Shown piece by piece: positions 1 to 64,000 of a DNA stretch of 64,000 nucleotides (the first letter of the stretch is position 1; each line of letters opens with the position of its first letter). Location: assembly GCA_019914995.1 (NCBI GenBank), contig CM034128.1, forward strand, positions 2,978,501 through 3,042,500, written 5' to 3'. The translations under genes and the position numbers were made by a program. Below the pieces are notes generated by a model. That model was not told the origin of the DNA and searched no databases. It saw nothing but the letters and a program-made list of their open reading frames with translations. The DNA comes from Acanthochlamys bracteata. Lineage: Eukaryota; Streptophyta; Magnoliopsida; Pandanales; Velloziaceae.

Positions 1-1099
1 ATTTCAATAAAGTTTTTATAATATTTAAAAAGATCTTTTAAATTTTAAAAAACACATAAATTATACACTATAAAATTTTTAATGTAAATTTTATATTTGA
101 GGAGTTTTTCAAACTCAAACTTGTTCCAAAAAAAATCTTAAAATAAATTTTTTTAGAAAAGTTTTTATTTTAGATATTTCTATACGTTCTCTATAAATGT
201 TTATAGAAGAAACTTTTTCGTTGCCATTGTTTATGGGCCAACATGGAAGTCTTTTAAAAAAACATTCAAACATTAAGTTTATTTTTAAGCTTTTTACAAA
301 ATAAATTTAACTTTCTCGACTTTAAAAATATAATAGAAATTATATACATAAAAATTTATAACATTATCCAATACTCCAGTTACGTTTGTTTCATAATCTT
401 CCAAATTAAGATGATAGTTAGGAATACTTTTCAACTTCTTTTCGGTACTTTTAAATTAAAATTTTTTATAAATTATTATAAATATTTATTTATAGTTTTT
501 TATTTTGTAGATAAAAAATAAAACTTTGTTGATAAAAATTTTTATTTTTAAAAAGCATTTTCAAAATCCACTAAAAAAAAGGGAGGCGTTCTTCACTATG
601 GTGCATACGTGAAACAATCAGTCAATAAGAACATAAGACTTGAAAAACATAATTACATCAACTGTCAAGTAACTGCTCTATCAAACAATTGGCAGTGCTT
701 ATAGAAATACCTTCCCATAATCATGTCGACAACAAGCTTCACTCTTCTTCCATTTCCAACCCAACATCCCCAACTAAGTAAAAAGACTTACCTTCCTAGT
801 ACATCAAATATGATCTTGAAAGTGGTGATCTAATTAACAGTTAACTGAACTTGTCATTCTCGAAATGTATTTGCAGGTGATGATTTGCGCAGAATTGGGT
901 GTGTTTTTTCTCTCTCGGTGAAATCAACAGCAGTGGAAAGAGAAACTCAGGCCTTCCACAGAAGTGGGAGTACAGAAAATTTTCTCAAGGAACCAAAAAG
1001 TTGTCAAGTGGCTTTAAACCGAACCAAAAACAAAAAAAAAAGCAATATCGACAGAGCAAGAAAGAAAGAAAGAAATTTGATCAGTAGAGATTTGTAGAG
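1..1099. other. AT-rich intergenic DNA upstream of the GLYR1-like pseudogene
   Basis: No gene is seen. Bases 1-580 are very AT-rich with runs of A and T like the AT-rich MITE-like repeats elsewhere in the window. From about 600 onward the composition is more balanced. The stretch just before 1100 would be the promoter and 5' UTR of the former reductase gene. Short open frames here (for example 885-1097) have no recognisable motif. Confidence 0.5.
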
Positions 1100-2464
1100 A
1101 TGGAAGTTGGGTTTTTGGGATCGGGGATCATGGGAGAGGCAATGGCTTTGCGTCTTCTCCAACACGGATTCAGGGTTACATTCTGGAACTGGACTCTTGC
1201 CAAGGTCTTTTTCTTGTTTTCTTCTTCTATTTATTGTTATTATTTTTTTAAACTTGTCTCAAAGTTTGTTGTTTTTGATTGACAATTAGTACCCATCTTG
1301 CGATCTTTGGTTTCAAGAGATTAAAATGGTATAAATACCTATTCTTTGTTCATATTGGTTACTCAGTTCTGATTTGTGGATCTGAAGAACATTGTTTAGA
1401 TTATTATCTAGTTAGATTAGATTAGACACTAGAAGTAATTTTCTTAATTTAACAATACTATGATGCTTGATAATTGATGCCTCAAGCTTCTTAGTTTGTG
1501 ATTAGACTAATAATTTACTGTATCAGAGTTTATTTAGTGTAAAGTTGGTTCAAGTGCAGCAATGTTCAATTGGCGTTAATTTTGGAATACTGAAAGGAAC
1601 CTGTTCCATATAAACTTTTTCGCTTAGAATGCAGTGTGATGAGTAGTAGAGAAAGGTGCTTCAGTTGGGGAAACACCATGACTGTTGTAAAGAAGTGCAA
1701 ACATATTATAGAAATGCAATTTGATCCAAAAGCTTGGAGAGATATCCTTTCAGAAAAGCATGATTTTAGTGTTGGATTTGAGAATTAGGCATCTCACTTT
1801 CTTATCGTTGAGGTCCTTTTTGACAAAGACAGAGTGTTGAGCAAATCTGCCAAGGAGAAGGCCATATTGACATGTCACCTTAGATGTTGACACTTCATCA
1901 AGGATTAATGAGGTCTGGAGTATTTGTTTATGCCATCTGTTTTCATTCTGCATTGCTTTCATCTTCAAACATTCTCATAAATTTGAATCCAAGTGAAACC
2001 TGCAAATGAAACTTAGTGCCACTAACCATTCACATAATGCATTGAAGTGTTACCTAACCAATCCATTCTTGATGTTGTATGTGTTGCCAAGTACTCGGAC
2101 TGTAGTGCTTAGTCCTAACATTTGCTTTTGGCATATCAAGTAGTTCTTACTACATTATTAGTTGGTATCTTATGCATTCATTTACTTGTAGTTTCTTTTA
2201 GTTAAACTAACCACATGCTTGTTGAGGTTTGTTGGTTGTTCGAGAATCATAACGGAAGATAGGACATTGCATTGTATACAGGCCCATTTGCTTGATTCAG
2301 ATATTTTCAGAAACTCACTATGTGAAAGGAAGTTGCTACCTTTAAAAAATAAACCTAGATAGGCATGCGTTTTATGGTTTTTTTTGTTTTGCAATTTGCA
2401 AAAAAAAGTTTTAAGCTAGTCTAAATTATGTTAGAAATCTTCTTGTTTATTATGCATATGTTGC

Positions 2465-3357
2465 CAAGATTGTCGAGATCGAAATTTTACTTAGGATCAT
2501 TTTGCTTGCGTAGGATGTATAATCAAAATTTTAAGTAAGATCATAAAATTTTACTTATCTGTAATATTTTTATAAAATATAATTTTAAAATTTTAGATAA
2601 TACTTATTAAGATTGCTGAAAATTTAATACATAAATTTTCTTATATTTTATGTTATTGTAAGAAATTAATAATGTTCATCTTTTTTGTTCAGATGAACTA
2701 TGTTATTAATATTTTTTTATTATTTCATTTAACTCATTATCATAATCTCTTTATAGATTATGTCATTTTATAAATGTACACTTATATCGTTATAGGCATA
2801 TTTAAAAAATTTAATCTTTTATATAATCAATCAATTAGGTGACAAGCAATCATTTTTATTGCCTCAAAATAGAAAAAATAATCCAAATCTCTTTTTTACA
2901 AACTCAAATCCTAATAATAATTTACAACAATCGTATGTGTAGTCAGTTCTCTTCTTCCTCCGGAATCCGAAAGACACAGAGCATTTTATTAAACCATTAT
3001 CACTGCACTGCTCACATCTTTGAACTCTGCCCTCAATCTATTCGAAATAATTTTTTACTCCATAACAAATCCTTCACAGAGTAAATAAAAAACTACCGCA
3101 CCCGTTATAAACGAACCATGAATCTTCTCTAACTATTATAGCTTCGTTCAAAACCCTAAAACTCTCTTGATTCATGAAGGTTTTTTATAAGTTGAAATTG
3201 TAAGATCGCACGTAAGATCGGATCTTAAGAATTTTAGGATCGAAATCTTACTCCGATTTATATAAATAGGATCTTGTGTCAAATAGGATCGTTTTACTGA
3301 TGTAAAATCATAAAAATCGTAAAATTTTAAATATAAATCGGGATGTTAATAACCATC
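2465..3357. mobile_element. MITE, CAAGGTT-family, longer copy, with 8-bp target duplication
   Basis: The left end reads CAAGATTGTCGAGATCG, and the right end is the degenerate inverted version (complement of AATCGGGATGTTAATAACCATC). The element is flanked by the same 8 bases, TATGTTGC, at 2457-2464 and 3358-3365. Inner arms are rich in GATCTTA/TAAGATC and ACGATTTTA words, as in the copy at 3600-4095. It lies in an intron of the GLYR1-like pseudogene. The centre (about 2930-3180) is less AT-rich than the arms. An 8-bp duplication suggests hAT-type or Mutator-type mobilisation; which one is not decided by the sequence. Confidence 0.75.
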
Positions 3358-3599
3358 TATGTTGCTACTTTGTGTTTGCATTGCAGTGCTGACTCTAAAT
3401 TTCTTACATAAATTTGCCCCAAGCTGTCACTAGCAGGGGTTGTTATTTTATTAAAGCTCCAGAATCTGGTAGGAAGAAGCTACCAAGGATGGTCAGCCGA
3501 TTATTTTGCTGCTGAGGACAAGGTAAGAACTGTTTCAATTGGTTTTTCTAAGCCTCTGTGAATGAGCACTTTGGGGCAATCAAATAGGAGCCTTGTATC

Positions 3600-4095
3600 C
3601 AAGGTTATCAAAATCGTGATAAAAATCTTAAAATTGTACGATTTTACTTCACCTAAACGATCCCGATCTTAAGTAAAATCTCACCTAAATCCCGATTTAA
3701 ATCTTAAAATCGGTAAGATCCCGATTTTATACGATTTTATTTTTAAATTTTTTTTTGTAATTAACTATATTTGAAAGAGTTTTTTACAAAATTTTAAAGA
3801 GTTTTCTATAAGGGTTTGAAGATTTTCTGAAAAATTATAATTTTGAGAAAATTTCTATAAAATATAGAGTAATTTTTTATAAAATTTAAAAGAAATTAAT
3901 TTTTGTTTAAATGTACTAAAATTTTTTTAGAAAAAATATTAGAAAAACTTTTATAAAAGATTTTTAATGGTATTAAAAAAAATTTCATAAAATTTATCGG
4001 TATGTAAAATCTTATGATCTTACTTTAAGATTCCGATTTTACGATCATATTCGAACGAAACGATCTTACCTAAGATCCCGATTTTGACAACCTTG
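3600..4095. mobile_element. MITE, CAAGGTT-family, 496 bp, with perfect 8-bp target duplication
   Basis: Terminal inverted repeats begin CAAGGTTATCAAAATCG on the left and are mirrored by CAAGGTTGTCAAAATCG on the right. The 8-bp direct repeat CTTGTATC flanks the element at 3592-3599 and 4096-4103. Sub-terminal words such as CCCGATTTTA and GATCTTACC recur in inverted orientation, so the arms can fold over more than 100 bases. There is no open frame. It sits in an intron of the GLYR1-like pseudogene. Confidence 0.85.
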
Positions 4096-5892
4096 CTTGT
4101 ATCAGCTAATGTAATATGGATGTTGAAGAAGATTTTTAATAGTTAAGCCAATTCTGTATTGAGGATTCAGTCTTTTTGAGCAGTAGTGTCCCTTCGATTT
4201 GCCTTTAAGCACAATGAAAAAACAGTATACCCATAATTTCGTCATGTTCCCACTGTTTTCGTAGTATTCTTGAACCTTTTTACACCTTTTTAGAATAGTT
4301 ATTCTTTCCTTCGCATCTATCAAGTATAACTGCAACTTATAGCAACTAATCTGACATATTTGTGACTCCATTCTCTGCTTTTATGCAGAAATTGTATGAT
4401 GAAGCTTCCTGTATTTGACGGACTAGGGAAGAAGTCTTTTTACTTGGGAGATGCTGGAAATGGAGCAAGAATGAAGTTGTTGTCAACATCATTGTGGAAA
4501 GGTACAGGTTTCCTTCATGTTGTTAGTGCACAGCTTTTAGGAAAATTGCCTTATTGAAGCTCAGATTCTTTTGCACCTGAATATTAATAGTGAGCTTGAC
4601 CTACTTTCATATCCTTTTAATTAGCATGGAAGAAACCCATGTTGTTCTTTTTTTGGGCACATAGATGCTATTTCACTTTGAATGCTCTAGTTCTTCAAAT
4701 TATCTTGAGTTACCGGTTGATTATGCTACATAGTACTAGACAAAGTGCCAGTATAAGGTTGTCATGATTGAAAGTTCTCTACATGTCTTAAGGTTTCAGC
4801 ATGTACGATAGCTCCCTTCATGACTGGTAGTACTGCATTTTTTTGTTCGTGGAGAAAAATGAAGGATCCAGGTGGAAGTTTTAACTAAGAAACTTTATGT
4901 AGCTTATAGTTTGTGCCTCGATTGAAGTGACTTCTTGCATCTCAGTTTCTATATAAAACGAGGTCATACTTTACTTCCAGAATATGCAATCAAATAGTAT
5001 CTACATGCAATAGTTGAGATATGTTGCATTTTCAAGGGTTAACCTGTGCATTTTATTACTCACTGTTCCAAGTTCTTCTCTGCCTCAATGTTGTCTTAAG
5101 GTCCATATGTAAGATTATCATATCTGGAATCGAAGTGTGAAGAGAGCTGTGGCTTTCTGTAGTTTTGGCATTGGTCCAATTTCAAGTTATGGCTCGCTCC
5201 AAAGACAGACATCCTGAATATCCTTCCATGTCAGACTTGATGCTCTAAGCATCAGATTGTGGAACCTCATATACTTCCTATTATCTTCATTAAATTTGAA
5301 ATTTATGCTTTGATTGTCATCAGTTGGTGCGTGATCATTGTAGTTTGGACCTGAATTACTCTGAATAATGGATTTTTTTTCCACTCAGCATGATGAATGC
5401 ATTTTCTGAAGGACTCTGGCTGACCAAAGTGGACTGAACTGGCGAACGGTACTTGATGTTCTTGTACATGGTATTCGTCATTGTCTTATAATACTATGCT
5501 TGTGTTTGGTTCATGCTCCGGATTTATTTAAAATCTGTGGTAATATCTCTCAGGATTTAGACGCATGTTCAAGATTAAAGGCCCTGCAATGCTAAAAAGC
5601 AGTTACCCTCCAGCACTCCAGCATCAATAGAAGGATATAAGATTGGCACTTGATCTTCGAGATGAGCATTCAGCCTCAATGCCCGTTGCTGCCAGCGGCT
5701 AATGAGGTTGGGTTCTTAAACTCGTTTGGTTTCAGCTCTCCATTGTTTCAATATCATACGGCTTTCTTCATTCATGCTGCTTACCATTTGCAGGCATTCA
5801 AGAAAGCAAGGAACATAGAGCTCAGTGACTTAGATTTCTCAGCAGTGTTCGAGGCAGTGGAGGGAACAAGAAGCACAAGTGACATAAAATAA

Positions 5893-8800
5893 GCTATGGA
5901 CTATTTCAATAATTATGTCAAATCGTTAAAACAAACTGCCGTCTTAAGCGTTCCCTTTACAATTGCTGCCTGTATAGATCTTTTTTCAGCTCCGTCTCGG
6001 ATATTAGTTCTATTATTTCTTTACAAGTTGCAAAGAATGAAATTATTGTGAATTTCTCATTAAATTCAGAAGGTAGCCATGATCAAATGTACTATATATA
6101 CATAAACTTCAGTTATATTATTGTTGCTTTTCAGAATGAATTTGATCCCAGGTTCAAATGCCCTGTTATAATAGCGGCAACAACAACAACAACAATAGAG
6201 AAGAATCTCAGCTGCATCAACTAGTTTTTCATGCCAAAACGTTTCTTTCATAAACAAGTTTTTTAATTAATAGCAACAGAATCTAACGAAAAAATTGTCA
6301 AATCTTTTTAACCATGAAACTTGAGCCTTGAAACAAAAATATATTTAACTTACATTACAGAAAGTAGGCAGATAAATATTATAAGAATATTGTCAGTACA
6401 TTCAACATAGAATCTTACTTTGTTCATGAACCATTTTTTACGGAAGTGGATTTTTTCTATAAGCACTTTGAGATCCCAAAGTTATTTAAACCAAGAAGTC
6501 GGTAACGATTTTATAACGGTGAACCAACACTGTGTCAATAATTTTTCTTGGAAACTTCAATAGTTGATTACGTTGATAGTAAGACAAGTTAGGAATAATA
6601 AAGATGACGTAGTAATACCTTGACTCGAACTTTCAGTAATCGAAACTTTTTTTTTTTCTAATACGATTGCGTTAAAGACTTCTTAAAAGAACAAATAAAA
6701 TTTCACGTGCTTTGTCAATAATGAAGGCATGTAATAATGTCGTTAATTTTTAGCGTAACAAGTACGTGACTAAACCGCTAAAGCAGATTTTTTAGGGCGT
6801 TTGACAGAATGATTCAATTACTTATCGTTTTAAAAAAAATTTTCTATTTTAAATAAATTTTACAGTATTAAATAAATTATGTTAAAATTTAAAAAATATA
6901 TAAAAATTATATCATACAATTTATATATATAATATTTTTAAGTTAAACAAATTAAATTTATTTTAAAAAAATATTTATTTTATAGGTATTTCAAAACGTT
7001 TCTAGAAAGTCTCACCATTCCAAGTTCTTATTCTTATTAAAAGGAAACTTGTTTTACAGTCCAAGTGAATACATAAAAAATGTTCCTTATCATAGATGCA
7101 GAAAACACCCTACTTAATAACAATAATGCTTGAATTTTACTAAAGAACTCAACAAACTTGACAAGATTAAACATGTACCTAACCACAAAACTCAGATGTA
7201 GGAAGCTTATGCATAAATCTTAATAGTTTGCAACGGTTTTTGCACTATACTGACTTTGAATCTTTGCTGTTATATGATATCACTTTCATACATTGTGAAT
7301 TATCAAAATCTCTTGAATCCGATTTTATAATTCCATCAAAAACAAGCAAGCATACATTGACAGAGAATTCTCATATTCCTTTCAGTTGCGTATCGTAAAA
7401 TAATATAGAGAACAATCGCAAGTAGAGCAATGTAAAAAATGAAAGAAATAAAATAATTTTATTTCCCTCGAAATAGTTGTAATGAAACAGAGAAGATCTA
7501 TTACATCATGCCTAGCAAATGCATTACATTAGTTCATCTAGACTTCTTCAGCGCAACCTGAAACAATTTTCGACATAACTGTTTTGATTTATGTTGAACA
7601 AATCAGATTAAAATGTGTAGACTTCTTCTAAGATTGAAATGGAATCGTTCACTAGAAACCAAGGCACAGGTAAAATATTGAATAATCATGTAATAATTTA
7701 CTAGCACTGATAAGATAGTTTAATCAGTAATGAACAATTAAATAGCTACAGAAACAAATATAAAAGCAAAAATTGCAGAGATGAAGCTCAATTGAATACA
7801 TATTTGGTGAAAAATATTGACCAAGTCACTTTAGTTACATCTAAACTAACTTCATCTGTTAATAATTCCAGAAAGTGGAGATGTTGTTCAGCAACATGCA
7901 GTTATAATTGTTAAAGAAATAAATACAGTTAGTTATACCAACAAATTAAGGAGTTGAATTTCAACAGGCAAATGCATGTTCTAGGGAAGAGGCACATAAT
8001 TATGATCTGAATTTGAAGTTTTCATACATAATGCTGGATAATCAAACATGAGATCATGCTTGCGAACGTTCTACAAATTATGGGCTGGTTAAGAAAAACC
8101 AGGGCATTTAAAAGTCACTGAGATTTGAACCACTAATGTACTTAAATTAACATAAGAGAACATGTCTCCCGGTTGACCTGATAGGAATCATAGGACAGGT
8201 CTTCGTAGCACAACTCTTCTTTTTATTTTCCTTAAATTCAGATTAATGCTTGCAGCTAAGCAGTAACGTTGATGTTGCTTTCGAGTTTTTTAATCAAGAT
8301 CAACATTCATCTTCATGTCTTAGCATGGTGTCCCAACCTTAAACCTAGCTAATAACTATGGAAAAAGAAAAGGTACACCAAATCTACACCATATGCATTA
8401 CCCAAGTCTTACAGTCAACTTTGCCGACTTGTTGTTTTGCATTTAACTAAAGGCTTCATTTGTTTTACCAGTGATCCGGGGGTCATTTTAGAATACTTTT
8501 AAAATAAATTTTTTCTAAAATAAAAAATATTTTTATTTTATTTTAAAAAATAATAAAAATAAATTAATAATAAAATTTTATTCCGTAAAATTTTTATAAT
8601 TTAAAATATTTAAATAATTGTTATAAAATATTTTTGAAGATTTATTAAAATATATAAATAAAAATTATTTTTGTGAAATTTCTACGTCTTGCGGATCTTA
8701 TTACTAAATTTTCTCAAATCTCAGCTGAGGAGGCTGAACCTTGAAAATTATAAAACTCCTGTTCAATTTATACTCTTGAAACTTGTGTACTTGACTTTTT

Positions 8801-11800
8801 CATGATTTTATTAAGGCTTACAACTTGGAAATGTTATTAATCATGCAATTCCTTGCCAATTGCATGGAACCTCTACCTGAACCTGAATACCAAAATAAAA
8901 GGGAACCCAATTATAGAATTATTAAATGATAATGTAAAGGGAGCCAGTAAGAAGCCACGTTAGTGACTCTTATCTTAGAGACAATAAGGGTGTGCTTTTG
9001 TCATCCTTACAACTCACCTCCTTTTATTAAAACGTCACCTCTGGCTCAGTTTTAGCTAAAAAAAAAAATACAAAAAATTACTTCCAATTTATTTCTTTCT
9101 AAACGAAAATTTAAAATTTAAAATCATTTCTAACGACACTATTTATAATAATTTATTTTTTAATAACTCATTTTTAATTCAAAAAAATACACTCTAAATA
9201 GGCACAAGGAGAAAGAGGCCGATTAGAAAGAGCATGGTCTCCGGTTTCTTGGCTTTTACCATTTTACTTACATTCCATGGTCCACCCCAACCAAAGTGCT
9301 CCTAGAAGAAAATTCTAAGGCTCGTCTTAGTGATTGTACAGCAATCTATACGAAAGGTCACTGAGTCGATTATTTCAACGCAATCCAAAAAATCATTAGC
9401 AGCAGATGGTTCAAGAGGTTTGTTCTATATTTTTCAAAGATTTTGTTGTCCATTCTGCAAAGAGTGGAGAAAAGAAGTTAGCAGACGTTCAAAATGAAGA
9501 TTCATCAATGAAAAAATCAATTCATTTACTTGAAGTATGTTGGCTAAATAATTGCAGAAATTGGTAGCAGACAAGGCATATTACAAGATAGGAAGGAGAT
9601 TAGTCAATATAAGTTAATTACCATGAGAAAAATAGTTGAAGAATGGTAAAGAAATACTCAGGGCAACCCAAATGTACTAGATAAGAGTGGAGAAGTTAAT
9701 AGAATATCAAATAGTTAAATTATTAAAGAGAAAAATCTAACATGTAAACAGATAAAGAGGACATAAACCTCAATCAAATGCATTATTTTAATAGAAGATC
9801 TTGACCCGTGGGCTCTAGAAATTTATAATAATTACTGAAAAGAGGCAAAAGAAAAAACCTAAGCTTGGTTCTAGAATGGAATCTATCACCGTCTCATCAC
9901 TGTGATGGCAGCTAAGGTTTCACAAGATATCACTTAAACCCCCACTACTTCTATCTTTCCTTCTTTGAATTAGACAAACTGATTTTATAAATTTGAAACT
10001 GCTGTGCTCTCTTGACCTTATTTTGTAAGTCCTTGTCGCATGACTCATCTCGTAATGTCCTTATCTCTAATATCGTGTCTCACAGCAGTTAATGTTGCTT
10101 TCAAGTTGCCAATCAAGACCTAGACTAATCAACATACATATCCCGACCTCGCCTCATAACGACAATAAAGATAATATTTAACTAAACCTACATCATCTAC
10201 AACAAAATTTTCGATTCCATGTCTTCTGATAGTCATCCATTTTGTTCAGTTTAAACATGCTTCTTTTCATCTAGTATACTAGTAAGTAGGCAGTTTACCA
10301 GAAACTTTTTCAGATTTATTGGCTATTCCTTCTCTGCCTCTAGCATTACTTAGCAGTAAGTACTCAGTAAAAACTTGATTGGTATTTACAGATAAGCGTA
10401 TCTATGAAGGATGCTATGGGCAATACTTCATAATATGTTTCTTCAACTGAAAACAAGAATTGCCTCTACTTATCAACAATCAAGATGATGAATCAATTAG
10501 CAGGAATAGTAATGTCACGACATCATGAATTACTAACTTTCTACCCTATAAATTTCTGATCAGCATTAACGAATGTAGAGATTGAAGAAAGATGGTAATC
10601 AATGTACCTTACTATTGTCCTCACAGTTAATTCTGGTCTCAAAAAATGGGTGAGCTGCCCTGAATGTTTAAGACAAAATTGAAACCAGATTAACGAGTGA
10701 CATAACAGAAAGTTACATATGAACATTGCATGACAAAATGTTAACTCAAAGATGAACAAATCTTATTTCTTAATAAATAGAAAGCATTCAGTGGTATTAA
10801 ATCAGATGGTAGGCACAAAGGCTACATCCTCATCCTACCTAGAAACGGTCTTAAAAATGCTCTCAACATTATAATTCATGCAATAATGGTTGTCCTTACT
10901 ATGTAGAAGATGTAGATAAGGTAATGTAAAGGGTGTGGGCCAATTCATTTCTGCATCAGAGAATCATCCAGCACTCATCAGACTAGCATTGCTTCTAGAA
11001 GGTAAGAAGACTTCACGTCTCCACGTCCCACAAGGTGGCCAATCACTGAACTGCCCTGGAGACTCCCAAAAGCTTTTCCCTTGCAGAATCTAATTTGGTG
11101 GCTAAAGACAATGAAAATGGCCTCAATATACTGATACCATAATCGATAAAGAAGCAGAGAGGAATTCTTGCAAAAAGTGTTAGCTTTGGAATTTTATGAT
11201 ATGTTTCATTATGCCCGATAATCACAGATGTCTAAGGGCAGAATTTGTGGCTCCTATTCATGCAATCCAATTATCTGCTGTTCTTTCGTTATCAGAAATT
11301 AGAATAAGGATGCCCCTTAAATTCAAGATCATAATACAGAAATTACTAAAGACGAATGGGACAAACAAAAACAGGACTGTCTTGAATGAGTTCTTACACT
11401 TGTATGGAACCATATACACCCTTGAAAATGCTAGAGGCACTCGCTAAGTCTCACTCGCAAAAGAAGAAAAGTGAAAAACATATATTGATTTCTAGTGGAA
11501 CTGATTTTGAACCTGAATACTTACCATGTGAAGTCAAGAACATATACGTGTCTTAATGATGTAAAAGATATAATCTAAACTATAGGTAAGAAATTAAGCC
11601 ATCAGATATATTATAACTTTGGGCATTATGTGCGTCCAATGCCAAATTCACATGTTGCATTATACAAAAGAGAACCATCTATGACCTTCATTGTCTTTAA
11701 AGTTCATTCAGCTAAGAAAGGCAAAAAATTATAATAAAAAAAGAAGAAAAAGAAGAAGGAACAAAGAAATCAGGATTCCAAATTAGACTGGGACACAAGT

Positions 11801-12184
11801 AACACATCAGCTCCGACCTATAGCAATCCAAAAACCCAAAAGTGCTGAGCAGCCTAGTGATGGTGGTGTTGGAATTCTGATGAATGCCAACAGCTAAGAA
11901 CTACTAATCAAAACGTGATTCTAGAAGCACTTTTGTTGTTTTTGTATAAAAAACAAGCTTTTCTTCCTCCTTCCTTTTCTCTTTACTCAACTCTCCAATC
12001 AATGATCAAGCAATTCCACATTCTTCAATCAGTATCATCTCAGCTGGTGGGTCAATCCCTCAAGCAAAGCCCACATGCATGAGACCGAACTCGACAACAC
12101 AAATAACTTAACTTTTCGCATTAATTTTTTTCTTCTCTATTAAACAAACATGTATCTAGAAAGAAATATTAATCATTAAGGTAC
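5893..12184. other. 6.3-kb gene-poor interval
   Basis: No coding region could be supported on either strand. Open frames are short (90 codons or fewer) and lack recognisable motifs. A (CAA)n microsatellite lies at about 6175-6197. AT-rich MITE-like stretches lie at about 6790-7005 and 8476-8690. The more balanced DNA between about 7,450 and 12,100 could hold a non-coding transcript or strongly decayed exons, but nothing is identifiable. Confidence 0.5.
8476..8690. repeat. AT-rich MITE-like repeat (family D)
   Basis: A roughly 215-bp block almost entirely of A and T. Its core TAAAATAAAAAATATTTTTA recurs near 26,606 and 32,607, followed in each copy by TAATAATAAAATTTTA-like and TAAATAATT-like words in the same order. 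Boundaries are approximate and no target duplication was resolved. Confidence 0.45.
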
Positions 12185-12743
12185 AGGAGTGGCAATTCAG
12201 ATTCTTGGATCGATTTCGGATCGACCTATATAATAATCGGATCAAAATTATTCAATACTAATCCTACAAATTATATTTATATGGATAAATTTATCAATTC
12301 TAATCCAATATATTTAATAATCACATCAAATTCGAATCGATCTATTTAATAATTAAAATTATTAAAATAAATATTATAAATATTAATTTTTAATAATAAT
12401 TATAATAATAATTAATTATGATATATCTAAAAAATATTAATTTTAATAAAATTTATAAATTAAATAAAATTAGTTAAATTAAAATAAGTTCAAATATATA
12501 ATATATAATATATAAATTAAATTCAAATTTTATATAAATTATTATCTAATTATTAAATAATATATACTATATAAATATTTATACGAATCAATGTCGAATC
12601 AATTCGAATTTAATCTAAATTTGTTTAAATTTTTGGTTCAATTTTGTGTTGATTTGAAATTAATCGAACCAACTAAATCTATTGATTTATTCGGATCGAT
12701 TTTGGATCGAATTTACAGCTACGATCGAAAATTGCCACCTCTC
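12185..12743. mobile_element. Non-autonomous TIR element, GGAGTGGCAATT family, copy 1
   Basis: The left end reads AGGAGTGGCAATT and the right end is its near inverse (AATTGCCACCTCT). Just inside both ends are GGATCGATTTCGGATCG-like sequences in opposite orientation. Flanking 9-mers TTAAGGTAC (12176-12184) and TAAAAGTAC (12744-12752) agree at seven of nine positions, which suggests an aged 9-bp target duplication. The centre is AT-rich and non-coding. A second copy lies at 25408-26235 and shares internal words such as TCAAATTCGAATCGA. It ends about 330 bases before the F-box/kelch start codon, so it lies in that gene's promoter or 5' region. Confidence 0.65.
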
Positions 12744-13076
12744 TAAAAGTACCCTTTCAAAATATCTCATGCAATGCATTATTGTATTACTAAGTGGACC
12801 AAATTTTATCCTCTTCAACTTTCCAAATGCAATCAAGGTATTCCTTATCCTTCTCTATCTCTAGTCTTCAGCTTCTACTTAAACCCCTAATCCCCCATCT
12901 CTCGGAACCTTCTCATTCATTCATTGGGTTTCATTCACTCTTCAACTAGTTTACATCCAACAATCTCAATTCTAGTTCACTCTACTCTTCTATTCCATCC
13001 ATATCAAGAAGATTGCAGCTTTGTAGTTATAAGAACTGATAGCTACAACAAGAACAAGATAAGAATTCAAGAAAAG

Positions 13077-14267
13077 ATGGAGCAAGAATTCATACCTGGT
13101 TTGCCGGATGATGTTGCGATTGATTGCATAGCACGAGTTCCGCTCCGTCACCACGCCGGAATCAGACCAGTATGCCGCCGTTGGAGAGACCTTATAGCTT
13201 CTCGATTCTTTCGCCGGCAACGTCGCCGTCTCTCTGCAGCTGAGGATCTCTTCTTCCTAGTTCAAGCTGATTCCATTACTCTTCCACTACCAATCTCCCA
13301 ATCCCAAGAAGAAGAAGAATCCAAAGATGTAATCTTTGAAGAAGAAGAAAGACATGGTAGTGATGGCGACGCCAGCAGCAAGAGATCGGACGGTTCTCCA
13401 CGAACGCCGGGGTACGGACTGACTGTGTACAACGTGACGCTCAACGAGTGGAGAAGAGCTACGCCGTCAGCGGTACCGGTCCCCATGTTCGCCCAGTGCG
13501 CCGCCGCCGGAGAGAACAAGATCGTTCTCGCCGGCGGGTGGGACCCAACGACCTTCGAACCAGTCGCTGGAGTCCACGTGCTCGATCCGATCAACGGAAC
13601 TTGCCGCCGTGGCAAAGATTCACCGGCCGCTAGATCGTTCTCCGCCGCCGCGTCAATATCCGGCGGAAGCAAGGTTCTAATCGCTGGCGGACACGATTCC
13701 CAAAAGAACGCTCTGAAATCTGCCGACGTGTACGTTCCTGATTCCGACACGTGGCAGAGTCTGCCTGAAATGTTTGAAGAACGAGACGAGTGCCGCGGGC
13801 TCGCCGCCGGCGGGAAGTTTGTCGCGATAAGCGGGTACGGTACTGAAAACCAAGGAAGATTCAGTTTTTCCGCTGAGTTGTTCGATTGTGAAACGAGTCA
13901 ATGGATCAAAGAAGAGAACTTCTGGAGCGAAGAACAGCAGCAGGGAAGCGGCGGTGCTGCTGCTTGTTTCTCAGTAGAAGGAAAAATCTATTACATCGAT
14001 TGCTCTGTTAGTGATTCTGGAAGAAGAGGTGTTAGAGAATGGGTTAGCAACGGAGGAGCCTGGAAGAATTTCGCGGCTGTGCCGGAAGGAATGAAGACTG
14101 GAGCTAGAGCAGCTGCAGTGATCGGTGATAAAGTTTTCGTCACTGCGGCGGATGCCAGCGGTAATACGGCTTGGGTGTTCGAGTTGAAGAAGAAGAAATG
14201 GGCCAAGATTGAAACGCCGGTTGCTTTCTCTGGTTTCATTTACTCCGCTGCCGCACTCCGGCTCTGA
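13077..14267 (+). CDS. F-box/kelch-repeat protein of the KMD / KFB-PAL (SKIP20) group
   Basis: An intronless gene for 396 residues. An F-box lies at residues 6-50 (IPGLPDDVAIDCIARVP, then VCRRWRDLI), which in this family docks on ASK/SKP1 of an SCF ubiquitin ligase. Kelch blades follow: AGGWDP near 150, AGGHDSQKNALKSADVY near 203-220, and GYGTENQGRF near 252. RRW after the F-box, AGGHD..KNAL and RDEC are hallmarks of the plant group whose members target type-B response regulators (KMD) or phenylalanine ammonia-lyase (KFB-PAL). The specific substrate here is not decidable. An acidic, Ser-rich insert (about residues 80-105) separates the two parts. The start is the first ATG in frame; the frame stays open upstream to 12924 but has no ATG. 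The coding DNA is clearly GC-richer than its surroundings, as often seen in intronless plant genes. It acts in cytosol and nucleus by family knowledge. Confidence 0.9.
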   Translation: MEQEFIPGLPDDVAIDCIARVPLRHHAGIRPVCRRWRDLIASRFFRRQRRRLSAAEDLFFLVQADSITLPLPISQSQEEEESKDVIFEEEERHGSDGDASSKRSDGSPRTPGYGLTVYNVTLNEWRRATPSAVPVPMFAQCAAAGENKIVLAGGWDPTTFEPVAGVHVLDPINGTCRRGKDSPAARSFSAAASISGGSKVLIAGGHDSQKNALKSADVYVPDSDTWQSLPEMFEERDECRGLAAGGKFVAISGYGTENQGRFSFSAELFDCETSQWIKEENFWSEEQQQGSGGAAACFSVEGKIYYIDCSVSDSGRRGVREWVSNGGAWKNFAAVPEGMKTGARAAAVIGDKVFVTAADASGNTAWVFELKKKKWAKIETPVAFSGFIYSAAALRL

Positions 14268-16679
14268 ATTTCCAAGTCCCAATATTACTTGAATTTCACC
14301 GGGTTTGTAATGCAAATGTTGGAATTACAATCAATCCAGGTACGCATGCAATGTTTCTCATGAGATTTGAAGATGTTATTTTCCTTAACTTGGAAAATAT
14401 ATGTGATCATATATGTGTGTCTATGTCTATAGTATTGGTGTTCTTGAGTCTGTTGTTTTTCTGTAACATCAGAGGGAAAAGAGCTGAGGTTTGAAGTTCT
14501 GCTCTGTTTTCATGTACAAAGTTTTGGTCGTTTAATGTCCTACGTATTGTAATATGAAGCAGCAGTTAGTTGCTTATATTGAACTGAACTGGAAAGCCAA
14601 AGCACTGCATGGTGGTTTTGTTTGCTGCTTTACAATATTCAGAAGCAGCAGTAGAATGGATTGGATTGGATGTCCATGAGCTGATGTGATGTGGTTGTGA
14701 TGTGCTGTTGTTTTTTCACTATTTGATTTGGACGAAACTGAGACATTTGTCTTGCTGTCCATTTTATCTGGTTGGAGCGTGTTAATTAATTTCAAGAATG
14801 TCTTAAGTGTATGTTCCTAAAAGGAGTAGTATTATAGAAAGAGGATTGAAAACAATAGCAAAAGAAAATATAGAGTTTACCATTATGTATATGCATGTGT
14901 TTGGCCGTTTGTGGACTTACTATTACATAAAAGTAAGTTGCTAGTTAAGTATTACTTAATAATCTGTTATTTGATTGAGTAATATTTCTTCCAGTCATCC
15001 TCTTTTAGGAGCAAACAAATAAATGAATCTGGACAACTAAATTTTAACAAAAATAAATTGAAGTGATATTTAGTATATATAAAATAAATAAAAAATAAAA
15101 AATAAAAATTTGATATAAATAATATTAAAAATTAAATTAGAAAAAAATATATAATATTATATATAAAATCTGAAAAGAAGAATGTGGAGTTCTTTGGCGG
15201 TGGCAATCGAATAACAAAAAATGCAAACATCTAGAATGATTCTAATGACAACAGCTGCTTGTTGGCATTTAGTTAGAAGTTTATGTGATTATTAAGTTCT
15301 TATTCAGCAGACTTTCTAAATTAGTTCAGCTTGTCTTAGCTCACCTAATCTATTAAAATGCAAGAAATATTTCCAACAAGTATCTAAAGTACAAAAATCT
15401 AAAACGAACATCTTAAACGGACAAAAAAGAAAAATGAGAAAATTTTTCTGTAGTAGTCAAAGAGTAATACGCATTTACGAGAGACTAAAGCGTGTCAGAT
15501 TCTACATCAAAAGTTGGGAGATTTTATTTTTTGTATTCCAAACCATTTCTTGGTATAGATTCTGATAAATGCAAAACTTAAGCTTGGGGCTGTTATTTGT
15601 AACGTAATGCATTTCAGGAAAGAATCTTGTTTCTAAAAGTTTTAGTTTCATAAGAGATTTTAGACCAGAGGGAATGAAATGGTCTCTGCCATTCCAAGCC
15701 ACAGCAACTGAGAAATCAGAAAGGCACTTTGTAGATATACACCGGTTTCAATGCAAGCTAGAACAACTGCTTGCAACCGTAAAAATCCTTAAGATCTCTC
15801 AGCAGCAACTGTAATTTTATATCTCTCTGTTTAAGTATATCTATCTGTATCAGCTACATATGATATACGTTAGAATTTAGAAACCAGCTTATTATATATA
15901 TATGTTAGAAGAATACCAAGCGAGCGAATTCCTCGAAAGCAATACATACAAAGAAATTGATGACAAGAAACCTAAAGGCAAAATTTTCCAACACAACCAT
16001 GAGGAATAAGAAAGAACCCCAACATCATCCAGGATAACGTACATTCTCTAGAAGCATTAATATCTTATCGCTAAGAAATATGAGTTGAAGTGTCACGAAA
16101 AGCACGTGAAAATTTTTGCATCCCCTTTTTCACTTTTCTTTAGAGGAAAATACTTTGGGTTTTTATTTAAATCGAACCAGCAAGGAAAGATCACATGAAA
16201 CAAAGATAGCGACATGTATATCGCTAAGAACAAACATTCACATGACAGAAAAGAAATGAATGAGACTGCCTTCTTCTGTCATGAATTATAAAATACCTGA
16301 AGAATGCCATTAGGTGAAACTCTTTTTCCGACAACAATGGTTGCTGATACACCAACTGGGAAAAAAAATGTTTAAAAGAATCTTGCACTCATTTTCAGTA
16401 AACCTGTGTATCAGCAGCAGCACAATACTTTAGTATAAACTATGCAAAAACTAACTACATTTAAACAAGATCCACCGGCAAAATAATAACGCATGCGGAG
16501 CAGCTCAACAAAAACATCTAAAGTCCAAAAATGTTGAGTCATAAGTGACTCACACCTCAAGTGTACAGAAGATAACGATAAATATTATTTCCACAAGATC
16601 AGCTTTATCAGCTTATCTCTCTGTTTCTTCAATCTACAGTCCAGAATATTAAGCATACCTGGATTTCATGACTGCAGAT
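14268..16679. other. Intergenic, 2.4 kb
   Basis: No gene seen. It begins with the 3' UTR of the F-box/kelch gene (several AATATA-like signals by 14,560). An AT-rich block lies at about 15,050-15,180. The remainder is unique-looking DNA with short, motif-free open frames. Confidence 0.5.
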
Positions 16680-17790
16680 CACCTTGCAAAAAAGAGACTT
16701 GTAGACAACATCGCTCATGGGTTCAACTAATGGGACAAATGGCCAGTTTCAGGGAGCTCATGGTATTTGACCCAAGGAAGCTTTTGGCGGATGTACAGCA
16801 AAAGGAGCGCAGGTGACAGCCGGTCCTCAGCACCTTGCCATAGGTGTCCAGAACTCTCATTGTTGGGAAATGGGTTGTCACGATCCATAGGAGCAAACTC
16901 CCACTTAATGATAACGCATAGAATTTGGACCAGAGCTCCAGTCTTTCAGCAAGCTCTTCAATGTCATAAGCAATGGTCTTCTTGTCCTCCTGGGATGAGG
17001 ATCACTTTCTCCACATCAAAGGACAGAAAGTAGATCCCTATCTCTTCAACTATTTCCTGAAAGTTTAGACACAACAGCATAATCCAAGCAAACATATGTA
17101 ATAAAAGAAGTAGAATCAAAATAATATGAGACCGCGATTACCTGAGATGGGATTAACAAATCCTTTTTCCAACAATTAAAAACCATGGATGAATCTTATA
17201 TTCAGTCTTTTCCTTAGGAACCCCAGCTTCAATGTAGGAAAGGTGCCTTCCATCTTTGAGCCTGATTCTAGGTGATGGTATCGGAGGACCATCTGGATAT
17301 GGAGGTGGAGGCCTGATTGCTTTATATGATCGTGCTACTAAATCCACAAGCAAAACTGCTGCTAGCTTCTTCAGAACTTCACAAAAAAAAAAATAAAACA
17401 AACTTCAGTGAGATTCAAACGGGTACGGGCATTTAAGTGGAATACAACTGCAAAACAAATTCGCTTAGCATGAAGTGAAATTATCTCAAAAAACAGCAAC
17501 TTTAGATTGATTTTCATCAAATATTAGATCAAAATTCTGTGGAAACATTATAATTGCATTAACAACATGTTCCATTCAACATGCCAGAACTGAGAAACCA
17601 AGAACTGTAAGATCTACCAGTAATAGAAAGAATGAAAAGCCAACCAAATAAAGATGCTAACTTTGGGATTCCTCAGTAAGAAAAGACTAAACTTTTTCAA
17701 GAAAAAACAAGTTCTCAAGATCAAAAAAAGAGTTTAACTGACCGAGGAAAGATTGGATGTCTTCAAGATCTTGCGCCTGCTGGTCGCCAT
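16680..17790 (-). pseudogene. Alpha/beta-hydrolase pseudogene lacking the catalytic core
   Basis: Blocks match plant alpha/beta-fold hydrolases with an N-terminal hydrophobic segment. 17142-17376 encodes a hydrophobic start, then KAIRPPPP, SPRI and LKDGRHLSY. The frame is lost where the oxyanion-hole HGFD motif should follow. 17056 down to about 16680 encodes EEIGIYFLSFD and, after a frame change, YDIEELAERLEL. The sequence then jumps straight to the late region (PMDRDNPFPNN, HLWQGAEDRL, KLPWVKYHELPETGHL). The whole middle, including the GxSxG nucleophile elbow and the lid, is missing. A splice donor near 17142 and an acceptor at 17056 remain. A possible first exon with ATG at 17790 (17743-17790) does not join in phase with the next block, so that part is uncertain. 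It cannot encode an active hydrolase. Confidence 0.8.
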
Positions 17791-18967
17791 TGTTTGTTCT
17801 CTTTCAGAATAGCTTTATCAAAATGCTGCAATTAAGCAGCGCTTGAACACATAGATGGGGGAACCGTTTGACTTTCACCGATAGAAGAGTTTCTCAAAAT
17901 TACAACATTTTTTTCGTTAACTGCTTTATTTATTATGATTCTCATGAATTTGACTGCCTAGTAATCAAAACCAAGGTGTTCTATAGGAGAATATGTATGA
18001 CCATTAATGAAGAAAGACTTCCAAGATAATCACATGCAGAACTAACTACTTGCAGCTGCAAAGCATGTTATCTATGAAAGCAACAATGGTTTACTTAACT
18101 TGCATCAAAGTAGAAATAAATATCTTAACAGCTCTAAATAGAGCGAACGCAGCCTCAATAAACCCAGCTTACAATCAAACACGCATAACTTGACATATTG
18201 CCTTTCATGCATCAGCTAGTCATACCAGAAGGAACAATCACAGTAAATTCCTTATAAGCTATACAGAATTAAGGGCATAATATGTCGTACCGTTAGACTT
18301 CTTCTGCAAGCTCCTCCAGGAACTGTAAACAGATATAAAACCACAATATGTTTGAGAATTCTAAACTTATCATGGAAAAAGGAAAATCAAATTGATGACA
18401 CTTTACCTCAAAAGCAGAAATTTCTGATACAAAAAATGAAGAAGACCAACTCTGACAAAGGCTGAAATCCTATATAAACATCCTCAAGAGCACAATATCA
18501 TATTCCTCATGGATTGAAGTGCTCCTAATATACCACCAAATGAAAAAATAATAGCATCTGTACTTTTTGTATTGCAGCAGCAGAACTTTATGGAATTAGC
18601 TAAAAAGCTAATTGTTATTATTGTAATCAAGCAGCAATATAATAACACAGAGAGCAACAAGAAATTCTAACATTTTGAAGTACTGAGTCATAGGAATGCC
18701 AGTGAATATACGATACCATAGCCTATTACATCGATGAAGTTAAATAGGACAGCCACATCAGCTACAAACTCTGGTCATGATCCAAAACATTATAACAACA
18801 GCACAAGAAACAATCACGAACTGTTTTTTCATATCAATATGATCTCCATATTTGTCCTCTCTCTACGCAAAAGAATAGCTTAATCAAGGCTCAAGATGAC
18901 TAGCAACTAGTTGCTAAGATTATAAAGAAACTCTTGTGTTCCCAAAGACACTTTGCAGCCAGTGCTG
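17791..18967. other. Intergenic, 1.2 kb
   Basis: Between the 5' end of the hydrolase pseudogene and the stop of the DnaJ gene. No gene or repeat was recognised; the part next to 18,968 would be the DnaJ 3' UTR. Confidence 0.5.
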
Positions 18968-21069
18968 TTAGTGTTTCCGCCTCTTGGTTTGCCTACTCTC
19001 GAGACGCTGCCTTGCCTTTTGAAACTCCTCCTCTGAAGGTTCTGGGACATCCTGACCGTTGCATTGAGCAACTAGTGAAGATAGTATTGAATCAAATTGC
19101 TGTTTCCTTTGGCCCCTACGCTGACTGATAATAGCCACAAGATCTGTGTTGTCTGCTTGCTTCTTTGATCTACAATTTTTAGGGGGATAAACAATATTTT
19201 AGAGAATGCAAAATAACTAAAAAACAAAATTGTGGAGTTGGTGATTCACTTACTTTCCCCTACGTCGAAGAGGGTCAGTAGGAGGTCTTGTAGCTGAAAC
19301 TTGCTTTGCCCACTTTTTATAAGTTTTGGTAGACTTTAATTCCCCTAGAACAAGGAGAAAAAGTAGAACTCACTTATTTACTACCTTCGCTTTATGTAAA
19401 ATCCTTCAATGTTAAAATTAGCAGCACATAGAACTTCAGAACTCTCAATCTTCAAATTAGGGTCATAAAGGATTATCTCGGCAAAGCACACAACCATGTT
19501 TATTCTGACACTCCCCCAAGTCACTTATTTATCATAAAGATCAATAAACATCGACCATCTCATTGTAGATGGTGAAATTATACCTTCAGCAATGGCCTCA
19601 TCAATGATATCCTTGAACCGATGGGAATCCAGCTTTGGATCAGAGCAAAGCATCGAACAGAATAGCCTGAAATTATGTTTTATTAGAAAGCAGCATAAAT
19701 GGATAGATGCATAACTCTTCCGTATTGATCTAAAGGGAAATGGCAATTCGTCCTTATGAGAATGCAGGTTTAGCTTTTTTCTTAAATATAAGAACATGAT
19801 TCATAAATCCATAGATCGACTGGAAAACTTTGAAATGAATAATGTCCGCTAGAAATGTTGATGAATTTATAGGGGTAAACCTTTCCATATTCCCCTTAAA
19901 TTTCACATATATATCCTTCAAATCATTCTTCTCTGAGTCTGAACCTCTATAGTTTGCCTCAAACTCTTCAATATCCGCCTCAGTAACCTATGAAAACCAA
20001 AACAAAAAGTTCCTTCTCCTTCAAGAAAAACAGAGCATCTGGAAGTGCCAATGCAAAAGGCAGGAGGTTACCTTCTTATAGAGTGACTGGAAAAAATCTT
20101 TCAGATTGTCAGCAGCCTCCCCAACAAAGTCCTGGAAGATAACAATTTAAGTTTGAACAATGCTGCATTGCTTAAAAAATACAGTAACACTAAATCACTT
20201 ACAAGATCATCAGCACATCCAGTTTGATCATAGAGTGCCCTCTTCTCTTCATCACCAAGGACAGAGATCACCTTCTGCAGAACCTGAAACTTCTCCTTTG
20301 CCTCCTGAATCAACATTAAACAGACGCTTCAGCACTATAATTGCAGTTGATAAAGTACTTAGTAATCTAAAGCAGTCCACAGTATCTTACCTCATCACCA
20401 GGATTTTTATCAGGGTGAAGACGCAAAGCCAATTTGTAGTAGGCCTTCTTAATTTCCTGTTGAGATGCTGACCTCTCCACACCAAGAATCTACAGAGAAA
20501 AGAAGATGCAAGCTAATAGAGTGCGGTAGGATCTTTACATTATCAGCTGAAATGAAGCCAAAATATAATTGAAGTCTCAGAATAGCAAAGTAACCTGCTA
20601 ATTTAATAATCTATCCAACAAGATCAGCATTATTCCTACTTTCAACAGTAAATAGACTCTGAAATCCAGCCATTGGGAAATAAACCTAGCTTTGAAGAAT
20701 ATCTAATAGCGAGATCAATGTGTGCACGTAAATTTAGAAAAAGAAAAACCAGAAACTTTAGGAATATTAGGAATATATCATTCAATAGACCCACTACGAA
20801 AGCCTTGAACAATCATCAATCAACATAATATATTTTCAACCAACCATCAAAATCCAAACCAGTCTAACGACAATCATCCAACAAACAAATTACTTCCCCA
20901 TATTTTCTACCAAATTATCAAAATCTTAAACAAATATATATATAAATACCTCGTACAAGCTTTTCTCTCCATCGGGCTGTGACTTTCCGCCGCCTAGGGT
21001 TTCATCTCCGTCTCCGACCCCGATTTCTTCTTCGACTTCTGGAACGCTATACTTCTTCTTTCTACCCAT
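18968..21069 (-). CDS. DnaJ (J-domain) protein, DNAJC9-like histone co-chaperone homologue
   Basis: Eight exons: 21069-20950, 20489-20391, 20304-20203, 20131-20072, 19987-19881, 19666-19584, 19344-19254 and 19169-18968. They join in phase to 287 residues, all with GT-AG borders. An acidic N-terminus begins MGRKKKYSV. The J-domain spans about residues 37-102 with HPD at 65-67, which stimulates Hsp70 ATPase. After it come [17 protein letters not shown] and [14 protein letters not shown], then [20 protein letters not shown]. This order is the region that in animal DNAJC9 binds histones H3-H4. The tail is Lys/Arg-rich (SRQTKRRKH), consistent with nuclear location. There is no signal peptide, Gly/Phe region or zinc finger, so it is a class C J-protein. 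The ATG is only 411 bases from the stop of the next gene on the same strand. That short promoter has a TATA box and an exact E2F motif. J-domain identity is certain; the histone role is inferred from family resemblance. Confidence 0.92.
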
Positions 21070-21144
21070 TCTAAGCTTTCTCAGGAGAATTTTTTATTTC
21101 GATAGAAACGGGGAAAGTGGACGTGGCGGGCTTTCAGTGCCCTA

Positions 21145-21155
21145 GTTATATAACG
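21145..21155 (-). promoter_or_regulatory. TATA box of the DnaJ gene
   Basis: On the minus strand the sequence reads GTTATATAAC, about 80 bases upstream of the DnaJ ATG at 21069. The spacing suits a short 5' UTR in a compact promoter. Confidence 0.5.
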
Positions 21156-21156
21156 T

Positions 21157-21185
21157 GCGCGGGAGACCCAAAAAAATTTCCCGCC
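21157..21185. promoter_or_regulatory. E2F-type sites in the DnaJ promoter
   Basis: TTTCCCGCC at 21177-21185 contains the exact E2F consensus TTTSSCGC. A related TCCCGCGC lies on the opposite strand at 21157-21164. Both are about 90-115 bases upstream of the DnaJ start codon and beside the TATA box. E2F sites drive S-phase expression in plants and animals. Function here is inferred from position only. Confidence 0.5.
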
Positions 21186-21480
21186 ACTATATGGATGCAT
21201 AATTTTAATGTATTATAATAATAATACATAGATATATAAAATTGAGTTACAGGAAAAGTTTATATTTCCAAATTCTTCTTAACGAAAAAAAGGGATTAAA
21301 CAAGCAAACTGCAGAAAATATAAGCTACAAGCATTTCGTTGCTGGTAATATCTGCAAGATTTAGTAAGAACATTTTCATAATTAACATTATCCACGAAAA
21401 CAACAACTTCACTTACAGAACAAAATTTACATATAAACCTTTGTCTATGACGACAAAGATGACAAAAAAAGGTAAACAAT

Positions 21481-24369
21481 CTACGAGAACCTTCGTCTCT
21501 GAATTGCCCTCAAACTTCCAGAACTTGAAGCTAAACCCCCATGAGTTCCACGTCTCTTTCTCTTGGGTTTTCTGCCCCTGCGCTTCCCTGTGTAAGTTGG
21601 CTTCGCAGCCAGTTGTTGCTGTGATGGCAAGTAAACTGCCTCTGATCTCAGGCCTGTTTTGCGTACCGGGAACTTAGGGGCAGGTTTCTCGTCCTCAAAG
21701 GAAGAGTCAACCACTTCCCTTGCAACTTCCTGGGGTTTCTCAGCTGCATGGCCAACATTCTCAAAAGTCTTCAGCCTCTCTTCTGCAGCCTGATTACTGA
21801 TCAGAACATCATCAGCATTCTGCAAGCATAAACAGGAAACCAGAGTACTTAATATGGTAGTAACATCTTCAGAAAATCAACGTCCAAAAAACTTATAAGC
21901 ACAGCTTGTCCTAGTTCATCATCGCCTGTCTAGCTGGAATTCAATTTCAATGGATATTTCCAGTCAATCACATATCTTTATATGTTAGTAGTCCTCAAAA
22001 CATTACCTAACATTATTTCTTATATTCATTTAATTTAACAGGTAGAACCGCACTGCTAGGACCTCTTAAAATCCATAAACTTTACTAGCCTTTCAACAAA
22101 TTAAAACGTTCGTAATGTTTAAGATTATCCTTTTGTCACATAAATAGTATCCAATATAGTAAAAACCACCTTATTGGTCCCCTCATAATAAAACCCTCGT
22201 GTCAACAGAATAGATGCTTTCGATATTAGATACTAAAATAAATACCAATTCCAGACATCTAAATCTGAGACTAAAGCCATATGTTGAGATGGCTTGTGAC
22301 ATAAAGACGCAAGTTCATTTAATTTTAGTCTTTCCGCAATTTTTTTGGTAAACAGTTGATGTCAAGAGTAATTAAAACCAGTAGGAATTTTAACCAAACC
22401 AAAAATTATAGACTAGTTCACTAAGCTAGTGTCGAGACTTACATCTTTCGAGAAGTCTTCCAGAACATGCTGATTGGTATGACCATCAGCAGTTGACAGC
22501 AAGCCTATTGTGCTTTCCATGATATCCACCTCCGCAGCATCTCCATATGAGACAGTACTACCGGCCATGACAGGGGCTTCCAACTCAAACACAGGAAGCA
22601 TATTCTGAGGAGAAGAATCATTTGGAACTTCCAGATGCATTCTTTCTCCTTTAGTGCCTTGTGAGCAACTGGGGCTCAACGGGACACTAGTGAGTTGGCC
22701 ATTTGGCACGACATAGTTTTTCAAAGAAGATATATCCTTGGCATTCTTGGTCATCACTTTGTTGAGCTGGCTCTTTATCTTAACAACCCGTGCTTGAACA
22801 TTTTCAATTGTTAACAGAATTTGCTCCAAAGAGCTTTCAGTACCCCTTGTACCATGCATTGGCCACTCCGAATTAACTCCAAGGTCATCAGCACCTTTAT
22901 TGTTATTGCTTGCTGCAATAATTGTACAGAATGAACTACATGAGGAAGGACAAGAAGACAAAAGTAGGCATGCCTTACTTTATCATAATATCCATAAAAC
23001 GATAAATCTGTTACAGTAAAAAATTGCAGTTTTAATAGCACTCAAAAGTTGTATTAGCTTGCTAGCTGCTAAAATTTGCTCGTGCAAACTGCTTTTGAAT
23101 TAATAGTTCACTGCATAAAAAAGTAATGGATCTAATCTACTTAAGCTGGAAGATTTGATGATTAACAGCAAAACTTCCAATACCTTGATGATCATCATAA
23201 TCATCAATAGAGAGACCATCTACTTCAGATCTCTTGTTATCTGCAATAAATATCATAAGAGTTTACTTCAGTATGCAGAATACACAATAAAGAAGAAAGA
23301 AAAGAGAGGAGACACATACCATAATAAGAGAATATACTGTGGAGGGACATATAAGATGGTATATCAACTGCATCTTCTTTCCTTCTTCGCTTTCTTCTCT
23401 TCATAAAACCTATTTCGTGGGAAGGGCCAGTTCTTTCTAACTCAGCCGGCTCTGAGGACAGTTGCTTCTTACGCATACACTTTGCAATTTCCTTGTCATA
23501 CATAAGAGTCTGGGACTGCAACTCCTTCATTCTTAACTCTATCCAATGGCACCTCCACATTAGAGGTCGGATAAATTTTCTCCAATGTTCTGTTAACCTT
23601 TTCTTCCTACAAAAGAATTCCAGAATTAAGTATAGTGGATGTTATACCTGAAACATCTGCACATCTTCATAACATTCAATAGTTAACTATAGTGGACGTT
23701 TCATGTTGTACACAAACAATCATTCTACACTGGAATGATATAAAATGGTGAAGTATTCTTGGACTATTGATGTCTCGTAGCTACAGCTGAACTGTGGTTC
23801 AGTTAATGTGACAACAGAGTATCATCAGAAAGATAAATTTTAGAAGGCAATAAGACAGACCATTGTTATGTATATATATTTGTTTGTACACCACCTAATA
23901 TCTATCCTCGTGTATAACACATAATATAGAAGAAAAAAAAGTTTCAAACAAAAAAGAACTTCAAGCAGCTCAAAAACAAGAGTTATGTATTTAGCTTATG
24001 CAACATGTACCTGAAAACTCTAGTATATCCACAATCCTTATTGTCATTAGTCATTTGTGATTCAACTTCTGCGCCACTTAAACTTAGTCTCTCAGCTTCT
24101 TCGGAACCAGAGAATGTGCCCTCAAATGAGCTAGAGTATTCTGTGGCATCTGGATCATCAGATTGACCTGGCTTATTTAGCTTGCATTCCTCTGTTGTAA
24201 CAGCATTAGCTGGAACATCCATCGAGTTGCATGCTTCGGAATCACCATTCAAGACTGCCAATGAATTATTTACATTGCTATTGCCATTCACCTCTTTCGC
24301 TTCAATTTTAATAGTGAATTCAGGCTTTACTTCTAAAGCAACACCTTCTGCCAATTTACTGGGCACCAT
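21481..24369 (-). CDS. Plant-specific uncharacterised protein, probably nuclear
   Basis: Five coding exons: 24369-24011, 23606-23320, 23240-23184, 22912-22443 and 21819-21481. They join in phase to 503 residues. The start is the first ATG (MVPSKLAEG). The N-terminal part is acidic and Ser-rich (EYSSSFEGTFSGSEEAE). The conserved core begins KKRLTEHWRKFIRPLMWRC, then WIELRMKELQSQ, then a basic cluster MKRRKRRRKEDAVDIPSYM and an acidic DDYDDH. Exon 4 holds a likely coiled coil (LEQILLTIENVQARVVKIKS). The C-terminus is strongly basic (KRRGRKPKRKRRGTHGG, resembling an AT-hook/NLS). This order matches a land-plant family with Arabidopsis members such as At3g59670 that has no assigned function. Upstream, a 5' UTR intron probably runs from about 25,080 to 24,430, with the first exon near a GGC repeat at 25,188. 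Function unknown; a nuclear or chromatin role is inferred from the basic motifs. Confidence 0.85.
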
Positions 24370-25407
24370 CGCGTTTTGGAAAAATAATTTCAACCACCCC
24401 CAACTTTTATGAGTGCAACAAATACTGACCTAAAACAAAGAATCACACAATCAATATCTAGTCTAAGATATTAACATAATTATCTAAGCACAGAACTTAA
24501 AGTAATTGCATGTGTGGCTAAACGAAAAACAAGCTAACTACAAGAATGTATCCAGGTGAAAGCTAAACTATTTTTTTTATAAAAAAAAATCGAACCTTGA
24601 TTCACAAAACTAATGAAAAATAAAAAAGCAAATTTATGCTTATCTAAGCACTCAATCGACCAAGAGATGAAAACAAGAATATATGAAAGAATAAACTGAC
24701 AACTTATGTCAATTGATTTCACACTATACAGTTTTCACGAACATTTCAATCTTTTTCTCAATTTCCTGTGATCTAAAACAGAACCCGTACAAAACCTAGT
24801 CTCAGACATCAAGATAATTTTGCAAGACCAAATTTAGAAACATTTACATGTAATGGCCACACACAACCAAACTAACCACAAGAATGTATTCAACTAAAAA
24901 GGGGGGGAAGATCGAAATTACTAGCTAAACTGTAGGAAAATTTTTAAACTTTACTCCTATAGAGCAAATACACATATTAAAAGAATCCAATCAAAAGAAA
25001 AGCTGGATAAATTTTCTGGAAAGAATAAGATGGATAAAACCATAACCCTACAACAAAACTTTGGGAGAGTGAAGAGACCTTACTATTCCATGAGAGAGAA
25101 AGCTGAAAAGATTTGTACTTTATTTCCTTGGTGGCGGAAGGGAATTCACGAATAAGAGAACTAGAAGGATTTCGTTCGTGGGAAGCGGCGGCGGCGGCGG
25201 AGATCGGTGATCACTGATTTATGTTTGTTTTGTTTTCTTTTTCCGGTGGATTCGGGTGATACGGGGGTAGTTTGGTTCAGGTAGAGTTTTACAAAGTATG
25301 GCCTATAAGATTCGTTATTTTCTATCGCAGTGCGTCAACATTCTAGGTTTGCAGTTTGGGTCCCTTAAAAGTCCACACATATCTATAGGCCTAATAATGT
25401 CTTAAGC
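24370..25407. other. 5' UTR, likely leader intron and promoter of the uncharacterised gene
   Basis: An acceptor-like TTTTAG on the minus strand near 24,430 and a balanced-composition stretch at about 25,060-25,215 suggest a non-coding first exon separated by a leader intron. A (GGC)n run lies at about 25,188-25,201. The promoter would lie above 25,215. No open frame is convincing. Confidence 0.4.
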
Positions 25408-26235
25408 AGGAGTGTCAACTTACGTCTCGGATTGATTAATTTAATAATCAGATCAAATTTATTTAATTTTAATCTAATTTATAAATTTATACGGATTAAA
25501 ATTATCAATTCTAACTTAATTTATTAATAATCGGATCAAATTCGAATCGACCCATTTAATAATTAAAATTTTGTATTTTGTATTTTGTATTTTTAAGTTT
25601 CAGTAAATTTATAATATCAGTTGTAATAAAAATACACGATATTTTTAGTGACGAAATATAGTGAATACCCGTCAAAATGTGTTTTCTTTAGCATCTTTAT
25701 CAGTCCTTAAAATATTTTTAAAAATTATTTTTAATTTTTAAAAATATGTGGTGATAGCTAAAATTTTATAATTATAAATACATACTAATAATTTTGATAA
25801 ATATAGCTATCTAATAAAATTTTGTTAAAAATTTTTATACAAAATCTAAATTCGTCATTACAGAAACACATATATAGTAATACTTTCGATAATATTATAA
25901 TTATCATTATACTATTTTATTAAGATATAAAAATAATAATTAATTATAACCATATAGTTTAATAATTTATAAATTACTATATTGATTATTTTTATTGCTA
26001 ATATTTTAATAAACAGAAAAAAAAATTAAATATTATTTTTTCAAGAAATAATAATTCAAATTAATGGGTTAATTTTTTGAGTTAACTCGAATAGATCTAT
26101 TTAATAATCGTGTCAAATTCGCTCAACCCTAACTCAATCCATATATTTATATGTATCAAAATTTTTAACTCTAATTTTAATTAAATAGATCGATTTCAGG
26201 TTGCATTTTTAGATCGGGTCATATATTGCCATCCT
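25408..26235. mobile_element. Non-autonomous TIR element, GGAGTGGCAATT family, copy 2
   Basis: The left end reads AGGAGTGTCAAC and the right end is the inverse of AGGATGGCAATAT. Internal words shared with the copy at 12185 include TCAAATTCGAATCGA followed by CATTTAATAATTAAAATT. It is longer (about 830 bp) because of inserted AT-rich DNA. A stretch bounded by AGTGACGAA (about 25,648) and TTCGTCATTACAG (about 25,852) may be another small TIR element nested in it. No exact target duplication was found. Confidence 0.5.
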
Positions 26236-26582
26236 AGTGGACAAAGTTATGTTTGAACTTCATTATATTTCAATTTTTATATTTACATTTTAAAATATAA
26301 TTTTCAAAATATAAAATTTATTTAATAATTTAAAATCATAATTTTATTATTGTAAATTTGGGTTATTTTTTAAATAAAAAATTAAAATTCTCTTTTTACA
26401 TACTTTTAAAAAAATTTATTTAAAAAAAAAATTATTGCATAGACACTTCTAATCTCTAAACTTTGCTCTCCTTTCAAAGCGATCGTGCGTATCTTCTAAA
26501 TCAAAAGACACACTTATTATTGTATAATTTTTTTGAATAGAAAAGAAAAAAAATAAGTGTAGAGTTGAAATAGAGAACCAAT

Positions 26583-26825
26583 TGAAAATACTTATTAAAA
26601 ATATTTTTAAAATAAAAAATATTTTTATTTTATTTTGAAAATAAACTTTATTGTTTTACTTAAAAATAATAAAATTAATAATAATAAAATTTTACTATAA
26701 AAAACTTTCATATATATAAGTTCATACTGATTAAATTTTTAAATAAATTTTATATAATATATATATTATTAAAAAATATAAAATTAAAAAATATTTTTTA
26801 GAAAATCATAACCAAACGGGGCACT
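26583..26825. repeat. AT-rich MITE-like repeat (family D)
   Basis: About 240 bp, nearly all A/T, with the shared core AAAATAAAAAATATTTTTA and the downstream TAATAATAAAATTTTA, AAATTTTTAAATAAATTTTA order. The right edge reads CCAAACGGGGC, like the ends of other copies. Boundaries are approximate. Confidence 0.45.
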
Positions 26826-27783
26826 AGAAGCATAGGTACACATGATTCATACTCGCACCAATGCACAAAATTGGGATCTACAAGATGTTTTTTTTTTCCC
26901 AAACCGAAAACCGCCCTCCTACCTACAAATCGAAGGCTGACGTTGTATATATAAGTTCTCCAGCCCTCACATAATAGTCGGACATTTTCTCGAATATAAA
27001 TAGGGTAATGAAAAAATTTTCATTACTTAGATAATTTACAATCCCACTCTCTCTCTCTCTGTGTATATAATCCAAACTAGTTCCGCTCTACTTTTTGCTG
27101 CAGTTTGCGTGTTCATACGGGATTCATGCATGTCAATGGCATCCCTGAAGAGAGTTATCAATGAATATATAACACTACAATCGAACTAAACTCATGCATG
27201 ATGAGAATATCTCTTTGTGATCTTAAGATCAGAACCAAAAAAACAAGAGGGAGAGAAATGATGCAACTAGGTTTGGAACTTACCTGATTAAAATAACAGT
27301 GATTGAAGTGGAGTAACAGAAATTTCTTTCTTCAAGCCACTAGCTAGCTAGCTTTCGTTTTCTTCCGGCAGCTTTTAGCGTTCCTGTAAAGAAAGAAAGC
27401 TAGCAAACGAACAAACGCAATCTTTCACTTGGTTAGTTAACTCCAACACTTCTATTCACATGCTTTCTATACTGTTTGTACCCAACATGGATCCGTTCCT
27501 GCACAGTCTTTGATCTTGGAATCATTACATCAGATTCAGAAACAAAACAACAATCTCACTGAAAGTCAATTCTTTATACATTTGCTACAGTTGCATACAT
27601 TAAAAGATGAACCAATATATATATATTTCAATAACACTATTAAACAAATCAGCAATTTCACAAATCAATTGCACGAGTTTTAGCTACAAGAAATAGAAAC
27701 ACAATCAACTATATACTGAATTAAGAAGCTAGCAATGTCCAATATAATATTATTAATCATGAGTGCATGATAGAACAGTCTAG
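26826..27783. other. Intergenic / 3' flank of the NAC gene
   Basis: No gene is supported. A (CT)n run lies at about 27,048-27,063. The part next to 27,784 would be the NAC 3' UTR. No known microRNA precursor was recognised. Confidence 0.4.
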
Positions 27784-29538
27784 CTAGCTATCACTAAAGC
27801 TAGTATTATTACAGTCCTCCCTCGTAGTATCGCCGTTGAGCAGATTATTCCAGTCCCATAGCTTGTCAGTGATCGGCGGTGATGGCGATGAAGCAGGAAC
27901 AAGTTGGGGTACTTGCGGCAGCATTGGAGCATGAAAAAAGTAGTTGCTCATGAGCTGTGGAAAGCAGTAGTAGTTCTGATGCAAAAGTTTACTCAGCTCA
28001 TCATCCGTTGAAGCAGTGGTTGCAGTAATAGTAGGGACTAGATTGATGCTGTTATTTGTTGCGGAGTAGAGAAATGAATCAGTGTTTCTGCCAACTTCTT
28101 CATTTGATTGTTCTGAGCTTCCCGGAGCTACAGCTGCTGCAGATTCATAGGCTTCGAATCGGGCACTCTTCTGAATGATCTCAGATAAGAAAGGATCATG
28201 AGATAGGTTCGTGCTGAAGTTAGTTGGTAGTGTTTTCTGATCAATGAGTTTATTACTGTGATTATCTGATGTTGCGGCCGTTCTTGAAGATGTTGCAGTT
28301 GTTCTTGAAGATGTTGAAGAACTATTCGAACGGTGAGATCCGTCATCAGTAATGCCAGATCTCTTATGTACACGGCAAAGAGAGATTTCAACCTGCAGAT
28401 AGAAAACAATGGATCAGGTTTGTTTCTTAGAGTTGATTCTGTAAATTAAAGGAGAATGAAATGTTTTCTCAAATGACATCGTTGCTTATTGCGGCATAAA
28501 CCAAAAAAGAAGAACTAATGACGGGAGGAAACTTAAAGCTGTTTTCACAGAAGATTTATTCTTGAATTAAGAAGAGCAGCTGCATGAAACCCTAGATGTA
28601 TGACCAAATCATGAGAAGAATAATCAATTATTTATTTATTCAGGTACTGAAATTCTGGAATTTGCAAGGATTTTTCATAATCAAGAAATTGAAGAAGAAT
28701 CCTAAATCCGGAGCTGTTAATTTATGTTTCAGTGAATTCCCAAAATCAAAACGCCAAAAATTGAAGTGATGATCACTAAACTAACTCGATGCTATATGTA
28801 GAAAGCTTTCGAAAGGTAAGACTAAGTATTAATTCGAATGATATTCGGATTCAAAACGGTCGCTAGCTTGCAAGAGTACTGTGTTAATTCATGTGGTATT
28901 TCTGATCGAGTTTGTCTGGTCATGCTCACTCACCTTCTGGTATCTTTCAGTTTCGCCGTGCGGCAGCCGGTACTCGTTCATAATCCAGCTTGTTCTGATG
29001 CCTTTAGGAGCCTTGCCAGTGTAGAAGACCAAGGTCTTCTTCAAACCAATAGGCCTTGAATTCTCCCCTCGAATTATGCGGTCAGCTCCGGTTGCTTTCC
29101 AGTATCCAGAGGCAGTCACCCTATTAGGCCGGTCTCCGTTACGGTACTTCCGATCTCTGGGAACATAGAAGTACCATTCTTTTTCTCCTATTGTTGCCAG
29201 CGCTGCAAAAACGTACCACACAATAAGTAGATGATCAGCAATAACAAGATGTTTCCTTTGATCGTGTGAATCTATGCAATTGTAATAAACACTTCGATGT
29301 ATGTAAGACCTGGTAGCTCCCATGGATCATATCGGTAAAGATCGAGAAAGGAGATGATCTCAACGTTGAAGGGCTTGCCTTCAACTTTCCGACGGAGGTA
29401 GAACTCAATAAGCTCTTCTTCAGTAGGATGGAAACGGAAGCCTGGCATCAGAGCATCATGGTCATGAAGATCGTCGTCGGTGTCAGTGTCCTTGCAACGA
29501 TCCCCGCCGTTTATCATTTCTGCAACGGCGACCGCCAT
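27784..29538 (-). CDS. NAC035: NAC-domain transcription factor, NAC035/LOV1 type
   Basis: Three exons (29538-29310, 29202-28934, 28392-27784) join in phase to 368 residues. An acidic leader precedes the NAC domain at residues 31-177. Its subdomains are visible: [51 protein letters not shown] and [30 protein letters not shown] and [19 protein letters not shown]. The acidic start followed by [25 protein letters not shown] is characteristic of the NAC035/LOV1 branch (cold response and flowering time in Arabidopsis). The C-terminal half is a Ser/Thr/Asn-rich transactivation-type region ending in LWDWNNLL and an acidic tail. The intron positions are the usual two of NAC genes. It is probably a nuclear DNA-binding regulator; the orthology is likely but the C-terminus diverges. 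No miR164 site was seen. Confidence 0.9.
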
Positions 29539-29757
29539 CGAGCTACCTATAGCTAGATAGCAAGCTATAGATGGATTTGCTCTACCTCAAACTAGATAAA
29601 GCTAGCTAGGTATCACAATTTCTTTAATGGAGATAAACATTAAATTAATTAGCTAGGTTACCTTATATTAACTATGTAAACTTGCTTTCTTTAATCTTTG
29701 CGTCTGCGATCTATCTTGTGGTGCAGCTTTTGTGGAGAATCTCTGTCAATGTAACTT

Positions 29758-29768
29758 GTGTATATAGA
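29758..29768 (-). promoter_or_regulatory. Candidate TATA box of the NAC gene
   Basis: On the minus strand the sequence reads TCTATATACAC about 220 bases upstream of the NAC start codon. It is the best TATA-like motif in the interval, though AT-rich alternatives exist further up. Confidence 0.35.
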
Positions 29769-30014
29769 AGATGAGAGAAATTTTATGAAGTTAATGTTTC
29801 ATGTTTGTTGTTTCTTGTAATTAAGAAGGACTAAAGGATAATTAATGACAAATTAACTTACTACTATAGCTACTATATATACTGTATAAGTATTTACGTT
29901 CTCTCTTTTCTCTTACACAAAATGAATATATTCTTGCAAAAATTCTGCATCTCTCAACTGTAACCATCCATCACGGTATATATACATTAATCCATCTTAT
30001 GTTAATAAGACATA

Positions 30015-30257
30015 GAGCCCGTTTGGCTTAGCGTTTCCTCAACAATAATTTTTAATTTTTTGTTCACATTTTTTAATATATATTTTATAAATATTTAAAA
30101 ATTTAGAAAATATAAAAAATATTTACGTAATAAGATCTTTTTATTGTATATTTTTATTATTTTTTAAAAATAAAAAAATAGAACTTATTTTTAAAAAAAA
30201 TAAAAATATCTTCAATTATACAAAAGTTTTATTTAATAAACACTCTCAAACACTCCC
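30015..30257. repeat. AT-rich MITE-like repeat (family D)
   Basis: The left edge is GAGCCCGTTTGGCTTAGCG and the right edge is CTCTCAAACACTCCC, weakly inverted relative to each other. The interior is A/T with the family word order. Boundaries are approximate. Confidence 0.4.
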
Positions 30258-30849
30258 ATACCAAAATAGATATATGAGTATAATAAAATGGATCAAAAAA
30301 TATATATCAACAAATAGTTATCTTCCCAAATATGTATATATAGTTATTATTATAATATAATATTTTAAAATAAAATAACATAAATTTTATTATAAAATAT
30401 TTTTATTTTATAAGTAGATGGAAGAGAGTAGAAGGGGCAAGGAGTAACAAGGTGCGGGAAGGAAAAGGAGGGAGGCGGTGATGGTAATGTTAAAGAGGAG
30501 AAAGGGACTATTCAAGTAGGCATGGGGACAATATTATTATTGTAAGGGCGGTCGCCTCTTTAATTTAAGCTGACATTGGCCCTCTAGATAAATTTCTTCT
30601 TGCTATCTCCCTGTTATTAACTCCTCTCACGACACCTCTAGTTAATTATTTATCATAAGCTAGTTAATTAACCTTCTTGCATTTACTCTTTAGTTTTGCT
30701 GCTTTTAGCTACTTCACCTCTAATGTTTAAGACCTTTACTATATATACACACATATATGATCATGCCCATGTTTTAACAGACTAAAAATTAATATATATA
30801 AGAAGTGATAAGGATACTTTTTTTTTAGAAGTATTTTTGGATATTTTTT

Positions 30850-31090
30850 TTCCGATTATGACTGTAGTGATTTCTAAATTTAATCTCCTCTATTGGATAT
30901 TTTTATATATTGATCAAAATAATATAAAAAATTAAATTTGATAAAAAATATATATTTTACTTTTGTATTAATTTGATCAAGAATTCCGGTGGAGGTCGAT
31001 TCGTATTCTAATTGAGCTGAAAATTTATCAAAATATTTTCAACCTATGATTCTTAATATCTAACGGTGAAAATTGAATTTGAAACACATT
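30850..31090. repeat. Diverged relative of the 40,113-40,523 MITE
   Basis: Internal segments match that MITE in order and orientation: CTAAATTTAATCTCC near 30,875, TTTGATCAAGA..GGTGGAGGTCGATTCGTATTC near 30,970-31,010, and ATATCTAACGGTGAAAATT near 31,055. The G-rich termini are not visible, so this is an aged or truncated copy. Confidence 0.45.
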
Positions 31091-32568
31091 CTAAATCTTC
31101 AAAACGATCAATCTGTTCGGGATATCGTTTTCGATCGTATTGAATGTTCTCAACTCAAGCTGGGTCGTTCCAATTGAAAAGCAATGCGTGGGCAGAGAGA
31201 GGTAGCAAATATATTGTCCGAATTCATTCTTAGTAGCATGCATGATTGCGCTGCTGCGAACAAATTAGCCATAAGTGCACCCATCAATTAAGCCGTCTTC
31301 TCATGCATGAACATAAGAATGGTTTCCATCTTGTCTTAATTTTCTTATGAAAAGATTGATCGATTCACTTGAAGTTGAAGGAGGAAAAAGCAGGTTCGTG
31401 TCTTCATTCATGAAAAAGAATTCATCGTAGCCCAGAGAGTAACTAAAAGCTCGATCGACTTCTGAGAAATATTAATATTACACGTAAAACTTTTATCTCT
31501 TTGTAAAAGATATCCCCAGTAAACCAAGGGGATTTAATTAGTTAACTAAGAAACAAGGCGAATTTATAAGATCTTAATCAAAATCTTCGCAACTATTTGG
31601 TTAATCATGCAGAAGCATGCCAAATAAACCAAGTAATATATTAATACGTAATCAGAGAAAGAAAGAAAAAAACTCTATCTAGCTAACATATGCAGTCAAC
31701 AAATTTCACTATTCGATAGAGACTCGTACGTATGTGTTTAGAGACTTTGAATCACCCAGACATTACTGGAAGATTCGAACACTAATCAACTACTTTACAA
31801 GAAAATAACTATTTGTCTGCACGCCTAACTTGTTTAAACCTATTATTAAGTTTAATGTATGCGTGCAAGCTCTTATACATGCGTCGTGTCTGCATGCGGT
31901 TGTTGCAGCCCAAAGATTTTACCAACTACAAAGAAGTCCATCAGTAAATAAATAAACTACCAACTAACATGAAAAGCTCAGTTGGCAAAGGCCACCAGCT
32001 TTCGAATTTAAAAAAATCACCGCGTATCGAATCTGATTTATCTTTACTTACCGACTAATATAACGTAGCCGATAAAATTTACAGACTACTGGTGCTCAGT
32101 TGGTAATGTGCACAAATTCATCGATTGAGTATTTGTTGTAGTTTCTAGTTAGCTAGATTACCTACTACGTTCCACTGACAGTCAGTAAATCACTTAAGAT
32201 TATTGACGCGTTCAATTTCTATAGGTAACTCTAAAATTTACCGCGCTTTTCGATTCGTCAGTAAATCTCAGTCGATATTGTTCATTTTTATAATAGTAAA
32301 TAATTATGACAAATAAGTAATATAAATAATTCAGAAACTGTTAAAAATGCTTATAAAAAATACATTTTTAAATAAATAATATTTTTTATCTATTTTAAAA
32401 GATATTTTTATTTTTATCTAAAAAATAAAAAATAAATAAATAATAAAATTTTATGATATACTTTTTTTATATTTTCTAAACTTTTAAATAAATTTTATAA
32501 AATATTATAAAAATTTTAATAAAAATTATATTTTTTAAAAAATAATGCCAAAATATACGCACTTTCAG

Positions 32569-32820
32569 AGGACGTTTAGAAATATTTATAAAATAAAATT
32601 TTTTTAAAATAAAAAATATTTTTATTTTTTTTTTAAAATAAGTTTTTTTTATCTCAAAAAAATAATAAAATTATACAATAAAAATATCTTACTACGTAAA
32701 TTTTTTTTACTCTTTCTAAATTTTTAAATAAATCTTTTAAATATTTATAAAAAATATAATAAAAAATATAAAATATAAAATTAAAATAAAATATTTGAAA
32801 AACGTAATTCCAAACATTCC
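32569..32820. repeat. AT-rich MITE-like repeat (family D)
   Basis: The left edge GGACGTTTAGAAAT and right edge ATTCCAAACATTCC are imperfect inverted repeats. The core AAAATAAAAAATATTTTTA lies near 32,607. A similar AT-rich unit lies immediately before it at about 32,333-32,562. Confidence 0.5.
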
Positions 32821-34161
32821 ATCGCTATACTTTCATCTTCACGCTTAGCGCGCAAGTTGTCCGCACAATTTCATCAGTTTATATATACAATATGTTCTAA
32901 TATCATATTAGAAAAAAAAAAATTCAAAAGCTAGATCCAAAAATGTAGGTGTCAAAATTCATATAAATATTTATCCAATTTGATAAAATAGTAATATAGC
33001 ATGATTTTACATGTATAAGCAGTTGCAGATAGGTTAATGTATATGAAATGTAAAATAATAATAAGAAGAAGAAATTAAATTAGAATAGATTATTTATTAT
33101 CTAACTTATGAATATCGATGTACGTACGAATTTGTCATGATATGTATATGATAGTATTCATATAAATATTATATTAATTTATGGTTATTGAACATGGTTT
33201 ATATCTGGGCGGTTGTACGTAGGCCCTAATCGTCCTTCTGTTGCCTGCAAGTTCGTTAATTATCCCACCGACGCTACGGAGAAAGAAAAGCCCATTGCAT
33301 TTATAAAAACCAACCCACATACGTATATCTAAATGAATACATATAATACTGAACTTTTTTATATTTACTTTCACATCTTTACTTCTTACTAACTTAATAA
33401 ATTGATTTCCAACGTCAGAATTACAAAATTAAAAGTGTTTTGTTATATCGGACGTTCGAAAGTAATTTTAAAAAATATTTTTATTCTATTTTAATAAAAA
33501 CTTTATTATTTTAATTTTAAATAAAAAAAATAAATAATAATAAAATTTATAATATATAATTTTTTTATATTTTAAAGTTTTTTAATAATTTTTATAAAAA
33601 AATATAAAATTGAAAAAATAAAAAATTATTTTTTAAAAACTCAACCCTATAAGACACCGTTTGACATTGCGTTTGAACTCTATTTTATTTCGACTTTTAT
33701 TTAATAAGTTCAAATACTTATAAACAATATTCCCAATGAAGTATATGGTTGATCATTAATAATCTGGTATACGAAATGCAGTATATTATTAAAAGTAAAA
33801 ATTGTGAAAACTAGAAGTTGATTTTAATTACCTTTATATTTATCGCAGTATATTGCACTTCGTAATTGCACGCAACATTAGCATTTGAAATATATGTTTA
33901 AGTTCTTCTATATTAATGCACTCTTAATCATAGAACGCCAATTGGTATATAGTAGCTACATCAATATAACTCTTATTTACATATGATGATTTTATTCTTT
34001 TTTAACGTTATTCTCTATTTTAAGAGTCTTAAGTTGATACCTTATACTTCTTAAAATCTGAACTTTGAAAGTAAATTTTTTATTCGTTATGAAAAAACTA
34101 AGAGCATAAATTAAAATTTTTTTATAAACAAATAAGTACGGGAATGTAACTAGGACGAAGC

Positions 34162-34430
34162 GGTCAACGTTTGACCGGTTCAACTCTTAATTAACTCATC
34201 AGCTCGACAAAATTTCCGAAAACAAAAAGCAACAGAGTACACAAAACATTTATCACCGGAGCGGTGTGGGATATCTATCTTACTTATTAGGGTTTTATTA
34301 ATATTTCTTTGTGCATTAATTTTCTGCGGTGTTAAATAATTAACAGATAACTAGTGTGGGCCTTACTACCATATTTCAAACTCATCCCGGAGGGCGTTGA
34401 CCGTACCACCTTAGAAGTTAACCTTTGACC
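34162..34430. promoter_or_regulatory. W-box cluster with a palindromic pair
   Basis: GGTCAA-CGT-TTGACC at 34162-34176 is a perfect inverted pair of WRKY-type W-boxes. Two further TTGACC motifs lie at 34397-34402 and 34425-34430. No gene starts nearby; the START gene begins 2.7 kb downstream. Confidence 0.35.
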
Positions 34431-36965
34431 ATTTGTCCTTTGTTCTTGTTCAAAGAGATCAAGTGAATCAGCCCAAGAATTTAATTGGGCCGCTGGCTGG
34501 GCCTACGACGGAGAGTATTATTACTTATATTAATCATCTTCTGTTCAAATTATCTAATAAGGGTGTGCTTACACCGCATTCAGCTCACTTTGTTTCTAAA
34601 AAAAATTTCACTTCAAACTCACTTCCAAATCAAAATAAATACAAAAAATTTCATTTATAATTTCAATTTTAAACAAAAGATTTTATTTTCAAACCTTAAT
34701 ATTATATAAAAATTGATCACTTTTGAATTTTATTTGTTAAGTAAAATAATTTTGAATACTCAGTTTCTAAAACTCTATAACGAATTAGCATTATTTCGCA
34801 CCTGCAAGGGAGTGTCCTTAATAAGAATATCTAACTCTATATGAATGATTGAGAGATTTAAATGATTGCTAAGACAGTACTAAAAGTAATTGCCTAGGAG
34901 TGCGGCAAGCCATAAGCAGAAAGCATGGTCTGGACATTATAGCAGTCAATCGGTCGACATGCCTAGAATGCCCCCTTCTTTCAACCTGTTCTGAGTTCCA
35001 GCTCAGGTTTCTTCAATCATTTTAGAGATTAAAAAAAAAAGTCCATCTTGATATTGAAAACGGCAACCTTTGCCAAGATCGCATTTTTATCTCACTTTTT
35101 CAGTTGTTTGAGAGAAATGTATCCCAGGTGTTCGATAGTTGTTTTCTTGTACACACCCAACACTTGGGATCACATTTATCTAAGTAAAAATTTGCAGCAA
35201 ATCGTGTATGTTTCAATGAATCTTGGCTTGGTTTCTTAATTTTCATTCTCATATAATTATGCAAATACTCACGAGATGACAGGATGTGGATTTTGTTAAT
35301 CTATACTCCTGTCCTCTTCCATTTCATGATTGGCAGAGGTGGTAGTTACAGGAGGAAAAGGTGGGGGCTTAAGTTATTGTTGTATGTGTTGATTGCTCGG
35401 GTCTTGGAGTTCAAGGGAAGGAAAGTTGCACATGAGTTGGTCTATTGCCTACTCAGCTCAGGGTCCCATGAGAAAGTTCTCTTTTCCTTCCAAGGATACA
35501 CGTTGCCAAGTTTTTCCATATTATTACTTAGTTAATTAGTTATGAATACACTTTTATCATTTTTTAACGTGAGATTAGTGGTAATCTATCTCTATGACTT
35601 CTAGTTTCATGTTTCTATCAAGTATTGGTGTGATACTCAGTCCTTGGCTCCTTGCATTCTTTATAATTGTGCGATTACAGATTATCACAACATTTAATAA
35701 TAATTCAGATAGATTTTTGGAGTGTATCATGTTTGCTATGCTGAAGAAATACAATCTTTCTCCAGAGGTAGGATCAACAGGTGATTGCAGATTGAAGCTT
35801 CTCATAATTTGAAACTAGTATCCGGGGATGCTCAAATTTCTTTAACTTATTCTGAAGTCGTTCTGATTTTGACCTATGATCATGTTGAAGTATCTCCACT
35901 CTCTAATTTTTAAGATTAACTGTATCCTGCCAGCTTTCGTAGATCTGCATACTGATAACTAGGCAAAAACCAGCTCACGGACAGTAGACCTCTGACTGAG
36001 GTCCGTATTATAGCATTCAAATCCTCCTCTGCTGTGAATGTGCTCTACTATTTTTCAACCCTGCTTGAATCATGACTCTGGGGACTAATTTAGGTGAGAC
36101 AGTTTCCGTTCCTACAATCACCACTGCTCATGGCAGCTTTCAGACAGCTTTTTAGTCAATTTTTGTTGTTGTTGCTGCTTCCGCTCTTGCTTCTGTTGTT
36201 GCTACATATTAAAATGTAGAATCCCATCTGTAAGCTAATGAGCTGATACCTCTACTTAAGCTAATGAGCTGACTATACTTCTGTTTGCTGGTATGCATGC
36301 ACATGGACTGTAGTTAATTACACAAGTACCTAATATTGTTAATTAATTAAGTTAAAACACGGTATGCTTGACTGACCAGGTGGCATGTGGGACCAGCAGT
36401 GACACGTGGTCGACCAACATGTGCTAGAGCAAGGTCCCCTTTAGCCCTTGAGGAGGGTTAACAAACACGAGCAAAGCAAAAGATGGATTCATTCTCATTG
36501 GTTGGAGAATTTTTAATTGATCTTTCTTTTTTTGCTCTCCCATTCTTTGCCTCCCTATTTCAACCAGCAATCCATGTGCATCAACTTTGCCCACTCCACT
36601 GCACTACTTTGCTCTGTTCTGTTCTGTTTTCTCTCCTTTGTTTATAAGAAAAGAATCTCTCTGTTCTTTTTCCTAACAGCACTAAAATATGCCATGAATG
36701 TGAATCATTATAAATGGAGAATTTACCGTTATCTATACAGATGCTTTTGTCGGAGAACATAATGTTTCTCATCTTGTTTAAAGCAAATTGTTTTCATTGA
36801 CCTATATGCTTACCTGTTTATTTGAATATTCACATCTTCTTAGATGTTGTAGATGGCTTTTCCTACTTCAACTTTTATGTAATTACCTCCAGAACAAAAC
36901 CAACTGTTACTGAAATTTTGTGGATGATCTAGTGGATTTATAAAGAGAGTTGTGTTATGTTAGGA

Positions 36966-36988
36966 GTTATATAAAAGAGAGGCACGTG
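36966..36988 (+). promoter_or_regulatory. TATA box and G-box of the START gene
   Basis: TTATATAAAAGAG (about 36968) is a good TATA box. It is followed within ten bases by the palindromic G-box CACGTG (about 36983). The start codon is about 170 bases downstream. A further ACACGTGG (ABRE/G-box type) lies at about 36,404. bHLH or bZIP control is inferred. Confidence 0.5.
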
Positions 36989-37154
36989 AAAAGACCGATC
37001 ATGTAGGGCTCTTCCTCTGGCATTTGCATGTGCAACAATCACTGCCACTACTACTACAATTCCTTCAATTCTCTCGCATTTTCCATCTCTCTCCTTTACT
37101 AGCATATATCTATACATAAATCTCTCCCTCTTCTTTTTCTCAATGCCCTAAAGA

Positions 37155-39198
37155 ATGAGCACTCCACTGCCAGCCGCCATGTATAACTCTGCTTCCAGCA
37201 CTCCCTCCTCCAGCACCACAGCGCCATGCTCAAGTTCATGGTTACGTAGCTCCAAAGTTCTCATATCTCTGTTTGTTTCTTCTGAATGTACAGTCTTCTG
37301 AATAATATAATATTTTCTTGTGTATGTGAAGGTCCGTAAGTGATGATTCTCTCCGGAGATACGTGACTTATGCAAGTGAGAGCTGCATCCAGGAACTGTT
37401 ATCGGCATCAGATGTCAGACGAGCAGGCGATGACGATGAATGGAAGGTGCTGACAGTGGAGGATGGCGTTGAGATATCCAAGCGTCGTTCAGGGTCGCCA
37501 CACGTGTTTCGTAGCAGATGGCTGCTGCGTTCCGTCTCACCACAACAGTTTATTACAGTTGCCAATGCCATTGATGCAGCCAAGGTGAGATTCATCAGAG
37601 CTTGATCTCTTCTGTTCCCTCTGTGTATATAGTGTCTGATAAATTCCGAGCATACAAATTTTCTAAATGATATAAAAAATTGCTTTGATCCATGAGATCG
37701 TTAGTTGATGACGGTTAAAAGCTTCAGGTTAGTTGGTCTTCTTGGACTTTGTGAACGTATTATTATATATATGTTATGTCTTGTTCAAGTCGAGGGGGGA
37801 AAAGGTGTAGTTCAATTACGTTTGATCCTTGAAGAAAACAAGTCGTAGTGGGATGGCAATCACGACTTAACTCTAAAAGAACAATGCATAGTGTTGTTGG
37901 TGATTTGTTCTAAAGTCCAGTTTTTACCATTACCATATGATCCCTATATATATGATATCTATTTATTATGCATCTGAACTTTATTGGCCATCATTAAATA
38001 TGTTAACAACATACGTCATGGATACTATGTGAGCAAAGTCAGGGTAGTTCTATAGAGTGGTCCTCAACATTATTGATTGTGAAAGTGAAGTGTTTGAGTT
38101 GACGTTTGTTGCTCTAACATCCTTTGGCTAGTATCAATTAGCTGGCAAGTCATGATGAAACAAAAAAAATAAAATATAAAATCATGCATTTGAAGGGTTT
38201 CAGATTTCTTTATCAAAGGGTTCATGCTTTTAAATCATATCCACTCCGATCCGATCCTTTTCAACTGCTTGCATGTTTAATGCTGGCAAGTTGCCCAGAA
38301 ACTAATGCACATTAAGGACTAACAAGTCTAGCAAGTTAAGAGCCTTAACGACTGCTGATGCTAATAAATAGTTTGGATTCAAATTTTAGTCGCACATCAA
38401 GTAAAATTAGGTGTAGGATTATTGGTTTAGAACCTCTTTCATGCCATTATAAGTTTATAACAAATGCCATTGTTCGAAAGCAGCAAGTGCTTTTTATTGC
38501 ACCAACAACCTTGGTTGGTATTTGGTAACTGCGGATATGGTACTGTGTTTTGACGTTGTGTCGTGTAACAGCAATGGGATCGTGATCTGGTTGAAGCAAA
38601 TTACATCAAGGATCTTGGTGAAAACCTAAGCATAATCCAGCTTAAATTCGGTGATGCCTCCAAACCCGTTTTCAAAAATAGAGAATTCATTGTTTATGAA
38701 CGCCGGGAGGCAATGTCCGATGGGACCTTGGTAGTGCATCTCAAATTTTTAAAAGAACTTGTATGTTTTAGTTTAAAAGTTTACAATTAATTTAATTTAC
38801 GTTCTGAAATGAATCATTAGGTTGTTGCTGTGGCTTCACTGCCAAAGGAAATAGCAGCAGGTCTTCAACCAAAACAGAGCAATGCCATCAGAGGTCTTCT
38901 ACTGCAGTCTGGATGGATCGTTGAAAGCCTCGATGATGATTCATGCGTTGTCACTTATGTCATTCAGGTACTGAAATTTAAGAATATATGTTATACGTTG
39001 GCGTCATGTCATACGTATAAACAGCTTATGCTTTCAGCCATAATTTTATTGCTCATGCTTTTAGTATAAATTCGTTTGCAGTTGGATCCAGCTGGATGGT
39101 TGCCGAGATATTTTGTGAACAAGCTGAACACAAGGTTGGTGATGATCATTGAAAACCTTAAGAACTTAGCTCAGTCATGCCCTATGAATATAGAATAA
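37155..39198 (+). CDS. Short START-domain lipid-binding protein (At3g13062/At1g55960 type)
   Basis: Five exons (37155-37240, 37332-37584, 38572-38730, 38821-38967, 39082-39198) join in phase to 253 residues. The START fold is recognisable from DDEWKVLTVEDGVEISKRR through FRSRWLLRSVSP, WDRDLVEANYIKDL, NREFIVYERREAMSDGTLVV, VASLPKEIAAGLQPK, VESLDDDSCVVTYVIQLDPAGWLP and the C-terminal helix YFVNKLNTRLVMIIENLK. These match a plant subgroup related to phosphatidylcholine-transfer START proteins. Family members are about 400 residues with an N-terminal membrane anchor. Here a Ser/Thr/Pro-rich stretch of 28 residues from ATG 37155 stands in its place, so the protein would be soluble. A longer upstream exon was searched for and not seen. 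The exon 3 donor is GTAGTG, weaker than usual. Lipid ligand unknown. Confidence 0.85.
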
Positions 39199-39421
39199 TT
39201 TGTATTTGTAATTAAGCTGGTTTTATAGTTATGCACATGTATATGATATATTGTGAAAAAAAATATATAGCCTAATGTTTTGTACCCTAATATAATATCA
39301 AGGAAGGAAAGAGCATACAAAATTATATCCTTTTCTTCTATACCCACAAAAGAGGGGAATATAATAGGTTCTTAGCTTTTATTTTTTGCAACTTATAAGT
39401 CACAAAAGTTATAAAAATTCA

Positions 39422-39682
39422 TTTGATATTGCTTCTCCCTATTTTTTAAAGCATTTTTTATTTTACTTTTTTAAATAAAAAAAATTTTACGTTATAAAAT
39501 TTTATTATTATTTTTCAAGTAAAAAAAAATATATTTTTTGAAATAGAATAAAAATATCTTTCGTTCTAACTTTTTTATATTAACACATTAAAATACCAAC
39601 TAAGTCATACAACCAAGCATCTAAAATTACTATTTGGAACTTTTTAACTTAAAAGTTAAAAAAAGTTCTTCCAAACAGCCCC
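39422..39682. repeat. AT-rich MITE-like repeat (family D)
   Basis: An A/T-rich unit ending CTTCCAAACAGCCCCTAA, the same style of edge as the other copies (CCAAACGGGGC at 26,8xx). The interior has TAAAATTTTATTATTATTTTT. Boundaries are approximate. Confidence 0.4.
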
Positions 39683-40112
39683 TAACCATCGCGATCCATC
39701 ACATATCTTTGAGAAAATAAAACATTGTTTGTCCTTGAGGACCTTGACATCCACAATCGCTTAATTGAGTAACAAGTGACCGAACGGCTAGGTATAAGAA
39801 GAGTCCTGATAATGTACACAGCTTGGGAAATGCCTATATCTTAAATCATCTATATATACGTACCTTATTAAAACCATGTATATCATTACACATGCATTCT
39901 CTTAAACCTAGCCATCACAATTCATCACATATTTTTAAGAAGAAAAATAACACATTTGTCCTTGCGATCGCTTAATTGAATAATAACTTTTCAATATAGA
40001 ACCGCTAGATAAAGAATGCGCGGTCACGTACACAGTTTGAAGAGTGCCTATATCTTAAGTCGCCTACGAATACTCCAGTCTATGTAACATATTAGAACAC
40101 ACATATATATAT

Positions 40113-40523
40113 GGATGAGGATAAGGGCACCTCATTCTTAGGGGTATCTTAGGGGCATCCTTTTTAATCTAAATTTTTAAATTTAATCTCCACCGTTAGA
40201 TATGAAGAACTATTAGTAAAAAATATATTAACAAAATTTTAAGTCAATCGGAATACAAATTAATTTCCATCTGGCGTTTGATCAAATGAATATAAATAAT
40301 AAAATCTGATAAAAATGTTCTTTTTCTTTTTTATGTCATTTTGATCAAGAGATTTGATGGAGATCAATTTATGATCCGATTGAGTTAAAATTTTATTACC
40401 GTCTTTGTAACTCATAGTTTTTCATATCCAACGGTGAAAATTATATTTAAATTTTTTTATGCATCTTTTTAGAAAGGGGTGCCCTAAGATGCCCCTAAAG
40501 ATGGGGTGCCCCTATCCCCACCC
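40113..40523. mobile_element. MITE with G-rich inverted ends, 411 bp, inserted in TA repeats
   Basis: The left end reads GGATGAGGATAAGGGCACCT and the right end is the inverse of GGGTGGGGATAGGGGCACCC. Both are followed by CTTAGGGG/TTTAGGGGCATCTTAGGG-type sequence, so the arms pair over about 50 bases. Inner halves are also roughly inverted (CACCGTTAGATATG against CATATCCAACGGTG). Both flanks give the 9-mer TATATATAT (40104-40112 and 40524-40532), compatible with a Mutator-type 9-bp duplication, though the site is a TA repeat. No coding capacity. Confidence 0.75.
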
Positions 40524-41574
40524 TATATATATATATATAATTTTTTTACAAAAAATTTAAATTTAATTTTTGAAAAACTTTTAAAAATAACTTTTTATTA
40601 AAAAACTTTTATTGAAGAACTATGAAAATCTCAAAACTTAAACTTCAACAAATGAGTTCTTTAGTTTTAAAGAAAAGGTTCTCTAGAATAGAAATAGAAG
40701 CAACCATATATAGAATCTTATCAACATGATTTTTTTTAAGTAGCAAGCAGAATTCAATTCATGGATCATGCTTGCATGATCTGAAACACATGCAACTTTC
40801 TTTAACAAAAGGTACCAGTTGCAATCCCACGTTGTTTAATTATAAACAAGCAGCCAATGTTTGACCCTAAAAAGTTTCAAAGATCGGATTAATTTGAGAA
40901 TGAAAGCCATCTAACTTAGTTTGACTTCAATAGAATAAGTTATTTCTTCGTTCATTGGAATCATATCAATCCAAAAGTTGATTCAAAATGTAAGTAATAG
41001 CTTTGTTTCTATTCCAAGCTAGGCAGCAGCTGGTGCAGGAAAGAAAGAAATCCATACCAATGTCATACCAGATTCATATCGACTCCCAATTCTATCAAAT
41101 TATATTTTAAAATCTACTTTCATATAACTTCTATACTTAGCTAGATTTTAAATTCTGTGCTAGATTTAAATTCTGTTGTGACTCCGGTTTCCAAATGTAT
41201 AATAGACGTTTTTTTCCCCTTTAAAGATGAAAAGTTTTTGGTAAAACAAAATCTAAATTTTGTTTCGAACTTAAAAAACATTGTTATTTTTCTCTTTCTT
41301 TGTGTTCATATTGACTAACACCGACTAAATGGACGACTCCACAAAACGAAACTCATCAACCATTTAAACAAGCAAGCAAAACTGCAAGACTTTTGATACC
41401 AGAAAAAAAAAAAAACAAATCCAAACATTTCGTAATACATATTGTATGTTAAATATTCCAATAAGAAGAAAAAGATCATGCAGTGGAGAAAGCAAGTCAA
41501 TGGAAAAACTTGCTCCTTGTTCTTAGTGCGTTAGGCTTATGTGAACCAAAAGAAACCAAAACCCCTCTGTCTTT

Positions 41575-41587
41575 CTATATATAAAAC
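41575..41587 (+). promoter_or_regulatory. TATA box of the methyltransferase gene
   Basis: CTATATATAAAAC lies about 170 bases before the start codon at 41751, a strong match to plant TATA consensus. Confidence 0.55.
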
Positions 41588-41750
41588 AACTAGATCTGAA
41601 AAGACTCAGAAGTCTATTCCTGGTTAACTCCAAGGGGCAAACGCCCTCAAATCTCTCCAAGATCTATTAATTCCAGGGTCATTCCTTCGTCATTGTAGAG
41701 AATTAGTTATTTCATTTCATTCATTTTTTCTTATTAATTCCACAGTGATC

Positions 41751-43168
41751 ATGGGTAGCATGGATGACTACGGCAGGAAAGCCAATCAACACCAGAGCTC
41801 TACTACAGCATGGAGCAAGCTCAAGATCTTACTACTAGTACTCTCGACCAATATCTTCACTGTCTACTTCGTCTCTAACACATCCGTCGGCGCACGTCTT
41901 TCAGCCGACTACGCTCCCCGAGTCCATCTCTGGGACTCCCAAGCTCTCCTCCGTGAACTCAACTCAACACGTTCGCAGCTTTTAGCTGGCCGGCAACAGC
42001 TCTATGATCTCCAGCGACGTCTCGATGTATCCAGCTCTTTGTTAGAAACACTCCTGCAAGAAATCGGTAAGTCTCACGGCGACAAGCCTTCGCTGGAAGA
42101 AGTTGACGGTTGGCGTGACGAACTGTTCGGGGAGCTGAAACTCGCCGTTGGACCGCATAAACTTCCGTTAGGATACACTGCGCAGCTCGGTACCGACGAG
42201 TTGTTCCCTGCGTTGGGGTCAGCTTGTAGGAGGTTCCAAGAAGAGCTTGTCCAGTACATGAGTTATGAAGCAGGAGGTGAGTGCCCGTCGGACGAAGTTT
42301 TCGCGCAGCGACTGATGTTGAAAGGATGCGAGCCGTTGCCGAGGAGGAGGTGCAAACCCAAGTCTCCGAAAGGGTACCAAAGTCCGGTGCCGTTCCCTCA
42401 GAGCATGTGGACAATTCCGCCGGATACTAGTATTGTGTGGGATGCCTATACCTGTAAGAACTATAGTTGTCTTGTTAACCGGAAGAACATGCCTGGGTCT
42501 TATGATTGCAAGGATTGCTTCGATCTATCCGGTCGCGAAATGGTCAGTTCATTTTTCGACATTGTGTGAAAAAATCGCTTGATTTAAAAGAATATTTAAC
42601 ATATATAATATAACAATGATCTCAACAGGGAAGATGGCTGAGTGACAACGGTGAGCTGGACTACGGCATAGACCAAGTTCTTGCAATAAAGCCGAGAGGT
42701 ACGATCCGTATTGGCCTGGACATCGGCGGAGGCAGTGGAACGTTTGCAGCCAGAATGCGAGAACGTAACGTAACCATCGTCACGACAAGCATGAACTTCG
42801 ACGGTCCGTTCAACAGCTTCATCGCATCTCGAGGACTGATCTCGATGCACGTCAGTGTCGCCCACCGGCTGCCGTTCTTCGACGGAACACTCGATATAGT
42901 TCACTCCATGCACGTACTCAGCAACTGGATCCCAGATGTAGTACTAGAATTCACACTTTACGACATTTATAGAGTACTTCGGCCAGGAGGACTGTTCTGG
43001 CTTGATCATTTCTTCTGCCTCGGTGATCAGATGAACACGACGTACGTGCCGATCTTTGATAGGGTTGGGTTTAAGAAGCTCCGGTGGAATGCCGGCAGGA
43101 AACTAGATAGGGGCATTGAGAAGAATGAGTGGTACCTCTCTGCACTTCTTGAGAAGCCAATGACTTGA
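41751..43168 (+). CDS. Membrane-anchored SAM-dependent methyltransferase (ICA/At5g40830 group)
   Basis: Two exons (41751-42542 and 42629-43168, intron 86 bp) encode 443 residues. The start is the first ATG (MGSMDDYG). A single hydrophobic segment at residues 25-42 after a basic cytosolic tail gives a type II (Golgi-type) anchor. A predicted coiled-coil stem follows (LLRELNSTRSQLLAGRQQLYDLQRRL), then a Cys-rich middle part (CKNYSC, YDCKDCFD). The catalytic domain in exon 2 has SAM motif I IGLDIGGGSGTF (residues 292-303), acidic motif VTTSMNFDGP, DIVHSMHVLSNW, and LRPGGLFWLDHFFC. This architecture matches the plant family containing ICA (At5g40830, cambial activity, proposed pectin methyltransferase). 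The substrate is not shown by the sequence. Exon 1 is GC-rich relative to its surroundings. An AATAAA lies at about 43,253. Confidence 0.9.
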
Positions 43169-44344
43169 ATGAATACCAGCATATGTAGCCAGGGTGTTGA
43201 TCAGAGAAACAAATAGAGAATGGAATTTTATTGAAATCTTTTAGGGAAATGAAATAAAATCTTGTGCATTTTTTTCTTATAATTCAGCCATCATAAACTC
43301 CCGATTTGCATGCAAATCACAAGACAAAGAAATGGGGAATATTAGGAGAAGGTAACATAGCAATAATCATAAAAAAGATAACAATACATGCAGGCAGTTT
43401 CAAAATTTGGGAATTTTTTTAGCTCCAACTTGGTGATAGAAGCCCTACTAGTATACACTTGCCCTTATCATAACAACCTAAAAGCTCCCGATTTGCTCTT
43501 CTATTAAAAAATCTAACAAAAACTGGATACCCCTTTGCTAAAGGTTAGCAAAATAAAAGCATAGGAAATATATGGCAACAAGCTAACAATAGTCACTTTA
43601 ATCAATTTACCGATCAAGAAGAAACAAGGAGTCAAACAATCAATTAGATGACGAATTAAAGGAATCGGCATTTACCAAAATAATCTAAAACAAACTGGTA
43701 AATAATTTGTCACAAGTTGTCAAAACAGTTAATTTTGAATTGTTAAGAAATCTTCGCAAACCTCAGACGACTTTTTAAAGATTGAAAACCAAGTGGAATA
43801 GGTAATGAGAAAAACATGGAATCACCGAGCTTCAAAATTTCTTCAGCAATTTACGAACCCATTTAAAGAAAAGAAAGAAAAAATCAACGATGATAGCAAA
43901 CGTTTGTAGAGATTTTATATATCCGTGTTTCTCAGAATCGTTAACAATTAATAAATTTTAGCGGTATATTTAATATTTATTAATTACTAATGTTATTATT
44001 ATTCTTTTTGAAATCAGCTGTCAAGTAACAACAATTTGACAAACGAAGATTTTATAGAATGGCCACAGCTGTGACAGAAGAATTTCTTCAGGATAAGTAG
44101 TTTTAATAATTGAAAGGCTAAAATTTGTTTCATCATTCAGTTCTAATAAATTGTTTAAGCAATAATGAAAACTATATCATCAAAGTTTATATAAGAATTA
44201 GAATGATGCTAATATGATATTCGTAATAATTCCCCCTGAACTATATAATAACTGTACAAAAGCACCATCTGGTCACAACAGAGGGGAAGTTATGGGTTTT
44301 CTCAGCACACAACGCGACCAAAATTTCAACAACTTTTTTTAATC
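43169..44344. other. Intergenic, 1.2 kb, convergent 3' ends
   Basis: The 3' flanks of the methyltransferase gene (+) and the CHIP-like gene (-) meet here. An AATAAA polyadenylation signal for the former is at about 43,253. Nothing else was recognised. Confidence 0.5.
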
Positions 44345-46888
44345 TTAACCCATCTTGTAAGCCCAACCATGCTCTTTTAGATAAGCTTGAACAGCTTCCT
44401 TAACTGCAAGGTTTGGCACCAAATGATGTCGATCTAAGGGCTCACGAGTGGTGGGATCAAACTTACCTACCTGGTCACAAAGAGTTTATACAAGTCGGAC
44501 TAGGTAAAGGGGACTGTGGAAAGAGCTGATGTACAGCTGCAAAGAACAAGACCTACCGTATAGATATGCTCGAGGAGTACTGCTCTTTCATATGTGACAC
44601 CACATGGGGTGATCACAGGATCGCGGAAAATTTAATAATCAGAAATTTCAACAAGGCTCTGCTGCCTTAAAATCACACAAAATAAGAAGCTCTTACTTCT
44701 GTGGGTTTGTCAGCACGTGAAGCCTCATCAAAAACCTCAGTTAGGTATTGCAATTGTTCCAAGTGGTCCTTCGTATCTTCTGCGTCTTCAGTTTCTGAGG
44801 CATCACGAACTCGCATCTCGGACAGAGCTGCTTCGCATGTCTCCCTAGAAATAGACATTACAAGGATATTAATTAAATCCTTCCTGATGGAAAATGATCT
44901 TAATGAAGCAACTAAGGGCATAATGAACATAAGGTATCACCTACTTCAACCTCTGCAACTTTTCTGCTCTTACAGATGATGACTGCTGCCACTCCATGTA
45001 CTTTGCCTTGGCAAGAACCTGCCAAATCTCTTCCACCATGTAGCCAATTGGATTTGCGCTCCTCCCCAGATCCAAAGCCTATGAAGAGAATTCTATGAAC
45101 AAAAATCAGCATCTCTGCATATGGCCAATAATATAAACTGATGTGAAAATTGAAGATGCATGCACAGTCTCATCAAGAAGAACGCCATGTAAACTTATGA
45201 TTTAGGAATGACAAATTAGCAATTCAGCACATAATTAAACATTTTTATAGCAAGCAGAGTGACCATTGTGAACAAAGATTCTTTTGTACCATAGACTTAC
45301 TGATCACAGGATCTCACAACTCATGGAAAAAGCTTCAGCAAATAGGTACAACCATAAAAGAATAGGAATAACCACTTCTGAATCTATGGGGAAATTTAGG
45401 GTTAAAGAAAAGATAAAAATGAGAAACAAATAATAGTAAAAGCAGTAGAAAATTTAGTAATTAATTTTAACTGCTCATAATTCTCATAACTCCAAAATAT
45501 ATTACTACAGGAGACAGCTGAGTTTACTTTTGCTGACCTGCATTACTTATTATGTCATTAGAAACTTATGGTAAACCCTCTCTAGTTTTTAAAAACAAAA
45601 TAGCAATGTTTGTCGTGGAGCATTAAACCAACTACGAAGCTTGCAACCTAACAGTTTGGATGACTCATTGGACAAGCTAAATATGAATTTATTCAAAAGC
45701 ATAGTTTACCCAACAAACAAAAACAATAATTAAGCACAATCGATAACTCATTTTAGACAATAACAAAGACCTACACCATGTGATATGGTGACAATCTCTT
45801 TTCCAGATCCCGGCACTTTATCTTGATGCAAGAAGTCATCTTAAGGTTGTGGTGGAAAAAAAGCATGGCGCAAACTCTGTTGACATCCACATCTTCAACT
45901 GAGATGTCAGAAGCACATGCTGGTGTGTCGATATTGATAAGATTGACCCAATTTAGTATCTCAGTAGCAGAAGAATTAGCAACTAATGTAACATTATGCT
46001 CGTGCTTTCATGTACAATATTATTCATTATGTGTTATGCTTATTAGAATAATTGTATTACCATGACATCTATAAAGAAGAACAACTTGATAATCAAATAG
46101 GTCCTGTCTCCAGAAGTGCTACAAGAAAGTCGTGTACCATGTTTACTCTATTAAGCAGCAGAAGTATTATGTCAGAGTAAGCAGTCTCAACATACAGCAG
46201 AATACCAGCTTAACATACATTGTAATTTGTAGAAGCTTTGGACACTTGTTTCACACTCACAGATTACTAACCTTCTCCAACTCCTTGATACCATCAGAAA
46301 ATTCTTGCCTCTCTAACATAGCCAGACCTAACATGTAATGCCCCTGAACGTAGAAAATGCAGTAACAACTAATTTACAAGCATGAATATGAGCAAAACTT
46401 TGCAGAATAATTAAATGAAAAGAATATAGGGAATAGCACAACTAAAGAAGAAGAAATTAAGTTAATAGGGAATGTCTGGGTATAGTCAAGCAATGCCGAC
46501 CATCACCCCGGTCAGTGCCAAAGGGCATGAAGTTGAGGTTGAATGGAAACATAGCGTTATAATAGAAAATAAGATATTATTCAAGGTGGCACTGTTACTT
46601 AATTGATGAGTAGAAACTTTAAGTGCTTGCTTTCTTGAAACCGTAAGGATGTTCAAAATCATCAGAAGTACATTCTTTTGTGCGAGGCACAACTAGATAA
46701 CAAGTAAAAGCACAAAGCGACAACCACAATCAACAATGTATAATGATAGAAAGAAGTATAACCAATCAAACATTGCACTAAAAGACTGTTCAATTGTGAG
46801 TGGTAGCCCATCTAACTCTAAAAAAAATCATGTAAGTCAATTATCCTCTTGTTACATGAATCACTAGCATGAATTACTAGTCCCACTT

Positions 46889-46890
<2 letters not shown>

Positions 46891-46926
<36 letters not shown>
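46891..46926. repeat. (AT)n microsatellite at the transposon's left border
   Basis: An uninterrupted AT dinucleotide run of about 35 bases directly abuts the Mutator-like element. A short ATATATAT also follows its right end at 55145, so the element inserted into a TA-rich site. Confidence 0.85.
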
Positions 46927-46927
<1 letters not shown>

Positions 46928-49650
46928 TGGGGAGGGATATACGCACTCCCTCCCCTGTTGACACTCCCAGGCACTCCCTAACGTGTGCGATCAAGATTAC
47001 ATCAGTCGGTTTGTTGTATTTATTTTCGTCCGAAATCTCACAGCTTCGGAAGGTACGAATCTGACAAATTTACGTATTCTCTCTCATCTCTTCTTTCTAA
47101 AAAAATTATTAACTCTTAATTAATCTTACTTATTTTAATTAATTATTATTAATTAAATCTTTTTTATTTTTTCGCTCTCATTTCTCATCTTTTTCTCACT
47201 GTCTTTTTGAAATTTTGTCCTCTCCGGATCTCTCGAAAGCTGAACAAAAATAATATTTGGAAGAAAATATTTGAAAGAACCACTGTTTGCTGCCGATGTC
47301 GGAGGAGCAACGAAGGCAAAGGAGATGAAGAAAGTGATGAGGAAATTGAGGAAATATAGAGAATGAAGACAGAGAGACAAAGCGACGAAGGACGCTGGCT
47401 TGGAGAAGAAAAGAAGCATTGCTTGGAGAACATGAGAACTAAACAAGAAAGTTGACAACTTTATCAAAAAAAGCTACGAACAGATGAAAAAGTTTGAAGA
47501 TTTTTTGTTTCGTTCTTTTTTTTTTGGGAAAAACCAACATTAATAACATTGATGGAGAGATAAAGCCGACAGATGATTTTGATGATGAATACTTGATGAC
47601 TAGTTCTTGATTGTTGGTATTTTACTCATGAATATTCGGTGTCTTGTTCTTGATTGTTTTCTTTTATTTGGAATAAAACTTAAATTTATAATGTTGAAGC
47701 AAAAGTTGCAACAATGCTTCGGAGAGGATTAACCTGCGGAGAGAGAGATTTCAAGTGAGAATAAGATTTCAAAGAGAACGAAGAGAGAAGATGAAAATTA
47801 GGAACTAAAAGATAGAAGAAAATTTAATTAATAGAAATTAATTAAGAGTTAATTAAAGTTTTTGAAAATAAGAAAGGAGAGAGAGTGAATGTGTCAGATC
47901 CGTAACTTTGAAGTTATCATAAAAAACTGTTGGTTTTTTCTCAACCACTATCATTTCTTCATTTGCAGATCTCTCGCTCTCGCTCCAGCCGAGCGGGATC
48001 TCGTCTTGTCTTCGTCCGGGCCGATTTTCGTTTCCGATCTCGTCCAAATCTTGCAGATTTTGCTGTCGTGTCAGATTTCTTCTTGTTTTCGTCTCCGGGC
48101 TGATTTTCTGTCTCCAATCTTATCCAGATCTATTTGATCTCGGTAGATCTCGCTGTCTTCGTCTCCGATCTCATCCTGGCTTCGTCTCCGAGCCGATTTT
48201 CTTCTCCGATCTCGCTATGTCTTCGTATCTGGCCGTGCTGGAGCTACTCTACGCCGATTTTCGTCTCCGATCTCGTCCAGATCTCGCTCTGCGAATTTAC
48301 TTTTATTTTTTTCGATTTGTTTTTTATTTTTCCGGTTTATTATTTTTTTTTGTTGATTTGTTTTAGTTTTTGTTGATTTATTTTTAGTTTTCTCTGATTT
48401 GTTTTCTGTTTTGTTGATTTGTTTTGTTTAACGATGTATTGGTTAGATTTTGCGGAGTATTGGTTTGATTTTTATGCGATGTATTGGTTTGATTTTTTCG
48501 GTGTATGGCACGGTGTTGTAATTGGGAATCAAAATCTGATTGGGCTACGGTGAGGCAATGATGAGGAAGCGGATTTGCATAATATAGGATATGTTCACCT
48601 CGTTCCTGTTTATTCTTTCTATTCTACACTGCATTTTAAAATAGACAAGATAAGCAGCGATGAGGATGGCCACGGCTAAGCATGATAAAGAACCACACTT
48701 GTAGTTGTAACTTTAGAATGTAGTGCAGATAGCAAAACAACAGTAGTATATTGGTGAGAACAGAATTGGTGGCATTTCTGAATCTAACTCATTGAGTAAA
48801 CACGAATTTGAGCCTCCTCGACTATTGTATCTATTTGTACTCTGTAATGTTTGATTGCTTGTGTTGTAATGAGACAATGTAATCAATGTAACTAGTGTAA
48901 ACCTTGGTGGATGAAATTTAATCAGTATCATCCGGAAAGAATGTACCTGTGGAAAGGATGTAATCCATCTACATCTATTTCTTTGTTCATTAGAGCTACC
49001 TGTGTAATCAAGTTTAATATAAAAATAGTTTAATTATGAATGAAAATGCTGTACAAGTTTCATTTTTTTTATTGATAAATCATGAATGAATGTGCTGGCA
49101 AATTATAAAATGTAATCTCGATGAAATTTCTTTATAGTTCGGAGATGAATGTAAAAAAATAGTCAAATCAAAATATTTTATTTCAGTTTTGTCAACTCTC
49201 ACATGTTTATTACTACAGAGTTTAACCAGTTCCCGCGCACGAGTGTATTTTTTCCCGCTGACTATATTTCTTCTTTTCTTTTGTTTCTTCTTCAGCTTTT
49301 GCTTTCTTCTTTCCTCAGAAGCTCTGTTCCATTTTTCTTTCTGGTTTCTTTCCCACGCAGTTCGACTTTCTTCTTTCTCTTTTTTTACTTTCTGTCTCTC
49401 CGACGACGACAAACTTTCTCGACGTCTCATTTTTCTTTATATGGCTCAACCCATCGTTAATAGCTACGAAACGGTTGGAAGATTTGAACAAGGTTCTTAC
49501 GTTTCTGGATGAAAGTTTATATTACGTGATAAAAATAAGCTTAACAAAATTAAAACCAAAAGCATTATATCATTTTTAATTTTTGTGTTGAAGCTAAACA
49601 GAACATAAGAGAGTTATGGTAACAAAAGAGTAGGTTTGCTCTGTTCTGTA
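46927..49650. repeat. Left inverted arm of the MULE
   Basis: It matches the right arm in reverse orientation. Mirrored open frames at 47153-47467 (-) and 54587-54901 (+) differ at two residues. Those at 48713-48931 (-) and 53083-53301 (+) differ at two residues. Similarity falls near 48,640-48,690 and towards the inner end. The arm contains an array of TTCGTCTCCGATCTC-like units (48,027-48,280), GTTGATTTGTTTT repeats (48,350-48,425) and, at its inner end, the first transposase exon. Confidence 0.85.
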
Positions 49651-52154
49651 GATTTTAAATTTTCTTTTTTTGTGTAGCTTTGGAGCCAAACGAGACTGAA
49701 TGTTTTGCTGCTTCAACTCCGGACATATCAATAGCTCAGAAGAATAATTCACCTTGTTTGGATATGATTTTTCCTAGTCTCGAAGCTGCAAAAGAAATGT
49801 ATATATTCTATGGAAGATCAACCGGATTTAATATTGTTACAAGAAGTACGCAAAAAAGAAAGGAAGGCTCGAGGCAGAAAGCGACTAGCTGTCTAATGAC
49901 TTGTGGACGTTATGGAAATTATAGAGACCATGATAAAAAGAAAATAAATGTGGAGACAGAGATTGAAGCTAGCCAGAAGAGAAACAGAAGTACAACAAAA
50001 TGTGGGTGTCCAGCAAAAATGAAAGTCAACAAACAATCTACTGGATTATGGAAGGTGACTCAGTATATTGACGAGCATAATCACAATATAGTCAGTCCAG
50101 CTAAAAGAATACGTATGCCTATCTGTAAGAATATGCCCGCTGCAGCTAAGATGTTAATTGATTCATTTCGTGATGAAGGCATACCTGTGAACAAAGTTGC
50201 AGATATACTTGACGGATCACAGACTGGTTTTGATGATAGAGATTGCTGGAATCATTTGGAAACTTCAAAGGAATACAAAAAACTTATCAAAGGCGATGCC
50301 ATTGCAGCACTGGATTTTTTTAAGAAAACGAGTTTAGAAGATCCTCACTTTTTCTATGCAATACAAATGGATAACGAAGCAAGGGCAACAAACTTCTTTT
50401 GGGTAGATGGTCGATCACGTTTACAGTTTGAGTATTTTGGCGATGTGATCTTTTTCGACACAACATACAGTAAGAATGTGTATGAAATGCCTTTTGTGCC
50501 GTTTACAGGAGTTAATCACCATATGCAGTCGATTCAGTTTGGTTGTGCTTTGCTTTTAGATGAAATAGAAGAATCTTTTGTTTGGCTTTTTGAAACTTGG
50601 CTTGCAGCTATGAGTGGACGTGCTCCAACTTCTATTATCACTGATCAAGATAGAGCAATGACTACTGCGGTTGAGAAAGTATTTTCTAATACTCGACACC
50701 GATTTTGTTTGTGGCATGTGATGAAAAAAATTTCAGAAAAATTATCACACATTTATTTCAAAAAGTCACGATTCAAGAAAGAAATCAAGATGTGTATTAG
50801 AGAAAGTTATACTCCTAATGACTTTGAAACAAGATGGAAGGAATTGCTATGTATGTACAATTTACAGGAGAACGAATGGATTAAAGGAATGTATGAAATA
50901 CGGAAAAAGTGGGTTTCGGTTTATCATTTGGATACTTTTTATGCTGGCATGAATACTACAGGCCGCTCTGAAGGTATGAACTCTGTTTACAGCAATTTTT
51001 TCAGTTTGACTACAACTCTTCGGGAGTTTATTATGAAGAATGAGAAGTGCTTGGCTAAAATTGCTGAAAAAGAAAAAAAAGAAGATTATATTAGTGAACA
51101 CACTAATCGTATTGTTGATAATCATGCTTTTCTTTTGAAGAGTGCGGCAAATGTATACACGAGAAATGTGTACGATAGGTTTAAAAAAGAATTTGAAAAA
51201 GCTCAAGTTGAGTATGTGTTGCATGATGATGAAAAGGGAACTGATGGTTGCACTTGCTACATTTATAAATCTCGACTGCTTGGTGAATCGTGTGAGTGGA
51301 AGGTGAAATTTAATAATGCTAGCAAAGAAGGTTACTGTGAATGTAAGTTGTTTGAATTTGAAGGAATTCCTTGTGGACACTTGATAAAAATTTTTCAGTC
51401 CCGTGATATAGAGAAAATACCGGATCACTTTATTCTTAAGAGGTGGATAAAAGGGGCTAATAAATACAGAGTTGAATACGACGGTAGAACAATGCAAAGC
51501 CATAACAACTCTGATCTGCTAAGAGCTGCCCAACTATTAAAGATTTCTACTCAGTTGTCATATGAAGCTAGTGAAGCAGATGAGACGTTCCAATTGATGT
51601 TGCAAACATTAAGAGAATTGTCGCTGCGAATTAAAGAAGTAAAGAAGAATAAAGAGAGGTCAGAGGATACATGTGTCGCCAATGAGACTTCACAAGCAAC
51701 TGTTAATGCATCTCAAATTTTACTTTTGAATCCCAGCATCTCGCAAACAAAGGGGAGGAAAAAAGAAAAAAAGGCCTTTAGCGGTGGCAGTAGAATAAAA
51801 AGTGATTTGGAAAAAACCGTCGCAAGAGCTAAGGCGAAGACATGGAGAAGATGTGCATGTTGTAACAAAATTGGCGTTAAACACGACAAGCGAAATTGTC
51901 CTGAAAATCCAAATAAAAAGAAGAAATTAAGTAAGTGTAGTGATTACTTCGTTTTGATTCCTAATATAGTAACTCTTTTCTCAGAATTAAAATTAGTATT
52001 GAGATTTGTTAAATTTTTTTTTTTTACAGTTAATGAGAGGAATGCTGATGAAGACAAAGATGAAGGTGATAATGATTTTACAAATGCAAATGAGGACGGC
52101 GACAGCGATGATGAAACATCAACCGATGATGGCCCTTTACATAGCTTTATATGA
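49441..52154 (+). CDS. FAR1-family MULE transposase
   Basis: Exon 1 is 49441-49492 (ATG, MAQPIVNSYETVGRFEQ) and exon 2 starts at 49678 after TGTGTAG; they join in phase. A third intron-like stretch, 51931-52029 (GTAAGTGT...TTTACAG, 99 bp), is optional: the frame is open with or without it, giving about 842 or 809 residues. Domains: FAR1-type zinc finger (AAKEMYIFYGRSTGFNIV, CLMTC, TKCGCPAKM, DEHNHNI); MULE catalytic domain with Asp in FFDTTYSKN (near 50,455), Asp in IITDQDRAM (near 50,640) and a likely Glu in GRSEGMN (near 50,965); SWIM zinc motif CECKLFEFEGIPCGHL (near 51,340); a CCHC-like CACCNKIGVKHDKRNCP (near 51,860); and an acidic tail. No frameshift or stop is seen, so it could be functional. 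FAR1/FHY3 regulators derive from this transposase family, but the arms show this one is still a transposon gene. Confidence 0.88.
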
Positions 52155-52329
52155 GTTGTATGGCTTTTGTGAAGTATATGAAGTGTATACTTTTGGTTCA
52201 AGTGTATGAGCTCGATCGGCTTTTAATATAAGCTGTTATTGTTAGCCTTGGAATTGTATAGTATAGCTTTTGATATGAGCTAACTAGTACGAGTTCTATG
52301 AATTGAATGATATAAGATGTTAAAATTGT

Positions 52330-55146
52330 GTCAAAAGTTTTAAAATTACAGAACATAGCAGAACTTTTTATTTTTTTGTTACCATAACTCTGTTTTGTTC
52401 TGTTTTTTGTTACCATAACAGAGCAAAACTTCTATTCTGTTTAACTTCAACACAAAAATTAAAATAAAAAATAATTTTTATTTTGATTTTGTTAAGCTTG
52501 TTTTTATATCGGTAAAATAAGATTTCATCTAAAATGATAAAAAAGTTTTTCATATCTTCCAACGGTTTCATAACTAGTGCCGATGGTTTGTGCAATAGAA
52601 AGAAAATTGAGTCGTCGAAAAAGTTTGACGTCTTCGGAGAAGACAAAAAGGAAACAAAAAGAAGAAATCCCATAATGTGTGGGAAAGAAAACAGAAAAAA
52701 AGATAAACAGAACAGAGCCTCTGGGAAAAGAAGAACGCAGAAAAAAAAAGAAGAACACAGTTGAAGAAAAAAATGGTCACAGAATCGGTTAAACACTGTA
52801 GTAATAAACATGTGAGAGTTGACAAAACTGAAATAAAATATTTTGATTTGTCTATTTTTTTACATTCATCTCCGAACTATAAAGAAATTTCATCGAGATT
52901 ACATTTTATAATTTGCCAGCACATTCATTCATGATTTATCAATAAAAAAAATGAAACTTGTACAGCATTTTCATTCATAATTAAACTATTTTTATATTAA
53001 ACTTGATTACACAGGTAGCTCTAATGAACAAAGAAATAGATGTAGATGGATTACATCCTTTCCACAGGTACATTCTTTCCAGATGATACTGATTAAATTT
53101 CATCCACCAAGGTTTACACTAGTTACATTGATTACATTGTCTCATTACAACACAAGCAATCAAACATTCTGTAGTACAAATAGATACAATAGTCGAGGAG
53201 GCTCAAATTCGTGTTTACTCAATGAGTTAGATTCAGAAATGCCACCAATTCTGTTCTCACCAATATACTACTGTTGTTTTGCTATCTGCACTACATTCTA
53301 AAGTTACAAACACGATGGTTCTTTGCATGCGCTTAGCAAATGCCATCCTACTGCCTTACTGTCTATTTTAAAATGCAGTGTAGAATAGAAAGAATAAACA
53401 GGAACGAGGTGAACATATCCTATATTATGCAAATCCGCTTCCTCATCATTGCCTCACCGTAGCCCAATCAGATTTTGATTCCCAATTACAACACCGTGCC
53501 ATACACCGAAAAAATCAAACCAATACATCGCATAAAAATCAAACCAATACACCGTAAAAATTAAACCAATACTCCGCAAAATCTAACCAATACATCGTTA
53601 AACAAAACAAATCAACAAAATGCAAAAACAAATCGAGAAAAACTAAAAATAAATCAACAAAAACTAAAACAAATCAACAAAAAAAATAATAAACCGGAAA
53701 AATAAAAAACAAATCGAAAAAAATAAAAGTAAATTCGCAGAGCGAGATCTGGACGAGATCGGAGACGAAAATCGGCATAGAGTAGCTCCAGCACGGCCAG
53801 ATACGAAGACATAGCGAGATCGGAGAAGAAAATCGGCTCGGAGACGAAGCCAGGATGAGATCGGAGACGAAGACAATGAGATCTACCGAGATCAAATAGA
53901 TCCGGATAAGATTGGAGATGTAAAATCAAATCGGAGACGAAAAACAGAAGAAATCGGACACGACAAAGAAAATCGCAAGATTTGGACGAGATCGGAAACG
54001 AAAATCGGCCCGGACGAAGATAAGACGAGATCCCGCTCGGCTGGAGCGAGAGCGAGAGATCTGCAAATGAAGGAAATGATAGTGGTTGAGAAAAAACCAA
54101 CAGTTTTTTATGATAACTTCAAAGTTACGGATCTGACACATTCACGAATTCTCTCTCCTTTCTTATTTTCAAAAACTTTAATTAACTCTTAATTAATTTT
54201 ACTTATCTTAATTAATTTTTATTAATTAAATTTTCTTCTATCTTTTAGTTTCTAATTTTCATCTTCTATCTTATTTTCACTTGAAATCTTATTTTCACTT
54301 GAAATCTCTCTCTCCGTAGGTTAATCCTCTCCGAAGCATTGTTGCAACTTTTGCTTCAACATTATAAATTTAAGTTTTATTCCAAATAAAAGAAAACAAT
54401 CAAGAACAAGACACCGAATATTCATGAGTAAAATACCAACAATCAAGAACTAGTCATCAAGTATTCATCATCAAAATCATCTGTCGGCTTTATCTCTCCA
54501 TCAATGTTATTAATGTTGGTTTTTCCCAAAAAAAAAAAGAACGAAACAAAAAATCTTCAAACTTTTTCATCTGTTCGTAGCTTTTTTTGATAAAGTTGTC
54601 AACTTTCTTGTTTAGTTCTCATGTTCTCCAAGCAATGCTTCTTTTCTTCTCCAAGCCAGCGTCCTTCGTCGCTTTGTCTCTCTGTCTTCATTCTCTATAT
54701 TTCCTCAATTTCCTCATCACTTTCTTCATCTCCTTTGCCTTCGTTGCTCCTCCGACATCGGCAGCAAACAGTGGTTCTTTCAAATATTTTCTTCCAAATA
54801 TTATTTTTGTTCAGCTTTCGAGAGATCCGGGGAGGACAAAATTTCAAAAAGACAGTGAGAAAAAGATGAGAAATGAGAGCGAAGAAATAAAAAAGATTTA
54901 ATTAATAATAATTAATTAAAATAAGTAAGATTAATTAAGAGTTAATAATTTTTGTAGAAAGAAGAGATGAGAGAGAATACGTAAATCTGTCAGATTCGTA
55001 CTTTCCGAAGCTGTGAGATTTCGGACGAAAAAAAAATTTTCGGACGAAAATAAATGCAACAAACCGACTGATGTAATCTTGATCGCACACGTTAGGGAGT
55101 GCCTGGGAGTGTCAACAGGGGAGGGAGTGCGTATATCCCTCCCCAT
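52330..55146. repeat. Right inverted arm of the MULE
   Basis: The inverted partner of 46,927-49,650. It carries a mirror of transposase exon 1 at about 52,545-52,596 (minus strand) in which the start ATG reads ATT. It also has an extra AATTTTTTTTTCGTCCGA-like duplication near 55,030 that the left arm lacks. Confidence 0.85.
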
Positions 55147-56190
55147 ATATATTTGAATCATATTTCAGTTACACTAAGTTTATGTAGCAACCTTTGCACT
55201 TCAATTGAAATTTAACGGAAGTTCTCAACCTACAAGATCACTTAATAGAGCCTAAATTACTTGCAATACAAAGAAACATGCAGTGAGCTGCTGCTAAAAG
55301 TGGTGTGAAGAAGCAAAGTAGCCTACCTTAACCGAGTTGTGGTCCAGCACTATAGCCTTTTTGCAATCCTCCTCTACTCTGGTCCACTCACTGCAGAACC
55401 CCATCAACCAGAATGTGCATATCAAACATCAATTGTATGCATTTGACAATTAAGCTAAAAACAAGGGATAAGATGTCTACGAACTTCCGCTTCCTGTAGC
55501 AAAGTGCCCTGTTTGTCCAGTACACTGCAACATCAGGACACAAAGCAATTGCCTGTAATGTCAAAACGGTAAGATCAAATAATACCAATAGTATCAACCT
55601 AAAATAGAAAAGCACATACGATAACTTGGTGTTAAGAGTATTAACACCCTAAGTATCAAGAGCAATACGCCTAAACCAGCAAACTGAAGGACTAAATTAA
55701 TTAACTTAAGCTCAAAGGAAAACGCTAGTAGGGAGGTATTTGTCGAGGACTTTCCCCATAGTAGGAACAAATAAATTGCAAAAACCAGATTTTGCTTCAA
55801 TATATAGACATATGGAAGAGACCCTTTTTCTCCACATCGACGCACATCTAAATCAAAATAAACGGCAGGAAAGCAGAAAAAAAAATTACAAGTATCAGAG
55901 CTTCTTGACAACGTAAAACCAAAGACAGAAAAAGTTTTCTGCAACACAAACGAGCAGCGTAAAATCGAAAGATCCAAATCCAATGAGCAGCACAGCATTC
56001 AGAAACCGCAAAGACCCGAAATTTCAACAAAAAACATTAAGACAAATCGAACGAGGAACACCTCGGTGTACGCATCGGTTGCACCACCAATCCGGTCTTT
56101 CTTGAAGAAATTGTTCCCGTCTTGACGGAGTTGCTCCGCTTGCTTCGCTACATCGCCGGCACCGGCGCCATTACGAAAGCTAACAACTTT

Positions 56191-57311
56191 ATTCCCCCCT
56201 TTTCTTCAAATCAATTCAGTGAAAACAAACAAAAGATAAGACACGCTATTAGAAGAGAAGAAGAAATCCAATGACCCATTAGTTTGGTTGAATTCTGGAA
56301 GAAGAGCAAATAATAATGGAAGTCTGTCCTGGATGGCTCATGATATTCACTATTTGCAAGAACTGTCTTCCATTTTTCATTTTTAGACTGGACCAGAGTT
56401 TCTAGCAATCTTAACCAAGAAATTAGAAGTTCACAGAATGTTCCAGCACAGTTTGAATTCCAGCAAAGATGGATTAGATTAGATTAGATTAGATCAGAAG
56501 AATTACCGGCTACTGATGTTGACAACTTCTTCAGGGAAAAGAAAATTGTTAGCATTCATAGAAAACATAAGTATAAATTTCATAGACCATAAGATCTCTG
56601 CAGTTCAGAGAAGTAATCCAAACAAATTACTAAAACCATCTTGTTCATTCACCAAGATTCCATTGAAATTGTCTTCACATTCCATACTCCATATTACCAT
56701 AATGCTTTATTCATCTGTAGAAATCATAGAAAGAGTTATACCAAATTTAATGATATGGTCGAACCTTAAGAAACTACAAAGATTAGAAGCTTGATCTAAG
56801 AAGACATACTGTTGAGTTCTAACTTCTGATTTTAGACTTTGGAGAGCAGAAAGATGCAATGGCAAAATTCCAATCTCTTCCTTATAAGAATGGGATCCAT
56901 ATTTGTCAATAAAGCAAAATCGTAGTTAAAGATGCCGACCTCTACAACTGTCCTATCTAGCGGTTAGAGAATGAAGCTTTCAGTATTGAATCATGCCTAC
57001 TTCAAATTCAAGCTTCGCTTTTGCAGAACAATATCTAGAATGTGCAGTAATCTTAACAAGCATAATTGAAAGCAGAGTACCAATCTCCTTCACAATTTAA
57101 ACCAAAGTAGCAGTAGTCATTTTAAATTGAAATTTATTGGCCATCAGCGCATGTTTTCAACACCGTAACAGAATGTAGAATTCACTTAACAACATCTCAA
57201 ACAACAAGGTCTAGATTTCTACATTATTCGACTTAAGCAGAAAGAGAAAGAAAGCACACGACTAGTGGGCTTGTCCATCCTGTTCAGAAATTTCCACCAC
57301 GGATGCTGGCA
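56191..57311. other. Region between the CHIP-like gene and the zeta GST gene
   Basis: A (GATTA)n microsatellite lies at 56,471-56,494. The CHIP 5' region (promoter or an undetected first exon) should lie here on the minus strand. The minus-strand frame at 56211-56408 ends in a stop before the first TPR block and is not joined to it directly. No other gene was recognised. Confidence 0.45.
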
Positions 57312-60094
57312 TTACTTGGGGCCAGATGCATCCGGCTGTCTTTGGGGAAGAGCAGCTTGGAATGCTGGGTGCTCCATATATGCTTCATGAACTCTAGCAA
57401 GAGTTGGGAAAGAAGACTGCAAACAAAAAGAAGGTTTGTATTAAATCAGTAATGCAACTTTGAGATTGATACTCAACTTTTACCAAAACATCACTTACTG
57501 CATCATAAAGCTGCTTATTACCAACAGAAATCATTGATTATGTAGTAGTAACGCAAAATTTTTAATAAAATACAGAGCACAATTTTTCCATCTCAATTGA
57601 GAGAGAGGAGAACTAATGATAGGAACGATGCATCACCATGTCAAGTTGGAACCTCTTAATTGCTCCAAATAGCTGTGGAGCTAAAAATAAATCAGCCTGC
57701 AATAGAAAAACCAAAAGGTTCAAGTTTTTTTTCCAGAAATAAACCAGCATTGACGGTGATTCGAACAACCAACCTCTCCTTTGGAGAGGCAATGCTGTAG
57801 CCACCCTACCTATCGGTAGTAGGCCTACAACGTTCATGTTTAACTAAATGTAGCTTCACTACATTGGTTATACATCGTTAATGACATTACAAAAAAAAAA
57901 GACCGAGACATAAACAGCATATGATGTTAGTTGTTTCTATTGTCATAGGAAACAATAAAAGTCAAGGTTGATCCCAAGCAAGAGATTTAAAAACAAGGAG
58001 GTACAGGACAGACCAGTTGGACGTCATCCCCCATGGCATATTTTCCAGCAATGCCTTCTATTATTCTCTCAATTGCTGCAGCAAAGATGCAAGGAATGAG
58101 CAACATAAATTTCCACCACAGCGATGTAAGAGGTAAACATGAGATAACTACTCACGCAAACAGCTGCAAAACAAAGCTTGTGCCTTCTGGTTCAAAACCA
58201 CCAAATTAAGATGATTAATCAATTTCTTTTGATATTTTACTGGCGCTTAAAGTTATACTCATCTACAATCAACTAACAACACCAACAAAAAATAACGAAA
58301 AAAGGTAAACACTTAAGTCTAAATGGCGAGTTCTTTCCTATCAATTAGGATATAGTGAGATGACATTACGAAATACATAGAACTTCATGTGTCACAAAGC
58401 ATAAACAGCTGAGCCAGTATCGTTCTTGGCAATGAAAGATTAGGCAAATTATGTATTTTCCATATTGTGTGATAAACTAAGAAATATGTTTTCATTGTAG
58501 TTAATAGAATTGTCAACTCCCTTCAATCATAAAAGAAGTAACAATAAATAAATAGGACTTTCCTTGCCTGACCTCAGCTAATAGGTGATGGTAGGTATTT
58601 CATCAATCTATAGATTAAGAATTACTACCAGATGTAAAAAGCTATAGACCGTTTGAATTGATGTTCCTCTCAACTTCTTCAATTAGGAGTTACTCAGGAA
58701 TGCATATGAAGAGTTTCAGAAAAGGGCCACTGCAGTCATCCTTAAAAGCAGATAAACAAGAATATCTGCTTTATAAATCATGACAAGACAACCATCAGTA
58801 TGATTAAGAAATGATGCTACATATGAACCGAAAGTAAACCTCTAAACCCATTGCTAATATGGTTTTGTGCCCATTCAAGTTTTGCATCAGTGCCCGACTT
58901 CTCCTCTATGAATTTCTGTTGAAGTGATTGATACATAGATAATGTTCAGTATCAAATCTACAAAGAAAGTACTTAGTCAAGTAATTAGAAATTCAAGTTC
59001 AAGTATAACACTTACAAGCATTGTAAGATTTTGCATGGGCTGGATACTTGAACTGACTATGCATGCCACCTAGATGAGAATATTCAGGCATATAGATTAT
59101 ATTCAAGATCAAACCGCTGAGGAAATGTTGCAAATATTCAAACAGTAATCAGTTTGTGTTAGGCAATCAAGTGCCAACTAGCATTTACTTGGATGTTCAG
59201 AGCTTTCTTTTTCAGATCATGCGGTAGCAGTGGACTCTGTGGGTACTTCTCGTCCAGATACTATCAAATAACAAACAATTGCATGAGAAAAAGAAAAATG
59301 AAACTGAGAAAACATAAGACTAGACAAGTAAACAAACTTTACAAGGCGATTTCCAACAAAGTCCCATACAATTAGTTTCAAAGATCCTCAGTAAGTACTA
59401 ACCACTAAGATCGCCAGTGAATCAGCTACAACAAAATCTCCATCCACCAGAGCAGGAACAAATTTAAGTGGGTTTACTTTCTCATACTCTGCATATCAAA
59501 ACCACACAATTAATGAAGATCCATGACATTCCTACTAGTAGTTAGCACACAAAGGAAAGGTAACTGCTTCATCATTTTTGCTAAAACTTCATTTCTTTCT
59601 AGGAACAATACTTTCCAAAACTGAATTTATAAGTAAGAAACCAAACAAAAATATATCAAGCCTACGCAGATACAGAGCTCCGTTAAGAAAATATCTAAAA
59701 ACAAAATCTAGTAAGAAAATGGGTTCCTGACCAGGTTCAAACTGCTCTCCCTTCAACAGATCCACGGCTATGTACTCATAATCCAGGCCTGCTTAATAGA
59801 AAACATACAACGCCAAACTACTACTATAAGACCAAAGCTTTCCCGATACTACCAACTGAGAAAGCAAATAAGTTTAAAACTTTTGGAGTGGAGAAAGAAA
59901 GAAAACTGACACCTTTCAGATTGAGCCCTATTCGAACTCGATGGGCACAAGAACTGCGCCAGTAGGAGTAGAGCTGTAGCTTCTGCTGACAAATTAATCA
60001 TTCAAATTAAACAAATCAAATAAAGAAACTTGCATATAAACTGAATCAGGAGCGAGAAAAGAAAACAAAATCTTGCCTTTTCACCTGTTGCCAT
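57312..60094 (-). CDS. GSTZ1: Zeta-class glutathione S-transferase / maleylacetoacetate isomerase
   Basis: Ten exons join in phase to 220 residues: 60094-60077, 59985-59913, 59788-59732, 59488-59403, 59260-59189, 59069-59016, 58915-58840, 58075-58014, 57696-57637 and 57416-57312. The zeta signature SSCAHRVRI (residues 17-25) carries the catalytic Ser/Cys. The thioredoxin-like half continues with DYEYIAVDLLKGEQF, VPALVDGDFVVADSLAI and YLDEKYP. The helical half has QPMQNLTML, GKYAMGDDVQLADLFLAPQLFGA and FPTLARVHEAYMEHPAFQAALP. The enzyme isomerises maleylacetoacetate to fumarylacetoacetate in tyrosine breakdown using glutathione, in the cytosol; length and exon pattern match plant GSTZ. The first intron starts with GC (AAAAG|GCAAG); only this splice keeps the frame, as the nearby GT would not. 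The gene looks intact. An orphan last exon of a paralogue lies upstream at 60838-60957. Confidence 0.93.
57755..57835 (-). repeat. tRNA-derived SINE-like fragment in GSTZ intron 8
   Basis: On the minus strand a Pol III B-box, GTTCGAATC (57766-57758), matches GWTCGANNC exactly. A weaker A-box, TGGCTACAGCA (57803-57793), lies 37 bases before it. Between them CCTCTCC-AAA-GGAGAGG forms a perfect hairpin. The spacing and order are those of a tRNA head, but the sequence is not a full cloverleaf, so a SINE or tRNA pseudogene fits better than a functional tRNA. Confidence 0.4.
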
Positions 60095-60837
60095 GACTAA
60101 TTGGAGATGTAATAAGAAGAAGAAATGAGCCAGGTATGACTTGAGGTTTCTTTTTTCGTCAGAACAGAAATGGATGACTTGATATGAAGAATCTTGACTT
60201 CAATGATTATCAAGATAAAATTCGGACAATAGTTGGTAGGCCAGAATTAAAGGCCCAACTGAATTTTCAGAATTGAAGGAAGACATTATTGTTGATAAAA
60301 ACTATAACTCGTAACACTTAAAAACTGCGTGTTTTAAATATTCGTAACTAAATTTTATGAAGCTAAAATTTGTGAAAGTGAAATTCGATTGAAGCAGAAT
60401 TCAGAGTGATATTTAAAATAAATAAAGTTAAATTTGAAATTAAATTTTGATAGAAGTAAATTCGATGTGAAGTAAAATTTTAGAAAAAAAAAGTAGAATT
60501 CGGTGGATTTGAAATAAGCCTTAAAACTAAAACAAGAGTCGCATACCATAACAGTTTTCTTAAAAATAAAACTTCTTATAATATTGCTACATATATACTA
60601 TAGATTCAGCAAACACGTTTGCTAGAACTCAAAAAAGTTTTGCTTGCACATTGTGACGAATTTAGAATTTTTTTCAAAACCAATTGACAATGAGAAAAGT
60701 GAACCCAAATTTTTATAAATATCATATCAGAACTATTGATAAATAATATAGAACTAAACTATTTTTTAACAAACATTATAGGAAAAAAAGCAATAGCAAA
60801 GTTTGGATTCAACATTGTCCCATTGATTTTCTGTATT
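60095..60837. other. GSTZ 5' flank and spacer to the orphan exon
   Basis: Promoter and 5' UTR of the zeta GST gene (read on the minus strand), then AT-rich DNA at about 60,300-60,510 with repeated AAATTCGAT-like and GAAGTAAAATTT-like words, probably an old transposon fragment. No gene. Confidence 0.45.
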
Positions 60838-60957
60838 TTATAGAACTGTCATGTTTGGAAGGAGAGCATCTGGTTGTTCCTCAAGAAGAGAAGCTTGGAA
60901 TGCAGGATGTTCCGTATAGGCTTCATGAAGTCGAGGTAGAATTCGGAATAATGCAGA
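60838..60957 (-). pseudogene. Orphan terminal exon of a second zeta GST gene
   Basis: This 120-bp block matches the last exon of the neighbouring GSTZ gene: both have an acceptor AG followed by TCT, then LPRLHEAYTEHPAFQASL (compare LARVHEAYMEHPAFQAAL), then EEQPDA and a stop. The 39-codon frame is open and ends at TAA 60838. No upstream exon (SSC active site, ADLFLAPQ and so on) was found between 60,958 and 64,000. It is therefore the remnant of a tandem duplicate, or its other exons lie beyond recognition. Confidence 0.8.
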
Positions 60958-63900
60958 CTACAAAAAAGAGCAAAAATATACGAGGTTTTTATTGGTCAGC
61001 TGAGTGAAGTGTGGAGTAATAACAAGCTTTCGAGATAAGAGTGTCCAATCTATATAACAACCCACCATTTCAGTCTAAATTTTTATTGTGGTACTCATTT
61101 TCACACCAAAAACACGTCTGCTTGCCGTACAGAAACCCATTCAGTACTAAAGTCACAAATATATAGAAAAACAACTTCATGTAACTTTGATCTTGTCTAA
61201 GAACGTTAAGTTATTAAAACAATTATCATAGATTGGTTAGTAATATAGCTCTACAAGATTCTGAGCTTATTCATGTAACTTTGATTTAAGCTCGCAATCT
61301 CAAATTTAATGTAGTGTCAATACCAGCCCCGGTGATGGGGTTTCTATCCCGCAAAGAGAGGATACATTTCTCTCGAGAGTTAGAAAGAGTTTTACCTTAT
61401 ATTTGGGAGTGCTTATTATCTTATCTTCTCCTTTTTATTTCAATTTTTTTTTAATTTTATATTTTTAAATAAATTTTATAAAATATTCTATAAATCATTT
61501 TAAATAAAAAATATATAAAAAATTTTATATTATAAATTATTATTATTATTTATTATTAATATTTTTTTAAAAAATAAAACTTATTATTAAAATACACTTT
61601 ATCATAGAAATTTTTTTTAATAAGTACTTCAAACATCCACCCTCGAAAAATCTTCTTTCTATTCGAACATTCTTATTTTTCAACTTTTAAACTCAGACAT
61701 ATTGCATATTCGAAAATATGTTGAATATATAATTGGCCGTATGTTTTATCAACTTAAGTATCTAAAATATTTTAATTTTATTGTATAGAAGATAAGGTTG
61801 GGAATTTGACATGAGAAATTAGATTTTGTAGTAATTATAGATAATTTAACAATTGGTAACATTCATACATAACCAAATTTTTTATTTCTTCTTCTTTTTC
61901 TTCAATTTTCTTCTTTTTAAAAAAAATCTCAAAACTTCTTCGGGTGGATGGGTCAGCTATGAACCGGATCCACTTTTTCGGTTCAAGCTCATAATTTGAG
62001 CGAGTTCATTGCACCATGTACAATTTTATTGTTTTTTTTTCCTTCTTAAAATTGGTAACCTCAGTGCTTTTAGGTATGTGGTTATTATAATACAACTATA
62101 CGATAAGTATATAGTGCGATCCTATAATTATTATTTAATATAAAAAAATATCAAACTGATTCACTAATTACTTAAATAAAATAAGTCAAACACGTTAAAA
62201 AGAAAGAATTTTAATTATTTTATCACAGTATTATTTGTGAAGACTCTCTTAAAAATTTATTGTTTGTGTAAAGAATTTAGTGTATTTTAAGAATAAATAC
62301 AGCTATACCCATATAACTAACTTAAACATTTAAAAGTGATTTAGAGATGAAAAGTAATTTAGGAATTGCTTAGTTGTAAAAAGAATTTGAAAATATTAAT
62401 TTCTTTATGTGGTTGTAAGATTCTGGCTTACTTAGAAGAGATTAGTAAACTATTGGGAGAAAAATATCCAGTATGGATTTTGACAAATTGTTGCTATTGC
62501 AGAATCTTGCTAGTATCCCAATTTTTATTTGAAAATTTTTGGTTCCATAAATTACATGATATTCAACTAACATAACGGGGAACAGCGGAAAAAAGAAAAA
62601 AGAAAAAGAATATATAAGGTTGTAATGCAGCATAGCCGTATGCTCCCAAGCATAGAGTCTATTTCAAGTACTCCTCTTTTCTTATATCAGGATAACAAGC
62701 AATTCAACAAAATTTGTAAAAATAAACTTCCAACGATTTCGCGCATCATCTCATTTTCTTTGATTAATTCTTCGTACTTTCTTCTTTATGTATAACGACT
62801 GCAACATTTCCACTATTTTCTTAGCTAGTGCTAGAGATTTAGAACTTGTGGTCTTTCTTTTCCTTTAAAAAAAAACCGAAAACTTGTGGCTTTTCTTCTT
62901 GCTTGTTTACCAATGGCGAAGGAGCAAGTTGAGAACTAGTTGATTTGATTGGTCTCTCATATATGTTTATCAATGTCAAAGGAGCAAGTTGAGAACATTC
63001 AATCCTATATGTTTCAATCTCAATATTAAAGTTTTTTGTTTGTAGTTTCATAATGCATGGGATTAGATTCATAATGCTGGGGTAGGTTTAAATTTATAAA
63101 CTGCACATAGCAAGGTATCATTTTGTGGATAACTTGCATGAACCAATCAAATTGTTATCGTCGCCAAATGTTTAACCTCTTTGCAAATGCTTAACCTGTC
63201 AATATACAATCGGTTTTTGTTGATAAAATAGCTAAACATTCTATAGTCACTCTCAATCGCTTTCAATAATGTTTATCCAAGTTTAATAGGGACCCTAATC
63301 AACATAATGATATGTATTATTCCATTTCCATTTATAATTTTTAATTTTGTGGTGTTGATTATGTAGTTAATTTCATCAGTTAATTGAGTTGAAGTTTGTA
63401 TTATTCATGTCTAAATTTTAAAAAAAAATTCAATAATACAAAATTAAGTCCTTTATCTCTATTCTTGTTTGTAAAAAACATTTTTTTCTAAGTGGCTGTC
63501 AATGTCAGTGAGACAAGTCACTGTTCCAGATTTATTTTGAAAATGAAGGAACTTCTTATGAGCATCCACAAGTTGAGTTAAATTATTTTAAATTATTCTA
63601 TTTTCAGTATATTTTGTTATTATTATTTTATTTTGCAGTAACCCGAAGTGGTCTTTATCGAGATTGTTTTTAGGTAAGACGAAAGATTTCACTGACAAGA
63701 TCCTCTTTTCAGCTCTTAGCAATTTGTTCAAACTTCAAAATTCTGAACTGTACCATCTGAAACTAAGAATATGTTTCGATATATGTTTAAAAAATAATAA
63801 TAATAAAATAAATTAAAAAAATAATAAAAAAACAGATAAAAAAAATAATTATTTAATTTTATAATGTTTAAATATATAAGTAAGAATAATAAACTAACTA

Positions 63901-64000
63901 TATTTGAATAGATAGATAAATAAATAAGTAAAAAAATAAATTTTTTATAAAAAATTTAGACGCTATTTTTTATATATTAATTTAATTTTTATTAATATAA
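60958..64000. other. Terminal 3 kb, AT-rich, no gene
   Basis: It contains an AT-rich family D-like repeat at 61,405-61,640, a two-copy 60-bp tandem duplication at about 62,905-63,020 (the phrase GGAGCAAGTTGAGAAC recurs at a 60-base spacing), and a very AT-rich end from about 63,770. Short open frames have no motif. Confidence 0.5.
61405..61640. repeat. AT-rich MITE-like repeat (family D)
   Basis: The left edge is GGGAGTGCTTATTATC and the right edge is AAGTACTTCAAACATCC. The interior has AAATAAATTTTATAAAATATT and TTATTATTATTTATTATTAA as in other copies. Boundaries are approximate. Confidence 0.4.

What the first reader, a model, noticed from the sequence alone, without database searches (positions are those of the whole stretch)
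46927..55146. A complete MULE with inverted arms that make up two-thirds of the element
Both ends and the middle are present: mirrored termini with one mismatch in about 100 bases, arms of about 2.7 kb each, and an uninterrupted FAR1/MULE/SWIM transposase between them. Most described plant MULE inverted repeats are a few hundred bases. Arms this long could fold into a giant hairpin RNA if read through, and would be a natural source of small RNAs against the element.
Basis: partly seen in the sequence, partly recalled or inferred. Interest (0 to 1): 0.75.

Follow-up and report, generated by a model that had tools for sequence, protein, structure and literature searches.

The report
Jumping gene with matching giant arms
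This is a complete plant jumping gene whose two mirror-image arms fill two-thirds of it, and comparison with related copies in the same genome shows that the outer parts of the two arms keep being made alike within each copy while the parts next to the gene do not.

Summary
Window 46929-55144 (8,216 bp) is one complete Mutator-like element (MULE): inverted arms of 2.70 and 2.74 kb (90.9% over 2,792 columns; 66% of the element) around an open FAR1/MULE/SWIM transposase. It is not two nested elements: eight further copies of 15 regions fetched share the layout, two with exact 9-bp target duplications outside TA repeats. Eight of eight other transposase lineages fetched also have inverted arms, about 0.5-3.8 kb; a 2019 survey gives MULE TIRs of 14-500 bp.

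The unexpected part is in the arms. The outer ~2.3 kb is homogenised within copies: pairing each copy's own arms fits about as well as the best tree, grouping by side is rejected (AU p 2.8e-10). The inner ~0.4 kb beside the gene does the opposite (own-pairing rejected, AU p 2.4e-7); all 78 side-diagnostic sites lie there. So one old inverted duplication is repeatedly converted over its outer part only.

It behaves like TA-microsatellite-targeting MULEs (MuTAnT), with far longer arms: a new variant of a known kind. Small RNAs, transposition and the conversion mechanism are untested.

The parts
46929..55144 (+). Whole element, 8,216 bp, GGGGAGGG...CCCTCCCC
   Evidence: Ends read; the same ends in other copies; arms by self-BLAST
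46891..46928 (.). Left flank: (AT)17.5 tract followed by GAT; last 8 bases match the right flank at 7 of 8, no match at 9
55145..55152 (.). Right flank, ATATATAT, probable partner of the target duplication
46929..49222 (+). 5' arm, outer zone, homogenised with the 3' arm of the same copy
49223..49627 (+). 5' arm, inner zone, 76.5% to its 3' partner; not homogenised; 80-82% alike with L029-L031; probably leader or promoter (inferred)
49764..52154 (+). Transposase gene: exon 1 49764-51930, probable intron 51931-52029, exon 2 52030-52154; also open without splicing (49659-52154)
49797..50093 (+). FAR1 DNA-binding domain
   Evidence: Pfam PF03101, residues 47-145 of the stop-to-stop frame
50445..50729 (+). 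MULE transposase domain
   Evidence: Pfam PF10551, residues 263-357
51327..51404 (+). SWIM zinc finger
   Evidence: Pfam PF04434, residues 557-582
52405..52791 (-). 3' arm, inner zone, diverged inverted copy of 49223-49627
52792..55144 (-). 3' arm, outer zone, homogenised with 46929-49222
54121..54265 (.). Internal inverted copy, within the 3' arm, of that arm's own subterminal segment (54863-55004), 81.5%; the matching pair in the 5' arm is 47050-47222 with 47757-47908, 68.6%

Best explanation
A complete, probably autonomous cut-and-paste MULE of a family that favours TA microsatellites, in a plant (probably a monocot). One old inverted duplication gave it arms that once reached into the transposase gene's flanks. 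Since then the outer ~2.3 kb of the two arms has been made alike repeatedly within copies, most likely by gene conversion when the arms pair as a fold-back or invade each other during repair. The inner ~0.4 kb escaped, probably because the 5' side carries the gene's leader and the 3' side its tail, so that conversions there are selected against or fail to start at 76% identity. Shown here: anatomy, family of copies, the two zones, within-copy homogenisation. Inferred: gene conversion as the process, the reason for the boundary, autonomy, any hairpin RNA.
For: Nine copies with the same arm-gene-arm layout. Outer zone: own-pair tree not rejected (AU p 0.374), 5'/3' split rejected (p 2.8e-10); inner zone: split is the best tree, own-pairing rejected (p 2.4e-7). 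Variants carried by exactly two of 14 W-group arms in the outer zone: own-arm 68, same-side 19, cross-side 14. Side-fixed columns 0 of 1,876 outer against 35 of 315 inner. L015 own arms 94.7% against 82.8% to W-group arms. Own arm closest or tied in 169 of 322 arm-bins, against a mean of 60.2 with shuffled partners, 1 of 300 shuffles reaching 169. Sharp inward drop of own-arm identity in the window copy and in 7 of 7 other lineages profiled. The boundary falls where sequence shared with L029-L031 begins. Exact 9-bp duplications in L009 and L011. Conserved D232, D296, E355 and SWIM residues; dN/dS 0.12-0.22 against eight other lineages.
Against: Homogenisation is incomplete and patchy: in 153 of 322 arm-bins another arm is closer than the own partner, and with isolated mismatches only, own arms are closest in 6 of 9 copies (L012 a tie, L009 and L016 not). 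In the free maximum-likelihood outer tree 7 of 9 copies have own arms as strict sisters, not the window copy or L009. The 5' inner zone does not align at all with L033, L034 and L035, so 'conserved leader' holds only for near relatives. dN/dS against the six W-group copies is 0.52-0.89. The window copy has no exact 9-bp duplication. No transcript, protein or movement was seen.
Confidence: 0.72

Rival explanations
1. The arms are made identical as a step of each transposition cycle (for example one arm copied from the other during gap repair or in a folded single strand) and then decay freely, as the LTRs of retrotransposons do. This is a stronger form of the best explanation.
For: The two W-group copies with a clean exon 1, the window copy and L011, have the lowest isolated own-arm divergence of nine copies (0.83 and 0.95%). 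Stop counts rise with isolated own-arm divergence (rho 0.81, p 0.008, n 9).
Against: Own arms of L009 (1.84%) and L016 (12.7%) are more different than their nearest arms in other copies (1.32 and 11.7%). The correlation of own-arm divergence with all disabling changes (rho 0.73, n 16) falls to 0.48, p 0.19, n 9 with isolated mismatches, and L012 and L014 are distorted by garbled stretches.
Confidence: 0.28
2. Assembly or read correction merged the two arms of each copy and made them look alike.
For: Clusters of garbled bases occur in L012 and L014, and long inverted duplicates are known to lower nanopore base-calling accuracy (PMC7229812, search listing and start of abstract only).
Against: Arms of other W-group copies are about 95% alike on either side, so faulty merging should mix copies as much as arms; instead shared variants are own-arm (68 against 19 and 14). 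Own arms of L015 are 94.7% alike while its nearest relatives' arms are 82.8%. The sequencing method of this genome is unknown to me.
Confidence: 0.06
3. Selection alone keeps both arms the same, for example as arrays of transposase-binding sites.
For: The terminal 35 bases recur with 0-3 mismatches at 14 places, with 0 hits of the reversed control.
Against: Selection would keep copies alike, not create changes shared only by the two arms of one copy. Between lineages only 37-38% of the 5' outer arm aligns with L029-L031, against 98-99% of exon 1.
Confidence: 0.03
4. Each lineage formed its arms anew by a fresh inverted duplication.
For: Arm length differs between lineages (0.5-3.8 kb) and outer arms align poorly between them.
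Against: Within the W group, L015 and L016 the inner zone keeps side-specific differences in a single 5'/3' split, so these nine copies share one duplication. For the more distant lineages this rival stays open.
Confidence: 0.12

Closest known systems
MuTAnT / AutoMuTAnT of Medicago truncatula (PMC4486113; parts 1 and 2 of 4 read)
   Same: Insertion into (TA)n, GGGG/CCCC ends, 9-nt duplications where the site is not TA, one FAR1/MULE-type transposase of similar length (833 aa there), fold-back non-autonomous members
   Different: AutoMuTAnT is 4,873 bp; its terminal motif is GGGGTTTGCTAGAACA, here GGGGAGGGATATACGC; family TIRs are mostly under 150 bp there, 2.7 kb here
Jittery group of MULEs (Table 1 of PMC6446971, passages read)
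   Same: FAR1 at the N-terminus, SWIM at the C-terminus, one ORF
   Different: TIRs 39-292 bp or none in dicots and monocots; no Jittery sequence was compared here, so placement is untested
Autonomous gSaTar-MULEs of guayule (PMC5907723, passages read)
   Same: Autonomous MULEs flanked by TA microsatellites with short non-autonomous partners
   Different: 5.3 kb with 400-bp TIRs for the full-length copy described
Galileo, P superfamily, Drosophila (PMC3573991, passages read)
   Same: Very long, internally repetitive TIRs (up to about 1.26 kb) with evidence of sequence exchange
   Different: A different superfamily; the longest TIRs there are in copies without a transposase ORF, here in copies with one
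Tm1 Mutator/Foldback elements of root-knot nematodes (PMC3169594, passages read)
   Same: 9-bp duplications, composite fold-back TIRs, own TIRs on average 93.15% alike
   Different: The ORFs in Tm1 elements matched no known protein in that paper; no two-zone test in the passages I saw
MULEs with tandem TIRs, tomato type 2-46 (PMC3310237, passages read)
   Same: Extended TIR regions in MULEs; [quoted passage not shown]
   Different: There the TIRs group by side and position, the reverse of the outer zone here

Membership tests
MULE (Mutator superfamily) | MULE transposase domain with conserved D-D-E | tested here: met
   Pfam PF10551 1.6e-29; D232 and D296 invariant, E355 in at least 90% of 20 aligned proteins (the catalytic role is recalled)
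MULE (Mutator superfamily) | Terminal inverted repeats | tested here: met
MULE (Mutator superfamily) | Target duplication of 8-11 bp | tested here: met
   Exact 9 bp in L009 and L011 outside TA repeats; L010 and L012 exact but inside TA; L014 exact at 8 and 10 only; window copy 7 of 8
MULE (Mutator superfamily) | Cut-and-paste movement | not testable with these tools
   Only copy number and flanks were seen
MuTAnT | Insertion in TA microsatellites | tested here: met
   5 of 7 W-group copies in TA tracts; 28 of 55,700 other window bases lie in TA runs of 12 or more
MuTAnT | Terminal sequence GGGGTTTGCTAGAACA | tested here: not met
   Only the first GGGG is shared
Jittery group | FAR1 + MULE + SWIM, single ORF | tested here: met
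Jittery group | Position in a MULE transposase tree | not tested
   No Jittery sequence was in hand
Fold-back type element (a structural label) | Long inverted repeats with internal repeats | tested here: met
   Internal inverted copies and short tandem repeats

The most novel reading that the evidence does not exclude
A cut-and-paste transposon whose arms are remade alike as part of its own transposition cycle, over a fixed stretch that ends at the gene's leader: a DNA-transposon counterpart of LTR identity at birth, giving each copy its own clock, in a clade whose arms have grown to nearly 4 kb.
Probability: 0.28. Interest if true: 0.82.

Novelty: new variant of a known kind. Interest (0 to 1): 0.6.

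Why it matters
TIRs of the MULEs in the 2019 survey run from 14 to 500 bp, and its authors write that it is not currently clear why TIR length varies so much (PMC6446971, passages). Here one genome holds a clade with arms from about 0.5 to 3.8 kb in the lineages examined, including copies with an open transposase frame. The two zones of the arm are a built-in control: same copy, same age, opposite behaviour on either side of a point about 0.4 kb inside the inner end. That makes arm homogenisation, and the cost or benefit of giant fold-back arms under small-RNA silencing, directly testable.

Tried and rejected
Nesting of two elements: rejected. Conversion tracts sought on side-diagnostic sites: no clustering in the seven W-group copies (longest run 2); the sites turned out to lie only in the inner zone. 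Age clock from disabling changes: rho 0.73, p 0.0012, n 16 at first, but L012 and L014 carry clustered garbled bases and the trend falls to rho 0.48, p 0.19, n 9 with isolated mismatches; not relied on. Deamination as a sign of silencing: CHG transitions higher in the outer arms than in the core (128 of 1,428 against 49 of 903, p 0.0017), CG lower (56 of 1,386 against 50 of 798, p 0.023): inconclusive. Species: the MatK search did not complete; the F-box/kelch gene at 12891-14267 has six named hits among its best eight, all monocots, at most 48% identity, whereas the nearest transposases named are mostly from other plants, led by Prunus. Monocot is therefore an inference. ARAGORN and Rfam on the window: nothing. 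Papers: ten searches of an open-licence library; in what I saw of them there was no MULE with TIRs over 2 kb and no two-zone arm, but subscription papers and repeat databases are not covered. FARE and TAFT elements are known to me only from mentions in PMC4486113 and from recall. The ends of L035 were set 2 bases too far in, so its row there is not used.
Full report
WHAT IS THERE. The window lies at C3:2978501-3042500 of a 195.5-Mb genome. Self-comparison shows one dominant inverted pair, 46921-49627 against 55152-52405, 90.87% over 2,792 columns. From the ends as read the element is 46929-55144, 8,216 bp, with arms of 2,699 and 2,740 bp, 66% of the whole. Between the arms is a frame open from 49659 to 52154 with FAR1, MULE and SWIM domains. 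In an alignment of exon 1 with 19 related plant proteins, D232 and D296 are invariant and E355, C525, C527, C537 and H539 are in at least 90% (their catalytic and zinc-binding roles are recalled). Near the 3' end a 99-bp GTAAGT...TTTACAG stretch looks like an intron; splicing leaves 763 aa in frame, and the eight other copies aligned differ in length just there. In L011 the only stop met by the frame lies inside this stretch. No transcript was seen.

ONE ELEMENT, MANY COPIES. A search with the first 501 bases gave 42 matches, 40 of 103 candidates scored. I fetched 15 regions: one is the window copy again, eight show the arm-gene-arm layout (L009-L016; L013 with an insertion and its right end completed from L028), six are fragments or other repeats. 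With the window copy, L009 to L014 form what I call the W group (89-95% by BLAST over the long matches); L015 and L016 are more diverged. L009 has TATAAATAT and L011 TTAACTTAT, exact 9-bp duplications outside TA repeats; L010 and L012 are exact but within TA; L014 matches at 8 or 10, not 9; the window copy matches at 7 of 8. Five of the seven W-group copies sit in TA tracts, while 28 of the other 55,700 window bases lie in TA runs of 12 or more.

THE WIDER CLADE. The transposase search scored 54 of 1,266 candidates and listed 56 matches. All eight have inverted arms: L030 3.83 kb at 92.9% after adding flanks; L031 1.9 kb; L035 about 2.0 kb in two pieces; L032 1.2 plus 0.8 kb; L033 0.86 kb; L034 0.38 plus 0.19 kb; L036 0.47 kb; and L029, whose partner arm lies in L026 across about 10.6 kb of other sequence, 1.6 kb at 94.9%. 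Own-arm identity drops sharply towards the gene in the window copy and in 7 of 7 other lineages profiled; in L034 part of the arm does not align. A diverged relict zone inside the drop is seen by BLAST only in some (L032, L033). Exon 1 has no stops or frameshift gaps in the window copy, L011 and L034; all other 14 copies compared have at least one. dN/dS of the window copy is 0.12-0.22 against L029-L036, 0.26 and 0.37 against L015 and L016, and 0.52-0.89 against the six other W-group copies, which fits selection on active lineages and decay of single copies. Relatives with the same terminal motif and arms of about 0.86 kb, without a transposase match in the stretch fetched, are L024 and L027.

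THE TWO ZONES. I aligned the 18 arms of nine copies. All 78 sites at which at least 5 of 7 W-group 5' arms differ from at least 5 of 7 3' arms lie at arm positions 2302-2685; none lies in the outer 2.3 kb. In the outer zone, for the window copy, arms of other W-group copies are equally alike on the same or the opposite side (94.8 and 94.9%) and its own arms are closer (96.6%); in the inner zone own arms are 76.5%, same-side 95.2%, cross-side 76.0%. AU tests agree: in the outer zone a tree with every own pair as sisters is not rejected (p 0.374) and a 5'/3' split is (p 2.8e-10); in the inner zone the split is the best tree and own-pairing is rejected (p 2.4e-7). Own arms are strict sisters in 8 of 9 copies in a FastTree tree (not L009) and in 7 of 9 in the free IQ-TREE tree (not the window copy or L009). 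In 1,876 gap-free outer columns of the W group, variants carried by two arms are own-arm 68, same-side 19, cross-side 14; 253 singletons, 81 multi-state, 26 mixed and 8 paired columns were left out of that comparison. A binomial test against chance pairing gives 5.8e-51 but ignores relatedness. Side-fixed columns are 0 of 1,876 outer and 35 of 315 inner.

The side-specific inner differences show that these nine copies inherit one inverted duplication, so the arms are not made anew by each copy. L015 makes the homogenisation plainest: own arms 94.7%, against 82.8% to the arms of the W group on either side.

WHY THE BOUNDARY. The 5' inner zone aligns over 94-96% of its length (80-82% identity) with L029, L030 and L031, the outer arm over only 37-38%. 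In L033, L034 and L035 the inner zone does not align at all. So among near relatives homogenisation stops where sequence shared along with the gene begins. I infer that this is the gene's leader or promoter, that the 3' inner zone is its old inverted copy now serving as the gene's tail, and that conversion across it is selected against or blocked by the 24% mismatch.

WHAT SPEAKS AGAINST OR REMAINS OPEN. Homogenisation is patchy: own arms are closest or tied in 169 of 322 arm-bins of 100 bp, well above shuffled partners (mean 60.2, 1 of 300 reaching 169) but far from all. Counting isolated mismatches only, own arms are closer than any other copy's arms in 6 of 9 copies; L012 is a tie, L009 and L016 are not closer. 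So homogenisation is frequent on the time scale of transposition but is not shown to happen at each jump. Many raw own-arm differences are clustered; in L012 and L014 the cores are garbled too (20 and 52 indel events against the window copy), which looks like consensus error. For that reason the correlation of own-arm divergence with disabling changes is not used as evidence. Cytosine deamination gave no clear sign of arm-specific silencing.

HOW IT COMPARES. It works like MuTAnT (PMC4486113, parts 1 and 2 of 4 read): TA targeting, GGGG ends, 9-nt duplications, one transposase. Its terminal sequence differs, so it is not filed as MuTAnT. TIR lengths seen in papers here are 14-500 bp across a MULE survey (PMC6446971, passages), 400 bp for a guayule TA-targeting MULE (PMC5907723, passages), 145 bp for Muta1 (PMC5225508, passages) and up to about 1.26 kb for the unrelated Galileo (PMC3573991, passages). 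Homogenisation of TIR repeats is suggested for two of three complete Tetris elements (PMC4079207, one passage); a tomato MULE family shows the opposite, grouping by side (PMC3310237, passages). I saw no two-zone arm described in the ten searches listed under Tried and rejected.

VERDICT. A real, complete element and a new variant of a known kind. Its arm length is exceptional against what I could read, and its arms show within-copy homogenisation with a sharp inner limit.

Noticed in passing
L014 (C6:7163100-7172300) and L012 (C5:1850900-1860300): Clusters of garbled bases in otherwise W-like copies (52 and 20 core indel events against the window copy); they look like assembly consensus errors, so stop and frameshift counts of these two are unreliable.
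   Followed up: partly
L013, left arm: A 1,441-bp insertion of unknown identity sits in the left arm.
   Followed up: no
C10:5609.5-5626.7 kb (L026 and L029): One related element is split by about 10.6 kb of other sequence between its 3' arm and its gene.
   Followed up: partly
L024 (C20) and L027 (C11): Elements of about 2.8 kb with arms of about 0.86 kb share the terminal motif and TA flanks; they may be non-autonomous partners.
   Followed up: partly
arm positions about 1690-1790 (window about 48617-48717): A short palindromic stretch is scrambled differently in many arms while its flanks are nearly invariant.
   Followed up: no
window 8.5, 26.3-26.8, 30.0-33.6, 39.5 and 61.4-61.6 kb: A dispersed repeat of about 100-300 bp in both orientations at 67-83% identity.
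   Followed up: no
window 12891-14267: F-box/kelch-repeat (SKIP20-like) host gene whose best named relatives are monocots, at most 48% identical.
   Followed up: partly
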